Source of the DNA: Lachnospiraceae bacterium
GTDB lineage: Bacteria; Bacillota; Clostridia; Lachnospirales; Lachnospiraceae
Reading direction: 5' to 3'
DNA length: 64,000 bases
Assembly (NCBI GenBank): GCA_014804795.1
Contig: JAAUZC010000044.1
Location: 1 to 64,000 of the forward strand
How positions within the stretch are numbered: position 1 is the stretch's first letter; the number at the start of each line of letters is the position of its first letter. Shown in pieces: positions 1-64,000 of the stretch. A program made the translations under genes and the position numbers. The notes under the pieces were generated by a model that made no database searches, was not told the origin of the DNA, and saw only the letters and a list, made by a program, of their open reading frames with translations.

Positions 1-113
1 CTTTCTTCAGATTCCACCTCACGATGGACACCCTTGCTTTTGGCTATACACTTCCCACTACCAGGGTGTGTTACGGACTTTCACCGATTAGATTGCGCCC
101 ATACTGGGCGCAC
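1..113 (-). mobile_element. Group II intron, 5' end (truncated by window edge)
   Basis: Read on the minus strand from 113, the sequence opens with GTGCG, the group II 5' splice-site consensus. A GCGCCCA/TGGGCGC hairpin follows at once. It then carries segments that I recognise from domain I of bacterial group II introns (GGTGAAAGTCC, GGGAAGTGTATAGCC, GGTGTCCATCGTGAGG). The rest of the ribozyme and any reverse transcriptase/maturase lie beyond base 1. The boundary falls about 10 bases past a hairpin downstream of spoIIID, which resembles the insertion habit of group IIC introns after terminator hairpins. The subclass cannot be assigned from this much sequence. No coding function is claimed for this stretch. 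Confidence 0.72.
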
Positions 114-123
114 TATAAACAAC

Positions 124-148
124 GGACATCACGTTTCTCGTGCTGTCC
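124..148 (-). repeat. Stem-loop between spoIIID terminator and intron boundary
   Basis: GGACATCACG (124-133) pairs with CGTGCTGTCC (139-148) around a 5-base loop, with one mismatch. On the minus strand the hairpin is followed by GTTGTTTATA and then the intron 5' end. It may be a second weak terminator, the recognition hairpin for the intron, or both. Confidence 0.5.
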
Positions 149-154
149 TTATGT

Positions 155-193
155 TAGAAAAAACTATCGAAAAGCATCCTTTCCGATAGTTTT
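155..193 (-). terminator. Rho-independent terminator of spoIIID
   Basis: A 10-bp perfect stem (160-169 with 184-193) is followed on the minus strand by a TTTTTT run. It starts about 20 bases after the spoIIID stop codon. Confidence 0.8.
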
Positions 194-215
194 AACTTCT
201 TCCTGTTTTATAAGA

Positions 216-527
216 TCAGCCCATTGTATGCTGATGCAGGTATTTCTCCCTTGTAGCCAGACCACCGCGGATATGACGCTCCGATTTGTTCACATCCAAA
301 ACCGACCGCACCTGCTTTGCCAATGCCGGATTTATCGTCGCAAGCCTGTCTGTTACATCTTTATGTACCGTACTCTTGCTAATCCCAAACTCCTTTGCTG
401 TCTGTCTTACCGTCGCATTATTTTCTACAATATAGCCTGCCACTGCAATGACACGCTCATGAAGCAAATCACCTGACTTGCCGTAAACTTCCGCTTTACC
501 GCAAGTCTTTGATTTGTTTTTCGTCAT
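216..527 (-). CDS. spoIIID: Stage III sporulation transcriptional regulator SpoIIID
   Basis: DNA-binding regulator of the mother-cell sporulation programme. The family switches sigma-E genes on or off and helps sigK expression. The protein is 103 aa, slightly longer than the roughly 93 aa of Bacillus because of a basic N-terminal extension (TKNKSKT). A helix-turn-helix spans about residues 36-58, with the hallmark KEFGISKSTVHKDVTDRL, and the C-terminal RHIRGG..T..KY segment is typical of SpoIIID. The ATG at 527 has a strong GGGGGG site 8 bases upstream. A sigma-E-like promoter precedes it and a clear terminator follows, so it looks monocistronic. Identification is firm; regulation is inferred. 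Confidence 0.95.
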   Translation of the reverse strand: MTKNKSKTCGKAEVYGKSGDLLHERVIAVAGYIVENNATVRQTAKEFGISKSTVHKDVTDRLATINPALAKQVRSVLDVNKSERHIRGGLATREKYLHQHTMG

Positions 528-557
528 ATAAAAAGTCCCCCCGCCATGCTTTGTTAC

Positions 558-584
558 ATCTTATGCCCGATAGCAGGGATTTAT
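558..584 (-). promoter_or_regulatory. Candidate sigma-E promoter of spoIIID
   Basis: On the minus strand ATA (582-584), a 16-base spacer and CATAAGAT (558-565) match the sigma-E pattern (ATA, 16-18 bases, CATACA-T) closely. They lie about 30 bases before the start codon. Bacillus spoIIID is sigma-E dependent, which fits. Confidence 0.5.
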
Positions 585-631
585 TACAATATACTAAGTA
601 ACACCTGCGCGCTTCACACGTGAATATTGTT

Positions 632-662
632 ACAAAAACGGAGCCGCATTTCTGCGACTCCG
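632..662 (-). terminator. Terminator of the rhamnose transporter operon
   Basis: CGGAGCCGCA and TGCGACTCCG form a 10-bp stem around a short loop, followed on the minus strand by TTTTTGT. It lies about 30 bases after the stop of the substrate-binding protein. Confidence 0.85.
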
Positions 663-692
663 CAATCTCTTACTTATGAACTTTCATTCACT

Positions 693-1739
693 TTAATAAA
701 CTTCTTTCCACTCTTCAATGTTAGAAGGATCGAATTTGAAAGGAGCGCCAAGGATGATTTCTGTACCGCCGTCGCCAGCAGTTACGATTTCATATTCGCC
801 CATATCGCCGGCCGTGAATGTCTCGCCTGCTGCGCCTGTGATGTCACCGCTTACCAGTGCTGCAGATGTGTATGCACCAAGACGTCCAAGGTCGATAGGA
901 TTCCACAGGAACATGTAAGGGCAGGAATGAGCATCGTCATCACCGATGTACTCAGCCATCTCGGAAGGAAGGCCAAGACCTGTCAGTTTAACAGAAGAAC
1001 CCTGATCCTGTAATACCTTAGCTGCTGCTGCGATACCGACTGTTGTAGGTGCGCAGATAACTTTCAGATCAGGATAGTTCTGCAGAAGAGCCTGTGTCTG
1101 ATCCGTGGATTTCTGAGGTTCGTCATCGCCGTAAGCAACTTCTACCAGCTCAAGTTTAGCATATTTGCTGTCTGCTGCCTGAATCTCTTTCATGGATTCA
1201 ATCCATGCGTTCTGGTTTGCTGCCTGAGATGTTGCAGAAAGAACTGCCCACTGACCTTCTCCGCCTGTCAGATCATAAACTGCATCCATCAGACACTGTC
1301 CGATTTCTGTAACGCCGGCCTGGTTAACGTGTGTCAGACGGCTTGCTACGTTTACAGTAGAGTCAACAGAACAAACTTTGATGCCTGCTGCCGCTGCTTC
1401 TTCTAAAGCTGCCTGCAGAGCGTTCTCGTCGTTTGCAGCTACACAGATACTGTCAACACCCTGAGAGATCAGAGACTGGATTACTGTGATCTGTGCATCA
1501 GCCGTAGCTGCTTCGGGATGCTGGATAATCGCTTTTCCACCAATATCTGCTACAGCCTCTTCAAAACCTGTTGCCTGCCTTTCATTGAACGGGTTCCCTG
1601 CTGATTTGGATACAAACGCATAGACAGGGCCGTCTGTATTGCCGGCAGCGCCTGTTTCTTTTGCTTCGTTACCACAACCGGCAAGAAGCGTTGCTACCAT
1701 TGCTACACCGAGAATGATACTTAATACTTTTTTCTTCAT
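693..1739 (-). CDS. rhaS: Rhamnose ABC transporter substrate-binding lipoprotein
   Basis: Extracellular sugar-binding lipoprotein that would capture L-rhamnose and hand it to the membrane components. It is 348 aa. A basic N-terminus and hydrophobic stretch end in the lipobox LLAGC, so Cys22 would be lipidated. Residues about 38-320 form a type-1 periplasmic-binding fold (Peripla_BP_4, the family of RbsB, LsrB and RhaS). It is the last gene of the importer operon, 93 bases after the second permease, with a stem-loop in that gap and a strong terminator behind it. Rhamnose is inferred from rhaA, rhaB and rhaM nearby; the fold alone would allow other sugars. This RhaS is the transporter component of rhizobial naming, not the E. 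coli regulator. Confidence 0.85.
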   Translation of the reverse strand: MKKKVLSIILGVAMVATLLAGCGNEAKETGAAGNTDGPVYAFVSKSAGNPFNERQATGFEEAVADIGGKAIIQHPEAATADAQITVIQSLISQGVDSICVAANDENALQAALEEAAAAGIKVCSVDSTVNVASRLTHVNQAGVTEIGQCLMDAVYDLTGGEGQWAVLSATSQAANQNAWIESMKEIQAADSKYAKLELVEVAYGDDEPQKSTDQTQALLQNYPDLKVICAPTTVGIAAAAKVLQDQGSSVKLTGLGLPSEMAEYIGDDDAHSCPYMFLWNPIDLGRLGAYTSAALVSGDITGAAGETFTAGDMGEYEIVTAGDGGTEIILGAPFKFDPSNIEEWKEVY

Positions 1740-1785
1740 TTTTTGGGTCCTCCCTTAAAAATTTGTTAATAGTTTTTTATATCAA

Positions 1786-1810
1786 CCTTAAATCGGTTCC
1801 CGGTTTAAGG
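1786..1810 (-). repeat. Intercistronic stem-loop between permease and rhaS
   Basis: CCTTAAA...TTTAAGG forms an 11-bp stem, including one T-G pair, with a 3-base loop. No strong T-run follows on the minus strand. Such a hairpin could shield or separately set the level of the binding-protein mRNA; this is inference. Confidence 0.5.
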
Positions 1811-1832
1811 CGAATACCTTATTGAATTATAT

Positions 1833-2843
1833 TCAGGCTCTGGAAGCCTTTTTCTTTTTGTCTGAGATACTCTGCGAAATATTCGGCAGAAGTACCGCAC
1901 AAATTAACAGCGTACCCAAGATGATCAGAATAACCTGAGGGTTCATATTGATCTGTCCGAGTCCCACGCGCAGGCAGGTGATCGTAAATGCGGAAATGAT
2001 ACCTCCCACCAGTTTTCCCTTGCCGCCCGCTGTGGAAATGCCGCCAAACACCGCCATGGCGATGGCATCCATCTCAAAGCCCTTTCCTGTCGTCGTATTC
2101 GCGGCGTAGGTTGCACTTGTTAAAAACAGCGCGGACAGACCTGCAAAAAAGCCCAGAACAGTGTACGAGATAAACAGCATCTGATTTACTTTTATCCCCG
2201 AATAGAACGCTGTTTTTGGGTTCGATCCGATAGCGTAAAGGTTCCGCCCGAACACCCGCTTTTCTGCGATCACCGTAAAGATAACGGCACAGATGATCAC
2301 CAGGAAAAATATGTACGGCACCGGTCCCACTTTTCCTGCGATCGCCCTGAACCCGTCAGCGTTCGTCAGGGAGATGCTGCCGCCGTCCCCCAGCATGATC
2401 TCCGCTATACCACGAAACACGATCTGTGTTCCCAACGTAATGATCATTGTCGGCAACTCCCTGAATTTTACCGCCAGAAATCCGTTTATCATGCCGCAGA
2501 CAGTTCCGGTTAACAGCGCGATCAGAATTACGCCTACAAAAGGAACACCCGCATTGCTTGACAGACACGCCACGGTAGCCGCCAGACAGACTGTAGAACC
2601 CACGGAAATATCAATCTCACCCATAAGCAGAATATAGGCCATCGGAAACATTAAAAAGATTTCCGTTAAATACTTGGGCATTTCACGGAGTACATTCGTC
2701 AGAGTGTAAACCGGAGAAATACATTTACAAAAAATATTGATCACAATAAACAGAAGCAGTAACATTCCCTCCCAGCTTAAGAGCGCCTTTTTTAACGTCT
2801 TCTCGGGAGTTGCAGATATTGTTCTTCCTGATTTTCCTGCCAT
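1833..2843 (-). CDS. rhaQ: Rhamnose ABC transporter permease (second subunit)
   Basis: Inner-membrane permease of the BPD_transp_2 (RbsC/RhaQ) family, 336 aa, with about 8-10 hydrophobic helices. The conserved cytoplasmic segment reads FGRNLYAIGSNPKTAFYSGI, and a later segment reads GGISTAGGKGKLVGGI, both family hallmarks. I chose the ATG at 2843 because GGAGGGG lies 7 bases upstream; an upstream in-frame start at 2876 would overlap the preceding gene and lacks a comparable site. The preceding permease stops 13 bases before, so the two are probably translationally coupled. It would pair with that permease to form the rhamnose channel. Confidence 0.87.
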   Translation of the reverse strand: MAGKSGRTISATPEKTLKKALLSWEGMLLLLFIVINIFCKCISPVYTLTNVLREMPKYLTEIFLMFPMAYILLMGEIDISVGSTVCLAATVACLSSNAGVPFVGVILIALLTGTVCGMINGFLAVKFRELPTMIITLGTQIVFRGIAEIMLGDGGSISLTNADGFRAIAGKVGPVPYIFFLVIICAVIFTVIAEKRVFGRNLYAIGSNPKTAFYSGIKVNQMLFISYTVLGFFAGLSALFLTSATYAANTTTGKGFEMDAIAMAVFGGISTAGGKGKLVGGIISAFTITCLRVGLGQINMNPQVILIILGTLLICAVLLPNISQSISDKKKKASRA

Positions 2844-2856
2844 AGCTTTCCCCTCC

Positions 2857-3855
2857 TTACATCTCTCTGTTTTCAAGATTTGCCTTATCCATCATACGCT
2901 GGGTCAGTACATTCAGTATGATAACCGCGACGATGATAACGCCCTTGATCGTGTTTTGTGCAATTGCGTTGATTCCCACAAGCGGAAGTGCCTTGGAAAT
3001 AACCGACAACACCAGTGCACCGAGCAGTGCGCCTATCACGCTGCCGCGTCCGCCGTTCATGCTCACACCGCCAATCACACAGGCCGCGATAACGTCCATC
3101 TCCTTGGAGGTCTGCATGTTGGGCTGTGCGGAGGCATACACAGATGTTGCAAGGGCGCCGCAGAGACCTGCAAGTGTCCCCATGATCGTATAGACTGCCG
3201 TCTTGATCGCCGCAACATTAATACCCGAAATTTCCGCCGCTTCCGCATTGGATCCGACCGCATAGATACTGCGCCCGAATTTTGTCCACTTCAGCACGAT
3301 GAAGAAAATGATATAGCAGACGATCGTTACGGTAATCGTATTATTGATCAACCCGAAACTCAGGGAATTGCTCAGCGTAAAGTCCTTAAAACTTCCCAGC
3401 GCATCTGCCCCTGCCCATTGATCCTGCGCCACCAGATAAGCAAATCCTCTGTAAATATACATAAAGCCCATGGTCGCGATGATCGGCATTACCTTACCGT
3501 AAGCAATGATCACACCGATCAGCAATCCGCATACCGCCCCCATCGCCGTAGCAATGAGAAAGCCCAGAAGTGTGCTTTCGATCTTATTATATTTATACAT
3601 CATACCGATCGTCATCCCGGCAAAAGCAAGCGTGGAAGTGATCGAGATATCAATACCGCCAATCAACAGCACGCACAACATGCCGAGCGCCATGATCATG
3701 ATGACCGCATTATTTTTTAAAATTTCCAATATATTCTGAGCCGACATAAAATTCGGACTCTTGATGGTTACTGCGATACATAAAAGGATCAGCACAATAA
3801 CCAGACTGGCTTCACGGGAGCCTGTGATTTTCTTTAACAAAGATTTCTTTTCCAT
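2857..3855 (-). CDS. rhaP: Rhamnose ABC transporter permease (first subunit)
   Basis: Permease of the same ribose/rhamnose family, 332 aa and multi-helical. It has the cytoplasmic motif FGRSIYAVGSNAEAAEISGI and the later GGVSMNGGRGSVIGAL. Its ATG overlaps the stop of the ATPase gene by one base (TAATG), with GAGGAGG just upstream, a standard sign of coupled translation. Two different permease genes in one operon imply a heterodimeric channel, as in the rhizobial RhaSTPQ importer. Confidence 0.87.
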   Translation of the reverse strand: MEKKSLLKKITGSREASLVIVLILLCIAVTIKSPNFMSAQNILEILKNNAVIMIMALGMLCVLLIGGIDISITSTLAFAGMTIGMMYKYNKIESTLLGFLIATAMGAVCGLLIGVIIAYGKVMPIIATMGFMYIYRGFAYLVAQDQWAGADALGSFKDFTLSNSLSFGLINNTITVTIVCYIIFFIVLKWTKFGRSIYAVGSNAEAAEISGINVAAIKTAVYTIMGTLAGLCGALATSVYASAQPNMQTSKEMDVIAACVIGGVSMNGGRGSVIGALLGALVLSVISKALPLVGINAIAQNTIKGVIIVAVIILNVLTQRMMDKANLENREM

Positions 3856-5369
3856 TATTTCACAACCTCCTCTTTCTTCTTACTCTTTTCCATAGCTAAC
3901 TCCAGAATAGATTCCTGCGTTGCCTCCTGGCGGTTCAATTCCCCGGTCATGCGTCCGTTGCACATTACATAGATTCTGTCGGACATTCCCAGTATCTCGG
4001 GCATCTCAGAGGAGATCATGATAATCGCAAAGCCCTTCTGCGCCAGTTCGCCCATGATCGCATATATCTCGGCTTTCGCACCCACATCCACGCCTTTGGT
4101 CGGCTCATCCATGATGATGACTTTCATATTGTCCTGCGCCAGCGCTTTTGCCACGACAACTTTCTGCTGGTTGCCGCCGGATAAGGAACTTGCCGGATCA
4201 AAGATCGTCACTGCCTTGGTATCCACATCCTCCAGGAATTTTTTGGAAAGTTCCCGCTCCTTTTTGTCGTTTGTAAATCCTTTTGTGGAAAGTTTATTTA
4301 CGATGGGAAGCGTCACGTTTCTGCCCAGTCCCCAGCTTAAAATAAGTCCTGTTTTCTGTCTGTCCTCCGGCAGAAGGATAATGCCGTTTTTCATGGCGTC
4401 GGTCGGATTCTTGATCGTAACTTCCTTCCCCTCCAAAAATACCTTTCCTTCATTATGCCTTGTGATTCCACAGACGCTTTCCACCACTTCCGTGCGGCCC
4501 GCGCCAACCAGTCCGGTCAGTCCCACGATCTCGCCCGCGCGCACATGCAGATTTACATTTTTATAATATCCTGTGCGTGAAAAATTCTCGATCCGGAGCA
4601 TTTCCGCGCCGGGTTTTACATCCGGTTTCGGGAACAGATCGTTGATCTCACGTCCGACCATGGCTTTGATCAAATCTGCGTTTGTGATGCCGTTAACATC
4701 ATAAGTTCCTATATATTGAGAATCCCGAAATACAGTAACTCTGCTGGCAAGACGGTACATATCCTCAAATCTGTGGGAAATGAAGATAACGGAAACGCCG
4801 CTGTCTCTCAGTTTATCTACAATCTTATATAATTTCTGGGACTCATTTGCTGTCAAAGCTGCTGTTGGTTCATCCAGAATAATAATTTTTGCATGGGTGG
4901 AAATTGCTTTTGCGATCTCAACCATCTGCTGCTGTGCCACCGAAAGAGCTCCCATTTCTGCGGTTGCCTTAAAGTCCGCATCCAGCTCATCCAGATACCC
5001 CTGCGCTTCCTCGTTCATCTGTTTCCACTGGATAATCCCTCTCTTCTTAATTTCATGGTTCATGAAAATATTTTCCGTCACCGTGAGATCCGGATAAGAC
5101 GTAGGATGCTGGTATACTGCTGCGATACCCGCCTGCTGTGCGTCTTTTGGTCCTTTAAAGTCTACTTTCTTCCCGAATAAATACATTTCACCTTCTTCCG
5201 CTTTATGTACGCCGGTAATTACTTTAATAAAGGTAGACTTGCCCGCGCCGTTTTCCCCCATCAGCGCATGGACTTCACCGGGTTTTAACTGAAATTGTAC
5301 ATTATTCAGTGCTTTTACACCCGGGAAAATCTTGGTAATGCCCTTCAGTTCAAGTACATACTCTGACAA
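3855..5369 (-). CDS. rhaT: Rhamnose ABC transporter ATP-binding protein (double ABC)
   Basis: Energises rhamnose import. It is 504 aa and has two fused ABC domains, the norm for RbsA/MglA/RhaT sugar ATPases. The N-terminal half has Walker A GENGAGKST, signature LSVAQQQ and Walker B ILDEPTAAL. The C-terminal half lacks a canonical Walker A (GLVGAGRTE) but keeps LSGGNQQ and IMDEPTKGVD, as usual for this family. The start appears to be TTG at 5369, with GGAGG 9 bases upstream. It is the first gene of the importer operon and its leader contains a strong hairpin. Divergent from the two-component genes. Confidence 0.88.
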   Translation of the reverse strand: MSEYVLELKGITKIFPGVKALNNVQFQLKPGEVHALMGENGAGKSTFIKVITGVHKAEEGEMYLFGKKVDFKGPKDAQQAGIAAVYQHPTSYPDLTVTENIFMNHEIKKRGIIQWKQMNEEAQGYLDELDADFKATAEMGALSVAQQQMVEIAKAISTHAKIIILDEPTAALTANESQKLYKIVDKLRDSGVSVIFISHRFEDMYRLASRVTVFRDSQYIGTYDVNGITNADLIKAMVGREINDLFPKPDVKPGAEMLRIENFSRTGYYKNVNLHVRAGEIVGLTGLVGAGRTEVVESVCGITRHNEGKVFLEGKEVTIKNPTDAMKNGIILLPEDRQKTGLILSWGLGRNVTLPIVNKLSTKGFTNDKKERELSKKFLEDVDTKAVTIFDPASSLSGGNQQKVVVAKALAQDNMKVIIMDEPTKGVDVGAKAEIYAIMGELAQKGFAIIMISSEMPEILGMSDRIYVMCNGRMTGELNRQEATQESILELAMEKSKKKEEVVK

Positions 5370-5396
5370 CTTTCTCTCCCTCCTGTTTTTAGTCCC

Positions 5397-5436
5397 GTAT
5401 CTGTTCTACCGGTGTCATATGCGGCAGAACAGATAC
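5397..5436 (-). promoter_or_regulatory. Leader hairpin / operator candidate upstream of rhaT
   Basis: GTATCTGTTCT (5397-5407) and AGAACAGATAC (5426-5436) are an 11-bp perfect inverted repeat with an 18-base loop. It sits between a likely -10 box and the rhaT ribosome site. The 3' arm plus GGGA is echoed in the rhaB leader. It could be an mRNA hairpin or a DNA-binding site. Confidence 0.5.
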
Positions 5437-5465
5437 TGATTTTAGTTCCGTTTCAATTTTCATTT

Positions 5466-5471
5466 ATTATA
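5466..5471 (-). promoter_or_regulatory. Likely -10 box of the rhaT-P-Q-S operon
   Basis: TATAAT on the minus strand, about 95 bases before the rhaT start. The position 17 bases further upstream is not a recognisable -35 (TAGTGT), which would suit an activator-dependent promoter such as one controlled by an AraC-type regulator. Confidence 0.4.
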
Positions 5472-5617
5472 TCATCACAAAATTTCAAACACTATCGTAC
5501 TTTTTTTAGATTTTGGGTAAAATCATTTTCTTTTTTGATTTATGATGTTACAATGAAAGCATACATAAGACAGAAGCGACATGAAGTAATGATACAATTC
5601 AGATAAGGGATGAGACC

Positions 5618-7189
5618 ATGAAACTATTGATCGTGGACGATGAAAAACTGACAAGGGAAGGTCTGATGCACAACATCGACTGGAAATCTCTGGGCATTGA
5701 CGCTGTCGCCCTGGCTGACGACGGTCTGCATGGCTATGAAACCGCCCAGGCCTTCGCTCCCGATATCCTGTTGAGTGATGTACGCATGCCCCGTATGAAC
5801 GGCATTGAAATGGCGGAAAAACTACAGGCTCTCAACCCTGCCCTCAGCATCATCTTCATGAGCGGCTACTCCGACAAGGAATACCTGAAGGCGGCCATCA
5901 AGTTAAAAGCAGTAAGTTATGTGGAAAAGCCCATTGATCTGGAAGAACTTTCCGAAACTGTTCTGGAGGCAAAAGCTTTTGTCGAAGCCGGCAGAAAAGC
6001 TGCTTCCTCCAAAGCTCTTTCTCTTGCGCGCTCCCGCGCCTCCCTTGCCTCCAAACTCGCCTATGCGCCCAAAGGAGATTTCTCCGCCCTGTTTTCCGAG
6101 GAGCCGGAACTGGGCTTTCCATTGGATGAGACTGCGCCCTTTTTTACTTTTCTGATCCAGTTTCATCACAATACCTATAATCAGGATGCGCTGACTGCCA
6201 TTATGGAACCGGCGGTGGATCAGGTACTTGACAGTCTCCACCTCAAAGAGATTCACTCCACAAGGCAGGGACTATTGTACTTTTACCATGTCTGGGGTTT
6301 TTCCGATTACACCATAAACCAGAAAAACACGTTGGGCAGAATGCTGGTTCAGCTCCTTTCCCCGCTTTCCCTTCGTTACCATATCGTGTTCGGCAAAAAT
6401 GTCAAAGGCGCGCTGCATATTTATGAATCCTATAATTCCGCTGTGATCGAACTGCAGAATTCCTTCTTCCATCAGGACAATACATACCGGATCTATGAAC
6501 ACCGGGATACGTATGATGCCTTTTTGGATGTGAGCGCCCTGAATGCGGACAGCCGCCTGTCCGAATTGCTTCTGCGAAAAGATAAAAAGCAGGTGGAACA
6601 TCTTTTAGCGGAGGTTTTTCAGGCAATGATGCCCCCGGCAAACGTCTTGCCCAATCAGGTGAAAGACTTATATTATAAGCTGTTTACTACGATAAGGGAC
6701 AATTATGAAATTATAACCCGTCAGAGTTTTTCGGCAAAGGAATCCGGAGACAGCCTCTGGGGATATGTTTCCGAATGCGAATCCATTTATGAACTCCAGA
6801 CTCTTTTAAAAGAAAAAACGGAAGACTTCTTTTCCCGAATTCAGAACCGCAGCGAAAACTATTCCACGGTATATCTGATCAAGGAATTTATTGCCAGTCA
6901 CTATCAGGATGAAACGCTGTCTATCAAGGATATCAGTGAACATGTTTTTCTCTCCTCCTCCTACATCTGTACGCTTTTCAAGAACGAAACGGGACAGACG
7001 TTAAACCAGTACCTGACCGATTTCAGGATTGATAAAGCAAAGAAACTGCTGATCGATCCCAGATACAAGATCACCGATATTTCCGCCCGGGTCGGTTACA
7101 GCGACGGCAACTATTTCGGGAAAACCTTTAAGAAACTGGTAGGAATGTCCCCGTCAGAATATCGGGAACAACAGCTCAACTTATCGTAA
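5618..7189 (+). CDS. AraC-type response regulator (YesN family)
   Basis: Cytoplasmic DNA-binding partner of the downstream sensor kinase. It is 523 aa. Residues 1-120 are a receiver domain with the acidic pair D7-D8, phospho-acceptor D54 (in LLSDVRMPRMNG) and K103 in VEKP. A long middle region (about 125-410) shows no motif I recognise. Residues about 420-520 carry two helix-turn-helix motifs of AraC/XylS type (ISEHVFLSSSYICTLFK; GYSDGNYFGKTFKK). The ATG at 5618 follows AAGGGATGAGACC. The gene faces away from the rhamnose importer operon and lies 12 bases before the kinase. Control of the importer is an inference from position. Confidence 0.9.
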   Translation: MKLLIVDDEKLTREGLMHNIDWKSLGIDAVALADDGLHGYETAQAFAPDILLSDVRMPRMNGIEMAEKLQALNPALSIIFMSGYSDKEYLKAAIKLKAVSYVEKPIDLEELSETVLEAKAFVEAGRKAASSKALSLARSRASLASKLAYAPKGDFSALFSEEPELGFPLDETAPFFTFLIQFHHNTYNQDALTAIMEPAVDQVLDSLHLKEIHSTRQGLLYFYHVWGFSDYTINQKNTLGRMLVQLLSPLSLRYHIVFGKNVKGALHIYESYNSAVIELQNSFFHQDNTYRIYEHRDTYDAFLDVSALNADSRLSELLLRKDKKQVEHLLAEVFQAMMPPANVLPNQVKDLYYKLFTTIRDNYEIITRQSFSAKESGDSLWGYVSECESIYELQTLLKEKTEDFFSRIQNRSENYSTVYLIKEFIASHYQDETLSIKDISEHVFLSSSYICTLFKNETGQTLNQYLTDFRIDKAKKLLIDPRYKITDISARVGYSDGNYFGKTFKKLVGMSPSEYREQQLNLS

Positions 7190-7201
7190 CGGAGTCTTGC
7201 C

Positions 7202-9028
7202 ATGAAGAAAATACCGCATTCCATCGTGCACTATTTTTTGCACGATATGAAATTTAAAAATAAATTTATGATCACCCATCTAATTCTCGTGCTTGTCCCC
7301 ACGTTGGTCGTATTTCTCTTTTTGTACGGTCGACTTTCCCATATTATTACTGACAATACGATAGAATCAGAACAGGCTTTGGTCAGCCAGACAGCGAATA
7401 CGCTGGAAGCCACGGTCAGCAGACTCCGGCTTGCCATGGACAGCATAACCTCAACGCCTTTCCTTTCCGAAGCCACTTATACGCCGGATATCTATGGTTA
7501 TCTTTCCATGCAGCAGGACAGCGCACAGGCATTGGAATTTTTCAGCAATATCAACGCTCTGATAGACCATGAGTTTATTACAACAATAAAAATCTATATT
7601 CCGTCAGACCACGAAATTCAATTCAGCTCGCCTTCTTTCTCCGGTGTTATCTCTTCTTCAGATGAAATTTCCGGAAGTTACTGGCACGGTATTTTTGACG
7701 GACAACCGGAGAGCGTTTCTCTGCTTTGCCCTTCCTTTTATCTGACAGAAAGGGAAATTGAACAGTTGGGAGAACTCGCCTATATCCAAAAATTCACTAA
7801 TTTTGCCAATCCCCATAGCGAATACTGCTATATCGCCATCTATTTTTCAGGAAAGTATCTGGAAGACATGCTGCACAACAATCTGACCAGCACAAACAGC
7901 GTCTATTATCTGATCAACAGCAGAAACTCCCTCGTTGCTTCGTCCAACGCAAGCCTTGCGGGGACTTATCTAAAGCGCTACGAAGCTATCCCCGAGGCAG
8001 TGGGCAGCACCGAAGAATTTGCCACGACGACGATTCTGGACGAGGCTCTCTACATGGGCTACCGCGAGATAAACGGCACTGACTGGCGTCTGGTCTCTGT
8101 GATCCCCGTGAACAGCGTCTTTTCCGAGAGCAGGCAGGTGTTACTCAACACGGCCACCCTGTATCTGCTCTTTGTCGTTTTAGCCTGCGCTACCGCTTTG
8201 CTGCTTTCCGGCAGCCTTGCCAAAAGGCTTTCCCTTGTGGTGGAAAAGATCAACCAGAACAGAGAAAAGAGCCTTGTCCGCTTTGAGGACAACGCCGACA
8301 AAGATGAAATCGGGCAGCTTGTCTTCAATTATAATGCCATGGTGGACCGCATCAACCAACTGATGGAAGAACAGACCGAGACCGCCGAAAAACTGAAAGT
8401 TTCCGAAGTGAAAGCGCTGCAGGCACAGATCAATCCACATTTTCTATACAATATGCTTGACATGATCAACTGGCTTGCCCAGAGCGGCAAACAGCGGGAG
8501 GTCGCCCTTGCGGTGCAGACGCTCTCCAAGTTTTACAAGCTTACCCTCTCCAAGAAAAATATCACCACGCCGATCAGAGAAGAACTGCGGCATGTGGAGC
8601 TTTATGTAAAACTACAGAATATGCGCTATGAGGATAAAATTTCTTTCCTGATCGATGTGCCGGATGAGATTCTGGATTACGAGATCCCGAAACTGGTGTT
8701 GCAGCCCATCGTGGAAAACTCCATTCAGCACGGTATTTTTGAAAAAGAGTCCAAGAAGGGATCCATAGTGATCATGGCATGGTTGGACGGATCAGACATC
8801 GTCTTTGTGATATCCGACGACGGAGTGGGCATTTCCCCCGAAAAGCTGCCGCTCATTTTAGACGGCAGCTACGAGGATGGCAAAGGCAGCAATATCGGCA
8901 TCTACAATACCCATCTGCGGCTGCAGCTTCTCTACGGAAGATCCTACGGGCTGCACTATGAAAGTACGCCGGGACAGGGGACGGAGGTGCAGATTAAGCT
9001 GCCTGCCATTATATATCAGAGTAAATAA
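7202..9028 (+). CDS. Sensor histidine kinase (YesM family)
   Basis: Membrane sensor that would phosphorylate the upstream regulator. It is 608 aa. It has a short cytoplasmic N-terminus, a transmembrane helix at about 23-43, an extracellular sensing region at about 45-310 (probably Cache-like), a second helix at about 318-338, a HAMP linker at about 340-390 and a His_kinase (PF06580) segment with the phospho-accepting His in QAQINPHFLYNML. The HATPase domain has N and G boxes (PIVENSIQHG, ISDDGVGIS). This class often senses extracellular sugars and controls sugar importers. The gene ends only 5 bases before the convergent rhaM stop, with no terminator visible between them. Confidence 0.9.
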   Translation: MKKIPHSIVHYFLHDMKFKNKFMITHLILVLVPTLVVFLFLYGRLSHIITDNTIESEQALVSQTANTLEATVSRLRLAMDSITSTPFLSEATYTPDIYGYLSMQQDSAQALEFFSNINALIDHEFITTIKIYIPSDHEIQFSSPSFSGVISSSDEISGSYWHGIFDGQPESVSLLCPSFYLTEREIEQLGELAYIQKFTNFANPHSEYCYIAIYFSGKYLEDMLHNNLTSTNSVYYLINSRNSLVASSNASLAGTYLKRYEAIPEAVGSTEEFATTTILDEALYMGYREINGTDWRLVSVIPVNSVFSESRQVLLNTATLYLLFVVLACATALLLSGSLAKRLSLVVEKINQNREKSLVRFEDNADKDEIGQLVFNYNAMVDRINQLMEEQTETAEKLKVSEVKALQAQINPHFLYNMLDMINWLAQSGKQREVALAVQTLSKFYKLTLSKKNITTPIREELRHVELYVKLQNMRYEDKISFLIDVPDEILDYEIPKLVLQPIVENSIQHGIFEKESKKGSIVIMAWLDGSDIVFVISDDGVGISPEKLPLILDGSYEDGKGSNIGIYNTHLRLQLLYGRSYGLHYESTPGQGTEVQIKLPAIIYQSK

Positions 9029-9033
9029 TTTCT

Positions 9034-9345
9034 TTAATCCAGATGGAACAACACGTTTAAGTCCTTGCATACGGGACTGTTATCCGGATTGGTCTCCATA
9101 ATATCCGCCATAAAGTCCCACCATTTCCGGTTGATCGCCGTATCCGCACTCTTACTCCAGAGTTCTTCGCTTTCTATCTCGATATAGCCGTACAATACTA
9201 ATGTCTCGGGATCCAACGCGATCGTATAATTTTTTCCGCCGTGCTCATGGATCATATCGATCATTTCCGGCCAAAGCTGATTATGCCTCTTCTCATACTC
9301 TGCTTCCATCCCCGGATACAGTTTCATCTTAAATGTTTTGATCAT
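9034..9345 (-). CDS. rhaM: L-rhamnose mutarotase
   Basis: Interconverts alpha and beta anomers of L-rhamnose so that the isomerase receives its preferred form. The protein is 103 aa, matching the small dimeric ferredoxin-fold RhaM/RhaU family. Visible hallmarks are the N-terminal LYPGMEAEYEKRHNQLWPE, whose His is the proposed catalytic residue in the E. coli enzyme, and the tandem tryptophans in RKWWDFMADIMETNPDN. The ATG at 9345 is preceded by AAGGGGG and starts 11 bases after the rhaA stop. It is the third gene of rhaB-rhaA-rhaM. Confidence 0.93.
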   Translation of the reverse strand: MIKTFKMKLYPGMEAEYEKRHNQLWPEMIDMIHEHGGKNYTIALDPETLVLYGYIEIESEELWSKSADTAINRKWWDFMADIMETNPDNSPVCKDLNVLFHLD

Positions 9346-9356
9346 ATTGCGCCCCC

Positions 9357-10613
9357 TTATGCTCTCTTAGAAAGGACTTCCGCTTCGTACTTCTCGATTT
9401 CTTCGAACCACTCGCTTTCGCCCTTCACGCCGCATTCTTCACAGTACTGTTCCCAGACTTCTCCGAAAGGCAGGCATTTTATCGCTTCATGCATCGCCAT
9501 CAGTTTTGTGAACTGTGCCTTATCCTGCAGATCTTTCAGCATAGTGTTAGGTGTCAGCAGCGCAAGCAGCAATGCTTTCTGCATGCTTCTAAATCCGGTT
9601 GTCCAAGCGGAAATGCGGTTGATCGCAGCATCGAAATAATCCAGTGCAATGTAAACACGATCCAGTGCATCGTTTCTCACGATCTCCTTCGCGATCTCTT
9701 TTGTCTCGTCGTCCAGTACCACTACATGGTCACTGTCCCAGCGGATGCCTCTTGTCACATGCAGTGCCAGTTCCGGGAAGAAGCAAAGCAATGCCGGAAT
9801 CTTGTCGGAAACAACTTCCGTCGGATGATAATGACCGTTATCCATAAGCGGCAGGCATTTCTCTTTGTTCATAGCGGCAAAGCTCAGTGCAAATTCAGCA
9901 GAACCTGCCGTATATGCCTCCACGCCGATACCGAACACTTTGGATTCCACGCAGGGTTTTACTTTATCAAAATCATAGGGCTCGGAAAGAATTGCTTCGA
10001 TAGACTCTTTATAACGCATTCTCGGCCCCATTCTGTCCGCCGGGATATCCTTGAAACCGTCGCCGGTCCAGATGTTCATCACGCAGGGAACGCCGGTCTC
10101 TTCTGCAAAATACTGGGAGATACGGATACATGCTTTGCCGTGTTCAATCCAGAATTTTCTCGTATCTTCATCTGGACTCGACAGCGTCAGACCGTCTTTC
10201 ACTTTCGGATGAGAGAAGAATGTAGGATTGAAATCCAGTCCCATATTTCTCTCTTTTGCAAACTCCACCCATTTCTTGAAGTGTCTTGGTTCCAGCTTGT
10301 CGCGGTCCACAAAACCGTCTTCCTCAAAGATAGCATAGCAGGCATGCACATTGATCTTCTTTGCGCCCGGGCAAAGGGACAGTACCTTGTCCATATCCGC
10401 GAACAGCTCTTCCGGTGTTTTTGCCTTGCCGGGATAATTGCCTGTGGTCTGGATTCCGCCGGTCAACGGTCCGTCGTGGTCAAAACCGATCACATCATCC
10501 CCCTGCCAGCAGTGCAGAGATACCGGAACTTTCTTCAGTGCTTCGATTGCTTTGTCCGTGTCCACGCCATAAGCTGCGTAAGCGGCCTTGGCTGCTTCAT
10601 AGTTTTTTGCCAT
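9357..10613 (-). CDS. rhaA: L-rhamnose isomerase
   Basis: Converts L-rhamnose to L-rhamnulose in the cytoplasm, the first committed step of the pathway. It is 418 aa, the usual length. The TIM-barrel family signature is clear: CWQGDDVIGFD near the N-terminus, GLDFNPTFFSHPKVKDGLTLSSPD in the middle, and MDNGHYHPTE plus WDSDHVVVLDD, which supply metal ligands. AGGAGG lies 9 bases before the ATG. It lies 83 bases downstream of rhaB and 11 upstream of rhaM. Confidence 0.96.
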   Translation of the reverse strand: MAKNYEAAKAAYAAYGVDTDKAIEALKKVPVSLHCWQGDDVIGFDHDGPLTGGIQTTGNYPGKAKTPEELFADMDKVLSLCPGAKKINVHACYAIFEEDGFVDRDKLEPRHFKKWVEFAKERNMGLDFNPTFFSHPKVKDGLTLSSPDEDTRKFWIEHGKACIRISQYFAEETGVPCVMNIWTGDGFKDIPADRMGPRMRYKESIEAILSEPYDFDKVKPCVESKVFGIGVEAYTAGSAEFALSFAAMNKEKCLPLMDNGHYHPTEVVSDKIPALLCFFPELALHVTRGIRWDSDHVVVLDDETKEIAKEIVRNDALDRVYIALDYFDAAINRISAWTTGFRSMQKALLLALLTPNTMLKDLQDKAQFTKLMAMHEAIKCLPFGEVWEQYCEECGVKGESEWFEEIEKYEAEVLSKRA

Positions 10614-10696
10614 TTTGTTTTCCTCCTGTTATCTTTACCTTTTATTATTTTCCGCAGACATTCGGCACATGCTGCAGATACTTTACCGTTATGTTA

Positions 10697-12100
10697 TCAG
10701 GGCTCATAAATCTTTACGCCGAAGGACTCAAAGACGCTTGCCCTCGCTTCTTTCAGGTCTGCAAACTCGCCTGCTTTTATCATCTGCGCCATCAGATTGC
10801 CTATTGCCGTTCCCTCGCCGGGTCCCGCATAGACCGTTCTCCCTGACTTTCCTGCAGTCAGGTTATTTAAATAAACCGCATTGGAACCGCCGCCTACAAT
10901 ATTGATTGAGGGATAGTTCACACCTGTCAGTGCTTCAATCTCTTTCACCGTTTCCGCATAGCTCTCCGCCAGAGACTGATAAATCACTGCTGCCAGCTCG
11001 CCGATGCTCTCCGGCACCTGCTGGTTTGTATTTCTGCAGTATTCTTTAATTGCTTCCGTCATATTTTCCGGCGCCATAAAACAATTATCATTCACATCCA
11101 CTCTGGACGGGAAGTCCTTCGCCTCCTCCGCCATATCACAGAGTTCGGCAAAAGAATAGGCGTCGTTCAATTCATGCCGCACGGACTGGATCATCCAGAG
11201 TCCCATGATGTTCTTCAAATAGCGGAAACGGTATTCATAACCGCCCTCATTTGTAAAGTTTTTCTCCATGCTTTCCATGCTGCAGATTGCTTCCTTATTC
11301 TCCACGCCCATCAAAGACCAGGTGCCGGAACTGATATACAGACATTCTTCCGACTGGGTCGGCACTGCCATCACAGCGGACGCGGTGTCATGAGTTGCGG
11401 GAAGCACCACTTTACAGTTAAAACCGACTTCCTCTTCCACTTCTTTGGAAAATTCTCCGACTACTGTGCCCGGCATAGACAACGGTAAAAACATCTCTTT
11501 CGGATACCCTAACATTTCAATCAGTTCCATATCCCACTTCTTTGTCACAGGGCTTACCAGCTGACCGGAAGTTGCATTTGTATACTCGGATACTTTATTG
11601 CCAGTCAACAAAAACTGGAAGTAATCCGGCAGCATCAGGAACGTCCTTGCTTTCTCCAGCAGTTCCGGTTCCTGCACCTTGTGTGCCATCAGCTGATAAA
11701 TAGTGTTGAACATCTGCTTCTGAATGCCGGTCCTTGCATATAATTCCTTCTCCGGAATGATCCTGTAAACCTCTTTGTCCATCCCGTCCATGCGGGAATC
11801 GCGATAACCGTATGTATTGCCTAAAACTTTGTCATTTTCGTCAAGCAGCACATAATCCACCGCCCAGGTGTCGATACCCATACTCACGGGAATTTTGCCG
11901 ATCTCCCCGCACTTTTTAATGCCGGCCTTGATCTCCCGGAACAGGTGCTCTGTGTCCCAGCATCTGTGACCGTCCTTTTTTACCATACCGTTCTCAAAGC
12001 GATGCACCTCTTCCAAAACGATCTTTCCGTTTTCCACAGAGCCTAAAATATGCCGCCCGCTGGATGCGCCTATGTCCACCGCCAGATAATAATTTGCCAT
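10697..12100 (-). CDS. rhaB: Rhamnulokinase
   Basis: ATP-dependent phosphorylation of L-rhamnulose to rhamnulose 1-phosphate. It is 467 aa and belongs to the FGGY carbohydrate kinase superfamily. The N-terminal phosphate motif is LAVDIGASSGR, the substrate region contains MGIDTWAVDYVLLD, and the C-terminal domain has ISSGTWSLMGVE and the ADP-binding NIVGGGSNAVYLNNLTA. First gene of the rhaBAM operon. Its leader contains an inverted repeat that resembles the one in front of rhaT. The aldolase that would use the product is not in this window. Confidence 0.95.
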   Translation of the reverse strand: MANYYLAVDIGASSGRHILGSVENGKIVLEEVHRFENGMVKKDGHRCWDTEHLFREIKAGIKKCGEIGKIPVSMGIDTWAVDYVLLDENDKVLGNTYGYRDSRMDGMDKEVYRIIPEKELYARTGIQKQMFNTIYQLMAHKVQEPELLEKARTFLMLPDYFQFLLTGNKVSEYTNATSGQLVSPVTKKWDMELIEMLGYPKEMFLPLSMPGTVVGEFSKEVEEEVGFNCKVVLPATHDTASAVMAVPTQSEECLYISSGTWSLMGVENKEAICSMESMEKNFTNEGGYEYRFRYLKNIMGLWMIQSVRHELNDAYSFAELCDMAEEAKDFPSRVDVNDNCFMAPENMTEAIKEYCRNTNQQVPESIGELAAVIYQSLAESYAETVKEIEALTGVNYPSINIVGGGSNAVYLNNLTAGKSGRTVYAGPGEGTAIGNLMAQMIKAGEFADLKEARASVFESFGVKIYEP

Positions 12101-12139
12101 AACCCTACCTCTCTTCTGCTCTTCTCCCTTAAAATCCCG

Positions 12140-12166
12140 TATCTGCCGTACCGCTCTTCGCAGATA
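12140..12166 (-). promoter_or_regulatory. Leader inverted repeat upstream of rhaB
   Basis: TATCTGC (12140-12146) pairs with GCAGATA (12160-12166), and flanking AAAAT/ATTTT can extend the stem. The minus-strand 3' arm reads CAGATACGGGA, identical over 11 bases to the 3' arm of the rhaT leader repeat. It lies between the probable -10 box and the rhaB ribosome site. Confidence 0.45.
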
Positions 12167-12199
12167 TTTTATCTTCTTCAGTATAGCCTATTTGCAGAC

Positions 12200-12205
12200 A
12201 TTATA
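12200..12205 (-). promoter_or_regulatory. Extended -10 box for rhaBAM
   Basis: The minus strand reads TGTTATAAT, a TGn-extended -10. No good -35 is visible at 17 bases, consistent with activator-dependent transcription. Confidence 0.4.
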
Positions 12206-12302
12206 ACAGGACTTTTCTTGCCAAATTTTCCGTCCTTATTTGCATCAGCACAGAGCAAAGTAAAGCGGGACAGAAATATGCAAGCGTGAAAGAAATTTTA
12301 AG

Positions 12303-12331
12303 TTGCTAAATATTTCTCTTTCGCCTATACT
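12303..12331 (+). promoter_or_regulatory. Promoter of the AraC-type regulator
   Basis: TTGCTA, a 17-base spacer and TATACT, 36 bases before the start codon. Confidence 0.6.
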
Positions 12332-12366
12332 GAGAAAAATAGAATTTTAGGAGATTTTATCATATC

Positions 12367-13335
12367 ATGAATGCGGAACTCTTAGAAAAATTAAAACCTA
12401 TCACCGAAGAAGAGAGGGCCATCTTAGCCGGCCGCAAAGATATCCGGAAAGAGCTCTATACCTCCAAACCGGGCTTTGTTATCGACAGTGAAAAGATGTT
12501 AGAAAAAGGAAAGCTCATTGACATCCGGCCGCACACCCGCTTTATCCATTTCCCGGTTCACCGCCACAACTATGTGGAGATCATCTATATGTGCAGCGGT
12601 TCTACAACGCACATCATCAATGGACATACCACCGTAAAGCTGGAAACCGGTGAATTACTTTTTCTCAACCAGAATGCAACCCAGGAAATCCTGCCCGCCG
12701 GAGAAAATGACATTGCTGTCAATTTTATGGTGCTGCCGGAGTTTTTTGACAGAGCTTTTCTGATGATGGAGGATGAGAGCGTACTCCACGATTTTCTTGT
12801 GGGGGCTTTAAAGGGAGAGAGCGGGCTTGTGGATTATCTGCACTTTCAGGTGCGGAACGAACTGCCGATTCAGAACCTGATCGAGAACCTGATCTATTCC
12901 CTTGTCACAGGGCAGAAAAATTCCCGCAATATCAATCAGACCACCATGGGGCTTCTGTTTATTCTGTTACAGAATCAGAGCGATAAGATCAATAAAAATG
13001 ATCCTGCCCAATATGAGCAGAATCTGATTTTTTCGGCACTCAAGTATATCGAAGACAATTACAGAACCGGGACTCTGGAAGAGCTCTCCGCTCTGATTGG
13101 GCGGCCGGATTATTATGTCAGCAAACTGATCAAACAGCATGCCGGTCATACGTTCAAAACCCTGCTGCAGATCAAACGTTTAAATCAGGCAGCCTTTCTG
13201 CTTGCCACCACAAAGCTGCCCGTAGAAAATATCATCGCCCTGGTGGGATACGACAATACCAGTTATTTTCACCGGATTTTTAAGGAACATTTCCATATGA
13301 CGCCACGATCGTACCGGCTTTCGGTCACATTATAG
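12367..13335 (+). CDS. AraC-family transcriptional regulator, probably of rhamnose genes
   Basis: Likely rhamnose-responsive activator. It is 322 aa. Residues about 55-130 form a cupin-like ligand-binding domain (FPVHRHNYVEIIYMCSG; LETGELLFLNQN). Residues about 220-320 contain the double helix-turn-helix (LSALIGRPDYYVSKLIK; VGYDNTSYFHRIFKEHFHMTPRSYR). It is divergent from rhaBAM across a 266-base control region and has its own sigma-A-type promoter. AGGAGA lies 12 bases before the ATG. The specificity is inferred from position; sequence alone shows only the family. It is the second AraC-type DNA-binding protein in the locus, next to the two-component regulator. Confidence 0.88.
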   Translation: MNAELLEKLKPITEEERAILAGRKDIRKELYTSKPGFVIDSEKMLEKGKLIDIRPHTRFIHFPVHRHNYVEIIYMCSGSTTHIINGHTTVKLETGELLFLNQNATQEILPAGENDIAVNFMVLPEFFDRAFLMMEDESVLHDFLVGALKGESGLVDYLHFQVRNELPIQNLIENLIYSLVTGQKNSRNINQTTMGLLFILLQNQSDKINKNDPAQYEQNLIFSALKYIEDNYRTGTLEELSALIGRPDYYVSKLIKQHAGHTFKTLLQIKRLNQAAFLLATTKLPVENIIALVGYDNTSYFHRIFKEHFHMTPRSYRLSVTL

Positions 13336-13359
13336 CATCTGACATGAACGTCCGCTGTT

Positions 13360-14844
13360 TTATATCTGTTCTGTCAATTTCTTCTTACTGATAACCGGCT
13401 CACAGGTGAGATCTACGCCCAGCCTTTTGAACGTTTTCATATCCACTTCCGACAGCATTACTGACGTATGTACCTGACAATCTTTCAAATTTGGAAGCTG
13501 CCTGAGCGCTGCCTTTGCATTTTCATCTCCGGTTGCCGCGAGAGACAGCGCAATCAACACCTCGTCCGTATGAAGTCTTGGATTTTTCCCGCCCAGATAC
13601 CGCACTTTTAATTCCTGTATCGGTTCAATCGCCTCCGGACTGATCAGTTTTACATCATGCCCGATCCCCGCAAGAAATTTCAACGCATTCAACAGAAGCG
13701 CCGCCGAAGCTCCAAGAAAATCCGATGTTTTAGACGTAATAATATGCCCGTCCGGCAACTCTATCGCCGCGGCCGGAAGTCCGGTCTCCTCCGCCCGTTT
13801 TTTCGCCGCCACTGTGACCTTTCTGTCATCGGTCGTGATTTTCGCCTGTTTCATCAGAAGCTCTATCTTGTAAATCTCATTTTCCGAATTTCCCTCTTTG
13901 ACCGCTTTTCCGGCCGCTGTATAATACCGGCGGATGATCTCCATACAGGAAGCCTCTCTGCAGACCTTATCGTCTATAATACAGTTCCCCACCATATTCA
14001 CGCCCATATCGGTCGGCGACTTATAAACGCATTCTCCGTAGATCCTCTCAAAGATAGCGCTCAGCACCGGGAATATCTCAATATCACGATTATAATTTAC
14101 CGTAGTTTCCCCATAGGCTTCCAGGTGAAACGGGTCGATCATATTAATATCATTCAAGTCTGCCGTTGCCGCCTCATAGGCAAGGTTCACCGGATGCTTT
14201 AATGGCAGATTCCAGATCGGGAATGTCTCAAACTTCGCATACCCCGCCTTGATTCCCCTCAGGCTGTCATGATAAAGCTGAGAAAGACAGGTTGCCATTT
14301 TCCCGCTGCCGGGTCCCGGTGCTGTCACAACAACAAGCGGCCTTGTCGTCTCAATATAATCATTACGTCCGAACCCCTCCGGACTGACGATCAGGGGGAT
14401 ATTAGACGGATATCCTTCTATTATATAATGAATATACACTCTGATATTCTTCTTTTCCAGACGGTGCTTGAACTGAACAGCGCCGACCTGTCCGCTGAAA
14501 TGCGTGATCACAACACTCCCCACCAGCAATCCGCGCCCTTCGAATTCCGCGATCAGCCGCAGTACATCCTCATCATAAGTGATTCCGAGATCGCCCCGCA
14601 CTTTACTTTTTTCAATATCTGTCGCACTGATCACAAGCACGATCTCCGCCATATCGGAAATATTCATCAGCATTTTCAGTTTTGCGTCAGGCATAAACCC
14701 CGGCAGTACCCTCGAAGCGTGATAGTCGTCAAACAGTTTACCGCCAAACTCCAGATACAGCTTGTCCCCAAACTGTCCTATCCTGTCTTTAATATGCTCA
14801 GACTGTATTTTTACATACTTTTCATGATCAAACCCTATTTTCAT
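13360..14844 (-). CDS. DUF1846 (UPF0371) family protein
   Basis: Conserved cytoplasmic protein of unproven function, 494 aa, matching the usual length of the family. The N-terminus IGFDHEKYVKIQSEHIKDRI, the P-loop-like GPGSGKMATCLSQLYHD near residue 185 and NLPLKHPVNLAYEAATADL are family landmarks. I place the start at the ATG at 14844, which has CAGGGGG 5 bases upstream; a GTG 12 codons earlier would add a poorly conserved extension. Single-gene unit by position. No reaction is claimed. Confidence 0.88.
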   Translation of the reverse strand: MKIGFDHEKYVKIQSEHIKDRIGQFGDKLYLEFGGKLFDDYHASRVLPGFMPDAKLKMLMNISDMAEIVLVISATDIEKSKVRGDLGITYDEDVLRLIAEFEGRGLLVGSVVITHFSGQVGAVQFKHRLEKKNIRVYIHYIIEGYPSNIPLIVSPEGFGRNDYIETTRPLVVVTAPGPGSGKMATCLSQLYHDSLRGIKAGYAKFETFPIWNLPLKHPVNLAYEAATADLNDINMIDPFHLEAYGETTVNYNRDIEIFPVLSAIFERIYGECVYKSPTDMGVNMVGNCIIDDKVCREASCMEIIRRYYTAAGKAVKEGNSENEIYKIELLMKQAKITTDDRKVTVAAKKRAEETGLPAAAIELPDGHIITSKTSDFLGASAALLLNALKFLAGIGHDVKLISPEAIEPIQELKVRYLGGKNPRLHTDEVLIALSLAATGDENAKAALRQLPNLKDCQVHTSVMLSEVDMKTFKRLGVDLTCEPVISKKKLTEQI

Positions 14845-14986
14845 TCTGTCCCCCTGTTTCAAGATCCATTCGCTGCCCACTCATCCATTTTCCCACAAAA
14901 CCCCAAAATTTTCAAGCAAAACCGACTCACCATGATGTGTTATTGTAACAGTTCAGTCAGGTTTTGCAGCCATCATAAATAACCCC

Positions 14987-15015
14987 TTGCGTTTCCGGCC
15001 ATATTTATATAAAAT
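14987..15015 (+). promoter_or_regulatory. Promoter of the HAD phosphatase gene
   Basis: TTGCGT, a 17-base spacer and TAAAAT, about 55 bases before the start. Confidence 0.55.
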
Positions 15016-15069
15016 ATCCAGGGCGACATAATACATGTCCAACTCATTCCGAATGAAAGCGTGAAAAAT

Positions 15070-15879
15070 ATGATCAAACTGATTGCCAGCGATTTAGACG
15101 GTACACTGGTCTCCGGAAATACAGCAAAACTCCCCGAAAAATTCCCCGAACTTGCCATGCAATTGAAACAAAGAGGCATCCTGTTTGCTGCCGCCAGCGG
15201 CAGGCAGTATCACAACCTGCGCACCTTGTTTGCCGAAACCAAAGACGACATCGCTTATATCTGCGAAAACGGCGCTCTGACCGTCTATCAGGAGAAAATT
15301 CTGCATAAAACAGAGCTCCCTCCGGAAGCAGCCGCCCCGATCATCAGGCGCCTTGAAGCAGAACCCGGTACGGAAGTTCTTGTTTCCGGCGCATTCTGCA
15401 GCTATATCAATCCAAAAGACCCCTATTTTGAATCCTACATTCATGGCATGAAAAACCAATATAAAGTCGTACCGGATCTGACCGATATCGGGGAACCCAT
15501 TATCAAACTGGCTCTTTTTGAAAAGGACGGCACAGAAGCCAGAGACAGACAGGCCTATTGGCAAAGCCGTTTTATGCCTTCCGAAGCATTTCCCTACAAT
15601 GTCAGAGTAGTCACTTCCGGTTCCCTGTGGTTAGACTTCCTGTTCCCGGGTTCCGATAAAGGCGTAGGCATACGGGCTCTCGCAGACCACCTGGGAATCC
15701 GTCGTGAAGAAATTCTCTCTTTTGGAGATAATTTTAATGATATAGAAATGTTTCGGGCAAGCGGGATCAGCGTTGCTATGGAGAACGCCCGCCCCGGCAT
15801 CGCCGAACTTTGCGACTATACCACGCCCTCCGTCATAGATTTTATTGAAAATATGTTAAAAACAGGCTTCTTACTCTGA
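15070..15879 (+). CDS. HAD-superfamily hydrolase, Cof subfamily (IIB)
   Basis: Probable sugar-phosphate or cofactor phosphatase, cytoplasmic, 269 aa. Motif I is DLDGTL at residues 8-13 with nucleophile D8 and acid D10. Motif II is AASGR, motif III includes the Lys in SDKGVG, and motif IV is GDNFNDIEMF. A type C2B cap lies between motifs II and III. An in-frame GTG at 15061 would add three residues; the ATG matches the family start (MIKLIASDLDGT), although neither has a strong ribosome site. The stop codon lies inside the loop of its own terminator. The substrate cannot be predicted. Confidence 0.88.
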   Translation: MIKLIASDLDGTLVSGNTAKLPEKFPELAMQLKQRGILFAAASGRQYHNLRTLFAETKDDIAYICENGALTVYQEKILHKTELPPEAAAPIIRRLEAEPGTEVLVSGAFCSYINPKDPYFESYIHGMKNQYKVVPDLTDIGEPIIKLALFEKDGTEARDRQAYWQSRFMPSEAFPYNVRVVTSGSLWLDFLFPGSDKGVGIRALADHLGIRREEILSFGDNFNDIEMFRASGISVAMENARPGIAELCDYTTPSVIDFIENMLKTGFLL

Positions 15880-15890
15880 GCCTGTTTTTA
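15859..15890 (+). terminator. Terminator overlapping the HAD gene end
   Basis: AAAACAGGCT (15859-15868) pairs with AGCCTGTTTT (15879-15888) and ends in a T-run. The stop codon is in the loop. The A-rich upstream arm could also serve the convergent gene. Confidence 0.8.
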
Positions 15891-15929
15891 ACATAAATCT
15901 ATTCTGTATAAGATAACACTCCAAATATT

Positions 15930-17162
15930 TTACATCACTCTCCGCACTGCCAGGATCGGCCTGTACTGCGCATTGCTGACTTTGATGCCGGTTCTCTCCG
16001 TACTCGCATGGACGATCATGCCGCCGCCGATATACATGCCCACATGCCCTTCATAACAGATAATATCACCCGGCTGGGCCTCCGCATAAGAAACGCCGGT
16101 GCCCGCTTCCCGAAGCTGAGAAGACGTTCTGGGAACTCTGTAGCCATAATCCGCATACAGCCGGAAAATAAACCCGGAACAATCCGCCCCGTTTGTCAGG
16201 CTTGTCCCGCCGGATACATAGGGATTTCCGATAAACTGACAGGCATAATTTGCAATGGATTTTCCGGAACTGCTGCCGCCGGATTGCGCTACGATTCCCT
16301 GCGCCGCCGCTATGGTATTCGCCGCATTCGGATTGGGCGTCGTGTTCGTTGTTTTCCCGGCGCCGTTCTGCGCCGCCAGCCGTCTGCGCTCCTCTTCTTT
16401 CAGCTGTTCGATTTTCTTTGTATCCGCCGCAATCTGCTGCTTATACTGGGCAGCCCGGTTTTTCGCCTCCGCAATCTCTGCATCATAGTTGGCGCTTACC
16501 GCCTTTTTCTGTGCCAGAATACCGTTTAAATAGCTCTGCTGTTTTGCAAGGGATGCTTTATCCGCTTCCAGTGACTCTTTCTCTTCCACAAGTTCAGCCC
16601 TGTCGGCTTCCAGCTTTGCTTTCATATCCGCTACCTGCTGCTTGATCTTCTGGTACTCATCCAACATCCGGTCATCATATGCAGAAACTTCCTCTATGAA
16701 CTCCGCCCGGTTTAACAGCTCACTGAAACTGCCGCTGGACAGCAACAGTTCTAAATAGGAGCTTTCTCCCTGTTCGTAAGTGAAACGGATCCTCTCTTTC
16801 ATCGCCTCATACTGGCGTTTTTCCTCCGCTTCCGCCGCTTCATACTCCCCCTGTGCCACAGTGATCTCGGCTTCCTTGTCAACGATCTTCGCTTCCTGTT
16901 CCTCGATCTCATCCTCCAGCACACCGATTTCCGTATACAGATTCACAAGTTCCGCCTCGGTATCGCTGATCTCTTCCTCGATCAAATCCTGTTGATCCTG
17001 CAAACCGGAAATCGTCTCATTCTCACTATTCAGATAACTCTGGCTCTCCGCTATCTGCCGCTGCAGTTCCTCGATAGTCACAGCCTGCACATTTCCGGTG
17101 CTTTTCACAAACAACAGCGCACAAAACAGCAGACATATTGTACTTTTAATTCTTTTTTTCAT
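15930..17162 (-). CDS. Secreted coiled-coil NlpC/P60 peptidoglycan hydrolase
   Basis: Likely cell-wall endopeptidase (CwlO-like) that cuts D-Glu-diaminopimelate bonds in stem peptides. It is 410 aa. Signal peptide at residues 1-27, ending ..NVQA. A long Glu/Gln/Lys-rich coiled coil runs about 30-260, then an Ala/Asn/Thr linker, then an NlpC/P60 domain (about 295-410). The catalytic Cys is in NGADCSGFIFRLY and the His in EGHVGMYIGGG, followed by MIVHAST. The start at 17162 follows TTGGAAAATGA, a weak ribosome site. It follows asnS closely (15 bases) and may be cotranscribed. Confidence 0.9.
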   Translation of the reverse strand: MKKRIKSTICLLFCALLFVKSTGNVQAVTIEELQRQIAESQSYLNSENETISGLQDQQDLIEEEISDTEAELVNLYTEIGVLEDEIEEQEAKIVDKEAEITVAQGEYEAAEAEEKRQYEAMKERIRFTYEQGESSYLELLLSSGSFSELLNRAEFIEEVSAYDDRMLDEYQKIKQQVADMKAKLEADRAELVEEKESLEADKASLAKQQSYLNGILAQKKAVSANYDAEIAEAKNRAAQYKQQIAADTKKIEQLKEEERRRLAAQNGAGKTTNTTPNPNAANTIAAAQGIVAQSGGSSSGKSIANYACQFIGNPYVSGGTSLTNGADCSGFIFRLYADYGYRVPRTSSQLREAGTGVSYAEAQPGDIICYEGHVGMYIGGGMIVHASTERTGIKVSNAQYRPILAVRRVM

Positions 17163-17177
17163 TCATTTTCCAATCTT

Positions 17178-18569
17178 CTATAATTCACAATTATTGACTG
17201 TTCTCGGGAACGGCAGTACGTCGCGAATATTTGACATGCCTGTCAGGTACATGACGCAGCGCTCAAAGCCGAGACCAAATCCCGCATGGCGCACGGAACC
17301 GTAACGGCGCAGATCCAGATAAAAATCATAGTCCTCTTTTTTAAGTCCCATCTCTTCCATCCGTCTCTCCAGTGTTTCCAGATCATCTTCTCTCTGGGAA
17401 CCGCCGATGATCTCGCCGATACCGGGTACAAGACAGTCCATGGCCGCCACTGTCTTTCCATCTTCATTCAACTTCATATAGAAGGCCTTGATCTCTTTCG
17501 GATAGTCAGTCACAAAAACAGGACGCTTAAACTCTTTCTCCGTCAGATATCTCTCATGTTCTGTCTGCAGATCGCATCCCCAGGAAACCTTATAGTCAAA
17601 TTCATCATTATGCTTCTCCAAAATCTCAATCGCTTCGGTATAAGTCACATGGGCAAAGTCAGAGTTTGCCACATGCTCAAGCCGTTCGATCAACCCCTTG
17701 TCCACAAAGCTGTTGAAGAACTTCATCTCCTCCGGCGCATTTTCCAGTACATAGCGGATAATGTATTTGATCATGGACTCTGCAAGAATCATATCGTCTT
17801 TTAAGTCTGCAAAGGCAATTTCCGGCTCGATCATCCAGAATTCCGCCGCATGCCTGGTGGTGTTGGAATTTTCGGCACGGAACGTCGGTCCGAATGTATA
17901 CACATTTTTAAACGCAAAGGCATAAGTTTCTACATTGAGCTGTCCCGAAACAGTGAGGTTTGCCTGTTTTCCAAAAAAGTCATTGCTGTAATCAATGCTG
18001 CCATCGTCCTTTTTCGGCGGATTTTCCATATCAAGCGTTGTCACCTGAAACATCTCGCCGGCTCCCTCGCAGTCCGAGCCCGTGATGATCGGTGTATGCA
18101 CATAGACAAATCCTCTGTCCATGAAAAATGTATGGATTGCATAGGCGATCAGCGAGCGCACTCTGAACACCGCCTGGAACGTGTTGGTCCTTGCACGCAA
18201 ATGCGGGATCGTTCTCAAATACTCAAAGCTGTGACGCTTTTTCTGAAGCGGATATTCCGGTGCGGACATACCCTCTACCAGTACCTCTTCCGCCTGTATT
18301 TCAAACGGCTGCTTCGCCTGCGGTGTCTCCACCAATATCCCTGTCACAACGACTGCCGCTCCTACGTTCAGTCTGCTGATCACATCAAAATTATCTAACT
18401 TATCACTGTAAACAATCTGCAGCGGCTCAAAAAAAGTCCCGTCGTTTACAACAATAAAGCCAAACGTTTTGGAATCCCTGATATTCCGGATCCAACCGCC
18501 CACTGTTATTTTCTTTCCGATATACGCTGCCTTATTTCTGTATAATTCCCGAATTTCTGTTAAATCCAT
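17178..18569 (-). CDS. asnS: Asparaginyl-tRNA synthetase
   Basis: Charges tRNA-Asn. It is 463 aa, a class IIb synthetase. An N-terminal OB-fold anticodon-binding domain (about 10-110; [27 protein letters not shown]) precedes the catalytic core with motif 2 ([24 protein letters not shown]) and motif 3 ([16 protein letters not shown]). I chose the ATG at 18569 because GGAGG lies 7 bases upstream and the family starts here. The ribosome site abuts a 13-mer (18584-18596) that also occurs at the ends of the dispersed repeat described below. It is 37 bases downstream of the foldase-like lipoprotein gene. Confidence 0.96.
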
Positions 18570-18583
18570 ATTGGTATCCTCCA

Positions 18584-18596
18584 TTCCAGTTCCGCA
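18584..18596 (-). repeat. Solo copy of 13-mer repeat end, before asnS
   Basis: TTCCAGTTCCGCA on the plus strand is identical to two copies at 57821-57833 and 57926-57938 and close to 31910-31922. On the minus strand it leads into AATGGAGG and the asnS start. Confidence 0.55.
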
Positions 18597-18606
18597 CATG
18601 CCATTT

Positions 18607-19626
18607 TTACTCCCCGTAAATTTCCACCAGGAAGCTATAAACTTTGTCATATAAAAGACTTACTCTTACACTTTCTTTGTCAAGCTCTTCTTCTGCATCA
18701 TCAGACGACGTATAGCCCGCGATCGTCTCGTCAAGTTCCTCATCCGATACAGAAATTCCCTCCGCATTTGCAATTGCCTGCAGGGCAAGTCCCTCCTTTG
18801 CGCATCGCAGTGCAGCCGCATCAAGCCCGTCCTCTATACTGTCAGCGCTTATATAATAGGTATTCGCCATATACTGCTCTAAACTTACCCCTGCGGCCGC
18901 AGCTTCATTCTCAAAATCTGTCTGCAAACTGTTCCGGTAATCCTCCACCAGAGACTCCGGCACCTCTTCATAAGTGCATCCTGCGATCAGACTTGTTGCA
19001 ATGTAGCTCTTCAATGTCCTCTCATACTGATACTGTGCATAATTTCTCAGCATGATTCCGGCATCTTCCCTGTATGCGTCAGCACTCTGATAGCCCGGAT
19101 CCACCAGACCTACATTCTCATCTGTGAGCTCCGATAAAATATAATTGATTTTTACCGCAAAAACACAATCCTTTCCTGCCACATCTGCGGATCTGTAATT
19201 TTCCGGAAACTGCAGAGAAAGCTCTTTCGTCTCCCCGACATTCGCACCGACTAACCCTTCTTCAAAGCCCTCGATAAAACTGCCGGATCCGATCTCAAGA
19301 AGCTGACTCTGTGCCGTACCGCCCTCGAAAGCCGTGCCGTCAATCGTACCCGCATAATCGATATTGACCACATCCCCGTTTTCTACCGTTCCGGTCGGCT
19401 CATGCAGCTCGCTCACCGCATTGACCTTACTATTAATATAACTTTTCACATCGGCATCTGTTATTTCAATTTTGGCCTGTCGCTGTATTTCCATATTTTT
19501 ATAATCGGGAAGTGTCACATATTTTTCCACTTCCATATCTCTCAGGTCTGCAATGGTTACATTGCTCTTTCCACAGCCTGTCAGCAAACAAAGCAGCATT
19601 GCCGCCGCCACTATTCTTTTCCTCAT
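18607..19626 (-). CDS. FKBP-type peptidyl-prolyl isomerase lipoprotein, trigger-factor-like
   Basis: Probable extracytoplasmic protein-folding factor anchored to the membrane. It is 339 aa. The lipobox LLTGC puts the lipidated Cys at 18. An FKBP domain spans about 80-170 ([47 protein letters not shown]), and a helical C-terminal region resembles the trigger-factor C-domain (about 175-335). Trigger factor itself is cytoplasmic and lacks a lipobox, so this is an exported relative. It is followed by asnS on the same strand. Confidence 0.88.
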
Positions 19627-19835
19627 GATAAATTTTTCCTTTCCTCAAATCGCAGTATTTAAATAGTATCCGCTACATGCGATCACAGATTTACGATTAC
19701 TTTTTCCCGTTATCGCTCATTGTATCACAATTCGCGCATTGTTAAAAGTATAAGTTTATATTTCTTCATCTTGCCATTCCGGCAAATAAATGCTAAAATA
19801 CCTTTATTGCAGAACTAATGTCAGGAGGAAGAACT

Positions 19836-20315
19836 ATGAACACAGGAATGATTGTACTGATCGTCGTACTCGTTATTTTGGTTGCGGCTGTTGTCGGTCT
19901 TATCTTTCTCGGAAAAAAAGCTCAGAAAAAACAGGAAGAACAGCAGCAGCAGATTGAAGCCTATAAACAGACTGTGAGTATGCTTATTATAGATAAGAAA
20001 CGGATGCCGTTAAAAGACGCCGGCCTGCCGCAGGCTGTCATCGACCAGACACCGAAAATAATGCGCCGCTCCAAACTTCCTATTGTAAAAGCAAAGATTG
20101 GTCCCCAGATCACTTCTCTTGTGGCCGACGAAAAGATTTTTGATGATATTCCGGTAAAAAAAGAAGTAAAAGCTGTTGTCAGCGGTATCTATATCACTTC
20201 TGTAAAGGGAATGCATGGTAAAAACAACACACCGAAGAACACCAAGCCCAAAAGCAAATTTAAGCAGCTTCTTGAAAAAGCTCAGGAAAAGGCCGGGGTT
20301 GGCCAGGTAAAATAA
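19836..20315 (+). CDS. Single-pass membrane protein of unknown function
   Basis: I do not recognise this 159-aa protein. A transmembrane helix occupies about residues 4-25 (MIVLIVVLVILVAAVVGLIF). A Lys/Gln-rich, probably coiled-coil stretch follows (KKAQKKQEEQQQQIEAYKQ), then a soluble domain and a basic C-terminal tail. The topology would leave the soluble part in the cytoplasm. AGGAGG lies 9 bases before the ATG at 19836; an ATG six codons earlier lies upstream of that site. Its stop is 2 bases from the convergent DUF1934 gene and no terminator is visible between them. Confidence 0.75.
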   Translation: MNTGMIVLIVVLVILVAAVVGLIFLGKKAQKKQEEQQQQIEAYKQTVSMLIIDKKRMPLKDAGLPQAVIDQTPKIMRRSKLPIVKAKIGPQITSLVADEKIFDDIPVKKEVKAVVSGIYITSVKGMHGKNNTPKNTKPKSKFKQLLEKAQEKAGVGQVK

Positions 20316-20317
20316 TT

Positions 20318-20764
20318 TTATATGATCTCTATTTCCAGTCTGCACGCCGCCTGTTTTTCTCCCTGTATAAAGAGAGTATACATAAGCTGCAGGCTGGTTT
20401 TTTCCTGCCCTTTTTCCAGTTTCGCTTCCGCTGTGTCCACACCGATCTCCAGCGCGCCATAAGGCGTTTCGTACTCCGACCGGTGCTTCTTTCCCTGTTC
20501 AAATATCATTTTCCAGGAAACTGCGCCGGATTTTTTTAACGCTGCTCTTACCGGCTCATTTTCTATTTTCAGTAAATTTTTCACTTTTGCAGATGTGCCT
20601 GTCCCCGATTCGTCCAAATTTTCCGTATAAAGTACATAAAGGACGCCGTTCCTCTCAGAAAGCTGTCCTTCACTTTTCGTTTCCATGATCTGTTTTTCGC
20701 CGTCTGTGCTTATCTGCTCAGACCTGACACGGACCGTACACTTTTTTCTCTTTTCGTCTATCAT
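20318..20764 (-). CDS. DUF1934 (YwiB-like) beta-barrel protein
   Basis: Small cytoplasmic lipocalin-like protein of unknown role, 148 aa. Family features are the N-terminal basic strand KKCTVRVRSEQ, the central LYVLYTENLDESGTGTSAKVK and the C-terminal LQLMYTLFIQGEKQAACRLEIEI. It starts 6 bases after the murI stop, so it should be cotranscribed with murI. Confidence 0.8.
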   Translation of the reverse strand: MIDEKRKKCTVRVRSEQISTDGEKQIMETKSEGQLSERNGVLYVLYTENLDESGTGTSAKVKNLLKIENEPVRAALKKSGAVSWKMIFEQGKKHRSEYETPYGALEIGVDTAEAKLEKGQEKTSLQLMYTLFIQGEKQAACRLEIEII

Positions 20765-20770
20765 AATCTT

Positions 20771-21595
20771 CTAGTATTCCTCAATATGAATGACCTTTGC
20801 AGACAGGATACCGTATTTCAAAATAGAATTGGCAAAAATCTGAAACCGCTCCGCCGCATCACTGACAAAAAAGCGGTGCATATTGGTTCCGAGTCCCGGC
20901 GCCTGCTCATTCAGAATATCGTGATCTTCCAGCAGCTTTTTCAGTTCTCTGGCTGTCTCATAGGCCGGATTCACAAGTCGTACACCGTCTCCTACAATGC
21001 GCTGCACTGTCTTTCGTATCATCGGATAGTGGGTACAGCCCAAAATCAATGTATCAATACCGACATCGATCAGATCTGTCAGATAACGCTTTGCTATTTC
21101 CTCTGTCACCGGATCTTCCCAAAGCCCCTCTTCCACAAGGTTCACAAACAACGGACACTCTTTTCCGATCACTTCCACTCTCGGTGCAAGCTGTCTGATG
21201 TATGTAGTATAGGTTTCACTGCCGATCGTACCGCGTGTGCCAATGACGCCGACTTTTCCGTTTTTTGTGGCCTCCACGGCCATTTTTGCTCCCGGCTTTA
21301 CCACACCGATCACCGGTACATCCGCCACTGCTTCTATTTCATCAAGCGCGTATGCGCTTGCCGTGTTACAGGCTACCACGATCGCCTTTACATGCTGTGT
21401 TTTTAAAAAACGGACAATCTGAAGTGCGTATTTTGTGACGGTCTCTTTTGTTTTATTTCCATAAGGCACTCTTGCCGTATCACCGAAATAAATCACTTTC
21501 TCATTCGGTATCTGATACATAATTTCCTTTGCCACCGTCAATCCGCCTACGCCGGAGTCAAATACGCCGATCGGTGCTTCTTTTCTATTGTCCAT
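20771..21595 (-). CDS. murI: Glutamate racemase
   Basis: Makes D-glutamate for peptidoglycan. It is 274 aa. Both catalytic cysteines are visible (VVACNTASA and LGCTHYP), with the N-terminal DSGVGGLTVAKE and FGDTARVPYG substrate loops. The ATG at 21595 follows AAAGGAACG. It lies downstream of a small membrane-anchored protein and upstream of the DUF1934 gene. Confidence 0.95.
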   Translation of the reverse strand: MDNRKEAPIGVFDSGVGGLTVAKEIMYQIPNEKVIYFGDTARVPYGNKTKETVTKYALQIVRFLKTQHVKAIVVACNTASAYALDEIEAVADVPVIGVVKPGAKMAVEATKNGKVGVIGTRGTIGSETYTTYIRQLAPRVEVIGKECPLFVNLVEEGLWEDPVTEEIAKRYLTDLIDVGIDTLILGCTHYPMIRKTVQRIVGDGVRLVNPAYETARELKKLLEDHDILNEQAPGLGTNMHRFFVSDAAERFQIFANSILKYGILSAKVIHIEEY

Positions 21596-21651
21596 TGTTT
21601 CTATCGTTCCTTTCCTTATCCGGCAGATTTTCTGCGGATATGTTAAACTCT

Positions 21652-21882
21652 TTATCTTTTCGCCCATTCCAGAATGCCGATCTTCACTTCAATCTGTTCC
21701 GGTTTTGCAGTGCTGATCTCATAGTAGAGATTTCCATCCCCTCTTTCTTCCGCCGTCACTTCTGTGCCGTTTTCATGAAATATCCTGACACAATCCCCCG
21801 TAAAAAAATACTGCGGAAAAGCAATTCCCCAAAAACCGACTGCCAGCAGCATGCTCAAAATCAATTTACATTTTTCTATCAT
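21652..21882 (-). CDS. Small membrane-anchored hypothetical protein
   Basis: 76 aa, not recognised. A hydrophobic segment at residues about 4-22 (KCKLILSMLLAVGFWGIAF) probably anchors it, and the acidic remainder would face outward. GAGGAG lies about 11 bases before the ATG at 21882. It is 56 bases upstream of murI and on the same strand, so the two may share a transcript. Coding status is supported only by the ribosome site, spacing and uninterrupted frame. Confidence 0.55.
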   Translation of the reverse strand: MIEKCKLILSMLLAVGFWGIAFPQYFFTGDCVRIFHENGTEVTAEERGDGNLYYEISTAKPEQIEVKIGILEWAKR

Positions 21883-21936
21883 AGATAACCACACTCCTCA
21901 TGTTCTTTTTAAGGAGTATGGCCCGTTTTTCGCTCT

Positions 21937-22617
21937 TTAAACAGTTTCGGCGCGTAATTGGCTGATGATCGCCTTTTCCTGATTATCGATGTGCTCTCTG
22001 GCAAGTCTTGAAGCCGTTTCCCTGTCGCCGCTTACAATACTTTCATAGATTGCCCGATGTTCCTTCACAAGCGTTTCATACTGGCAGTCATCTTTCAGAT
22101 ATTTCACCCGGTAACGGTACATCTGCTCGGCAAGATTGTTTAACATTTGCAATAATACGACATTTCCGGTAGCTTCTACAATAATATTATGCAGCGCTAC
22201 ATCTTTCTGTGCGATATCATGCAGATCTCCGCTTTTTATTGCCGCCTCAAAATCCTCACACGCCGTCTTTAAGGCCGCTTTTTTCTCTTTGTCAATTCGC
22301 TCACAGGCAAGTTCCGCGCTGAGCATATCCAGCACCCGCCGCACTTCCAACACATCCTTCAGGCTTTTTTCACTGATTTTCGTCACTATGGCGCCCCGCC
22401 GCGGCATCATGGTCACAAGCCCTTCCAGTTCCAGTTTGCGAATTGCCTCCCTGATCGGTGTACGGCTGACGCCGAGCTTGTCCGCCAAATGGATTTCCGT
22501 CAGTCTCTCTCCTGCCTGCAGCTCTTCCAAAAGAATTGCCCGGCGCAATTTTTTAAAAACCACATCTCTAAGCGGCAAAAATTCCTCTACTTTTGCATCA
22601 AATTCCTGATATGCCAT
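21937..22617 (-). CDS. GntR-family transcriptional regulator, FadR/FCD subfamily
   Basis: 226 aa. Winged helix-turn-helix at about 17-80 (AGERLTEIHLADKLGVSRTPIREAIRKLELEGLV), then an FCD ligand-binding domain (about 90-215) with the metal-site His and Asp positions in the usual places (DVALHNIIVEATGN; EHRAIYESIVSGD). Family members sense organic acids or sugar acids. No target is evident from neighbours: ispE lies upstream and the murI cluster downstream. AAAGGAC precedes the start. Confidence 0.9.
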   Translation of the reverse strand: MAYQEFDAKVEEFLPLRDVVFKKLRRAILLEELQAGERLTEIHLADKLGVSRTPIREAIRKLELEGLVTMMPRRGAIVTKISEKSLKDVLEVRRVLDMLSAELACERIDKEKKAALKTACEDFEAAIKSGDLHDIAQKDVALHNIIVEATGNVVLLQMLNNLAEQMYRYRVKYLKDDCQYETLVKEHRAIYESIVSGDRETASRLAREHIDNQEKAIISQLRAETV

Positions 22618-22647
22618 TTCATAGTCCTTTCTTTGCCTTACTTTCCG

Positions 22648-23514
22648 TTACGCTTGAAAGCCTGAAACAAACACTTCTTTCGCCAGACTTTTACTTCTGA
22701 TCATATCCATTGCTTCTTTTGCTGCTTCACTTTCTTTAAAGATACCGAAAACAGTAGGTCCGCTGCCGCTCATGATCGCCTGAAGCGCCCCTGCCTCTTT
22801 CATCAGTTTTTCTATCTCGCCAATCACGGGATACTCTTTTCCCGTCACACTCTCCAACACATTTTCCAGCTTTTCACAAAGCCCCTCGAGATGTTCCGTT
22901 TCTATACTCTGCAGTATACCGTCAATATCCGGGTGATGTTCCAGTTCATCCAATCTCAGATTTTCATACACATGTTTTGTGGATACATCTATATCCGGTT
23001 TTGCCAGCAAAACTGTGCAGGCCGGTGGTTTTTTTAACGCTGTCAGCACTTCTCCTATCCCCTCGGAGAGAGCACAGCCCCCAAGCAGACAATAAGGCAC
23101 ATCCGCCCCCAGCTTTACTCCTTCTTCCTGCAGTTTCTTAAGAGACAGTTCTAGCCCAAACAGTTCATTCATTCCTTTCAACACAGCCGCACAGTCAGCA
23201 GACCCCCCTGCCATTCCTGCCGCCATCGGGATACGCTTTTCCAGAAAAATTTCCACACCTCCCTGTATGGAATACCTCTCTTTCATAAGCTTTGCCGCTT
23301 TATACGCCAGATTTCTCTCATCACAGGGCAGGCCGCTTTTGTCCGTTTTCACTACGATCTCATCCTCTGCGAGCCGCCTCATAGTCACCGTATCCGCCAG
23401 TTCCACGGACTGCATGACCATCCTCACTTCATGATACCCGTTTTCCAGACGCCTTACCACATCTAATCCCAGATTGATTTTCCCATATGCTTTCAGAACC
23501 AGTTCCTGACCCAT
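22648..23514 (-). CDS. ispE: 4-diphosphocytidyl-2-C-methyl-D-erythritol kinase
   Basis: Phosphorylates CDP-ME in the non-mevalonate isoprenoid pathway. It is 288 aa, a GHMP kinase. The N-terminal KAYGKINLGLDV carries the catalytic Lys. The ATP loop is MAAGMAGGSADCAAVLKG and the C-terminal motif 3 is MSGSGPTVFGIF. AGGAAG precedes the ATG. The GntR regulator begins 30 bases downstream, so the two are probably cotranscribed. Confidence 0.95.
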   Translation of the reverse strand: MGQELVLKAYGKINLGLDVVRRLENGYHEVRMVMQSVELADTVTMRRLAEDEIVVKTDKSGLPCDERNLAYKAAKLMKERYSIQGGVEIFLEKRIPMAAGMAGGSADCAAVLKGMNELFGLELSLKKLQEEGVKLGADVPYCLLGGCALSEGIGEVLTALKKPPACTVLLAKPDIDVSTKHVYENLRLDELEHHPDIDGILQSIETEHLEGLCEKLENVLESVTGKEYPVIGEIEKLMKEAGALQAIMSGSGPTVFGIFKESEAAKEAMDMIRSKSLAKEVFVSGFQA

Positions 23515-23615
23515 ATCTTCTGCTTCCTGCCAATTTTTGTTTTTCTATATGAATATTGTATTTTATTATATACAATCTGCTGTTTATAGTCAACGTGCCT
23601 CTTAAATTTATCTAT

Positions 23616-23637
23616 GGCCTGCTGCATGCAGCAGGCC
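23616..23637. repeat. 22-bp perfect palindrome
   Basis: GGCCTGCTGCATGCAGCAGGCC lies between the ispE promoter region and the end of the SPOCS/LysM gene. It folds into a 9-bp stem with a CATG loop. There is no clean T-run in either direction, so terminator function is possible but weakly supported. Confidence 0.6.
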
Positions 23638-23658
23638 ACGTCATAAGAGGGCAAAAGA

Positions 23659-25206
23659 TTACCGTATGATCAGCATCTTATCTCCCTCATGCACCTCATC
23701 CCTCGTCAGATGGTTCATCTCTTTCAGACTTTCCAGCGAAACCATATATTTCTTCCCTATATCCCACAAGCTGTCCCCGGATTTCACCACATATCCTACC
23801 ATGCCCGGCATCTTTTTAAATTTTTCCGCATCCGGTTCACACAGTTCAACTTCCTGGATCATATCTTCTTTCGCCCGTCTGAAAACCGCCATTTCAAAAC
23901 TCAATATTCCTTTCACTTCCCAGGCTTCTCCTGCCCCTGCCACCGACAGATTCTCCAGACAGATCTTCAAACTGCCGAGTTCCGACGCCGTGATGCCCGA
24001 TGTTTCCAACAGATACTTAAACGGAATTTCCGCGTGAATCCTGTAAAACTTTCCGTCGCTCTCATCCTGCAATAAGAAATCGGCTTCCACCGCACCAAGT
24101 ATCTCAACGCCTTCTTCCGTCTGTGTCTGCCCCTCTTTCTGGGCTGATGTCTGACAGTGTAAAAGCTTCGCCCCGGCAGGTACACCCTCCGCCGAGACTT
24201 CCTCCGACAGCCTGTATTTTCCGGTGCATTTTGTCATCATTGACCTGTACTGCGTTTCTTTTCTTTCTAATCTCACTTCTTTCTGCAATCCGTAGCAGTC
24301 CGCCAGAATTTCTATTTTTTCCTCCCTGTACAGTTTCATATACAGATCGATCGTCATTTCCAGAGAAATAACCCGTCTTTCACCATCGAAGTCTTCCTGC
24401 ACTTCAATATCCTGCTGGCTGACCTGATAACGGATATCTGTGATCAGATCTTCCATACAGCCCTGGCAGTCCACAGAACCGGAAATCGGAATCGTTGTGC
24501 CGAATATCTGCGTGCCTCCTTCTCCATTTTGGGGCGCATACAGGAAAAATGCCTTAATCTCTCCCTTTACAAAAAGCTTTTCTTCCACTGCCCTGAATTC
24601 CAATTCTGACATTTCAATATCTTCCCAGATCAGACTGCCGATATTCTGACAGCTCTGGGGCAGCTCCATCTCTTCTCTGATGCGGAAAATGTCTTTTTTA
24701 AGCACGGCAATGCCCGCCATATTGAGTGTCTTTTTCCGGCACTCAATCCCCATTTCCCGGGGCAGTCCCGGCAGATTCACCGACACCTGCTCTTCATAGA
24801 GCTCTTCCACAAACAATTCAAAACACGCCACGGCCTGAACGCTTAACTTACGGGAATTGATCATGCCGATCGTCATATCGTCCAGCTCCCACCTCGCCTG
24901 CACCAGTTCCTCTGTCCCGATGCCGTCCATATGCACCTGTTCCTCAAACGGAATACTGCCCTCCACAGAACAGATCTCCTGTTCCTCATCCGACTGATAA
25001 AGTACCTTATAATACAGTTTACCGCGCATTGTCACATGGTCGGACGCGGGCTTCAACTCCTCCAGCCGAATATAGCCTTTCTGCCCCAAAATGCGCGCAA
25101 TATCCGGTTTATTATCCTGTAGATTTCTGTCATCCTCCAGCGCAATCTGTGTCCCCGCTTTGTATTTCATGCGGTCCATATAAATTTTACGTTTCTCCAG
25201 CTCCAT
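23659..25206 (-). CDS. SPOCS (DUF3794) and LysM domain protein, probable spore-coat component
   Basis: 515 aa, no signal peptide. It has repeated SPOCS/DUF3794 modules, the first around residues 35-120 and another around 250-450. A C-terminal LysM domain (about 470-514) reads YVVKSGDSLWDIGKKYMVSLESLKEMN. In Clostridia and Bacilli this combination occurs in spore morphogenetic or coat proteins that bind cortex peptidoglycan through LysM. A weak sigma-E-like promoter upstream agrees with mother-cell expression. The spore-coat role is inferred from domains. Confidence 0.82.
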   Translation of the reverse strand: MELEKRKIYMDRMKYKAGTQIALEDDRNLQDNKPDIARILGQKGYIRLEELKPASDHVTMRGKLYYKVLYQSDEEQEICSVEGSIPFEEQVHMDGIGTEELVQARWELDDMTIGMINSRKLSVQAVACFELFVEELYEEQVSVNLPGLPREMGIECRKKTLNMAGIAVLKKDIFRIREEMELPQSCQNIGSLIWEDIEMSELEFRAVEEKLFVKGEIKAFFLYAPQNGEGGTQIFGTTIPISGSVDCQGCMEDLITDIRYQVSQQDIEVQEDFDGERRVISLEMTIDLYMKLYREEKIEILADCYGLQKEVRLERKETQYRSMMTKCTGKYRLSEEVSAEGVPAGAKLLHCQTSAQKEGQTQTEEGVEILGAVEADFLLQDESDGKFYRIHAEIPFKYLLETSGITASELGSLKICLENLSVAGAGEAWEVKGILSFEMAVFRRAKEDMIQEVELCEPDAEKFKKMPGMVGYVVKSGDSLWDIGKKYMVSLESLKEMNHLTRDEVHEGDKMLIIR

Positions 25207-25254
25207 ATTTTCTGCGAAAACCTCCCATCCTTTTCTATCTGCCTTTCCTATATA

Positions 25255-25281
25255 TAACTATGAAGCCCGGATGTTTTTTAT
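25255..25281 (-). promoter_or_regulatory. Possible sigma-E promoter of the SPOCS/LysM gene
   Basis: On the minus strand ATA, a 16-base spacer and CATAGTTA. The CATA core and spacing fit sigma-E; the 3' half of the -10 is imperfect. Confidence 0.35.
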
Positions 25282-25356
25282 TCGTAATACCTCAGACAGT
25301 ATATCTGTCCTGTTCCATAATACCACACATAGCGGAGCCTTGACCGGACTGACGGT

Positions 25357-26262
25357 TCACTCTCTAACTGCGTCGATCAAATCCGAAAGTTTTTCTATTT
25401 GATGCCTTTCCATATATGCCTCAATCCCCTTGATGATCTCCACTGTCGCATAGGGATTGATAAAGTTTGCCGCTCCCACGGCCACAGCGCTCGCTCCGGC
25501 CAGAATAAATTCCAGCGCATCTTCCGCCGTCATAATACCGCCCATCCCGATCACAGGGATCTTCACGGCATGAGCCGCCTGATAGACCATGCGCACCGCC
25601 ACAGGCTTAATGGCAGGTCCCGAAAGCCCGCCGGTTTTATTGGCAAGTAAAAAGCATCTTTTCTCCACATTGATCTTCATGCCGGTCAGCGTATTAATCA
25701 GGGAAATACAATCCGCGCCTCCCGCCTCCGCCGCCTTTGCCATCTCCGTAATGTCCGTCACATTGGGGCTGAGTTTCATGATCACCGGCTGTTTTGCTTT
25801 TCTTTTCACCGCCTGCGTAATCTGATAGAGCGCCTCCGCCTTTTGCCCGAAAGCAATGGCACCCTCTTTTACATTCGGGCAGGATACATTGATCTCCATC
25901 ATATCTATTTTGGCATCACCCAGACGTTCCACAACTTCCAGATAATCTTCCACCGTCTTTCCGCAGACATTGACAATGATCTTTGTATCAAACTGCTGTA
26001 AAAAGGGAATATCCCTCTCTAAAAACACATCGACACCCGGATTCTGCAGTCCGATCGCATTCAACATCCCGCCATAGGTTTCCGCCACCCGCGGCGTAGG
26101 ATTGCCGGGCCACGGCACATTTGCCACACCCTTCGTCACCACTGCGCCAAGTCTGTTTAAATCCACAAATTCACTGTATTCCATACCGGAACCAAAGGTG
26201 CCGGATGCCGTCATAACCGGATTTTTAAACATAACACCCGCTATTTTAACTTCTGTATTCAT
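25357..26262 (-). CDS. pyrD: Dihydroorotate dehydrogenase, catalytic subunit (type 1B)
   Basis: Oxidises dihydroorotate to orotate in pyrimidine synthesis, passing electrons to PyrK. It is 301 aa, an FMN TIM barrel. Landmarks are NPVMTASGTFGSG, the active-site Cys in MEINVSCPNVKEG, and the FMN-phosphate loop GMGGIMTAEDALEFILAGASAVAVG. AGGAGG lies 10 bases before the ATG. It is the last gene of pyrC-pyrK-pyrD; presence of PyrK defines the NAD-linked 1B type. Confidence 0.96.
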   Translation of the reverse strand: MNTEVKIAGVMFKNPVMTASGTFGSGMEYSEFVDLNRLGAVVTKGVANVPWPGNPTPRVAETYGGMLNAIGLQNPGVDVFLERDIPFLQQFDTKIIVNVCGKTVEDYLEVVERLGDAKIDMMEINVSCPNVKEGAIAFGQKAEALYQITQAVKRKAKQPVIMKLSPNVTDITEMAKAAEAGGADCISLINTLTGMKINVEKRCFLLANKTGGLSGPAIKPVAVRMVYQAAHAVKIPVIGMGGIMTAEDALEFILAGASAVAVGAANFINPYATVEIIKGIEAYMERHQIEKLSDLIDAVRE

Positions 26263-26340
26263 TTTGCTATATCCTCCTGTTTCTGTTACCGTCCCGCAGA
26301 TACACAGCTGCGTTTTTCGCTTTGTTAAAATATTCCCCGC

Positions 26341-27120
26341 TTAAATGTCCACATCTTCCGCCAAAAATACCGGTCCGTCCGTACAGATCCTCGCATTATT
26401 CACATGGGAATGTGCATCTTCCTTCACGGTTTTGCAGACGCACCCCAGACAGGCGCCCACGCCGCAGGCCATTCTTTCTTCCAGAGAAATCCAGGCCGGA
26501 ATCTGTTTTTCCGCTGCATATTTTTTAATGGCGCGAAGCATAGGCATAGGGCCGCAGGAATAAATTAAATCTGCTTTTATTTTATTTTCATTGACCGCAT
26601 CCAGCACATTTCCCTTTGTCCCTACACTGCCGTCCTCTGTCGCAATATAAACTTCTCCATATTTTTCCAGATCTTCTTTTAAGAAAAGTTTCGCGTCCCG
26701 ATAACCCAAAACAATATATTTCTTACAGTCTTTCAGTTCTTTTGCCAGCTCTAAAAGAGGCGGTATCCCTATGCCTCCGCCCATCAACAGCGCCGTATTT
26801 CCCTCCGCTTCTTTAAGCGGATAGCCATTGCCGAGAACACCCAGTATTTCTGCGGTATCCCCTTTCTGATAAGTGGAAAATTCTTTTGTTCCCGCTCCTG
26901 CTATGCGATATACAATGCGCAATGCCCCTTTTTCGGCATCTCTCTCACAGATGCTGATCGGTCTTGGCAGGAGCATCGTTTTGTTTTTCGGATAGACTGC
27001 AATAAAATGTCCGGCTCCTTTTTCCTGTGCCATATCTGTGGCAAGCCACATTTCATAGATATCGTCCGCCAATTTTGCCGTTGATAACACCCGTACTTTT
27101 TCTTTTTTCTTTGATAACAT
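26341..27120 (-). CDS. pyrK: Dihydroorotate dehydrogenase, electron-transfer subunit
   Basis: FAD and [2Fe-2S] subunit that relays electrons from PyrD to NAD. It is 259 aa. A ferredoxin-reductase-like FAD domain has LPRPISICERD, the NAD domain has GGGIGIPPLLELAKEL, and the C-terminal cluster has four cysteines (MACGVGACLGCVCKT plus ..ARICTDGPVF). GGAG lies 9 bases upstream of the ATG. Between pyrC and pyrD. Confidence 0.95.
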   Translation of the reverse strand: MLSKKKEKVRVLSTAKLADDIYEMWLATDMAQEKGAGHFIAVYPKNKTMLLPRPISICERDAEKGALRIVYRIAGAGTKEFSTYQKGDTAEILGVLGNGYPLKEAEGNTALLMGGGIGIPPLLELAKELKDCKKYIVLGYRDAKLFLKEDLEKYGEVYIATEDGSVGTKGNVLDAVNENKIKADLIYSCGPMPMLRAIKKYAAEKQIPAWISLEERMACGVGACLGCVCKTVKEDAHSHVNNARICTDGPVFLAEDVDI

Positions 27121-27156
27121 ATGTTATTTTCTCCTTTTTGCTCATTTCTCTATATT

Positions 27157-28473
27157 TTAATCATCCAGCACAGACATACTCATATTTTTAATATAAGCAA
27201 CTTTGCCTGCACAGATTGTATATTCCACTTCGGACTTGCATGTTTTTCCCGTAAACGGGCTGTTGGAAGCTTTCGAGAAAAATGTTAAAAAAGTCTGCCT
27301 GCAGTCCGGATCAAAAATCACTATGTCAGCCGGTCCGCCCTCTGCCAGATATCCCGCCTCTATTCCGTAAAGCTTTGCCGGATTCCATGTCATTTTGGAT
27401 AGCAGTTCTTCCATTGTCAGCCTCTTTTTCTCCACCAGTTCCGTGATGCCCAGTGCCAGTGCCGTTTCCAGTCCGATAATGCCGCTGGGCGCCTCTGTGA
27501 AAAATTTTTCTTTTTCCTCTTTTGTATGAGGTGCATGATCCGTTGCGATCAGGTCGATCGTTCCATCGCTCAACCCCTCTATGATCGCCTCTTTATCTTC
27601 TTCGGTCCGTAACGGCGGATTCATCTTGGCCAACGTTCCGTACTGCAATACCGCCTCCTGCGTCAGTGTAAAATGATGGGGAGTTGCCTCTGCATGAATG
27701 TCGGCTCCCTCCCTTTTTGCCCTGCGCACCAGTTCTACACCCTCCTTCGTGCTGATATGCTGGATGTTCACACAGGCCCCTGTCTCTATAGCCAGCCGGA
27801 TATCCCTCTCTATCAAACTGATCTCCGCCTGCCTGTCCGCACCGGTAAGTCCCATCTTTGCCGATACTTCTCCGGCATTTACACCGCTCTCCTTAATATA
27901 AGCGGGATCTTCCTCATGGAAGCTGATCGGTACACCCAGTTCTTTGCAATTTTCCATCGCTTTCCTGACAAGCGTTTCATCCGATAAAGGCTTTCCGTCG
28001 TCCGTAAATCCTGCCGCCCCCGCAGCACGCAGCGCTTTCATATCTGTCAGTTCTTTTCCCTCCAGATTTTTTGTCACCGCCCCGCAGGCGTATACATGAA
28101 TCGGCGTATCTTTCCCTTTTTCCAGCATATAGCGCAGTATATCTGCCTGGTCCGCCGCAGGCCTCGTATTTGCCATCATCACAACGCTGGTAAATCCGCC
28201 TGCCGCTGCCGCTGCCGCCCCCGTCAAAATATCCTCTTTTTCTGTAAAACCCGGATCTCTGAAATGCACATGCACATCTACAAGTCCCGGCGCCACAATA
28301 TACCCCTCTGCATCGATCGTCTGAATTTCATGCCGCGGAAGTTTCTTAAATTCTTCCGTTTCCGCCAGATTCTCCCCTATTTTCAGGATTCTCTCTCCCT
28401 CTGTTAAAATGTCGCAAACCCTCTGCATTCCCGTTCTCGGATCAATACAAAGCCCGTTTTTTATATAAAGCAT
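27157..28473 (-). CDS. pyrC: Dihydroorotase
   Basis: Cyclises carbamoyl aspartate to dihydroorotate. It is 438 aa, class I zinc amidohydrolase. The metal-binding HVHFRDPG motif is intact, as are the later ATDHAPHTKEEK and the His in QHISTKEG. GGGAGAGG precedes the ATG. It heads pyrC-pyrK-pyrD; pyrB, pyrE and pyrF are absent here. I saw no PyrR-type attenuator in its leader. Confidence 0.96.
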   Translation of the reverse strand: MLYIKNGLCIDPRTGMQRVCDILTEGERILKIGENLAETEEFKKLPRHEIQTIDAEGYIVAPGLVDVHVHFRDPGFTEKEDILTGAAAAAAGGFTSVVMMANTRPAADQADILRYMLEKGKDTPIHVYACGAVTKNLEGKELTDMKALRAAGAAGFTDDGKPLSDETLVRKAMENCKELGVPISFHEEDPAYIKESGVNAGEVSAKMGLTGADRQAEISLIERDIRLAIETGACVNIQHISTKEGVELVRRAKREGADIHAEATPHHFTLTQEAVLQYGTLAKMNPPLRTEEDKEAIIEGLSDGTIDLIATDHAPHTKEEKEKFFTEAPSGIIGLETALALGITELVEKKRLTMEELLSKMTWNPAKLYGIEAGYLAEGGPADIVIFDPDCRQTFLTFFSKASNSPFTGKTCKSEVEYTICAGKVAYIKNMSMSVLDD

Positions 28474-28569
28474 TCTTCCTCTCCCTTCATCTCATCCTTA
28501 TAACTTAAACCGAATTCACCCTTCTCAGGTAAATTCCGATAAATTATACTTGTCCCCTCCCCATACTTT

Positions 28570-28600
28570 ATAGTAAACTGATATATGAACAGTTTACTAT
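28570..28600. promoter_or_regulatory. Operator-like inverted repeat between pyrC and plsC
   Basis: ATAGTAAACTG (28570-28580) and CAGTTTACTAT (28590-28600) are an 11-bp perfect inverted repeat with a 9-base spacer, centred in the divergent pyrC-plsC promoter region. Arm length and spacing suit a dimeric repressor. I do not recognise the motif. Confidence 0.5.
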
Positions 28601-28653
28601 TATACCCCCCAATGTTTCAACCAATAAATTTTCAGATAAGAGGATTTCCAGAT

Positions 28654-29385
28654 ATGCGTACTATTCTTGTTGTTCTATTTGTATTCCTGTTTCTCGTATT
28701 ATCCGTTCCGATCATGTTTGTAGAGTGGATCATCGGAAAGTTTAATCAGGATTTAAAAGACCGGAGTTCCTTAAAGATCGTTCAGTGGGCTTTCCGCTGT
28801 GTCCTTTTTCTCAGCGGCACTAAAATCACTGTAATAGGAGAAGAGAATGTACCAACGGATGAACCCGTTCTCTATATCGGAAACCACAGAAGCTATTTTG
28901 ATGTAGTGATCACTTACGCCAGAGTTCCAAGGCTCTGCGGCTATATTTCTAAGAAAGAGGTTGATCGGGTTCCGCTTCTCAATATATGGATGCGGTATCT
29001 GCACTGTCTGTTCCTTGACAGAGATAATATCAGAGAGGGCCTTACCGTGATCCTTACCGCCATCAATAAAGTAAAAGCCGGCATTTCCATCTGTATCTTT
29101 CCGGAAGGCACCCGCAATAACAGTGAGGAAGACTTTCTTCCTTTTCGCGGCGGAAGTCTGAAAATTGCCGAAAAGAGCGGCTGCGCCGTGATTCCCATGG
29201 CGCTGAACCATACCGAGGATATTTTTGAAGCGCACAAACCCTGGATCCGCAAAACCCATATTGTATTAGAGTACTGCAAGCCCATCTATCCGGGAGATCT
29301 TCCGAAAGAAGACCGGAAAAAGCTCTCGGATCTGGTAGAAAAGAAAGTAAAAGAAACCTATTATAAAAATCAGGCTCTGGTATAG
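28654..29385 (+). CDS. plsC: 1-acyl-sn-glycerol-3-phosphate acyltransferase
   Basis: Adds the second acyl chain in phosphatidic acid synthesis at the inner membrane. It is 243 aa. An N-terminal membrane helix (about 3-27) is followed by the catalytic NHRSYFD (HX4D) near residue 80 and the phosphate-binding FPEGTRNNSEED. I chose the ATG at 28654, with AGAGGA 10 bases upstream; an ATG 23 codons earlier has no site and lies near the inverted repeat. Transcribed away from pyrC. Confidence 0.92.
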   Translation: MRTILVVLFVFLFLVLSVPIMFVEWIIGKFNQDLKDRSSLKIVQWAFRCVLFLSGTKITVIGEENVPTDEPVLYIGNHRSYFDVVITYARVPRLCGYISKKEVDRVPLLNIWMRYLHCLFLDRDNIREGLTVILTAINKVKAGISICIFPEGTRNNSEEDFLPFRGGSLKIAEKSGCAVIPMALNHTEDIFEAHKPWIRKTHIVLEYCKPIYPGDLPKEDRKKLSDLVEKKVKETYYKNQALV

Positions 29386-29405
29386 ATTCTTCAAATTATT
29401 CATGA

Positions 29406-29441
29406 CAATAGAATTCCCGCAAAGCGTGAATTCTATTGTTT
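29406..29441. terminator. Bidirectional terminator between plsC and murF
   Basis: CAATAGAATTC (29406-29416) pairs perfectly with GAATTCTATTG (29428-29438) and is followed by TTTT on the plus strand. It overlaps the murF stop codon. Confidence 0.75.
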
Positions 29442-30794
29442 TAAATTTTCTACGATTTCCGCAAAGCCCATGCCATGGGATGCTTTCACAAGCACCGTAT
29501 CCCCGGGCTTTACAAGACGTTCCAACTCCTGTAATAAATTCTCCTTTTTTGAATAATAGTGTACTTCGCTTTTACTTGATACAGCCTTTGCCTCCCTTGC
29601 CATATTCCCGGAAAGCCCTCCCACACAGACGATCACATCCACACAAAGCTTTGCTGCATAGCGCCCCACATCACCGTGCAGATCCTCTGCATTCTCACCA
29701 AGTTCAAACATATCCCCCAGGATTGCAACTTTCCTTGTGTCAGCCTGCGCCAGCAGATCAAGCGCCGCACACATGGAAACAGGATTTGCATTGTAACAAT
29801 CATCCAGTATCACTTTATCGTCGCACTTGATCAGATTACTTCTGCCTTCCGTCGGTTTTACCGCCGCAATGCCCGCTGCAATTTCTTCCATAGAAAGTCC
29901 CAGTGCTTCTCCCACTGCGGCTGCCGCCAGCGCATTATATACCATATGCTCACCGGGCAGAGGAATCTTTACCGTGAAATTTCCGGACAACATATGGATT
30001 GTAGCAGTCGTCCCAAACAACCCGTGTTTCTGAATGTCTGTTGCATAGCACATGTTATTTTTATTTTTTCCAAACGTGACAGGCGTTTTTTTATGTACTT
30101 TGTCTATTGTCCGCAGCAGATCATCATCGCCGTTCACGATAACCGTTCCATTTTCCTGCAGGTAATCGAAAATCTCCGATTTTGCTTTCAGAATACCTGC
30201 TCTGGAGCCCAACGCTTCCAGATGGCAGTCCCCGATATTTGTCATCACAACAATGTCCGGCGCCGCCATGCGGCTTAATCTGTGCATCTCCCCAAAATGA
30301 TTGATGCCCATCTCGACCACTGCCGCCTCGTGTTCCCCTCTGATTCGAAACAACGTCAGCGGCACGCCGAGCTCATTATTATAATTTCCACAGGTTTTCA
30401 GCACATTCATCTTTTCTCCGAGTACACTGGCAATAAATTCCTTTGTGCTGGTTTTTCCGACACTTCCTGTAATGCCTATGACCGGGATGGAAAGCTCCCC
30501 TCTATAGAAAGCTGCGATATCCTGCATGGCTTTCTTCACGTCCTCCACCAGAATATAGGGACCCGCAGGCTTTTCCGGAGCCTCCTCACAGACAGCACAT
30601 GCCGCGCCCTTCTCCATTACCTGCGGGATAAACCGGTGACCATCCACGCGCTCCCCCTTTATTGCAAAAAACAGATAGTCCTTTTCAATCTGTCTGGAAT
30701 CCATAACGGCTCCCGCTATTTCCAGATCTTCCATACCGCCGAACAATCTGCCGCCGCAGGCCGTCGCGATATTTTTCAAAGTCATATTTTTCAT
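29433..30794 (-). CDS. murF: UDP-N-acetylmuramoyl-tripeptide--D-alanyl-D-alanine ligase
   Basis: Adds the D-Ala-D-Ala dipeptide to the peptidoglycan precursor. It is 453 aa. The Mur-ligase ATP loop is GITGSVGKTSTKEF, followed by TCGNYNNELGVPLT, the EMGINHFGEM motif and LDDCYNANPVSM. The ATG at 30794 has GGAGAT about 10 bases upstream. It follows ddl on the same strand by 19 bases, pairing production of the dipeptide with its use. Confidence 0.96.
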   Translation of the reverse strand: MKNMTLKNIATACGGRLFGGMEDLEIAGAVMDSRQIEKDYLFFAIKGERVDGHRFIPQVMEKGAACAVCEEAPEKPAGPYILVEDVKKAMQDIAAFYRGELSIPVIGITGSVGKTSTKEFIASVLGEKMNVLKTCGNYNNELGVPLTLFRIRGEHEAAVVEMGINHFGEMHRLSRMAAPDIVVMTNIGDCHLEALGSRAGILKAKSEIFDYLQENGTVIVNGDDDLLRTIDKVHKKTPVTFGKNKNNMCYATDIQKHGLFGTTATIHMLSGNFTVKIPLPGEHMVYNALAAAAVGEALGLSMEEIAAGIAAVKPTEGRSNLIKCDDKVILDDCYNANPVSMCAALDLLAQADTRKVAILGDMFELGENAEDLHGDVGRYAAKLCVDVIVCVGGLSGNMAREAKAVSSKSEVHYYSKKENLLQELERLVKPGDTVLVKASHGMGFAEIVENLKQ

Positions 30795-30813
30795 ACTGAT
30801 TCTCATCTCCGTC

Positions 30814-31896
30814 TTATTCTGCCGCACGCAATGCAGACTCTATAATCTTTTCGCACAGTTCCCCAAAAGATACTCCTTCGGCCGCTGCCTCCTGCGGCAG
30901 CAATGACGTCGGTGTCATGCCGGGCAAAGTATTGGCCTCTAAACAGAACATCTCACCCGCTTCATTCATCATAAAATCCATGCGCGCGTAATTTTTCAGC
31001 CGCAAAATCTGAAATGCTTTCTCCGCCCATCTCTGCATTTCCCTTGTTTTTTCCTCTAAAATATCCGCCGGACAGGTTTCTATTGTACTGCCGGCCTGAT
31101 ATTTATTTTTGTAATCATAAAAGCCCTGTTTTGGCGCAATCTCTATGACAGGAAGAGCACGCCCCTCCATCACGCCTACGGAAAACTCTCTGCCCTTTAT
31201 GTACTGCTCAATAATCACCTCGTCATCATAGCCGAAAGCTTCCCGCAGTGCTTTTTCATATTCCTCTTTCTTATTTACCATATAGACGCCTACGCTGGAG
31301 CCGCCGTTGCAGGCCTTCACCACAAGGGGCAGTGAAAGCTCTCTTCCATCCCCTGAAACAACTGCTTCCCCGTTCGGCTTCCTCTTTTCCAGATAGGTTT
31401 CCAGTTCCTCCTTTTTTAAACGAAAGCCCTGCGGTGTCGGGATTCCATGAACCGCAAACAATTCTTTTGCCAGTCCCTTATCCATACAGATTGCCGAACT
31501 TACATAATCCGTACCGGTGTAACGAATCCCCATCAGATCAAAGTATGCCTGTATTCTGCCGTTTTCTCCGTTTTCACCATGAAGCCCCATAAATACCACA
31601 TCGGCGGCCTGACAGATTGCAATGACCTTCGGCCCGAAAAAGTTTTTCTTCCAATCCGGACGCAGTGCCTTAATCTGCTCGATGTCCGGGCTTTCCTCCG
31701 AAACATTCCCTATTTCCGCCGCCCAGTCATAGTCCTTTTCAAAAATATTCTCTTCCTCTCCCGCATAGCCCAGAAAAACATCCAGAAGCACCACCTGATG
31801 TCCGCGCTCTTTCAGCTCTCTATAAATCAGGCTTCCTGAACTCAAAGATACATCTCTTTCCGGGCTGATGCCGCCCGCTAATACTACAATTTTCAT
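30814..31896 (-). CDS. ddl: D-alanine--D-alanine ligase
   Basis: Makes the D-Ala-D-Ala dipeptide. It is 360 aa, an ATP-grasp enzyme. The N-terminus is LAGGISPERDVSLSSG, HGENGENGRIQAYFDLMGI follows, and the omega-loop region reads FYDYKNKYQAG, where Lys-Tyr argues for D-Ala rather than D-lactate specificity. C-terminal metal ligands are in CLEANTLPGMT. The ATG at 31896 follows GGAG by 8 bases, and that site is directly downstream of a copy of the dispersed structured repeat. Confidence 0.95.
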   Translation of the reverse strand: MKIVVLAGGISPERDVSLSSGSLIYRELKERGHQVVLLDVFLGYAGEEENIFEKDYDWAAEIGNVSEESPDIEQIKALRPDWKKNFFGPKVIAICQAADVVFMGLHGENGENGRIQAYFDLMGIRYTGTDYVSSAICMDKGLAKELFAVHGIPTPQGFRLKKEELETYLEKRKPNGEAVVSGDGRELSLPLVVKACNGGSSVGVYMVNKKEEYEKALREAFGYDDEVIIEQYIKGREFSVGVMEGRALPVIEIAPKQGFYDYKNKYQAGSTIETCPADILEEKTREMQRWAEKAFQILRLKNYARMDFMMNEAGEMFCLEANTLPGMTPTSLLPQEAAAEGVSFGELCEKIIESALRAAE

Positions 31897-31909
31897 GTTC
31901 TGCTCTCCA

Positions 31910-32017
31910 TTCCGGTTCCACATCCGTCCTTCCGGCACACGATAACGGAAGACAGATTTGCAGCCGCTTACACGCCCGCAAATCGTCTTGTGCGCTGTCC
32001 GGACTTCTGCTGTTTTT
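31910..32017 (-). repeat. Dispersed structured repeat, copy A (before ddl)
   Basis: It is clearly homologous to 57821-57926. It folds into a long hairpin: CCGG (31932-31935) with CCGG (31999-32002), AAGAC with GTCTT, and GATTTGC (31955-31961) with GCAAATC (31978-31984). Its terminal motif TTCCGGTTCC recurs at 32089-32098 inside the end of the neighbouring gene. Relative to copy B two pairs change in a compensatory way (G-C to A-T). On the minus strand the element ends at the ddl ribosome site. Confidence 0.7.
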
Positions 32018-32085
32018 CGCTTCTATCAATATCCAAACTCACAAACGCTTCGCTCTTTGTTCGTATCCCCCGTTTTCAGCTTGGT

Positions 32086-33555
32086 CTATTCCGGTTCCGT
32101 ACCCGACGCTTCCACGATCTCCCGCTCCGCCTCTATCACACTGAGCAGCAACAGCATTCTCGCCGCATCCTTTCCTCCCGGATTTTCCAGCAAAAACGCC
32201 GCATCCTCATTCCTGCCCGACAGATAGTGTATATGGTTCTCAATCACTGTAACATACTCATGATTCATGATCGCGTAATTCGCAAACGCCATGATCGTCA
32301 TATCCCACAACATGGCGTCCGGTTCTTTTTCTTCCACCAGAAACAGGCCGTCCTTTTCCCTTGCCGCTATATTCTCTGCGTCTTCCATCAAGCCGTCCAT
32401 GATCAGACCGCACAGGTCATGATCTACTTTTCTCCTTGTGGACAGGTAGGTGACTTTCCCCATCAGCAGGTAAAAATCCTCTTTCTGGCCCACTATATAT
32501 TCCTGATTCTGTAAAATATAATTATGATATGATCTTTCATTTGATGCACGATAAAGTTCCGACGCCGCATAAAATCTCCCGTTCATTACAGCTGCAGCAT
32601 CTGACTGATCATTTCCCTGATTTTTTCCATTTTTCGTGCTGTCTTTATACCGCCATGCTTTCGCTGCGGCCTTCAGACAAATATTGGCATAATCAAAGTC
32701 TATCTGCTGATACAGATAACTGTATTTTGCCATAGTCGCCGCAAACAAGACAGTAGCCTCTTCACTGATGTTCTCTGCCGGCTCCCGATCATCCGCATCC
32801 GTCACAGGCAAAGCCCCGGTATCTGTGTAAATACCTCCTGTTTTTTCCTCCTGCATGGATAAAAGCCTGTCTGTTTCCCTGCGAAGCATCCGGAAAAAGG
32901 CCTCTCCTGTTTCTTCCGAAGTTTGAAGCACCATATTCCCCGAATTCCAAATCTGTGTAAAAAGTTCCGGATACATCTCATATGCTGCCAGAAGATAGCT
33001 GATCATCTCACAGATCTCCACCGTATTCTGCATCTCTTCTATATCCCGTGATGCTTCTATGATTTCTCCAAGTTCTTTTGCTTTCTCCAGATAGGCATCT
33101 TTCCCAATCATGAAATAATAGGAACATCCTATTTTATCACATTGAATATAATAATTTCCCTCTTCCCGCAGTTCCGTAAAGAGACCATACCCTGTTGATA
33201 CACCGTTCGTATCCTCTTTCAGACGTATCTTGCCCTCATACACGCATTCTCCGGAGTCTTTCTCTATAACCTGAAAGTTTTCCGGCAGCTCTCCCCCTTG
33301 AAAAAATACCGTTTTCGTACTCTCCGGCAGATAGCCCAGACGGTCTATCTTAACGTTTGGACTTTCTTCCTTTTTTTCGTAGGAAAAATCAGGCTCCAAC
33401 CCCAGCGTTTCCGCTGTAAAAACGGACTCCTCCTGCGCATCCTGTTTTTCCGCCATAAAAGGGACAGGCACAGCGCACCCTGACAGAAACACAGATACTG
33501 TCAGAAATAATACTACTATGGAAATATATTTTTTATTTTTATAATATCGTTTCAA
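32086..33555 (-). CDS. GH9-like lipoprotein lacking the catalytic segment
   Basis: 489 aa. The start appears to be TTG with AGGAGA 8 bases upstream. Lipobox FLSGC makes Cys27 the lipid anchor. Residues about 65-160 resemble the Ig-like N-terminal domain of family 9 cellulases (VKIDRLGYLPESTKTVFF). Residues about 175-470 follow the GH9 alpha-toroid: LLAAYEMYPELF, LLSMQEEKTGGIY, ATVLFAATMAKYSYLY, then RFYAASELYRASNE and HYLSGRNEDA. The GGWxDAGD segment with the catalytic Asp residues and the C-terminal Asn-Glu acid are not found. It may bind rather than cut glycans. The family comparison is from memory. Confidence 0.65.
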   Translation of the reverse strand: MKRYYKNKKYISIVVLFLTVSVFLSGCAVPVPFMAEKQDAQEESVFTAETLGLEPDFSYEKKEESPNVKIDRLGYLPESTKTVFFQGGELPENFQVIEKDSGECVYEGKIRLKEDTNGVSTGYGLFTELREEGNYYIQCDKIGCSYYFMIGKDAYLEKAKELGEIIEASRDIEEMQNTVEICEMISYLLAAYEMYPELFTQIWNSGNMVLQTSEETGEAFFRMLRRETDRLLSMQEEKTGGIYTDTGALPVTDADDREPAENISEEATVLFAATMAKYSYLYQQIDFDYANICLKAAAKAWRYKDSTKNGKNQGNDQSDAAAVMNGRFYAASELYRASNERSYHNYILQNQEYIVGQKEDFYLLMGKVTYLSTRRKVDHDLCGLIMDGLMEDAENIAAREKDGLFLVEEKEPDAMLWDMTIMAFANYAIMNHEYVTVIENHIHYLSGRNEDAAFLLENPGGKDAARMLLLLSVIEAEREIVEASGTEPE

Positions 33556-33616
33556 GCGCTGATCTCCTATGCGGGCATACCTGTCTTGTCATCTGTCAAA
33601 AATCATTTATATATAT

Positions 33617-33652
33617 AATAAAAAAAGAATCTCACTTTGGCAAGATTCTTTT
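33617..33652 (-). terminator. Terminator of the SpoIIQ-like gene
   Basis: GAATCT (33627-33632) pairs with AGATTC (33643-33648), extended by A/T pairs, with a long T-run on the minus strand. Confidence 0.75.
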
Positions 33653-33678
33653 TCGTGATATAAAAATGATATAAAAGA

Positions 33679-34587
33679 TTATGCTGTAGGATTGATCGGC
33701 ACACCGTCTTTTGTTAATTTCAGGTACAGATTGCAGCCTTCTACCGCATAGTAACGGGTCGGCTCTGATATCTGTGCAAAAATCTCGCCTTCCGCCACAT
33801 AAGTCCCCTCAGAAACTGTCACCTCCTGCAGCTGTCCATAGGTCAGCTCATATCCGTTTCCCAGATTCATTACGACCGTCTGTCCTGTCACAGGATCACT
33901 ATAGATCCGGCTTACCAAACCGTCTGCCGCCGCTTTGACGGATTCTCCTTCTTTCGCCGCAATAACCAGTGACGGATTGCATTTGTACTGTTGCAATGTG
34001 GGAAAATATACCGATTTATCAGTACTGTAATTGATCAAAACATTACCCACTAACGGCATGACCAGAGAATCCGCCTCGCTGAACGTGAGTTCCGGCTGTA
34101 TCTGTGCTGCCACTGCTTCAGAGGATGTTTCCGTTATCTCATCCTCCCCTGACAGCTCTACCATGGCCTCCGTCGCGTCTTCCGCTTCTCCGGCTCCATC
34201 CTTTGTTTCTTCTTCCCCTACGATCAGGCCGGAAGAAACTTCTTTGAGCCGGATAGCTTCCTCCTTTTCATCAACAGTATCTGCATCGGTTGATGCTTCA
34301 TCAGATTTCCCATAACTGTTTTCCACTGCGGGGGAATCTGCCTCCAGGGATGCCGGGTCATAATCAAGATCGCTGTCCGTTACCGGAATATCCTCCGCCA
34401 CGATTCCCGATGAACTGCTATCCTCAAGCGAACTGAAATCAATCGTATAACCGCCGTCCGGTTCCTCATCATTTCCGTTTCGCACATAAATTCCTGTAAC
34501 TGTCAGTGCTGAAAGTACTAACACCGAGGATGCAATCATAATTGCTCTTTCTTTTCTCTGACCGCTTTTACCGCTACGCTTCTTCAT
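33679..34587 (-). CDS. SpoIIQ-like membrane protein with a degenerate M23 (LytM) domain
   Basis: 302 aa. One transmembrane helix (about 16-37), then a long acidic Ser/Asp/Glu-rich linker (about 40-175), then an M23-type beta-barrel (about 185-300). The barrel is recognisable from LVIAAKEGESVKAAADGLVSRI and TGQTVVMNLGNGYELTYGQL. The zinc-binding residues of active enzymes (His and Asp of HxGxD, and the His of YAHL) are replaced, so it should not cut peptidoglycan. This architecture matches SpoIIQ, the forespore half of the engulfment channel. GGAGG lies 8 bases before the ATG at 34587, and a sigma-F/G-type promoter lies upstream. Function is inferred. Confidence 0.72.
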   Translation of the reverse strand: MKKRSGKSGQRKERAIMIASSVLVLSALTVTGIYVRNGNDEEPDGGYTIDFSSLEDSSSSGIVAEDIPVTDSDLDYDPASLEADSPAVENSYGKSDEASTDADTVDEKEEAIRLKEVSSGLIVGEEETKDGAGEAEDATEAMVELSGEDEITETSSEAVAAQIQPELTFSEADSLVMPLVGNVLINYSTDKSVYFPTLQQYKCNPSLVIAAKEGESVKAAADGLVSRIYSDPVTGQTVVMNLGNGYELTYGQLQEVTVSEGTYVAEGEIFAQISEPTRYYAVEGCNLYLKLTKDGVPINPTA

Positions 34588-34636
34588 TCTATTTTCCTCC
34601 AAACCACATAATAAACTGAATTTGATTCTATGCCCT

Positions 34637-34665
34637 TAGTTTTTCCATGATTGTCTCTTTTATGC
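34637..34665 (-). promoter_or_regulatory. Candidate sigma-F/sigma-G promoter of the SpoIIQ-like gene
   Basis: On the minus strand GCATA (34661-34665), a 14-base spacer and GGAAAAACTA (34637-34646). The -10 matches the GGnnAnAnTA pattern exactly. It lies about 50 bases before the start codon. Confidence 0.55.
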
Positions 34666-34685
34666 AAATTTGGAGAAAATATTTT

Positions 34686-34838
34686 AAAAGCCCTGTCTCG
34701 ATGTCTAGGCAGACTGCATGCAAGGATGCCCAGACATCTGAGACGCTATCATGTATGAGCAAGCAACACGATAGTGTGGATTGCGAATACATGGCGGGAT
34801 TATGGGAGCACGAAGTGCGGAATAATCCCGGGGCTTTT
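34686..34838. ncRNA. Multi-branched inverted-repeat structure, candidate structured RNA
   Basis: A closing stem AAAAGCCC (34686-34693) with GGGCTTTT (34831-34838) encloses three hairpins. The first is a long stem, 34695-34711 with 34727-34744 (GTCTC, ATGTCT and GGCA blocks). The second is CTATC(A)TGT (34746-34754) with 34766-34774. The third is CGGGATTAT (34795-34803) with ATAATCCCG (34822-34830), capped by GCAC/GTGC. It begins 11 bases past the stop of the EF-hand gene and ends before the SpoIIQ-like promoter. Strand is undecided. It could be a structured 3' UTR, a small RNA or a non-autonomous mobile element. Confidence 0.45.
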
Positions 34839-34848
34839 ATGAATGACC

Positions 34849-35775
34849 TTACGTTGCCAGATCAAGGTGCTGCATGCTGCCGGTTCTGCCGTTTTCATAT
34901 AAAAACATACCGGTGCTCCTCACAACCGCATCCACCTCTCCGTCTTTTCCGTACTGAGTATAATAGGTAGGAACTTTGTTTAAACAGATAGCTCCCACGC
35001 CTTTATCCGCAAGACTGTAGAGCTGCGGCCCATTATCAGTCTGCACCCATATTTTTAAGTATTTCCAGATTGCATCGTTTTCATCGATCCAGCCGTTGCC
35101 GTCCTTGTCATATTTTGCCAGATCCGCAAAGCCGTCCCCGGAAGCCGTGCCAAACAGCTCACTGCCATCATTTATTATGCCGTCATTATTCTTATCTAAT
35201 GCCAGATAACCGCTGCTGCTGTTCAGTTTATGAATGTTTTCTTCTATACCGTCGCCGTCCAGATCAAAATAGAATGTCTGGTCAGATACTGTTGCCGGTG
35301 AAGAATCCAGATTGATCACAAGCGGATCACAGAAATTTACCGCCCGCTGCAGATCATAACTCTCCTTATAATATGCTTCAAACCGACTGCTCATATGAAC
35401 ATTCATATTAAAATCAATTGTTCTGCCGTCCTCCGTTATTACCTGTCCCTGTGTCTGAAATGATGCACTCTGTTCCTGCATAAAATAAGTTTCCGTCTCA
35501 TAGTGCAGGTTTTCAAATCCCCACGACGAAGACAAACCGCTCTCTCCGAAAGACGGTATTCTTCTCGCATGTTCGCCAAAAAGCATATCCAACAGGAAAA
35601 ATACGCTGCGCTGCCGCATTTTGGCGGTCACATCTTCCTCTTCGCTTATGCTCTTTCCCCGTAACATTAGAGAGCGAAAGCTGCCTGTTGTACGCGTCAT
35701 ACTTTGTCTAATCTTTACCGTCTCCTTTTGTTTTACCTGTGATGTCATCTGATAATTGCTGCTTTGAATTTTCAC
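34849..35775 (-). CDS. Protein with EF-hand-like calcium loops, function unknown
   Basis: 308 aa. I do not recognise a named family. No signal peptide or membrane segment is visible. The N-terminal third is basic and polar. From about residue 170 there are three DxDxDG-type loops (FDLDGDGIEEN, LDKNNDGIINDGSELFG, YDKDGNGWIDENDAIW), as in calcium-binding repeats. The start is probably GTG at 35775, with AGGGG 12 bases upstream. It lies upstream of the structured region and the SpoIIQ-like gene on the same strand. Calcium binding is inferred from the loops; the role is open. Confidence 0.7.
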   Translation of the reverse strand: MKIQSSNYQMTSQVKQKETVKIRQSMTRTTGSFRSLMLRGKSISEEEDVTAKMRQRSVFFLLDMLFGEHARRIPSFGESGLSSSWGFENLHYETETYFMQEQSASFQTQGQVITEDGRTIDFNMNVHMSSRFEAYYKESYDLQRAVNFCDPLVINLDSSPATVSDQTFYFDLDGDGIEENIHKLNSSSGYLALDKNNDGIINDGSELFGTASGDGFADLAKYDKDGNGWIDENDAIWKYLKIWVQTDNGPQLYSLADKGVGAICLNKVPTYYTQYGKDGEVDAVVRSTGMFLYENGRTGSMQHLDLAT

Positions 35776-35848
35776 TATGTACTCTATCCCCTTCCTTTAT
35801 GAAATCAGGAATCTCCGTTAAGCACTTTCCTCCCTGAAATGTTCTTAC

Positions 35849-35905
35849 ACAAAAAACCACGGGCGGTCCACATTTTTTATTTGTGTACCATCCGTGGCTT
35901 TTTTT
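35849..35905. terminator. Terminator-like hairpin in divergent region
   Basis: CCACGGgcGGTcCAC (35857-35871) pairs with GTGTACCATCCGTGG (35883-35897). A T-run follows on the plus strand (TTTTTTT) and on the minus strand (TTTTTT). With divergent genes on both sides it may act as a leader attenuator for the EF-hand gene. Confidence 0.6.
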
Positions 35906-36063
35906 CATCCTGTATTACTTATATCGGAAGTTTCCTGGAAATATTTATGGTTTTTATGTTTTTACCTTCCAATCGTTTCCATGATGAACCTTAAAAAATT
36001 TTGTCTTTTTATGTCAAAAACTTTCTAAAAATCGAAAGTTTAAAACTTATAAGTCCGGAACTA

Positions 36064-36092
36064 TTTACTTTCTTAAATTTTTTGTATATAAT
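36064..36092 (+). promoter_or_regulatory. Promoter of the AAA ATPase gene
   Basis: TTTACT, a 17-base spacer and TATAAT. A 10-base palindrome ends 9 bases before the -35 and an 8-bp inverted repeat lies just upstream, possible operator sites. Confidence 0.7.
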
Positions 36093-36155
36093 AAAGCAAC
36101 GACCGCACGCTTCGCGAGCGTTCTTATGCTAAGTAAAAACTGTAGGAGGAACGTT

Positions 36156-37385
36156 ATGGCCGAACTGATCAATCGACCTGAATACTTAAATCTGCTCATT
36201 CAAAACAAAGATGTCGATCTTGTCAAAATAGTCACAGGCATTCGCAGATGCGGAAAATCCTCCCTGCTTGACTTGTTTCATCAATATCTGAAAGACAATG
36301 GCGTGCCGGATGCAAATATTATTCATATGAATCTGGAATCTTTGCACTATCGCGATCTGACAGATTACCTTTCCTTTTATGATCATGTCAGTAAGCACAT
36401 CTCAAATACCCAAAAAACATATTTGATTTTTGATGAACTGCAGGCAGTAGAGCATTGGGAAAAAGCGATAGAATCTTTCCGGCTTGATTTCAATGTAGAT
36501 ATTTATATCACAGGTTCCAACGCTTACCTGTTGTCAACTGAATTTTCCACACTGCTTTCCGGCAGATATGTGGAAATTCGTATGCTGCCATTGTCCTTCA
36601 AAGAATTTCTGACTTTCTATGAGTTTGAGGCTGCTGTTACAGCAGAAGAAAAATTTCAGAAATATTTGCAGTTCGGAGGCATGCCGATCCTTCGGGAATA
36701 CCAATTCAATGAAGCGAGGATTTCCCAGGTATTGGAAGGCATTTATTCCACTGTTGTTTTGCGTGATATTTTACAACGGAATCATCAGGCCGACCAGAAT
36801 ATGCTTCAGAAAATTGTATTGTTCCTCTGCTCTAATATCGGCAGCATCACTTCTCCGAACAATATCGGAAATGTACTGTCCAATGAAGGGGATATACAAA
36901 ATGGCAGAGTAAAAAATACTGCCGGAAAAACAGTTGATAAATATATTTCCATGCTGCGCAGCGCTTTCATTTTTTATTCAGTAGGACGATACGATGTAAA
37001 GGGAAAGATGTTACTCAAAACATTGGGTAAAAATTATATTATTGATATGGGTTTTCGCAATATACTTCTCGGGTATCGTGATGCAGATCATGGGCATATT
37101 CTTGAGAATATCGTATTTCTGGAGCTGATGCGCCGCGACTACCGTGTCTATATCGGTAAAGTCGGTGAAATGGAAGTGGATTTTGTCGCTGAAAAGCCAA
37201 ATGATAAACTTTATATCCAGGTAACAGAAAGTATGCAGTCACCGGAAACCCGCGAACGCGAACTCAGGCCTCTCCACATCATTCCGGATAACTACGAAAA
37301 AATCATACTATCCATGGACCGGAACTACATCAATTCCTATGAGGGAATCAAATCTCTGAATCTGATCGACTGGCTGCTATCCTGA
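36156..37385 (+). CDS. AAA_14 / DUF4143 ATPase
   Basis: 409 aa. The N-terminal AAA domain has Walker A GIRRCGKSSLLD, Walker B YLIFDELQ and sensor ITGSNAYLLS followed by LLSGRYVEI. The C-terminal DUF4143 domain (about 195-400) ends in GEMEVDFVAEKPNDKLYIQV, similar to the truncated nuclease-like core of this family. AGGAGG lies 6 bases before the ATG at 36156. These ATPases are widespread, usually single genes, and their cellular role is unsettled. It has its own promoter and no partner gene, so there is no sign that it belongs to a defence system. Confidence 0.88.
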   Translation: MAELINRPEYLNLLIQNKDVDLVKIVTGIRRCGKSSLLDLFHQYLKDNGVPDANIIHMNLESLHYRDLTDYLSFYDHVSKHISNTQKTYLIFDELQAVEHWEKAIESFRLDFNVDIYITGSNAYLLSTEFSTLLSGRYVEIRMLPLSFKEFLTFYEFEAAVTAEEKFQKYLQFGGMPILREYQFNEARISQVLEGIYSTVVLRDILQRNHQADQNMLQKIVLFLCSNIGSITSPNNIGNVLSNEGDIQNGRVKNTAGKTVDKYISMLRSAFIFYSVGRYDVKGKMLLKTLGKNYIIDMGFRNILLGYRDADHGHILENIVFLELMRRDYRVYIGKVGEMEVDFVAEKPNDKLYIQVTESMQSPETRERELRPLHIIPDNYEKIILSMDRNYINSYEGIKSLNLIDWLLS

Positions 37386-37395
37386 TTTTTACAAG

Positions 37396-37435
37396 CAGGG
37401 CAGGCATTTCATAAATACAGTAAAATGCCTGCCCT
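37396..37435. terminator. Hairpin between ATPase and hydratase genes
   Basis: CAGGGCAGGCATTT and its exact complement form a 14-bp perfect stem around 12 bases, between convergent genes. There is no T-run on either side, so it may be a terminator of a weak type or just a palindrome. Confidence 0.5.
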
Positions 37436-37478
37436 GTACGATCAAAACTTTAAAGTTTCATCTGTTATTTCGCAAATA

Positions 37479-39773
37479 CTACACCCTGTTATAATTTATT
37501 AAACATCCCTTCAAAATGATCTGCCGCTCTTCATCGGTCAGTTCACCAAGCGTAAGCTCAAACTCCTTAAGGCATCCTGCCTCCACATCCACTTTATAGG
37601 CTTTGATGATCTCCGCTTTCTCCTCTACCGCTTTTTTAATATCCGGTATAAAGAGATAGTCCAGATTTTTAAACGGAAGTTCGCCCTCTCCTATCAGGAA
37701 AGGCAGCATACCCCAGTTGATCAGGTTGGAGCGGTAACGCTTTGTCGCATATTCATTAGCGATATTTGCCCAGCCGCCAAGTACTTTCTGGCAGGAGGCC
37801 GCCTGCTCACGGGCGGAACCGTCACCCGGTTTCACCGCAAAGATTGTGGAGCCAAAACCGGTGTTGCTGTGATTTGCATCCGTGAAAGTCTTCTTAATGA
37901 CTCCCATAAGCGGCTTCACGTCAGGATGTGCCTGACAGGGATGTTCTCCGGCCATTCTGGCAGTCTCCGCCCTCTGAATGTCCTTTGCCCGCCCCACATA
38001 TTCCGGATCTTTTCTGGATAATGCAAACTCCGCCAGCCCCAGCGGATTGGAACGGTAGGAAGAAGTTTCCCCGGACGGAATCAGCTCATCTGTCGTCGTG
38101 ACAGGATCATGAATCTCAGCCGCCACACGCAGCACCAGGTTCTCCGGCAGCGCTCCCATCTTCGGCCAGTCTTTGATATTCGGTCCAAACTGAATCTCTA
38201 CGGATTCATCCGCAATGCCCTTTGAATCAAATACTCTGTTGGCGTAAATATTGCTGTCAAAATGATATTTGTATTTCCCGATCTCACCGTCAAAATCTGT
38301 AGCCGCAGTAAGCATACCCTTATTAGCCGCCGTCGCCGCGATAGAACGGGCATCCATAAGCGCCACCGATGCAATCTGGCCGTTTTGCAGCTTGGAGCCC
38401 TCCCTGTTCGGGAAGTTTCTCGTAGAATGGCGGATACTGAACGCATTGTTAGCCGGCGTATCTCCTGCACCAAAACAGGGTCCGCAGAATGCCGTCTTCA
38501 TCACTGCGCCTGTCTCCAGAATATCCGCCGCTTTCCCGTTTCTGATCAGTTCCATATAAACCGGCATGGAGGCAGGGTATACGCTCAATGTAAAGCCCTC
38601 CGCCCCGATATAGCTGCCTTTCAGGATATCGGCCGCCGCACAGATATTCTCAAAACCGCCGCCTGCACATCCCGCGATAATGCCCTGATCTACCATCAGT
38701 CTGCCATTCTTCACTTTATTCTTCAGGGTAAAGTCCACGGCTCCGTCCAGACTTACCGCCGCACGTTTCTCCACATCATCCAGAATATCCATCAAATTAG
38801 CATTTAATTCTTCTATCGTATAAGTATTGCTGGGATGGAAAGGCATCGCGATCATCGGCCTGATGCTGCCTAAATCGATCACAATTGCGCCGTCATAATA
38901 GGCAGCTTTCCCCGGTTTTAACTCCGCATACTCCTCGCTTCTGCCATGAATGTCATACCACTCTTTAACCTTCGCATCTGTCTCCCAGATGGAAGAAAGG
39001 CAGGTTGTCTCCGTTGTCATGACATCAATGCCAATCCTGAAATCCGCACTCAGAGAAGCCACGCCCGGTCCGACAAACTCCATCACTTTATTCTTTACAT
39101 AGCCGTTTTTAAACACTGCCCCAATGATTGCCAGCGCCACATCCTGAGGGCCTACGCCTTTTACCGGTTCTCCTGTCAGATAAACTGCTACCACTTCCGG
39201 CCTGTTGATATCATAGGTCTGATTTAAGAGCTGCTTTACAAGCTCCGGACCGCCCTCGCCCATCGCCATGGTTCCGAGCGCACCGTAACGGGTATGGGAA
39301 TCCGAACCCAGTATCATCTTACCGACGCCCGCAAGCATCTCTCTCGCATACTGATGGATCACCGCCTGATGAGGAGGCACATACACACCGCCGTATCTCT
39401 TTGCGCAGGTCAGACCAAACATATGGTCATCTTCATTGATCGTACCGCCCACCGCACAGAGGGAATTGTGACAGTTTGTCAGCACATAAGGCATCGGAAA
39501 TTTCTCCAGCCCTGACGCCCTCGCCGTCTGAATGATACCAACAAACGTGATGTCATGGCTTGTCAGCTTGTCAAACCGGATTTTCAGCTTGTCCATGGAG
39601 TCCGACGTATTATGAGCTTTCAATATCCCATACGCCATCGTCTCCTTCGCCGCTTCCGCTTTTGAAACTGTAAGACCTATTTTCTGCTTCACTTCCGCAC
39701 ATGCATCCTGCCCATCCGGAATCAGTTCCCTTCCGTCAACCAGCCATGCACCGCCGTTATACAATTCAACCAT
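37479..39773 (-). CDS. Aconitase-superfamily hydratase (YbhJ-like)
   Basis: 764 aa, 4Fe-4S hydro-lyase family, nearest in layout to the uncharacterised E. coli YbhJ. Domains 1-3 hold cluster cysteines in IIAGC and FCGPCFG. The swivel domain follows with [15 protein letters not shown], and [17 protein letters not shown] carries substrate-binding arginines. The ATG at 39773 has AAAAGGAT 4 bases upstream. Not clustered with citrate synthase or isocitrate dehydrogenase, so a TCA role cannot be assumed. The true substrate is unknown. Confidence 0.85.
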
Positions 39774-39884
39774 ACGCCATCCTTTTCCTTTCTTCTTCAC
39801 TCAAAATACTAAAATCTATATTTCATGCACCGGACTCAACACCAAAATACATTGATCAACCACGCATTTCTTTCGTGGCTTTCT

Positions 39885-40433
39885 TCACAAGCGCTTCATC
39901 ATCCAGTCCGCATTCGAATATGTGCCATCTGTATATTTCATATTTCGTGGAAAACACCCAAACTTTTCGAATCCCAGTTTTCTATATAAGGCGATTGCTC
40001 TTTTATTGTCAGAAATCACCTCCAGCTCAGCCTGCTCATAACCGGCCTCTTTTGCAAGATCAAGAACTGTCCGCATCATTTTTGTACCGACGCCGCATCC
40101 GCAAAATTCCTGATACAGTGCAATCGCTATATCACAGCGATGGGCATATCTTTTATAAGGACCGACACTCATCAGAGAACAATTGCCGATATGCTTTCCA
40201 TCAACCGTCGCAATCAGCAGCAGTTCACGCTCTGCATCAATATTATTTCTGATAAAATTTTCCTCCTGCTCCCGCGTCAGTCTGACTTCATCCGGTTCTC
40301 TGATCAAAAATGGTGTTTCAGATGTTGTAACCTTTAAATACCTGATCAAATCCTCCGCATCAGATATTTCCGCATTTCGCAAAATAACGTTTCTCCCCAA
40401 TCTATCTGTAATTTCTACAGGCCCAAATCTCAT
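39885..40433 (-). CDS. GNAT-family N-acetyltransferase
   Basis: 182 aa. The acetyl-CoA fold is seen in IGNCSLMSVGP, the pyrophosphate loop region FCGCGVGTKMMRTVLDLAKEAG, and ELEVISDNKRAIALYRKLGFEKFG. It resembles RimJ/RimL or YhhY-type enzymes; the acceptor is unknown. Start choice is uncertain: ATG at 40433, or GTG at 40448, with no strong ribosome site for either. It lies downstream of glgP on the same strand. Confidence 0.87.
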   Translation of the reverse strand: MRFGPVEITDRLGRNVILRNAEISDAEDLIRYLKVTTSETPFLIREPDEVRLTREQEENFIRNNIDAERELLLIATVDGKHIGNCSLMSVGPYKRYAHRCDIAIALYQEFCGCGVGTKMMRTVLDLAKEAGYEQAELEVISDNKRAIALYRKLGFEKFGCFPRNMKYTDGTYSNADWMMKRL

Positions 40434-40533
40434 ATCCTTTTCCCACACTCTTCCGCTACAGGGACATCACGTAATATAAACTCCCCAGGCCACACGGTCG
40501 GCCAAAGTACAAATAAGCCCCTGTAACAACACA

Positions 40534-40556
40534 GCCCGGATATAAAATATCCGGGC
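40534..40556 (-). terminator. Terminator of glgP
   Basis: GCCCGGATAT and ATATCCGGGC form a perfect 10-bp stem with a 3-base loop, 20 bases past the glgP stop. The following sequence is only moderately T-rich (TGTGTTGTT). Confidence 0.65.
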
Positions 40557-40576
40557 GGACTCCGTTGTCACACCTG

Positions 40577-43066
40577 TTATTTATTTTTGCGCGGCGGCAG
40601 TACCACCTTATCCAAATGCCAGATCTCATCCACATACTGCTGAATCGTCCTGTCAGAAGTAAACTTGCCGGAGCATGCCACATTCAAAATCGCTTTCTTT
40701 GCCCAGCCGGCCGTATCTCTGTAAGCTTCTTCTACTCTCTTCTGCGCCGCGGCATAAGCCTTGAAATCTTTCAGAATAAAGTAAGTATCCGCTTTACTTG
40801 TGGACTGTGTATTGAGCAGTGAATTATACAGGGAGCGGAACAGTTCCGGATCCTGCGGGGAATATGTTCCGTTGATCAGCTGCATCAGCACTCTTCTGAT
40901 ATCCTGATCATTGTTGAAAATCTCCATCGGGTCATATCCGCCGTAATTCTCAAAACGGATTACCTCTTCCGAGCTGAGACCAAAGATAAATGCGTTCTCT
41001 TCCCCGACTTCTTCCACAATTTCCACATTAGCGCCGTCCATTGTGCCAATAGTCAAAGCGCCGTTTAACATAAATTTCATGTTGCCCGTACCGGAAGCTT
41101 CTTTACTTGCAGTGGAAATCTGTTCGGAAACATCCGCCGCCGCAAAGATCATCTCTGCATTGGAAACGCGGTAATCTTCGATAAATACCACCTTGATCTT
41201 GCCGTTTATGGACTCGTCATTATTGATCACATCCGCCACCGCATTGATCAGCTTGATCGTCAGCTTAGCATTCTTATAGCCCGCTGCCGCTTTTGCACCG
41301 AAAATGAATGTTCTCGGATAGAAGTTCATATCCGGATGATCTTTGATCTCATTATATAAATACATTACATGCAGAATATTGAGAAGCTGTCTCTTGTACT
41401 CATGCAGTCTCTTTACCTGTACGTCAAAAATGGAACGGGGATCTACCTCCACGCCGTTGTGCTCTAAAATATAATTTGCCAGACGCACTTTATTCTGGTA
41501 TTTGATATTCATAAATTCCTGTTGGGACTTGCTGTCATCCGCATATATCTTAAGTTCCGCAATCTTCGGCAGATCCGTGATCCAGTCAGCACCCACATGG
41601 TTTGTCACCCATGTTGCAAGACGCGGATTACCATGCAGCAGGAATCTACGCTGTGTAATGCCGTTTGTCTTATTGTTGAACTTCTCAGGCATCATCTCGT
41701 AGAAATCTTTCAGTTCCTGATTTTTCAGAATCTCTGTATGCAGCCTTGCCACGCCGTTTACGGAATAACCGGCCGCAATCGCAAGATGAGCCATCTTTAC
41801 CTGTCCGTCATAAAGAATCGCCATCTTACGCACCTTTTCATGGTTGCCCGGATACATCTGTTCAATCCGCATTACAAACCTTCTGTTAATCTCCTCAATG
41901 ATCTGATAAATACGCGGAAGCAGTCTGGAAAACAGCTCAATCGGCCATTTTTCAAGTGCTTCGGACATGATCGTATGGTTTGTGTATGCACAGGTCTTTG
42001 TGGTTACTTCCCATGCCTCATCCCATGTCAGGAAATATTCATCCATCAGCACACGCATCAGCTCTGCCACTGCCACTGTCGGATGTGTATCATTGAGCTG
42101 GAATGTCGCCTTTTCATGGAACTTTCTGATATCGTCATGCTTTCTCATATACTTCGCAACCGCTTCCTGCACAGACGCGGAAATGAAGAAATACTGTTGT
42201 TTCAGACGAAGTTCTTTTCCGGCATAATGGTTGTCATTGGGATAAAGCACTTCCACGATATTGCGGGCAAGATTCTGCTGTTCCACAGCTTTCTGATAAT
42301 CACCCTTATCAAAAGAATCTAACTGGAAGCACTCTACAGGCTCCGCATCCCAGATACGCAGTGTATTGACAATACCGTTGCCATAGCCTACAATCGGCAT
42401 ATCATAGGGAATTGCCTTCACGGACTGATATCCCTCCTGACGGAAATGGCTTCTGCCGTTTTCATCCACATATACATTGACATAACCGCCGAACTTTATT
42501 TCTTTCGCATACTCCGGCCTTCTCAATTCAAAGGGATTGCCGCACTCCAGCCAGTTGTCGGGCACTTCTATCTGAAAGCCGTCTCTGATCTGCTGTTTGA
42601 ACATACCGTAACGATACCGGATTCCACAGCCGTAAGCCGCATAGCCCAGTGTGGATAAAGAATCAAGGAAGCACGCTGCCAGACGGCCTAAGCCCCCGTT
42701 GCCAAGCGCCGCATCCGGTTCCTGGTCTTCGACTACATTGAGGTCTACCCCCAGTTCATTCAGCGCCTCTTCCACAGTATAATATGCCTGCAGGTTAATA
42801 ATATTGTTGCCCAGCGCACGTCCCATCAAAAACTCCATGGACATATAATATACCATCTTTGGATCCTGTTTTTCATATTCTTTCTGGGTTTCCATCCAGT
42901 AATCCACCACCGCATCTTTAATGGCGTAGGAAACAGCCTGAAAAATCTGCTGCGGTGTTGCTTCCTCCAGGGTTTTTCTGTATAACGTTTTGATGTTATA
43001 CAGCACGCTTCTTTTAAACAGTTCTTTATCAAAGTTTAACTTTTTCTGCTGTGATTTCAGCACCAT
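40577..43066 (-). CDS. glgP: Glycogen/maltodextrin phosphorylase
   Basis: Releases glucose 1-phosphate from alpha-1,4-glucans. It is 829 aa, GT35 family. The N-terminal half has ALGNGGLGRLAACFLDS, the middle has QLNDTHPTVAVAELMR, and the PLP site is EASGTGNMKFMLNGALTIGTMDGANVEI, with the Lys that binds pyridoxal phosphate. GAGGAG lies 8 bases before the ATG at 43066; longer in-frame starts are not supported. The glycogen-synthesis gene glgD lies about 20 kb away in this window. Confidence 0.95.
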   Translation of the reverse strand: MVLKSQQKKLNFDKELFKRSVLYNIKTLYRKTLEEATPQQIFQAVSYAIKDAVVDYWMETQKEYEKQDPKMVYYMSMEFLMGRALGNNIINLQAYYTVEEALNELGVDLNVVEDQEPDAALGNGGLGRLAACFLDSLSTLGYAAYGCGIRYRYGMFKQQIRDGFQIEVPDNWLECGNPFELRRPEYAKEIKFGGYVNVYVDENGRSHFRQEGYQSVKAIPYDMPIVGYGNGIVNTLRIWDAEPVECFQLDSFDKGDYQKAVEQQNLARNIVEVLYPNDNHYAGKELRLKQQYFFISASVQEAVAKYMRKHDDIRKFHEKATFQLNDTHPTVAVAELMRVLMDEYFLTWDEAWEVTTKTCAYTNHTIMSEALEKWPIELFSRLLPRIYQIIEEINRRFVMRIEQMYPGNHEKVRKMAILYDGQVKMAHLAIAAGYSVNGVARLHTEILKNQELKDFYEMMPEKFNNKTNGITQRRFLLHGNPRLATWVTNHVGADWITDLPKIAELKIYADDSKSQQEFMNIKYQNKVRLANYILEHNGVEVDPRSIFDVQVKRLHEYKRQLLNILHVMYLYNEIKDHPDMNFYPRTFIFGAKAAAGYKNAKLTIKLINAVADVINNDESINGKIKVVFIEDYRVSNAEMIFAAADVSEQISTASKEASGTGNMKFMLNGALTIGTMDGANVEIVEEVGEENAFIFGLSSEEVIRFENYGGYDPMEIFNNDQDIRRVLMQLINGTYSPQDPELFRSLYNSLLNTQSTSKADTYFILKDFKAYAAAQKRVEEAYRDTAGWAKKAILNVACSGKFTSDRTIQQYVDEIWHLDKVVLPPRKNK

Positions 43067-43222
43067 AACTTTAACTCCTCCTCTTCCGGCTCTGTATTTT
43101 GTGATACAGGATATTCTCATAATACGCCGCAATATGCTATGCTGTCTTTTCCAGTATAATCCTTTTATCATAAAATGAAAATAGACAAAACACACAATTT
43201 CGGGCGTAAATGTGCTTCTCTT

Positions 43223-46200
43223 TTATCGTTTCTGAACGCCGATCATTACTGTCTCACCGTTCACATTCCATTCCTTTGCACCTGCGAGAGCTTCCTCATA
43301 ACCAATCGCTTCCGCCAGCACCTTTTCGGAAATTGCGGCCACATTTTCCTTTACGATATCCGCAATCTTCTCATTTCCTGTGATAGAAACATTTATATGA
43401 TCCATCACTTCAAAGCCGGCATCTTTCCGCATCGTCTGAATCTTGCTGATCACCTCCGTCGAAAAGCCTTCTTTTAACAGTTCTTCCGTCAGGTTTGTAT
43501 CAAGCACTACCGTCACGTCTTTGTCCGCCTGTGCCACAAAACCCTCTTTCTGGGATACTTCGATCAACAGATCCGCCTCCGCAAGAGAAATATTCACGCC
43601 GTCCACTTCAAAGTTAAGCGTCCCGCCTTCTTTCAGGGAAGTCACAGCCTCCACAGCGGAAAGTCCGTTAATATTTGCCAGATAAGCCCTGATGCCGCCG
43701 AGCTGCTTGCCGTATTTCGGTCCCACCGTGCGTAACTGAGGCTTGAAGCTGTAGCTTGTATAGGAGGAGACATCCTCTGCAAATGTCACTTTCTTCACAT
43801 TCAGTTCATCCCTGACAATATCCTGATAGAATGCCGGCAGTTCGCTCTCCGCTTTCACGATCATTTCTCCGATCGGCTGACGGTTTTTGATATTCGCTTC
43901 GTTTCTCGCTGCTCTGCCGAGTACCACGATACGCAATACCTCTTCCATACAATCTTCCAGTTCTTTGTCGACAAACTCCCTCTTTACTATCGGGAAGTCG
44001 CAAAGATGAATGCTTTCCGGTGCAGTTTTGTCAACGCTGCACACCAGATTCCGGTAAATTTCCTCTGTCATGAAAGGTACCATCGGAGCCGCGCATTTGC
44101 AAATTTCCACAAGCGCCGTATACAGCGTCATATAAGCATTGATCTTATCCTGCTCCATACCCTTCGCCCAGAAACGCTCCCTGCTTCTGCGGACATACCA
44201 GTTACTCATCTCATCCACAAAATTGTCTAACACCCTTCCGGCTTCCGGAATTCTGTAATTGTCAAGGTTCTCATCCACCTGCCCGATTGCCGTATTCAGT
44301 TTGGACAACAGCCATTTATCCATTACAGGCAGTTTCTCATAGTCCAACGTATATTTTGACGCATCAAATCCGTCAATATTTGCATACAGCACAAAGAATG
44401 CATAGGTATTCCAAAGTGTGCCAAGGAACTTTCTCTGCCCCTCCTGTACCGCTTTTCCATGGAACCTGTTTGGCAGCCACGGAGCCGAATTAATATAGAA
44501 ATACCAGCGGATCGCATCAGCGCCATAGGTTTCCAGCGCCTCAAACGGATCTACCGAATTACCTTTACTCTTACTCATCTTCTGCCCGTTTTCGTCCTGC
44601 ACATGGCCGAGCACGATAACATTTTCAAAAGGTGATCTGTTAAATAACAGCGTGGACTCTGCCATCAGAGAATAGAACCATCCCCTTGTCTGGTCCACTG
44701 CCTCAGAAATAAACTGTGCCGGGAACTGAGCCTCAAACAGTTCCTTATTTTCAAACGGATAGTGATGCTGTGCAAACGGCATGGCGCCGGAATCAAACCA
44801 ACAGTCAATCACTTCCGGTACACGCTTCATCGTTTTGCCGCATTCCGGACAGGTACAGGTGATCTCATCAATATACGGTCTGTGCAGTTCCACGTCCTTC
44901 GCTTTCGGATTGCCGGAAAGTTTCTCCAGTTCTTCCCTGGAACCGATCGCTTCCTGATGGCCGCAGCCTTCACACTCCCACACATTTAACGGCGTTCCCC
45001 AATAACGGTTTCTGGAAACACCCCAGTCCTGAATATTCTCCAACCAGTTCCCAAACCGGCCTTCACCGATCGACGCAGGAATCCAGTTTACCGTCTTATT
45101 ATTTTTCACAAGATCGTCCCGCACCGCAGTCATCCTGATAAACCATGACTCTCTTGCATAGTAGATAAGCGGTGTATCGCATCGCCAGCAGAACGGATAA
45201 TCATGCTCAAATTTCGGTGCGGAGAACAGCTTGCCCTCTTTATCCAGATCTACAAGAATATCCTTGTCCGCATCCTTGACAAACTTCCCTGCATAGGGCG
45301 TCTCGTCTGTCATATTCCCCTGTCCGTCCACAAACTGTACAAAAGGCAGATCGTACTTACGTCCCACATTTGCATCGTCCTCACCAAAGGCCGGTGCGAT
45401 GTGAACGATACCTGTACCGTCCGACATTGTGACATAAGTGTCACATGTTACATAATGTCCCTTCTTATGCTGTTTTGCTGCCGATTCTCCCGCGCAGGCA
45501 AAAAGCGGTTCGTATTCTTTATATTCCAGATCTTTTCCGGTATAAGTTTCCAGTATCTCGTATGCAGGTTTTCCTTCCTCTGCCAATGCTCCCAGCACGT
45601 TGTCCAAAAGCTCTTTTGCCATATAATAAATATAACCGTCAGCCGCTTTGACTTTACAGTAAGTATCTTCCGGGTTCACGCAGAGTGCCACATTGGAGGG
45701 CAGTGTCCAGGGTGTGGTCGTCCAGGCCAGGAAATAGGTATTTTCCTCACCCACTGTTTTAAAACGCACCACTGCGGAACGCTCTTTTACCGCTTTATAG
45801 CCCTGTGCCACCTCATGGGAGGATAACGGCGTACCGCATCTCGGGCAATAAGGCACGATCTTAAATCCTTTGTAGAGCAGCCCCTTATCCCAGATCTGCT
45901 TTAAAGCCCACCACTCGGACTCAATAAAATCATCATGATAAGTCACATAAGGGTCATCCATATCGGCCCAGAAACCGACTGTGCCGGAGAAATCTTCCCA
46001 CATGCCCTTGTACTGCCATACGGATTCCTTACATTTCTCGATAAACGGTGCAAGACCATACTGCTCGATCTGCTCTTTTCCGTCCAGTCCCAACTCTTTT
46101 TCCACTTCCAGTTCCACCGGCAGGCCATGCGTATCCCAGCCCGCTTTTCTTGGCACCATATATCCTTTCATGGTTCTGTAACGCGGAATCATATCCTTGA

Positions 46201-46390
46201 TCACACGGGTCAGTACATGACCGATATGCGGTTTTCCGTTTGCTGTCGGCGGACCGTCATAAAATGTATAAGTCGGACCGTCTTTTCTGTTGTCCATAGA
46301 TTTCCGGAAAATATCATTTTCTTTCCAGAACTGACAGACCTCTTTTTCTCTGTCTACAAAATTCAGATTGGTATCAACTTTCTGGTACAT
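43223..46390 (-). CDS. ileS: Isoleucyl-tRNA synthetase, type 2
   Basis: Charges tRNA-Ile. It is 1055 aa, class I. The HIGH motif lies in GPPTANGKPHIGHVLTR and KMSKS in NGQKMSKSKGN. An editing domain and a zinc-binding CTCPECGKT segment lie between them. The GPPTANG signature and length of over 1,030 aa mark the eukaryote-like type 2 form; type 1 enzymes carry GPPYANG and are about 920 aa. Type 2 enzymes are typically insensitive to mupirocin. GGAGAGG precedes the ATG at 46390. It has its own promoter and a leader hairpin, but no T-box was found. Confidence 0.95.
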   Translation of the reverse strand: MYQKVDTNLNFVDREKEVCQFWKENDIFRKSMDNRKDGPTYTFYDGPPTANGKPHIGHVLTRVIKDMIPRYRTMKGYMVPRKAGWDTHGLPVELEVEKELGLDGKEQIEQYGLAPFIEKCKESVWQYKGMWEDFSGTVGFWADMDDPYVTYHDDFIESEWWALKQIWDKGLLYKGFKIVPYCPRCGTPLSSHEVAQGYKAVKERSAVVRFKTVGEENTYFLAWTTTPWTLPSNVALCVNPEDTYCKVKAADGYIYYMAKELLDNVLGALAEEGKPAYEILETYTGKDLEYKEYEPLFACAGESAAKQHKKGHYVTCDTYVTMSDGTGIVHIAPAFGEDDANVGRKYDLPFVQFVDGQGNMTDETPYAGKFVKDADKDILVDLDKEGKLFSAPKFEHDYPFCWRCDTPLIYYARESWFIRMTAVRDDLVKNNKTVNWIPASIGEGRFGNWLENIQDWGVSRNRYWGTPLNVWECEGCGHQEAIGSREELEKLSGNPKAKDVELHRPYIDEITCTCPECGKTMKRVPEVIDCWFDSGAMPFAQHHYPFENKELFEAQFPAQFISEAVDQTRGWFYSLMAESTLLFNRSPFENVIVLGHVQDENGQKMSKSKGNSVDPFEALETYGADAIRWYFYINSAPWLPNRFHGKAVQEGQRKFLGTLWNTYAFFVLYANIDGFDASKYTLDYEKLPVMDKWLLSKLNTAIGQVDENLDNYRIPEAGRVLDNFVDEMSNWYVRRSRERFWAKGMEQDKINAYMTLYTALVEICKCAAPMVPFMTEEIYRNLVCSVDKTAPESIHLCDFPIVKREFVDKELEDCMEEVLRIVVLGRAARNEANIKNRQPIGEMIVKAESELPAFYQDIVRDELNVKKVTFAEDVSSYTSYSFKPQLRTVGPKYGKQLGGIRAYLANINGLSAVEAVTSLKEGGTLNFEVDGVNISLAEADLLIEVSQKEGFVAQADKDVTVVLDTNLTEELLKEGFSTEVISKIQTMRKDAGFEVMDHINVSITGNEKIADIVKENVAAISEKVLAEAIGYEEALAGAKEWNVNGETVMIGVQKR

Positions 46391-46425
46391 GGCCTCTCCT
46401 TTTTCTTCTTTACTTATCACAAAAG

Positions 46426-46453
46426 AATCCTGCCTCCCTGTTTCGGCAGGATT
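46426..46453 (-). terminator. Leader hairpin / attenuator-like structure of ileS
   Basis: AATCCTGCC (46426-46434) pairs with GGCAGGATT (46445-46453), followed on the minus strand by CTTTTG, about 35 bases before the ileS start. It resembles a weak terminator in the leader, but the T-box sequence that usually goes with it is absent. Confidence 0.5.
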
Positions 46454-46501
46454 TTAAACAATATTGCTTCTTAATCTATTATTAAGATATTTAACAGTAC
46501 C

Positions 46502-46530
46502 AGTTTAATGGGATGCACAGGAAATGTCAA
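46502..46530 (-). promoter_or_regulatory. Promoter of ileS
   Basis: TTGACA (46525-46530), a 17-base spacer and TAAACT (46502-46507) on the minus strand. Confidence 0.75.
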
Positions 46531-46553
46531 GAAGTTATTGTTATCCGGATGCC

Positions 46554-46582
46554 TTGTTTTTTCAACGAAATAGGTGTAAAAT
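46554..46582 (+). promoter_or_regulatory. Promoter of pncB
   Basis: TTGTTT, a 17-base spacer and TAAAAT. It lies back to back with the ileS promoter, 23 bases between the two -35 boxes. Confidence 0.65.
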
Positions 46583-46625
46583 AGTAGCATTTAAAAGGAA
46601 TGGTTCACTCAAAAGGAGGATATCT

Positions 46626-48080
46626 ATGGACCGACAGAATTTAACTTTGCTTACTGATTTGTATGAGCTTACCATGATGCAGGGATATTTTCGCAACATG
46701 TCCCGAAATGAAACCGTTATTTTTGATGCATTCTACCGCAGCAATCCAAACGGGGGCGGCTATGCGATCTCGGCCGGGTTGGAACAGTTAATAAAATACA
46801 TTAAAGAACTTCATTTTGCTCCGCAGGACATTGAATACCTTGCCGGTCTCCATATTTTTGATCAGGATTTTCTGGATTATCTCGCTGACTTCCGCTTTTC
46901 CGGCAGCATCTACGCCATTCCGGAAGGCACTGTTATTTTCCCAAGGGAACCTATTGTAAAAGTCGTTGCACCAATTATGGAAGCGCAGCTTATTGAAACT
47001 GCCATTTTGAATATTATCAATCACCAGTCTCTGATCGCCACAAAGGCTTCCCGTATCTGTTTCGCGGCAAGGGGCGACAGTATTATGGAATTCGGGCTGC
47101 GCAGGGCACAGGGTCCTGATGCCGGAACCTACGGCGCAAGAGCGGCCGTGATCGGCGGCTGCGTCGGCACTTCCAACGTACTCTGCGGGCAGCTTTTTGA
47201 CGTACCGGTAATGGGTACCCATGCCCACAGCTGGATCATGAGTTTCCCGGATGAATATACAGCATTTAAAACCTACGCGGAAATGTATCCCTCCGCCTGC
47301 ATTCTGCTTGCAGATACTTATGATACGTTAAAATCCGGCGTTCCCAACGCAATCCGCGTATTTCAGGAAATGAAGGACGCAGGTGTAGATTTAAGCTATT
47401 ACGGCATCCGTCTGGATAGCGGCGATCTCGCCTATCTCTCCAAAAAAGCCAGAAAGATGTTGGATGAAGCGGGATTTCCGGATGCGGTCATCTGTGCTTC
47501 CAACGATCTGGATGAGTACCTGATCGATTCCCTGAAAGTACAGGGTGCCGCCATCACCTCCTGGGGTGTCGGCACAAACCTGATCACCAGCAAAGACTGG
47601 CCTGCGTTCGGCGGTGTCTACAAGTTAGCTGCTATTATGGATGAAAACGGAACATTCATCCCGAAGATCAAACTTTCCGAAAATTCCGAGAAAGTGACGA
47701 ATCCGGGCAACAAGACAATCTACCGTATTTACGACAATGAGACCGGCAAGATAAAGGCCGACCTGATCTGCCTTGTGGATGAGACTTTTTCCGAAGAAGA
47801 ACCCCTGCTTCTTTTTGACCCGCAGGAACCCTGGAAAAAAACAAAATTAAAACCCGGCACCTACACGCTGCGGGAGATCTTAAAACCTGTCTTTCTGGAC
47901 GGAAAATGCGTCTATGAGTCTCCCAAAGTGATGGATATCAGAGACTACTGTAAGAAAGAGCTTTCCACCCTCTGGGATGAGACGCGAAGACTGGTCAATC
48001 CGCAGGAAGTTTATGTGGATCTGTCCGATAAACTCTACCATATCAAGATCGATCTGCTGGAGGAGATGGGCAAAGAGTAA
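46626..48080 (+). CDS. pncB: Nicotinate phosphoribosyltransferase
   Basis: Salvages nicotinate to nicotinate mononucleotide for NAD synthesis. It is 484 aa. The N-terminal LLTDLYELTMMQGYF is diagnostic. The phosphorylated His region reads MGTHAHSWIMSFPDE, and the phosphoribosyl-binding part includes IRLDSGDLAYLSKKAR and TSWGVGTNLITS. AGGAGGAT lies 5 bases before the ATG at 46626. Its stop is 5 bases from the convergent hydrolase stop, and the two stops lie within an AGAGTAAAT/ATTTACTCT inverted repeat. Confidence 0.95.
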   Translation: MDRQNLTLLTDLYELTMMQGYFRNMSRNETVIFDAFYRSNPNGGGYAISAGLEQLIKYIKELHFAPQDIEYLAGLHIFDQDFLDYLADFRFSGSIYAIPEGTVIFPREPIVKVVAPIMEAQLIETAILNIINHQSLIATKASRICFAARGDSIMEFGLRRAQGPDAGTYGARAAVIGGCVGTSNVLCGQLFDVPVMGTHAHSWIMSFPDEYTAFKTYAEMYPSACILLADTYDTLKSGVPNAIRVFQEMKDAGVDLSYYGIRLDSGDLAYLSKKARKMLDEAGFPDAVICASNDLDEYLIDSLKVQGAAITSWGVGTNLITSKDWPAFGGVYKLAAIMDENGTFIPKIKLSENSEKVTNPGNKTIYRIYDNETGKIKADLICLVDETFSEEEPLLLFDPQEPWKKTKLKPGTYTLREILKPVFLDGKCVYESPKVMDIRDYCKKELSTLWDETRRLVNPQEVYVDLSDKLYHIKIDLLEEMGKE

Positions 48081-48085
48081 ATGAT

Positions 48086-49051
48086 TTACTCTGTTGTCTT
48101 TTCCCGTAATTCCAGGAAAGTAAATATCTCATCCATGTAGGCTTCCAGTTTATCGCCGGGCATTCTGTTGATCTCATGTTTGGATTCTTTTACCACTTTC
48201 CGGCCATTTGGTATACGGCAAAGGAACAGATCCTGTTCCTTTGCCCGCACAAAAGTATCATTTACAGCCTGAAACAGCAGCACCGGAATGGAAATACCGG
48301 CCGCACGTTCCAGGGTAATGGCTCTTTTTCCGGCTTTCATCGCCTGCAGCGCCCAGCCGTAACTTGCACAACTTGTCTGATATTCCGCATGCTCTCTGCG
48401 CAGCTTCAAATAATAGCAGTGGCGCGCCGAAGAATCGCCGCCGCTGTTTTCAAAAGGCTCTTCCGGATCAAATCTCCCCGTTGTAAAAAGGCGTTTTTTC
48501 TTTTTCCCGAAAAGAATTGCCGTACGGCATAAAAGCCCCGCCGCAAAATCCGGAATACCTCCATTGTTGATGCCATACATAGGCGCATTTAACACCGCTT
48601 TTTCAAAGGTCTCCGGATATTTTTCCAGATACAGTGTGCCAATACAGCCACCCATGGAATGAGCATAGAGATATAACGGCTTCTTTTCAGACCTCGGCAT
48701 AACTTCTGCCATGATAAATCTGTGAAAATCCTCTACATACTGTGAAAAATCATCTACATGCACCAACTGTAAATCTTCCACTTCCCGGAAAGATCTTCCA
48801 TGACCGCGATGGTCAACAATTGCCGCCTGGTATCCTTCCTTATGTATATAATAAATCAGCTCATGATATTTTTCACAGGACTCCGTAAACCCGAAACTGA
48901 TCACAATGGTACCTTTCGGATCAGGACGCCCGTAAAACTCAAAATACAGTCCCTCCGTACTGCCGCGGACAGCATATTCTTTCAGGTAAGGCTCCACGGT
49001 GTCCGTCATCCGCTCTTCATACCGTTCTTCTTCTATCACTTTTGCTTCCAT
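48086..49051 (-). CDS. Alpha/beta hydrolase, monoacylglycerol lipase / lysophospholipase type
   Basis: 321 aa, Hydrolase_4 family. The oxyanion region is SFGFTESCEKYHELI, the mid-strand DHRGHGRS, and the nucleophile elbow YAHSMGGCIG has the catalytic Ser. Asp lies in LFQAVNDTFV and His in ESKHEINRMPGD. It starts 2 bases after the MFS gene stop, so the pair is cotranscribed. A lipid ester or short acyl substrate is likely; the exact substrate is unknown. Confidence 0.88.
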   Translation of the reverse strand: MEAKVIEEERYEERMTDTVEPYLKEYAVRGSTEGLYFEFYGRPDPKGTIVISFGFTESCEKYHELIYYIHKEGYQAAIVDHRGHGRSFREVEDLQLVHVDDFSQYVEDFHRFIMAEVMPRSEKKPLYLYAHSMGGCIGTLYLEKYPETFEKAVLNAPMYGINNGGIPDFAAGLLCRTAILFGKKKKRLFTTGRFDPEEPFENSGGDSSARHCYYLKLRREHAEYQTSCASYGWALQAMKAGKRAITLERAAGISIPVLLFQAVNDTFVRAKEQDLFLCRIPNGRKVVKESKHEINRMPGDKLEAYMDEIFTFLELREKTTE

Positions 49052-49053
49052 AG

Positions 49054-50409
49054 TTATTTCCCGCCGCCAATCACACTATTAATCTTTTTCTCATTATAAA
49101 ATACAAGGATAACGCCGCCGACAAATGCCAGGCCGCAGGATACAGCCGCTACGATACGGTAACCTGTTCCGCCGCTGCCAAGCGTAGCCAGTGCCGTAAA
49201 CAACAGCATCGATACGCTCTGCCCCAGCTTAAACGCAAAGGTGCGCGCCGCATAGAACATGCCCTCACGGTTCTCTCCTGTTTTCTTTGCATCACTCTCG
49301 GAAATATCAGCAACCATAGCCTGCGGCAAAATGCCGAAAATTGCCATCGGGAATGCAGCTGCCACCACCAGAATAAATCCCTGCGCCACCGGCGAAATGC
49401 CAAGTCCGGGCCCCATTAACGCCGTATAACCGAAGCATACCGCAAAGATCGCAAAGGCGGTCAGCACCAGATTCCGCTTGCCGAATTTTCTTGTCAAAAG
49501 ATTGACCGGCACATAGAACACTAACGATAACGCTGTCATCGCCACAAAAAATACTGTGGACATACTCTCTGAAAGTCCCAGTAAAGAAGTGACGAAAAAC
49601 GGCAGCCCGGTCTGGAACATGGTAAGCCCTATCCAATAAAATATATCGGAACCCACAAAAATGCAGAACTCTTTATTTTTGAATGTCTTGATCAAAGAAG
49701 ACAATGCCGTTCCTTCTGTGGGTTGAGAGTTTACATAATCTTTCTCTTTGATCGCAAATACCGGAACCTCCATACAGATAAACGCAATGACCGCAAGAAG
49801 CGCGAATGTTATCCGCATAGCCGTCACACGTCCAAAGGACGGCTCCATCAGTCCCCAGATCACCGGCGCCACGTAAGCAAGCGCCGTACCGACAATAAAT
49901 GTCAGGGAAATAGCGGTACTGATATTCATCCGCTGTGCCTGATCATGTCCCAGCTCCGGAATGAGCGCGTTAAACGGTGTACAGTAAGCGGTGATCGAAA
50001 GATAATAACACATCGTAAACACAAGCAGCCAGATCACATTGACCGCAGAAGTATGCCCCACCGGCGCACAAAACACCATCAGCGTGGAAACCGCAAGCGG
50101 CGCTGCCGCCCATTTCAAAAAAGGAATCCTCCGGCCCAGTTTGGACTTACATTTATCTGACAAAGATGCGATCCACGGATCCGTCACCGCATCAAAAACC
50201 CGGCCCAGTGCTGTGATTGCGCCGATGATCGTAAACACGCCAAGCAATACACGCCCCTGCGGAATAAATAACGTTTGACCTGCCGCCTGCGCCGTCTCAT
50301 CCGGCTGATAAAAATACACCAGCCAATTGGATATCAGCCCCGACAACATTGCCCATCCCAACTGTCCGACTGCCAACAACCATACTTTACTTTTTGATAA
50401 TGATTTCAT
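49054..50409 (-). CDS. MFS transporter, glycoside-pentoside-hexuronide:cation symporter family
   Basis: 451 aa with about 12 membrane helices. The GPH (MelB-like) family shows in GRVFDAVTDPWIASLSDKCKSKLGRRIPFL (loop between helices 2 and 3). GGGGG lies 8 bases before the ATG. It is the first gene of a two-gene unit with the alpha/beta hydrolase. A sodium- or proton-coupled glycoside substrate is expected from the family, but pairing with a lipase-like enzyme gives no clear substrate. Confidence 0.88.
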   Translation of the reverse strand: MKSLSKSKVWLLAVGQLGWAMLSGLISNWLVYFYQPDETAQAAGQTLFIPQGRVLLGVFTIIGAITALGRVFDAVTDPWIASLSDKCKSKLGRRIPFLKWAAAPLAVSTLMVFCAPVGHTSAVNVIWLLVFTMCYYLSITAYCTPFNALIPELGHDQAQRMNISTAISLTFIVGTALAYVAPVIWGLMEPSFGRVTAMRITFALLAVIAFICMEVPVFAIKEKDYVNSQPTEGTALSSLIKTFKNKEFCIFVGSDIFYWIGLTMFQTGLPFFVTSLLGLSESMSTVFFVAMTALSLVFYVPVNLLTRKFGKRNLVLTAFAIFAVCFGYTALMGPGLGISPVAQGFILVVAAAFPMAIFGILPQAMVADISESDAKKTGENREGMFYAARTFAFKLGQSVSMLLFTALATLGSGGTGYRIVAAVSCGLAFVGGVILVFYNEKKINSVIGGGK

Positions 50410-50492
50410 ATATTTACCCCCATTTTGAACAAAGTTACATCATAAATCATATTATAATAAACGCATGCTATTTTATCAAGCAACAACTGCAA

Positions 50493-50526
50493 GCAATAAA
50501 AAAGAGGCTTACGCCCCTTTTTTATT
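50493..50526 (-). terminator. Terminator of spoVT
   Basis: AAAAAAGGGGC and GCCTCTTTTTT (minus strand) around GTAA form a stem with a T-run. It overlaps the spoVT stop codon. Confidence 0.8.
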
Positions 50527-51067
50527 GTTCCATCTGCCGCCCCAGAAAACCGGCCGCCGACAAGATCAGTTTTTGCTCGACTTCCCCCATCTTGCCCTTT
50601 TCCGCATTATTTAACAACATAACAGCTCCTATCACATCACCTTCGCTGATAATCGGACTGATCGCCTCCTGTCTGAATTCTTCCGCATTGTCCTGCGTCA
50701 CCGGAATAAAATCTCTTTCCCCCTTGATACTGACCACGCTTTCCCTGTTATTTACTTTACTCTCCAATTCCCTGCTGACATATTTTCCGACAGAATTTTT
50801 CATACCGCCTGCCGCCGCAATGATCTGATCTCTGTCCGCGATCATCGCCACATGTCCCGAAACCTGCGCAAGGCTCTCCGCATATTGTTTTGCAAAAGTG
50901 GACATCTCGCCTATCGGTGAATATTTTTTTAAAATGATCTCGCCTTCCCTGTCTGTAAAAATTTCAAGCGGGTCCGATTCCCTTATTCTGAGAGTACGCC
51001 TGATTTCCTTTGGAATCACTACCCGCCCCAGATCATCTATTCTTCGCACAATACCCGTTGCTTTCAT
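50522..51067 (-). CDS. spoVT: Stage V sporulation protein T (AbrB-type forespore regulator)
   Basis: Transcription factor that modulates sigma-G genes in the forespore. It is 181 aa. The N-terminal AbrB swapped-hairpin DNA-binding domain (residues 1-52) is TGIVRRIDDLGRVVIPKEI. A GAF-like C-terminal domain follows (about 55-180). I chose the ATG at 51067 because homologues start with MKATGIVRRID and GGAGG lies 10 bases upstream. A sigma-G-like promoter lies 45 bases upstream. The ribosome site is inside one arm of a 16-bp inverted repeat. Confidence 0.95.
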   Translation of the reverse strand: MKATGIVRRIDDLGRVVIPKEIRRTLRIRESDPLEIFTDREGEIILKKYSPIGEMSTFAKQYAESLAQVSGHVAMIADRDQIIAAAGGMKNSVGKYVSRELESKVNNRESVVSIKGERDFIPVTQDNAEEFRQEAISPIISEGDVIGAVMLLNNAEKGKMGEVEQKLILSAAGFLGRQMEQ

Positions 51068-51074
51068 AATTAAA

Positions 51075-51133
51075 GTTCCTCCATTTACAGTTTTTTCTAA
51101 CGTTTCCATGTTAGTATCTGTAAATGAAGGAAC
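51075..51133 (-). promoter_or_regulatory. spoVT leader inverted repeat that covers the ribosome site
   Basis: 51075-51090 (GTTCCTCCATTTACAG) and 51118-51133 (CTGTAAATGAAGGAAC) are complementary at 15 of 16 positions, the other being a possible G-U pair in RNA. A nested CTAAC/GTTAG stem lies between them. The 3' arm in mRNA includes GGAGG of the ribosome site. The 5' arm lies within the spacer of the sigma-G-like promoter, so it is missing from transcripts that start there. Confidence 0.6.
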
Positions 51134-51142
51134 TTCTATTCA
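51112..51142 (-). promoter_or_regulatory. Candidate sigma-G promoter of spoVT
   Basis: On the minus strand TGAATA (51137-51142), an 18-base spacer and GATACTA (51112-51118), close to the sigma-G pattern TGAATA and CATACTA. Bacillus spoVT is transcribed by sigma-G, which supports this reading. Confidence 0.65.
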
Positions 51143-51144
51143 GG

Positions 51145-51164
51145 GCTGAAAAATATTTTCAGCC
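51145..51164. repeat. Palindromic stem upstream of the spoVT promoter
   Basis: GGCTGAAAA and TTTTCAGCC form a 9-bp stem just past the hrb gene and just before the spoVT -35 box. It has no following T-run. It may be the 3' end of the hrb transcript or a protein site. Confidence 0.5.
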
Positions 51165-51193
51165 TGATAAAAAGAAATTCTAAAGCTTCATTC

Positions 51194-51814
51194 TTATCTT
51201 ATTTCCTTTTCAAAATCAGATGCGCCATGTTTGCACAGCGGGCAGACATAATCTGCGGGCAGTTCTTCACCTTCATATACATAACCGCAAATTTTGCACA
51301 CCCAGACGGTTTTTCCGGACGCCTCTTTCGGTGCTTCCGGTTTCGGCTTGATATTGTCCTGATAGTAGGTATAGGTGGCAGACGGTACATCAGAAAGTAC
51401 TTCCGCCGCCGTCACATCCGCAATAAACTGTGTATGTGTCCCCAGATCGATCTCCTGTACCACTTTCCCCGAGAGATAAGAATTCACGCCGTCTGTAATA
51501 TAATACAGTCCGTTTTCACTGCGCTTTTTCGGCCCGTAATCCTCGAATTTATCCACGTCTCTTCCGCTCTGGAAGCCAAAATGCTTAAACGTATCAAAGG
51601 ACGCATCCTCCGCCAAAACCGATACATTAAACAGCCCCGTCGCTTTTATCATATCATGCGTCTTATTCTGCTTATTTACTGTAATGGAAATCCGGTTCGG
51701 CACACTCGTTACCTGCATTGTCGTATTGGTAATGCACCCGTTATCAAATCCGTTTTCCTGCGCTGTCAAAACAAATAATCCATAGCTGAGTTTAAACATT
51801 GCACTCTGATCCAT
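51194..51814 (-). CDS. hrb: High-molecular-weight rubredoxin (flavin reductase-rubredoxin fusion)
   Basis: 206 aa. An FMN-binding flavin-reductase-like domain (about 1-155; LSYGLFVLTAQENGFDNGCITNT) is followed by a short linker and a rubredoxin domain (about 170-206) with two CxxC pairs (VWVCKICGYVYEG; DYVCPLCKHG) for iron. In acetogens Hrb shuttles electrons to oxygen-detoxifying flavoproteins. The ATG at 51814 has GGAGG 8 bases upstream. No partner flavodiiron protein is in the window. Confidence 0.92.
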   Translation of the reverse strand: MDQSAMFKLSYGLFVLTAQENGFDNGCITNTTMQVTSVPNRISITVNKQNKTHDMIKATGLFNVSVLAEDASFDTFKHFGFQSGRDVDKFEDYGPKKRSENGLYYITDGVNSYLSGKVVQEIDLGTHTQFIADVTAAEVLSDVPSATYTYYQDNIKPKPEAPKEASGKTVWVCKICGYVYEGEELPADYVCPLCKHGASDFEKEIR

Positions 51815-51972
51815 AAAAATATCCTCCATTTTCCAGCTTCTTTATCATTTAGCTTCTCCGAAACTTCTTTTCCTATTCAGTATATAGCACTGTTTCAGAC
51901 CAGTCAAGCAAAATCAGTAATCATTCCTGTTTTAATCTTCTATCAGACAATTACCGCCACAGCTGACTGCAC

Positions 51973-52545
51973 TCAGCCCTCGGCACTTAGTTTTCCCTCT
52001 TTATAATGCTTTCTGCAGAGTGCAACATACCTGTCATTTGCGCCAAGGCAAATCTGCTCACCATCGCGGATGATCTCGCCGTTTTCATTGAATCTCGTAT
52101 TACATGACGCACCCTGCCCGCACCAACAGACGGTCTTTAATTCTTCTATCACATCCGCCCAGGCAAGAAGCCATATGGAGCCTTCAAACGGTTCCCGCCT
52201 GAAATCGGTCCGCAGTCCATAACAGATCACGGGGATGCCCAGATCATCCACCACATGCACGAAGCATTCAATATCAGACTTTTTGCAGAACTGCGCTTCA
52301 TCTACGATGATGCAGTCATAACGCTTTATCTCCTCATCACTCATCATCACAAAGTCTTCCACAAAGCAGCATTTCCGTTCAAGTCCCATACGGCTTTTGA
52401 TCAGGTTGTCGCCATCTCTGTTATCCAGTTTCGGCTTTAAGAGGAGCGCTTTTTTTCCCCGCTCATAATAATTGTATTCTACCATCAGGGCATTGGCTGT
52501 CTTGGAACTGCCCATAGCGCCGTGTCTAAAATATAACTTTGCCAT
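51973..52545 (-). CDS. tdk: Thymidine kinase (type II)
   Basis: Phosphorylates thymidine in nucleoside salvage. It is 190 aa. P-loop GAMGSSKTANAL at the N-terminus, DEAQFC in the middle, and zinc-ribbon cysteines in CWCGQGASC and ALCRKHY. GAGGG lies near the ATG. It is 62 bases downstream of the nucleoside importer genes on the same strand, which makes joint use of imported nucleosides likely. Confidence 0.95.
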   Translation of the reverse strand: MAKLYFRHGAMGSSKTANALMVEYNYYERGKKALLLKPKLDNRDGDNLIKSRMGLERKCCFVEDFVMMSDEEIKRYDCIIVDEAQFCKKSDIECFVHVVDDLGIPVICYGLRTDFRREPFEGSIWLLAWADVIEELKTVCWCGQGASCNTRFNENGEIIRDGEQICLGANDRYVALCRKHYKEGKLSAEG

Positions 52546-52607
52546 TTATCCCTCATTTCTGCGTATGCTCTTTCACAGTGTAAAAAATGTATTTTTCACA
52601 CTAACTT

Positions 52608-53543
52608 TTATCTTGCGCCCTTATCATAGGGAATGCCTTCCGCCTTCGGTGCATGGGAATTCTTCGATGTAAACGCCAGAATCACCATAGAAGCGATAAA
52701 AGGCATCATACTGTAAATATTATTGGACCATCCAAGCCCCGCCAACGCCGTGGAGTCGGCAATATTCGCCAGAGAACGGAACACCGCAAAGAAGAGTGCC
52801 GCTCCGGCAATATGAAACGGCTTCCACTGCCCAAAGATCATGACCGCGAGGGCAAGAAACCCAAATCCGGCTACACCGACTTCAAAGTTCCAGGTCGAAA
52901 CAGAGGGAACAATGTAGGCAAAACCGCCGATACCGCCCAGCGCGCCGGAAATGATCACCCCGATATATCTCCACTGGTAGACATTGATACCTACAGAATC
53001 CGCAGCCTGCGGGTGCTCACCGCAGGAACGCAGCCTCAGACCCCATTTTGTTTTAAACAGAAATACATAGCTGCATACCAGCAGAACAATGCCGATAAAC
53101 AGAAAAATATTGACGGTAAAAGGACCTATCTTATAGATAAAAGCAGCGTTGCTGTAATTCAGTTTTGCGGAAGCGGCACCATTTCCCGAACTGGAGGAAT
53201 TATTAAAAGCTTTCACCATAACGATCGCCACTGCGGTGGCGAGCATATTAAGCGCCGTACCGCCGATGGTCTGATCCGCCTTTAACGTGATCGCGGAAAA
53301 CCCGAGAAGCAGGGAATAAACCATGCCTGCCAACATACTTGCCAGAATGGACACTGCCACCAATGCAGGCGCCGGCATGTCCCCACATAAAGCTAAAACA
53401 AATACACCGGCCAGTCCGCCGATGGCCATGATCCCCTCCAGAGCAATATTGATAACGCCGCTTCGCTCCGAGAACATACCGCCCATTGCCACTAACATCA
53501 GGACAACTGCGTATAATAATGTAAATTTAATCAGAAGAAACAT
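52608..53543 (-). CDS. nupQ: Nucleoside ABC transporter permease 2
   Basis: 311 aa, BPD_transp_2 family, about 8-9 helices. The signature GVINIALEGIMAIGGLAGV near residue 30 is typical of NupQ/YufQ-type permeases, as is WGLRLRSCGEHPQAADSVGI. Its ATG overlaps the nupP stop by one base (TAATG). With NupP it would form the membrane channel. Confidence 0.87.
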   Translation of the reverse strand: MFLLIKFTLLYAVVLMLVAMGGMFSERSGVINIALEGIMAIGGLAGVFVLALCGDMPAPALVAVSILASMLAGMVYSLLLGFSAITLKADQTIGGTALNMLATAVAIVMVKAFNNSSSSGNGAASAKLNYSNAAFIYKIGPFTVNIFLFIGIVLLVCSYVFLFKTKWGLRLRSCGEHPQAADSVGINVYQWRYIGVIISGALGGIGGFAYIVPSVSTWNFEVGVAGFGFLALAVMIFGQWKPFHIAGAALFFAVFRSLANIADSTALAGLGWSNNIYSMMPFIASMVILAFTSKNSHAPKAEGIPYDKGAR

Positions 53544-54664
53544 TATTTTTTATCCTCCTTTCCGGTGGTCTTGTTTCCGTCCTCTCCCTGCACTTTCTTT
53601 TTCGTGAGCAGATTCAGAATGATCCCTTTAAACAATGTCACAAATGCACACAGATAAATGATCACTGCCACGATCAGATCTGCGATTTCAGGCTGATAAT
53701 ACTTCGTAGGCAGATATGCGCCGCCGACGGAAATATGCGCCACGAAAAATGCGGCAAAGACAACCCCCAGCGGATTGCTCATGGCAAGAAGCGCTATCGG
53801 AATACCGTTAAAGCCGATGGCCGGAAGCGCCGTGGCCACCTGCGGGTTCCATTCGGCACCTCCCGAGAGAAAATAAAGGCCTGCCCCTGCCCCCGCAAGA
53901 GCTCCCGAAATCATCATGGAAAGCACGATGCTGCGTTTTTCATTGATGCCGCCGTACTTTGCCGCATCCTTGTTAAAGCCGCAGGCTTTCAGCTCATAGC
54001 CGAAAGTCGTCTTATTCAGAATAATATACATCAACACAGCAAATGCTATCGCAATGAAAATAGCGATCGTTGTGGAGTTTGTTTTAAAAATCGTATTCAG
54101 TCCGCCGTTCGGAATGATTGATCCCGGAGAGACGGAACTCAGCTTGTACGTACGGGTTGTTTTCTGGTCATACATTCCCGGGATTCTGGTATACATCAGC
54201 TCATTGACCAGATAAAGCCCAACCCAGTTGAACATGATCGCTGTAATTACCTCATTCACATTATAATAGGCCTTAAAAATACCGGGCAGCGCTCCCCAGA
54301 TAGCTCCGCATACCATGGAAGCCAAAAGGCACACATACCAGGGCAGATGTAAAACAATGGCACAAAAAAGCGCTCCGAATATCCCGACGGTATACTGCCC
54401 TGCCGCACCGATATTGAACAGGCCGGTCTTAAAGGCAAACGCCACCGAAAGCCCCGTCATAATAAGCGGCGCAGTCTGGGTGATCTCACTTCCCATTCCC
54501 TTCGGCATCAGATAAAATCCGCCCTTGATGATCCGCACAAATCCATCCAAAGCATTTTCTGCATTGATGCAGTATAATATGATCAGTCCCACCAAAAGGC
54601 CGATTATGATACATATAGCCGAGGCCACTATGGACAGGATACCATCTTTTGTCTTTTCATTCAT
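53543..54664 (-). CDS. nupP: Nucleoside ABC transporter permease 1
   Basis: 373 aa, BPD_transp_2 family, about 9-10 helices. Hallmarks are TAPLIMTGLSVAFAFKTGLFNIGAAGQ and FGYELKACGFNKDAAKYGGI. The C-terminal tail (KKKVQGEDGNKTTGKEDKK) is charged. AGGGG precedes the ATG. It lies 28 bases after nupO and overlaps nupQ by one base. Confidence 0.87.
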   Translation of the reverse strand: MNEKTKDGILSIVASAICIIIGLLVGLIILYCINAENALDGFVRIIKGGFYLMPKGMGSEITQTAPLIMTGLSVAFAFKTGLFNIGAAGQYTVGIFGALFCAIVLHLPWYVCLLASMVCGAIWGALPGIFKAYYNVNEVITAIMFNWVGLYLVNELMYTRIPGMYDQKTTRTYKLSSVSPGSIIPNGGLNTIFKTNSTTIAIFIAIAFAVLMYIILNKTTFGYELKACGFNKDAAKYGGINEKRSIVLSMMISGALAGAGAGLYFLSGGAEWNPQVATALPAIGFNGIPIALLAMSNPLGVVFAAFFVAHISVGGAYLPTKYYQPEIADLIVAVIIYLCAFVTLFKGIILNLLTKKKVQGEDGNKTTGKEDKK

Positions 54665-54692
54665 ATTTTTACCCCTCTATCCTTCCGTAAAT

Positions 54693-56234
54693 TTATACTT
54701 CTGCAGGAACGGGGTCTCGCTTTGCCCCGGCCATATACAATCCCAATTCTTCCACAGTTACCTGTTTCGGATCCAGCTGTCCTACGATTTCCCCCTCGTA
54801 CATCACAAGAATACGGTCGGAAACATCCATCACCTCGTCCAGTTCCAGTGAAACCAAAAGTACCGCTTTTCCCTGATCCCTCTGTGCCACAAGCTGTTTA
54901 TGAATAAACTCAATGGCACCAACATCCAGGCCCCTGGTGGGCTGCACTGCCACCAGAAGATCCGGATCTTTATCGATTTCCCTGGCAATGATCGCCTTCT
55001 GCTGATTGCCGCCGGACATGCTTCTGGCAATGGTAGCCGAACCCTGACCGCTTCTTACATCATATTCCTCAATCAGACGATCCGAATATTCCCTTACGGC
55101 CTTCGCCTTAATAAATCCGGCTTTCTGGAAATCCGGCTGCCAGTATCTTTGCAATACCATATTCTGTTCCAGAGCGTAGTCCAGTACAAGCCCATGTTTG
55201 TGGCGGTCTTCCGGAATATGGCTCATACCGCTTTTGGAGCGGTCGCGAATGGATGCTTTCGCGATATCTTTTCCGTTAAAGATAAGCTTGCCGGCGGTTA
55301 TTTTTTCCAGACCGGTAAGTCCCTGCACAAACTCCGACTGACCGTTTCCGTCAATACCCGCAATACAGACGATCTCACCGCGGCGCACATTGAACGAAAT
55401 ATCCTTCACCGCATTGTTGTTGTGAGCCTTGCTGGGTACGGTCATATGCTCTACTTTCAGGACGGTTTCCCCCGGCTTTGCCGGCTTCTTTTCTACGGAA
55501 AAACTTACATTCCTGCCCACCATCATGCGGGAGAGTTCTTCCTTGCTGGTCTTATCGATATCCACTGTACCGATATAACGCCCTTTCTGAAGGATCGTGC
55601 AGCGGTCGGCCACCTCCATGATCTCATTCAGCTTATGGGTGATAAACAGGATGGATTTTCCCTCTTTCGCCAGATTTTTCATGATCTTCATCAGTTCGGT
55701 TATCTCCTGCGGCGTGAGCACGGCCGTGGGCTCATCAAAAATCAGCACTTCATTCTCCCGATAGAGCATCTTTAAAATTTCGGTACGCTGCTGCATACCG
55801 ACAGTGATGTCCGAAATAAGTGCATCCGGATCCACTTTAAGACCATATTTTTCACTCAGCTGCAGAACTTTTTCCCTCGCCCCCTTCTTCTCCAGAAAAA
55901 GTCCCTTTGTGGGTTCCACTCCCAGAATGATGTTATCCAAAACAGAGAAACATTCCACCAGTTTAAAATGCTGGTGCACCATACCGATATTCAGGTCGTT
56001 TGCATCGTTTGGTGTATTGATCTTAACCTCTTCACCATTTTTCTTGATCGTACCGGAGGTTGGCTGGTAAAGCCCGAAAAGAATGCTCATAAGCGTGGAC
56101 TTTCCGGCCCCGTTTTCTCCAAGCAAAGCGTGAATCTCACCTTTTTTCAGCTGCAGGGTAATGTTATCATTTGCCCTGATGCCCGGGAATTCTTTTGTGA
56201 TGTTCAACATCTCGATTATGTAGTTGTTCTCCAT
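54693..56234 (-). CDS. nupO: Nucleoside ABC transporter ATP-binding protein (double ABC)
   Basis: 513 aa, two fused ABC domains. The first has Walker A GENGAGKST, signature ITVGMQQR and Walker B IFDEPTAVL. The second has the altered loop GIDGNGQSE, signature MSGGNQQKAI and the matching VAVQPTRGLD, where the catalytic Asp-Glu is replaced by Gln. This asymmetry is usual in the YufO/NupO type. AAGGG precedes the ATG. A strong terminator separates it from the binding-protein gene upstream. Confidence 0.9.
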   Translation of the reverse strand: MENNYIIEMLNITKEFPGIRANDNITLQLKKGEIHALLGENGAGKSTLMSILFGLYQPTSGTIKKNGEEVKINTPNDANDLNIGMVHQHFKLVECFSVLDNIILGVEPTKGLFLEKKGAREKVLQLSEKYGLKVDPDALISDITVGMQQRTEILKMLYRENEVLIFDEPTAVLTPQEITELMKIMKNLAKEGKSILFITHKLNEIMEVADRCTILQKGRYIGTVDIDKTSKEELSRMMVGRNVSFSVEKKPAKPGETVLKVEHMTVPSKAHNNNAVKDISFNVRRGEIVCIAGIDGNGQSEFVQGLTGLEKITAGKLIFNGKDIAKASIRDRSKSGMSHIPEDRHKHGLVLDYALEQNMVLQRYWQPDFQKAGFIKAKAVREYSDRLIEEYDVRSGQGSATIARSMSGGNQQKAIIAREIDKDPDLLVAVQPTRGLDVGAIEFIHKQLVAQRDQGKAVLLVSLELDEVMDVSDRILVMYEGEIVGQLDPKQVTVEELGLYMAGAKRDPVPAEV

Positions 56235-56309
56235 ATACCCGCATCCCTTCTTCTTTATCGTATATCATTTTCAGTATATCATTTTTCGTGCTATTTAAAA
56301 AGCAAAAAA

Positions 56310-56353
56310 TATTGAAAAAGAAAAAGAGGAAGAGAAAATCATTTCTCTTCCTC
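56310..56353 (-). terminator. Terminator between nupN and nupO
   Basis: GAGGAAGAGAAA (56326-56337) and TTTCTCTTCCTC (56342-56353) form a perfect 12-bp stem with a 4-base loop, followed by TTTTTCTTTTTC on the minus strand. Partial read-through would give more binding protein than ATPase and permease. Confidence 0.85.
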
Positions 56354-56365
56354 CGGAATATCATT

Positions 56366-57535
56366 TTATTCGATATAGTTAACCGTTGTGTGGGAACCAA
56401 CCTCAGGTGCATTCTCCGTATCAGCGGAAATAGCAATGGAACCATCCTTGATCCCTGCAAGAACTGTTTCATACTCGTCCTTTGTGAAAGTCTCAAAGCC
56501 CCAGGAAGCATCATCTGTCGGTAATCCAAGGTAATCGCCCTGTGTCAGGCCAAGCTGTGCCGCTGTGCCGCCGATGGATGAAAAGTTACCGCTAAAGTAA
56601 GTATCCAACGCAGAAGTAACAGCGCTGCCGAGCCCTTTCATTGCGGAAGTTACACAGCAGTCTCCGATACTCGGACGCTGGTCCACATCAACGCCGATAA
56701 CCTTTCCGTCATGTATCTCTGCTGCTTCAACAGCAGAAGTATAGATACCGCCGCCGCATGCAAATACTACTTCCGTACCGTTAGAATACCAGCCTTCCAT
56801 AGCTGCTGTAATATTGGAATCGCCATAGAACTGACCGCCATAGTAATATTTTACGTTTACATCAACACCCAGCTCTTCTGCTGCCGCATTGATACCCTGC
56901 ACATAACCGTAACCGTAACGGATAACAGCAGGAACTGCCATGCCGCCCAGGAAGCCAAGATCTGTATAACCGTCTTTCACTGCTGCATAACCTGCCAGAT
57001 AACCTGCCTGCTCTTCCTGGAAGCTGCACACATAAACGTTGCTGCCAAGGGCTACCTGTTCATCAGCAAGGTTTACGACATCACCTTCCGTAACGTCAAC
57101 CGCGATAAAGGTAACTTCCGGATAGAGATCTTGCTCCTCAGCGATCGCGGGTCCGAATAAGTACCCCGGCATAACAACTACTGTAGCCCCTTCAGCAATG
57201 GCAAGGTCGATGGAGTTGATTCTATCTTCGTTCTCCTCGCCCGCGGGTTTATAATATTCATACTCAATACCATTGGCTTCACCATAAGCTATTATGGTTT
57301 CCCATGTGATCTGGTTGAAAGACTCGTCTGTGATATCACCGGAGTCGGTAATCATAGCGATCTTTTCGTCTTCAACTGCAGCCGGCGCCTCTGCCGCCGG
57401 TTCTTCTGCTGCAGGTTCCTCTGCCTCAGAAGTTTCTTCCGCCGGTGCTGCCGGTTCTTCTGCACTGTTCCCACATGCTGCCAAAGAGAATGCCATTGCG
57501 CATACGAGAAGGACTGCAATTACTTTCTTTTTCAT
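56366..57535 (-). CDS. nupN: Nucleoside-binding lipoprotein (BMP family)
   Basis: Extracellular ligand-binding lipoprotein for the NupOPQ importer. It is 389 aa. The lipobox FSLAAC gives the lipidated Cys. A Glu/Ala/Pro-rich linker (about 25-55) precedes a BMP/Med fold (about 58-385; MITDSGDITDESFNQITWE; DLGFLGGMAVPAVIRYGYGYVQG; VVFACGGGIYTSAVEAAE). Purine or general nucleosides are likely from the family and the neighbouring tdk. AGGAGG lies 9 bases before the ATG. Own strong promoter. Confidence 0.9.
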   Translation of the reverse strand: MKKKVIAVLLVCAMAFSLAACGNSAEEPAAPAEETSEAEEPAAEEPAAEAPAAVEDEKIAMITDSGDITDESFNQITWETIIAYGEANGIEYEYYKPAGEENEDRINSIDLAIAEGATVVVMPGYLFGPAIAEEQDLYPEVTFIAVDVTEGDVVNLADEQVALGSNVYVCSFQEEQAGYLAGYAAVKDGYTDLGFLGGMAVPAVIRYGYGYVQGINAAAEELGVDVNVKYYYGGQFYGDSNITAAMEGWYSNGTEVVFACGGGIYTSAVEAAEIHDGKVIGVDVDQRPSIGDCCVTSAMKGLGSAVTSALDTYFSGNFSSIGGTAAQLGLTQGDYLGLPTDDASWGFETFTKDEYETVLAGIKDGSIAISADTENAPEVGSHTTVNYIE

Positions 57536-57561
57536 AAATAATTTCCTCCTAACTTAAATTG

Positions 57562-57578
57562 ACCATTATATCAATGGT
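57562..57578 (-). promoter_or_regulatory. Leader inverted repeat of nupN
   Basis: ACCATT (57562-57567) and AATGGT (57573-57578) lie about 20 bases downstream of the -10 box and before the ribosome site. A small hairpin or repressor site. Confidence 0.35.
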
Positions 57579-57597
57579 TGTCCACGTTCATCTACTA

Positions 57598-57626
57598 AGT
57601 ATAAGATATTCATTCTTCTTTTTCAA
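57598..57626 (-). promoter_or_regulatory. Promoter of nupN
   Basis: TTGAAA, a 17-base spacer and TATACT on the minus strand, about 60 bases before the start. Confidence 0.75.
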
Positions 57627-57703
57627 GAACTGTTTTTATAATTATTCAGGAAAAAAAGTGTCGAAATATGTGGAAAATGAATAAAAATATCCTTCTTTCC
57701 CTT

Positions 57704-57805
57704 TCACTCTTCCATATATTCCCTGTATTCACGCTCCGATGCAAACAACATATATCCGCTTCCCGTCCATCCCATATATCCCTGTGATGTTGTGTATCCT
57801 TTCAT
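57704..57805 (-). CDS. 33-aa small protein of unknown function
   Basis: A 34-codon frame with an ATG at 57805 and GGAG 7 bases upstream. The protein is rich in Tyr and Gly, with QGYMGWTGSGYMLFASE followed by REYREYMEE. I recall similar tiny proteins with YML/YRLFASE and a Tyr-Glu-rich end in other Lachnospiraceae, but cannot verify that here. It directly follows copy B of the structured repeat, whose end merges with its ribosome site. It is upstream of nupN on the same strand; no terminator was seen between them. It is easily overlooked because of its size. Confidence 0.55.
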   Translation of the reverse strand: MKGYTTSQGYMGWTGSGYMLFASEREYREYMEE

Positions 57806-57820
57806 GCTCTCTCCTTTCTA

Positions 57821-57938
57821 TTCCAGTTCCGCAGATCCCCTTCCAGCACACGAATAGCGGAAGACAAATTTACAGCCGTTTCACGTCTGCAAATTGTCTT
57901 GTGCGCTGTCTGGGAATCTGCTGTTTTCCAGTTCCGCA
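57821..57938 (-). repeat. Dispersed structured repeat, copy B (before the small ORF)
   Basis: Homologous to 31910-32017 and flanked by an exact 13-mer direct repeat (57821-57833 and 57926-57938). It folds as CCAG (57843-57846) with CTGG (57910-57913), AAGAC with GTCTT, AATTT (57867-57871) with AAATT (57891-57895), and CAG with CTG. Two G-C pairs of copy A are A-T here, keeping the stem. The minus-strand end reads into GAAAGGAG and the small ORF start. Confidence 0.7.
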
Positions 57939-57967
57939 TTCGCGCTTCCGGTCTTGATATAGAGAGC

Positions 57968-58005
57968 ATAACAAAAGAGGTGTCCCATAATCGGTACACC
58001 TCTTT
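57968..58005 (-). terminator. Terminator of the Uma2 gene
   Basis: AAAGAGGTGT (57974-57983) and ACACCTCTTT (57996-58005) form a perfect 10-bp stem followed by TTTTGTT on the minus strand. Confidence 0.75.
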
Positions 58006-58045
58006 AAGCAAACACAGCTTCCTTTCTTCCGTTACTTCTATATGA

Positions 58046-58582
58046 TCATTCTACTTTTATATGAAATCCCTCATATATTCCCACCGGAATATCAGTCCCA
58101 AAGGAATACTCTTCTACGGATTCCCTCTCAAAACAGTAAACTGTCGCACGCTGCCTCACAGGATCCACGATCCAATATTCTCTGACACCGGCGGTACGGT
58201 ATTTAAACAATTTTGTAAAATAATCCATCCCTTTGCTGCCCGGTGAGACAATTTCAATAATCCAGTCCGGAGCTCCATTACACCCTTTATCTGTTATCTT
58301 ATTCCTGTCACAGATAACGGATATATCCGGTTCTACATAATTTCTATCATTTTCATTCAGGAACACAGCAAACGGAGCCGGAATCACAACACACTCACCA
58401 TGATTTTCCCTGATGTAATCTTTTATTTGGTAATGCAGCTCCGATACAAGCAACTGATGTTTTGTATTCGGCGGAGCCATGTAGTAAATTTTTCCATCGA
58501 TCAGCTCTGCCCTTTCCCCATCCGGCAATGCATAGATATCTTCCACTGTATAAAATTCTTCCCTTTTCAGCGCTTCCATCAT
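58046..58582 (-). CDS. Uma2-family (DUF820) endonuclease-fold protein
   Basis: 178 aa. The PD-(D/E)XK nuclease-like core is visible: ELIDGKIYYM, then VEPDISVI with the metal Asp, DWIIEIVSPGSK with the catalytic Glu, and KLFKYRTAGVREYWIVDP. The residues needed for activity seem present. Uma2 proteins are common in cyanobacteria and some Firmicutes; their role is unsettled, and many may be mobile or defence-related. GGAGG lies 7 bases before the first ATG. Own terminator. Confidence 0.85.
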   Translation of the reverse strand: MMEALKREEFYTVEDIYALPDGERAELIDGKIYYMAPPNTKHQLLVSELHYQIKDYIRENHGECVVIPAPFAVFLNENDRNYVEPDISVICDRNKITDKGCNGAPDWIIEIVSPGSKGMDYFTKLFKYRTAGVREYWIVDPVRQRATVYCFERESVEEYSFGTDIPVGIYEGFHIKVE

Positions 58583-58634
58583 GTCGCCCTCCTTCCGTTA
58601 ATATTATATATGATTCTGCCGAAAATTACTACCG

Positions 58635-61600
58635 CTACAGCAGATATTCCTCCATCTCATTCAGCACATTTTCCGTCAGCACAAGCAGGTTTTCCTCATC
58701 CCGCTCCACCATGCCGCCTTTTCTGTAGCGCACATCAAAATATGGCGTTCCTTTTGAGGAAAAGCAAAGGCCTGTCACACTGTTTGTGATCAGATCTCCG
58801 ATACCCTCCACTTTGATCTTCGCGTCCTGCTTCATCGTAAATTTCAATATCTCATTTTTTCCTTTTACTTCTGTAATATAAAGCTTATGCGCCTGCATCC
58901 TGATCATTGCCACCCGCAGCAGATTGTTCACAGACTTCGGAATCTCCCCGAAGCGGTCAAGAAGTTCTTCTTTCATGTCCTCGCACTCCGCCTGGGTTTC
59001 GATTCCTGCCACCCTCTTATAAATGTCCAGTTTCTGATACTCGTTCATAATATAGGAAGGCGGAATGTATGCGTCCACGTCCAGTTCCACCGCCGTATTG
59101 AAAGACTCCTGCGCCTCCTCACCTTTCAGGCTCCGCACTGCTTCATTGAGCATCTTGCAGTACAGGTCGTACCCGACCGCCGCCATGTGCCCGTGCTGTT
59201 TTTTCCCAAGCAGATTTCCCGCGCCGCGAATCTCCAGATCTCGCATGGCAATCTTAAAACCGCTGCCCAGATCCGTAAATTCTCTGATCGCTGAAAGTCT
59301 CTTTTCCGCCACCTCCCGCAATACCTTATCTCTTCTATACATCAAAAATGCATATGCGTTCCGGTTGCTGCGCCCCACTCTGCCGCGGAGCTGATAGAGC
59401 TGAGACAGCCCCATATTATCGGAATCATGGATAATGATCGTATTGGCATTCGGAATATCAAGTCCTGTCTCAATGATCGTCGTGGAGATCAGCACATCGA
59501 TTTCCCCATTTATGAAGTCGAACATGATGCGCTCCAACTCACTCTCTTTCATCTGTCCATGGGCAAAGGCCACCTCCGCCTCCGGCACAAGCGCCTGCAC
59601 CGCGGCCGCCACATCGGCGATATTATTCACTCTGTTATATAAATAATATACCTGTCCGTCGCGGGATATCTCACGCACAATGGCCTCGCGCACCATCTCT
59701 TCATTGTATTCACACACAAAGGTCTGCACCGGCATCCTGTCCCCGGGTGCCTCTTCCAACACACTCATATCACGAATACCGATCAGGCTCATATGGAGCG
59801 TCCGCGGAATCGGTGTTGCCGTCAGTGTCAGTACATCTACAGATTCCCGAAGCTTTTTGATCTTCTCCTTGTGGCTTACGCCAAAACGCTGTTCCTCGTC
59901 AATGATCAACAGTCCCAGATCTTGAAAACCCACATCCGCTGAAAGCATCCGGTGTGTGCCGATCACAATATCCACCATGCCTTTTTTCAGGTCCTGTATC
60001 GTTTTTTTCTGCTCCGCGGCACTGCGGAACCGGGAGAGAAGCGCAATCTGTACCGGGTAATCTTTCATCCGCTGCACAAACGTATTGTAATGCTGCTGCG
60101 CCAGGATCGTTGTGGGCACCAAAAACGCCACCTGTTTATTTTCCTGCACCGCCTTAAACGCTGTCCTGATCGCAATTTCCGTCTTTCCGTAGCCCACATC
60201 GCCGCAGATCAAGCGATCCATGATCTTACGGCTCTCCATATCCGCTTTTGCCGCCGCAATTGCCGCAAGCTGATCTTCCGTCTCCTCAAACGGGAACAGT
60301 TCTTCAAACTCCTGCTGCCATGTCGTATCCGCCCCAAACTGATAGCCCGACTGGCTTTGTCTTGCCGCATACAGTTCCACCAGATCCTGTGCCACTTCCT
60401 CCACCGCCATTTTCGTCTTTGTACGGGTCTTATTCCACTCCTGTGTGCCGAGTTTATTTAATTTCGGTTTTTTTGCATCCGCGGAAGCATACTTCTGGAT
60501 CACGCCCAGATTTGTCGCCAGCACATACAGGTTTCCACCGCCGGCATACTCGATCTTCATATAATCTTTCACCACATGATCCATCTCCACCTTTTCAATA
60601 CCGCGGTAGATGCCCATGCCGTGATTTTCATGTACCACAAAATCGCCTACCTTCAGGTCGGCAAAGTTCTGTATCTTCTGTCCTTCGTATTTCTTTGTCC
60701 TTTTTTTCTTCTTTTTTTCGGCTCCAAAAATATCACTCTCGGAAATCACCACAAATTTGAGAAGCGGATATTCAAAACCTTTTAACACCCGTCCGTAAAA
60801 TGTCATGATCTCGCCGGGCTGTATCTCCCTCTCCGGATTTTCCGTGTAAAAAGCGGTCAGACCGTACACACCCAGATCCTCCGCCAGCCGCTTTGCACGG
60901 GTGCGGGATCCGGAAAGCAACAGCACCCGGTAACCGTTTTTCTTATACCTCCGCAGATCTTTTACCAGCATCTCAAAGCTGTTATTGTAGGAAGAAACGC
61001 TCTTTGCTGAAAAATCATATTTTTTATCCGGCTTCATAAACGGATTTTTCATATCCAGAGATGCAATTGTCACCACCGGATAGCCGGACATTCTTGCCGC
61101 CGTCTCCGCCCTGCCATATAAAAGCGTCATCTGTCCGGGCAGAAGATATCCCTTCTCCAGTCTGTGGGACATACTCTCACGAAATTCCAGTTCCACCGCT
61201 TCCGCGTGCTCTCCAATCCTGACAGGTTCATCCAGAAAAATGCAGCTTTCCTTCCTGTCAAAACTGCCGAGAAACGAGCCCAGTTCGTCATAAAAATACC
61301 GCACATAGGACTCCAGATTGACTTTCGCCTCCAGCTCCAACACTTCTTCCCGCAGTTCCCCGATCTGTCTGTGAAGCCTTGCGGCCTCCTCGATCTTTCC
61401 CTGTCCCCGCAGCGCCTCCTCCTGCTTTTTTGCCTCCAGTCCTATCAGATGCATCCCCCTTGCCCGCTGATCTTTTGTCAAAATCATTTCAGTGGCCGGA
61501 TAGATATCGACGCTGCTTAATTTCTCAATGGAGCGCTGGCTTAACACATCAAAACTGCGGATGGAATCTACATCCTCCCCCCACAGCTCAATCCTGTATG

Positions 61601-62165
61601 GATTTTCTTCTGTCAGATCAAAGATATCCACGATGCCGCCGCGGATGGAAAACTGCCCGGGCACTTCCACCTGATACGTTTTCTCATATCCAAGCTTTAC
61701 CAGTTTTTTTGCCAGTTCTTTTTCCTGTATCTGCCCGGCAGTGCTGATATGCACGATATCTTTCTTCACCTGCTCAAGCGGAATCTGAGGCTCCATCAGA
61801 CAGTCAAGCGTGGTCACGATCGTCATCGGAACACCCTCAAGCATCCGCCTGAGTACTTTCCATCTCTCTATCACAAGCTGATTGCCATGAATATCCGCCT
61901 GAAAAAAGATCAAATCTTTCGCCGGATACATACAGACATTTCTATCGTAGAACTTATAGTCCTCGTAAATTTCCCTCATGCGCTGATCGCTGTAAGTGAT
62001 GACCAGCTTATACCGGAACCCCTCGCCGAGCCCGAATATCATATGCAGTTTTTGGGAATCCACACAGCCGGAAAGCCCCAGGCAGACAGGCTCTTTCTTT
62101 TTTAATTTTTTCTGTATTTCCTCAAACTCGCCCAACTCCCGCAGAGGCGCTCTCAATGCTTCCAT
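58635..62165 (-). CDS. mfd: Transcription-repair coupling factor
   Basis: Removes stalled RNA polymerase at DNA lesions and recruits UvrA. It is 1176 aa. The N-terminal UvrB-like module (about 1-350) is followed by an RNA polymerase interaction domain (about 490-560; DFVVHENHGMGIYRG), a RecG-like translocase (Walker A CGDVGYGKTEIA, DEEQRFG, TATPIPRTLHM, and QLRGRVGRSNRNAYA), and a C-terminal TRCF domain. GGAG lies 7 bases before the ATG at 62165, which is within the 3' end of pth. Confidence 0.96.
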   Translation of the reverse strand: MEALRAPLRELGEFEEIQKKLKKKEPVCLGLSGCVDSQKLHMIFGLGEGFRYKLVITYSDQRMREIYEDYKFYDRNVCMYPAKDLIFFQADIHGNQLVIERWKVLRRMLEGVPMTIVTTLDCLMEPQIPLEQVKKDIVHISTAGQIQEKELAKKLVKLGYEKTYQVEVPGQFSIRGGIVDIFDLTEENPYRIELWGEDVDSIRSFDVLSQRSIEKLSSVDIYPATEMILTKDQRARGMHLIGLEAKKQEEALRGQGKIEEAARLHRQIGELREEVLELEAKVNLESYVRYFYDELGSFLGSFDRKESCIFLDEPVRIGEHAEAVELEFRESMSHRLEKGYLLPGQMTLLYGRAETAARMSGYPVVTIASLDMKNPFMKPDKKYDFSAKSVSSYNNSFEMLVKDLRRYKKNGYRVLLLSGSRTRAKRLAEDLGVYGLTAFYTENPEREIQPGEIMTFYGRVLKGFEYPLLKFVVISESDIFGAEKKKKKRTKKYEGQKIQNFADLKVGDFVVHENHGMGIYRGIEKVEMDHVVKDYMKIEYAGGGNLYVLATNLGVIQKYASADAKKPKLNKLGTQEWNKTRTKTKMAVEEVAQDLVELYAARQSQSGYQFGADTTWQQEFEELFPFEETEDQLAAIAAAKADMESRKIMDRLICGDVGYGKTEIAIRTAFKAVQENKQVAFLVPTTILAQQHYNTFVQRMKDYPVQIALLSRFRSAAEQKKTIQDLKKGMVDIVIGTHRMLSADVGFQDLGLLIIDEEQRFGVSHKEKIKKLRESVDVLTLTATPIPRTLHMSLIGIRDMSVLEEAPGDRMPVQTFVCEYNEEMVREAIVREISRDGQVYYLYNRVNNIADVAAAVQALVPEAEVAFAHGQMKESELERIMFDFINGEIDVLISTTIIETGLDIPNANTIIIHDSDNMGLSQLYQLRGRVGRSNRNAYAFLMYRRDKVLREVAEKRLSAIREFTDLGSGFKIAMRDLEIRGAGNLLGKKQHGHMAAVGYDLYCKMLNEAVRSLKGEEAQESFNTAVELDVDAYIPPSYIMNEYQKLDIYKRVAGIETQAECEDMKEELLDRFGEIPKSVNNLLRVAMIRMQAHKLYITEVKGKNEILKFTMKQDAKIKVEGIGDLITNSVTGLCFSSKGTPYFDVRYRKGGMVERDEENLLVLTENVLNEMEEYLL

Positions 62166-62787
62166 GTTTCTCTCCGTCGCTTTCTGATATCCTGTTGCTT
62201 CCTTCTGTTTTCTTTTTCGCCTTTTTCCTGTTGAACAGGTTCATGGCTTTATCAGCTCCGTCCGTCACCATAACCTCCACCGCTTTCACTGCTTCCGCAA
62301 CACCCTCATCCACAAGTTTCCGCTCCTCTTTGGAAAAGTGCCCCAGTACATAATCCACCAGATCCCACTCTTTCGGCTTTTCTCCCACTCCCATACGGAT
62401 CCGTTTAAAATTCTCCGTCCCGAGATGCGCAATAATGTTCTTTAACCCATTATGCCCCCCGGCACTCCCCTTCTTCCGGATTCTGATTGACCCAACCTCC
62501 AGCGAAATGTCATCCGAAATAACGATCAGTTCCTCCTCCGCGTCTATCTTGTAATAGTCTGTGATCTCCCGGACGCTCTCACCGCTTAAATTCATATAAG
62601 TCTGAGGTTTTACAAGAATTACTCTCTGCCCCTCAATCACGCCTTTTCCAAATAACGCCTTATATCCTTTCTCCCGCACTGCTATACTATATTTCTCCGC
62701 CAGTGCATCTATCACATCAAAGCCGACATTATGCCTTGTATTTTCGTACTTTTTTTCCGGATTCCCCAGACCAACGATGCAGTACAT
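62122..62787 (-). CDS. pth: Peptidyl-tRNA hydrolase
   Basis: Recycles peptidyl-tRNA. It is 221 aa, longer than the usual 185-195. The core has VGLGNPEKKYENTRHNVGFDVID with the catalytic His, KPQTYMNLSGESV, and GSAGGHNGLKNIIAHLGTENFKRIRMGVG. The extra C-terminal 35 residues are Lys/Ser/Gly-rich, and the last 15 overlap mfd in another frame by 44 bases. The ATG at 62787 follows GGAGAGGG. Coupled translation with mfd is likely. Confidence 0.94.
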   Translation of the reverse strand: MYCIVGLGNPEKKYENTRHNVGFDVIDALAEKYSIAVREKGYKALFGKGVIEGQRVILVKPQTYMNLSGESVREITDYYKIDAEEELIVISDDISLEVGSIRIRKKGSAGGHNGLKNIIAHLGTENFKRIRMGVGEKPKEWDLVDYVLGHFSKEERKLVDEGVAEAVKAVEVMVTDGADKAMNLFNRKKAKKKTEGSNRISESDGEKHGSIESASAGVGRV

Positions 62788-62978
62788 CTTTCCCTCTCCT
62801 CTTTCCCACTCACTTCTTTTCTTTTTCCAAAATCCGAACATTCTGTACTCTTCTTTCCCCGTCAGATATTTTCAAATTTCCTCATTTTTATGAAGTCTTC
62901 CCCATTCTACCAAACTGCCTCTTATTTCACAAGTAAATTCTTCTGTAACCGGTTCTGCCGGCACGAAATCGTCCTGCA

Positions 62979-63010
62979 GCCCCGTCGGTGAAATATTTCT
63001 CCGGTGGGGC
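62979..63010. repeat. 32-base inverted repeat downstream of spoVG
   Basis: GCCCCGTCGG and CCGGTGGGGC pair with two G-U positions, then GAAA and TTTC pair in the centre. There is no T-run on either strand. Role unknown. Confidence 0.45.
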
Positions 63011-63044
63011 CGCTTACCAACGAATTTCCCCGGCTCTCGAGCAT

Positions 63045-63072
63045 GCAAAAGAAGCCACAGTAATGCGGCTTC
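63045..63072 (-). terminator. Terminator of spoVG
   Basis: GAAGCC (63051-63056) and GGCTTC (63067-63072) form a stem, with further CA/TG pairs, followed by TTTTGC on the minus strand. About 50 bases after the spoVG stop. Confidence 0.65.
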
Positions 63073-63124
63073 CTTCTTCCAATTCATTTGTAGTGGATTT
63101 TTCTTATGTCATTTCTTCTTGGAT

Positions 63125-63409
63125 TTATTCTGTCATCTCTTCAAAGTCCGGCTCCAGCAGTGCTTTCTCATATCCGTCTAAAATAATGGATTGGATCTTT
63201 TCTCTTGTGTCCGAGTTTATGGGATGTGCAATATCTCTATATTCGCCGTCAGCTGATTTCTTGCTTGGCATAGCGATGAACAATCCCTTTTCGCCCTCGA
63301 TAATCTTGATGTCGTGAATCGCAAACTCGTTGTCCAGGGTAATGGAGACAATCGCTCTCATCCGCCCTTCTTTTGTGATTTTTCGTACTCTTACATCTGT
63401 TATCTGCAT
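63125..63409 (-). CDS. spoVG: Septation/sporulation regulator SpoVG
   Basis: 94 aa nucleic-acid-binding regulator, the family's usual length. The N-terminus [26 protein letters not shown] and the core [25 protein letters not shown] are near consensus. In Firmicutes it affects septation, capsule and competence genes and binds RNA and DNA. AAGGGG lies 9 bases before the ATG. A TGTGAC/GTCACA inverted repeat lies in its short upstream region. Confidence 0.96.
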
Positions 63410-63475
63410 AGCCTCGACCCCTTTTCTTATTTGTGACTTTCACCAAGGGCTTATGGTTTTGTCACAGGACCTTAT

Positions 63476-64000
63476 CTACATGACATATCTGTCGTTTCTT
63501 TCCACCACTATTTTTATTCCGTCTTCTCCTTTGTAGTATGAATTTGCTTTCATCGTGCCTCTGCTTTCCACGATGCAGTTCTCAATGTAAGTATTATCAC
63601 CGATATACACATCATTGAGAATAATGGAATTTTTGATACAACAGTTATTGCCAATGTATGCTTCTTTAAATACAATGGAGTTTTCCACCGTTCCATTGAC
63701 AATACAGCCGCTTGCTACCAGGCTGTTTTTAATTCTTGCCCCCACATTATATTTTGCGGGCGGCTGGTCATCCACTTTTGAGTAGATGTCCGGATATTCT
63801 CTGAAAAAATAATTTCTGATATCCGGTTTTAAGAAATCCATGTTTGTGTCGAAATAATCTTCAACGCTCGCGATATTCCGCCAGTAATCTTTGATCTTAT
63901 AGCCGTAAATATGCTTCATACCTTTATAGCGTATCAGAATGTCTCTTACAAAATCATAACGCTCTTCTTCAACACTCCGCTCAATCATTTCAATAAGCTG
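63476..64000 (-). CDS. glgD: Glucose-1-phosphate adenylyltransferase regulatory subunit GlgD (3' part)
   Basis: The frame stays open to the right edge, so the N-terminal nucleotidyltransferase domain is off-window. The 174 residues seen include YGYKIKDYWRNIASVEDYFDTNMDFL, the usual bridge in GlgC/GlgD, and a left-handed beta-helix (GCIVNGTVENSIVFKEAYIGNNCCIKNSII) that ends IKIVVERNDRYVM. GlgD-type is favoured over GlgC by this beta-helix sequence. Acts in ADP-glucose formation for glycogen. Confidence 0.82.
   Translation of the reverse strand, partial: QLIEMIERSVEEERYDFVRDILIRYKGMKHIYGYKIKDYWRNIASVEDYFDTNMDFLKPDIRNYFFREYPDIYSKVDDQPPAKYNVGARIKNSLVASGCIVNGTVENSIVFKEAYIGNNCCIKNSIILNDVYIGDNTYIENCIVESRGTMKANSYYKGEDGIKIVVERNDRYVM

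Follow-up and report, generated by a model that had tools for sequence, protein, structure and literature searches.

Two copies of a long hairpin lie on the minus strand of the window, as we call the whole 64-kb stretch of DNA analysed here, one in front of ddl and one in front of a 33-codon open reading frame (ORF), and the question they raise is whether such a repeat is a mobile miniature element, a leader RNA of the genes that follow it, or both at once. The preliminary description of this DNA had considered the first two as possible, after pointing to two base pairs that differ between the copies in a compensatory way and to a 13-mer at the end of the element that recurs before asnS. A covariance-model search finds both copies at those sites and on that strand, with the exact bounds and scores given in Table 1, and all eight bases of the two compensatory pairs (G31955/C31984 against A57867/T57895, and G31934/C32000 against A57845/T57911) are as reported. 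The 13-mer GCGGAACTGGAAT occurs at 18583-18595 before asnS and at 57820-57832, with GTGGAACCGGAAT as its variant in copy A. The asnS occurrence does belong to the same family, with the correction that what stands there is a solo P1 arm and tail, from the element's 3′ end, and not a full copy; it is a relic of the hairpin-element family. Folded as RNA, the minus strands of copies B and A reach −47.0 and −40.7 kcal/mol respectively, and the plus strands of both fold more weakly. The 33-codon ORF behind copy B gave no match in a Pfam search; its product is rich in glycine and aromatic residues and could be a small protein.

Table 1. Units of the element, relics and neighbouring features in the window.
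Feature	Position	Strand	Evidence or remark
Copy A, full unit: ACA, P1-P4 hairpin, tail GGAACCGGAA	31910..32013	-	cmsearch with R2 85.6 bits; R1 E 3.6e-23; fold z -2.5 against shuffles; adjoins the ddl ribosome site on its 5′ side
Copy A, P1 3′ arm	31920..31929	-	pairs with 32001-32010; fold and model alignment
ddl Shine-Dalgarno sequence GGAGAG	31903..31908	-	directly 3′ of the copy A tail; sequence
ddl, D-alanine--D-alanine ligase, downstream of copy A	30817..31896	-	NCBIfam PRK01372.1, TIGR01205, E 1e-97
Tail relic ACGGAACCGGAAT, 5′ of copy A	32088..32100	-	
Second short hairpin repeat GGGGGATACGAACAAAGAGCGAAGCGTTTGTGAGT	32018-32090	-	between tail relic and copy A
Copy B, full unit	57821..57924	-	cmsearch with R2 105.1 bits; fold z -5.9 against shuffles; 3′ end: tail GGAACTGGAA, then AAAGGAGAG, then ATG of the 33-codon ORF
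Truncated upstream unit, tail GCGGAACTGGAAA	57925..57937	-	abuts copy B on its 5′ side
33-codon ORF downstream of copy B, product MKGYTTSQGYMGWTGSGYMLFASEREYREYMEE	57704..57805	-	
Core-deleted copy, P1 hairpin and tail retained	5380..5439	-	cmsearch R2 27.8 bits, E 7.7e-5; followed by CAGGAGG and an ABC-transporter ATPase-like gene
Solo P1 3′ arm and tail GGCATGTGCGGAACTGGAATGGAGG, unit relic before asnS	18577..18604	-	14.5 bits
Clostridiales-1 RNA (RF01699), complete	34687-34837	+	101.5 bits; sole Rfam match in the window

Beside the element itself, the window holds the second short hairpin repeat listed in Table 1, which recurs at four other places in the host genome, matching two of them strongly and two weakly; one of these is near the hisC array, and relatives are found at loci L154 and L161.

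The unit is about 104 nt long and reads, in order, ACA, stem P1, a G·A internal loop, P2, an asymmetric bulge, P3/P4, the return arm P1′ and the tail GGAACUnnAAU, after which come the Shine-Dalgarno (SD) sequence and the ATG. P1 has 10 pairs, whose sequence is specific to each locus, P2 has 7, and P3/P4 has 15 including mismatches, with a bulge of about 8-10 nt on the 3′ side; the return strands are followed by CGGAACUnnAAU. Between P1 and P2 the purine-rich internal loop sets GGA facing GAA, where stacked G-A pairs probably form, and the unpaired ACA and GGAACU, both conserved, stand on either side of P1. The subtypes vary in P2-P4: besides the main type there are a GCUUCAUUUACGG type (L036, L038, L042), a CCAGAGGAUUU type (L030, L032, L037) and long-loop forms carrying extra hairpins (L033, L039, L040). 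In these last (L033/L101, L039/L106, L040/L107) two hairpins are added, with conserved letters, GNTAC and GGTTCCCG, linking them, and the added hairpins may be a separate embedded RNA; comparison of these long-loop forms with Rfam brought up nothing beyond weak hits in unrelated families. At three loci in two species (L106, L097, L136) a small palindrome, ATGCATCGC..GCGATGCAT, is nested at one common point of the P1 3′ arm. In other genera the letters of P2 and P3 are very different, and the layout, start and tail are the same. In the host genome the bulge (UUCCGC) and the tail (GCGGAA) looked able to pair as a pseudoknot; we rejected this because, on inspection, other genera do not conserve the bulge.

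How widely is the unit spread? BLAST with copy B gave 48 matches in the host genome, and the covariance model R1, built on 30 units, gave at least 73 copies there (E < 1e-5; 3.45 Mb), far above the two that were first seen. Like this figure, the counts for other genomes come from model searches and are of copies among the matches listed: at least 33, 50, 62 and 84 in the congeners G003, G007, G001 and G006 respectively, at least 10 and 12 in G005 and G008, and none in G002 and G004, members of the same genus with smaller and less complete genomes. Across the family, carriers were found in 7 of 334 genera with R1 and in 6 of 298 with the broader model R2, and a class-wide survey of 291 genomes gave no carrier except the host. 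About six genera of the family besides the host's own have the unit in many copies. These surveys scored 9-13 candidates per genome and may miss low-copy or divergent carriers. On a valS tree the carriers require six state changes, three of which are forced by well-supported branches. Rfam 15 held no match to the element at gathering score, the best relaxed match being a chance one, searches of plasmid, phage and viral collections gave none either, and in the literature we found no described repeat of the start-codon hairpin kind. The element family has not been described before, and it adds an RNA family for a group of anaerobes.

In five genomes taken together, 181 of the 223 copies end, on the 3′ side, no more than about 45 nt from where an ORF of at least 40 codons starts, always in the sense of the gene; the other 42 are nearly all upstream units of tandem arrays, together with copies at contig ends, the one before the window's 33-codon ORF and one case in G003. 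In the host, all 73 copies read in gene sense and stand either at a start or in an array. The placement at start codons that had been proposed from two copies is strongly supported by these numbers, and random positions or orientations are not what the further copies display. From GGAAC to the ATG the median distance is 23 nt, and an SD-like motif lies between tail and ATG in 144 of 167 copies; at L082, L092 and L110 the ATG follows straight after the tail. Tandem arrays reach four or more units (G006). Often all that is left of their upstream units is a P1 hairpin or a 3′ end, the gene-adjacent unit being intact, and broken pairs amount to 4.5% in start-proximal units against 7.8% in upstream array units (p = 0.02).

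Units within 15 nt of a same-strand stop codon number 21 of 179, and a unit can run from the upstream stop codon to the next SD; for the setting of the units relative to upstream genes we used these stop-adjacent cases alone, simple ORF calling having proved unreliable for the strand of the upstream neighbour, where long antisense ORFs confuse it. Such spans would suit an element that cuts polycistronic mRNA between cistrons, either cleaving itself, in which case it would be a ribozyme of a new class, or being cleaved by a protein. The conserved unpaired ACA and GGAACU that border P1 would suit it as well, and the 32 stacked pairs might be cut by RNase III, by analogy with the report on Correia elements (PMC10969869). 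Some copies, however, stand behind leaders and not between cistrons, as at valS, and we regard a dedicated cleavage element as quite improbable.

An NCBIfam screen of 30 downstream proteins returned unrelated functions, with no pathway or regulon theme common to them. Those identified include hisC, clpX, smpB, dnaG, uppP, gpsA, rfbA, adk, aroB, rsmE, nusA and ddl, and also spoIIAB, a porA-like and a serA-like gene, a crotonase, a clpB-like gene, pdxT, purA, purE, a transketolase (tkt), a leuC-like gene, ytvI and others. The conserved core, the internal loops and the fixed position before the SD would agree with a riboswitch that senses a ligand, or with a regulon leader able to hide and expose the SD, and at some loci the 5′ arm of P1 might pair instead with P1-arm fragments lying upstream. 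Genes as diverse as these nevertheless share no pathway, and known riboswitch classes have, to our knowledge, far fewer copies per genome than 70-90. Nor is the SD sequestered in the predicted fold: the SD has a predicted accessibility of 0.594 behind the native core, of 0.568 (p = 0.003) when the core is shuffled and of 0.581 when it is left out, and in the default predicted fold the SD is unpaired. Accessibility is slightly raised rather than lowered, and we rejected SD sequestration on that ground; simple insulation of the SD is weakly supported, the predicted rise being so slight. The riboswitch or regulon leader appears to us less probable even than the cleavage element.

Whether the fold is under selection can be read from 150 aligned copies and the 32 pairs of the model. 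Pair cells are formed in 95.3% of cases against 75.8% in shuffles, compensatory cells number 886 against 230, all 32 pairs vary among the copies, and double compensatory changes are found at 31 of them. The covariation score of 0.548 compares with 0.191 in shuffles and at most 0.109 in slid structures, and none of 500 shuffles and no slid control approached it; across genera the score is 0.584 against 0.214. Selection on structure, suggested at first by two pairs, is thus strongly supported. One could still imagine that this covariation arises at the level of DNA, through quasipalindrome correction by template switching and with no RNA function at all, and the host's type-2 copies at valS, C45 and C53, where P1 differs while the cores are nearly identical, would agree with such correction. 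But it would erase a G-U wobble of the kind conserved at columns 22-99 (in 104 of 150 copies), and counting strongly against it is the roughly tenfold excess of G·U over A·C (257 against 27), which holds in P1 (29 against 6), P2 and P3-P4 taken singly. Because G·U stands so far above A·C, it is the gene-sense RNA strand that folds, and selection acts on the RNA and not on a DNA palindrome. The copies at starts are, besides, always in gene sense, and the DNA-level artefact seems to us scarcely credible. What the 5′ leaders carry is a conserved fold in their gene-sense strand, as a cis-acting leader RNA does, and that the element is such an RNA, kept by selection, we consider very likely.

The history of individual sites bears on whether the element also moves. 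At valS the host unit lies between a leader terminator and AGGAGG, and G001, G003, G006 and G007 are empty; at a porA-like gene the unit stands exactly between GATG and AAGGAGGG, inside the terminal codons of the gene before it, whose reading frame runs on through the unit. Comparison of filled and empty sites at these two genes places the insertion exactly 5′ of an existing SD, and at porA nothing beyond 2-3 A could be counted as a target-site duplication. The only clear target duplication seen is one of 27 bp at L104 (C15:12870-13084; L104/L037; orthologue L142 in G007), a direct duplication that flanks a two-unit array and repeats the end of the upstream gene and the SD. At L079 (C10:148162-148272) the element is translated in frame and adds about 35 residues to the upstream protein before its original last codons. 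Some relatives retain relics only, and congeners are often without the element at a given gene, so that it must be dispensable gene by gene. Near-identical copies at different loci are few (best 94-95%, medians 81-87%), from which it follows that the spread is slow or old.

In an orthologue comparison that covered about 10% of each relative's genome, 25 genes bear a unit in at least two species. Ten of 39 orthologous pairs are rank 1-2 best matches, and each of these ten probably goes back to one insertion. Together they hold 60 changed base pairs, and in 30 of them both bases were replaced and still pair, in 10 a single base was replaced and the pair survives, and in 20 the pairing is gone; independent changes would have given mostly single, breaking changes, and the fold has therefore been maintained in place, an argument that we draw from these ten pairs only. 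Other shared genes carry differing subtypes, so that independent gain or exchange of cores is also common, and many of the shared genes may be such cases.

Short, non-coding, folded, dispersed and present in many copies, the unit has the make-up of a MITE, and it might be a selfish element of that sort, as BOX, REP, ERIC and Correia are, moved by a host transposase, with a structure that serves mobility and with the copies at ribosome sites being simply the tolerated ones. The large number of copies, their tandem arrays, the relics that are truncated or have lost the core, a patchy distribution requiring several gains or losses, the filled and empty sites, and type-2 copies 94-95% alike at three host loci, among them valS with its four empty congeners, are all in keeping with it. 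Constant terminal inverted repeats, however, are missing, the P1 arms being complementary but locus-specific, and no partner element was found. The presence of the element tracks neither Y1 transposases nor reverse transcriptases: a Y1 transposase (RAYT, IS200/IS605) was rejected as a necessary mobiliser, with no PF01797 match in carriers G001, G005, G021 and G304, and so was a reverse transcriptase or retron, with no PF00078 match in carriers G001, G008, G021 and G197. The nearest copies at other loci are mostly just 81-87% alike, compensatory change goes on in place, and the host set is free of antisense or displaced copies, whereas 16 of 86 BOX elements in the pneumococcus lie between convergent genes (PMC3049150). 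A purely selfish element is, in our judgement, unlikely. The two possibilities named at the outset turn out to be combined: the filled and empty sites establish dispersal, and the single orientation, the in-place compensatory change and the intact copies beside the start codon amount to the behaviour of a leader RNA; the hallmarks of a classic MITE, that its terminal inverted repeats are constant and that a transposase goes with it, were not found.

The reading we prefer is that of a dispersed, co-transcribed 5′-leader RNA element, acting in cis and under selection where it is located, and we hold it to be probable, if less firmly than that the RNA is a selected leader. In the mRNA the unit would form a long interrupted hairpin whose single-stranded tail, GGAACUnnAAU, leads to the SD of the next gene, and it would act in cis on the downstream cistron, post-transcriptionally. 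Its most likely role would be to provide a defined, structured 5′ boundary beside the ribosome site; this boundary could be a processing site, a block to 5′-3′ decay, or both, uncoupling the gene from the upstream RNA, and the conserved core might be read by a protein. A structured mRNA boundary fits best on account of the position, the lack of a regulon theme, the absence of SD masking and the dispensability from species to species, and we put forward the boundary or processing role tentatively. New copies could arise by recombination or template switching, with the SD as the shared homology, as the positions of the junctions suggest, and if copying is anchored at the SD, the copies would all point one way and join exactly at their 3′ side, with no transposase needed. 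A bolder and rather doubtful extension is that SD-directed copying colonises ribosome sites and has placed about 2% of genes, many of them essential, under one RNA-binding factor or nuclease; if true, this would be a genome-wide layer of post-transcriptional control. Bacterial interspersed repeats are mostly read as tolerated parasites. With its dispersal, strict placement at starts and selection on the fold at single genes, the present family offers a test case for a repeat becoming, or spreading as, a translation-start module, and the filled and empty sites of sister species are natural controls for the element's effect. It also carries a warning for annotation, as such leaders may lengthen upstream reading frames, as at the porA site, and mask true start contexts.

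Among known systems, the family is a new variant of the interspersed structured repeats, leader-RNA-like in its working. Like the structured 5′ leaders of Rfam 15, it lies upstream of genes and has a conserved fold in which compensatory changes occur, but it matches none of their families, and its genes have no common function. The nearest described repeats are the BOX elements of Streptococcus pneumoniae (PMC3049150), which are likewise short and interspersed, number about a hundred per genome, fold when transcribed, are modular with a variable number of repeats, and have reported effects on nearby genes. Unlike BOX, the present elements invariably follow the direction of the gene and stop at the SD, with none of the 73 host copies between convergent genes, and they have locus-specific P1 arms in place of fixed termini and no boxA-B-C modules. 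Correia (NEMIS) and ERIC elements are likewise hairpin repeats and are transcribed together with genes; their terminal inverted repeats are constant and their positions vary, whereas the present unit is fixed in orientation and in distance to the start codon and changes in a compensatory way in place. RNase III is reported to cleave Correia transcripts, and ERIC can alter transcript levels (PMC10969869). The REP/BIME elements, which go with RAYT (Y1) transposases, resemble the family in being extragenic hairpins scattered in many copies, at times tandemly arranged, but Y1 transposases are absent from the element-rich G001, G005, G021 and G304, and the present copies sit at starts. The hairpin and the tandem form also brought integron attC sites into consideration; the copies here are scattered at single genes. 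In marine Beggiatoaceae, finally, TAACTGA direct repeats, for which a translational role has been proposed (PMC4679880), likewise occur in many copies, in one orientation, just 5′ of the start codons of functionally unrelated genes and in patchy taxa; those are tandem repeats of a heptamer, whereas the element described here is a covarying hairpin of 104 nt.
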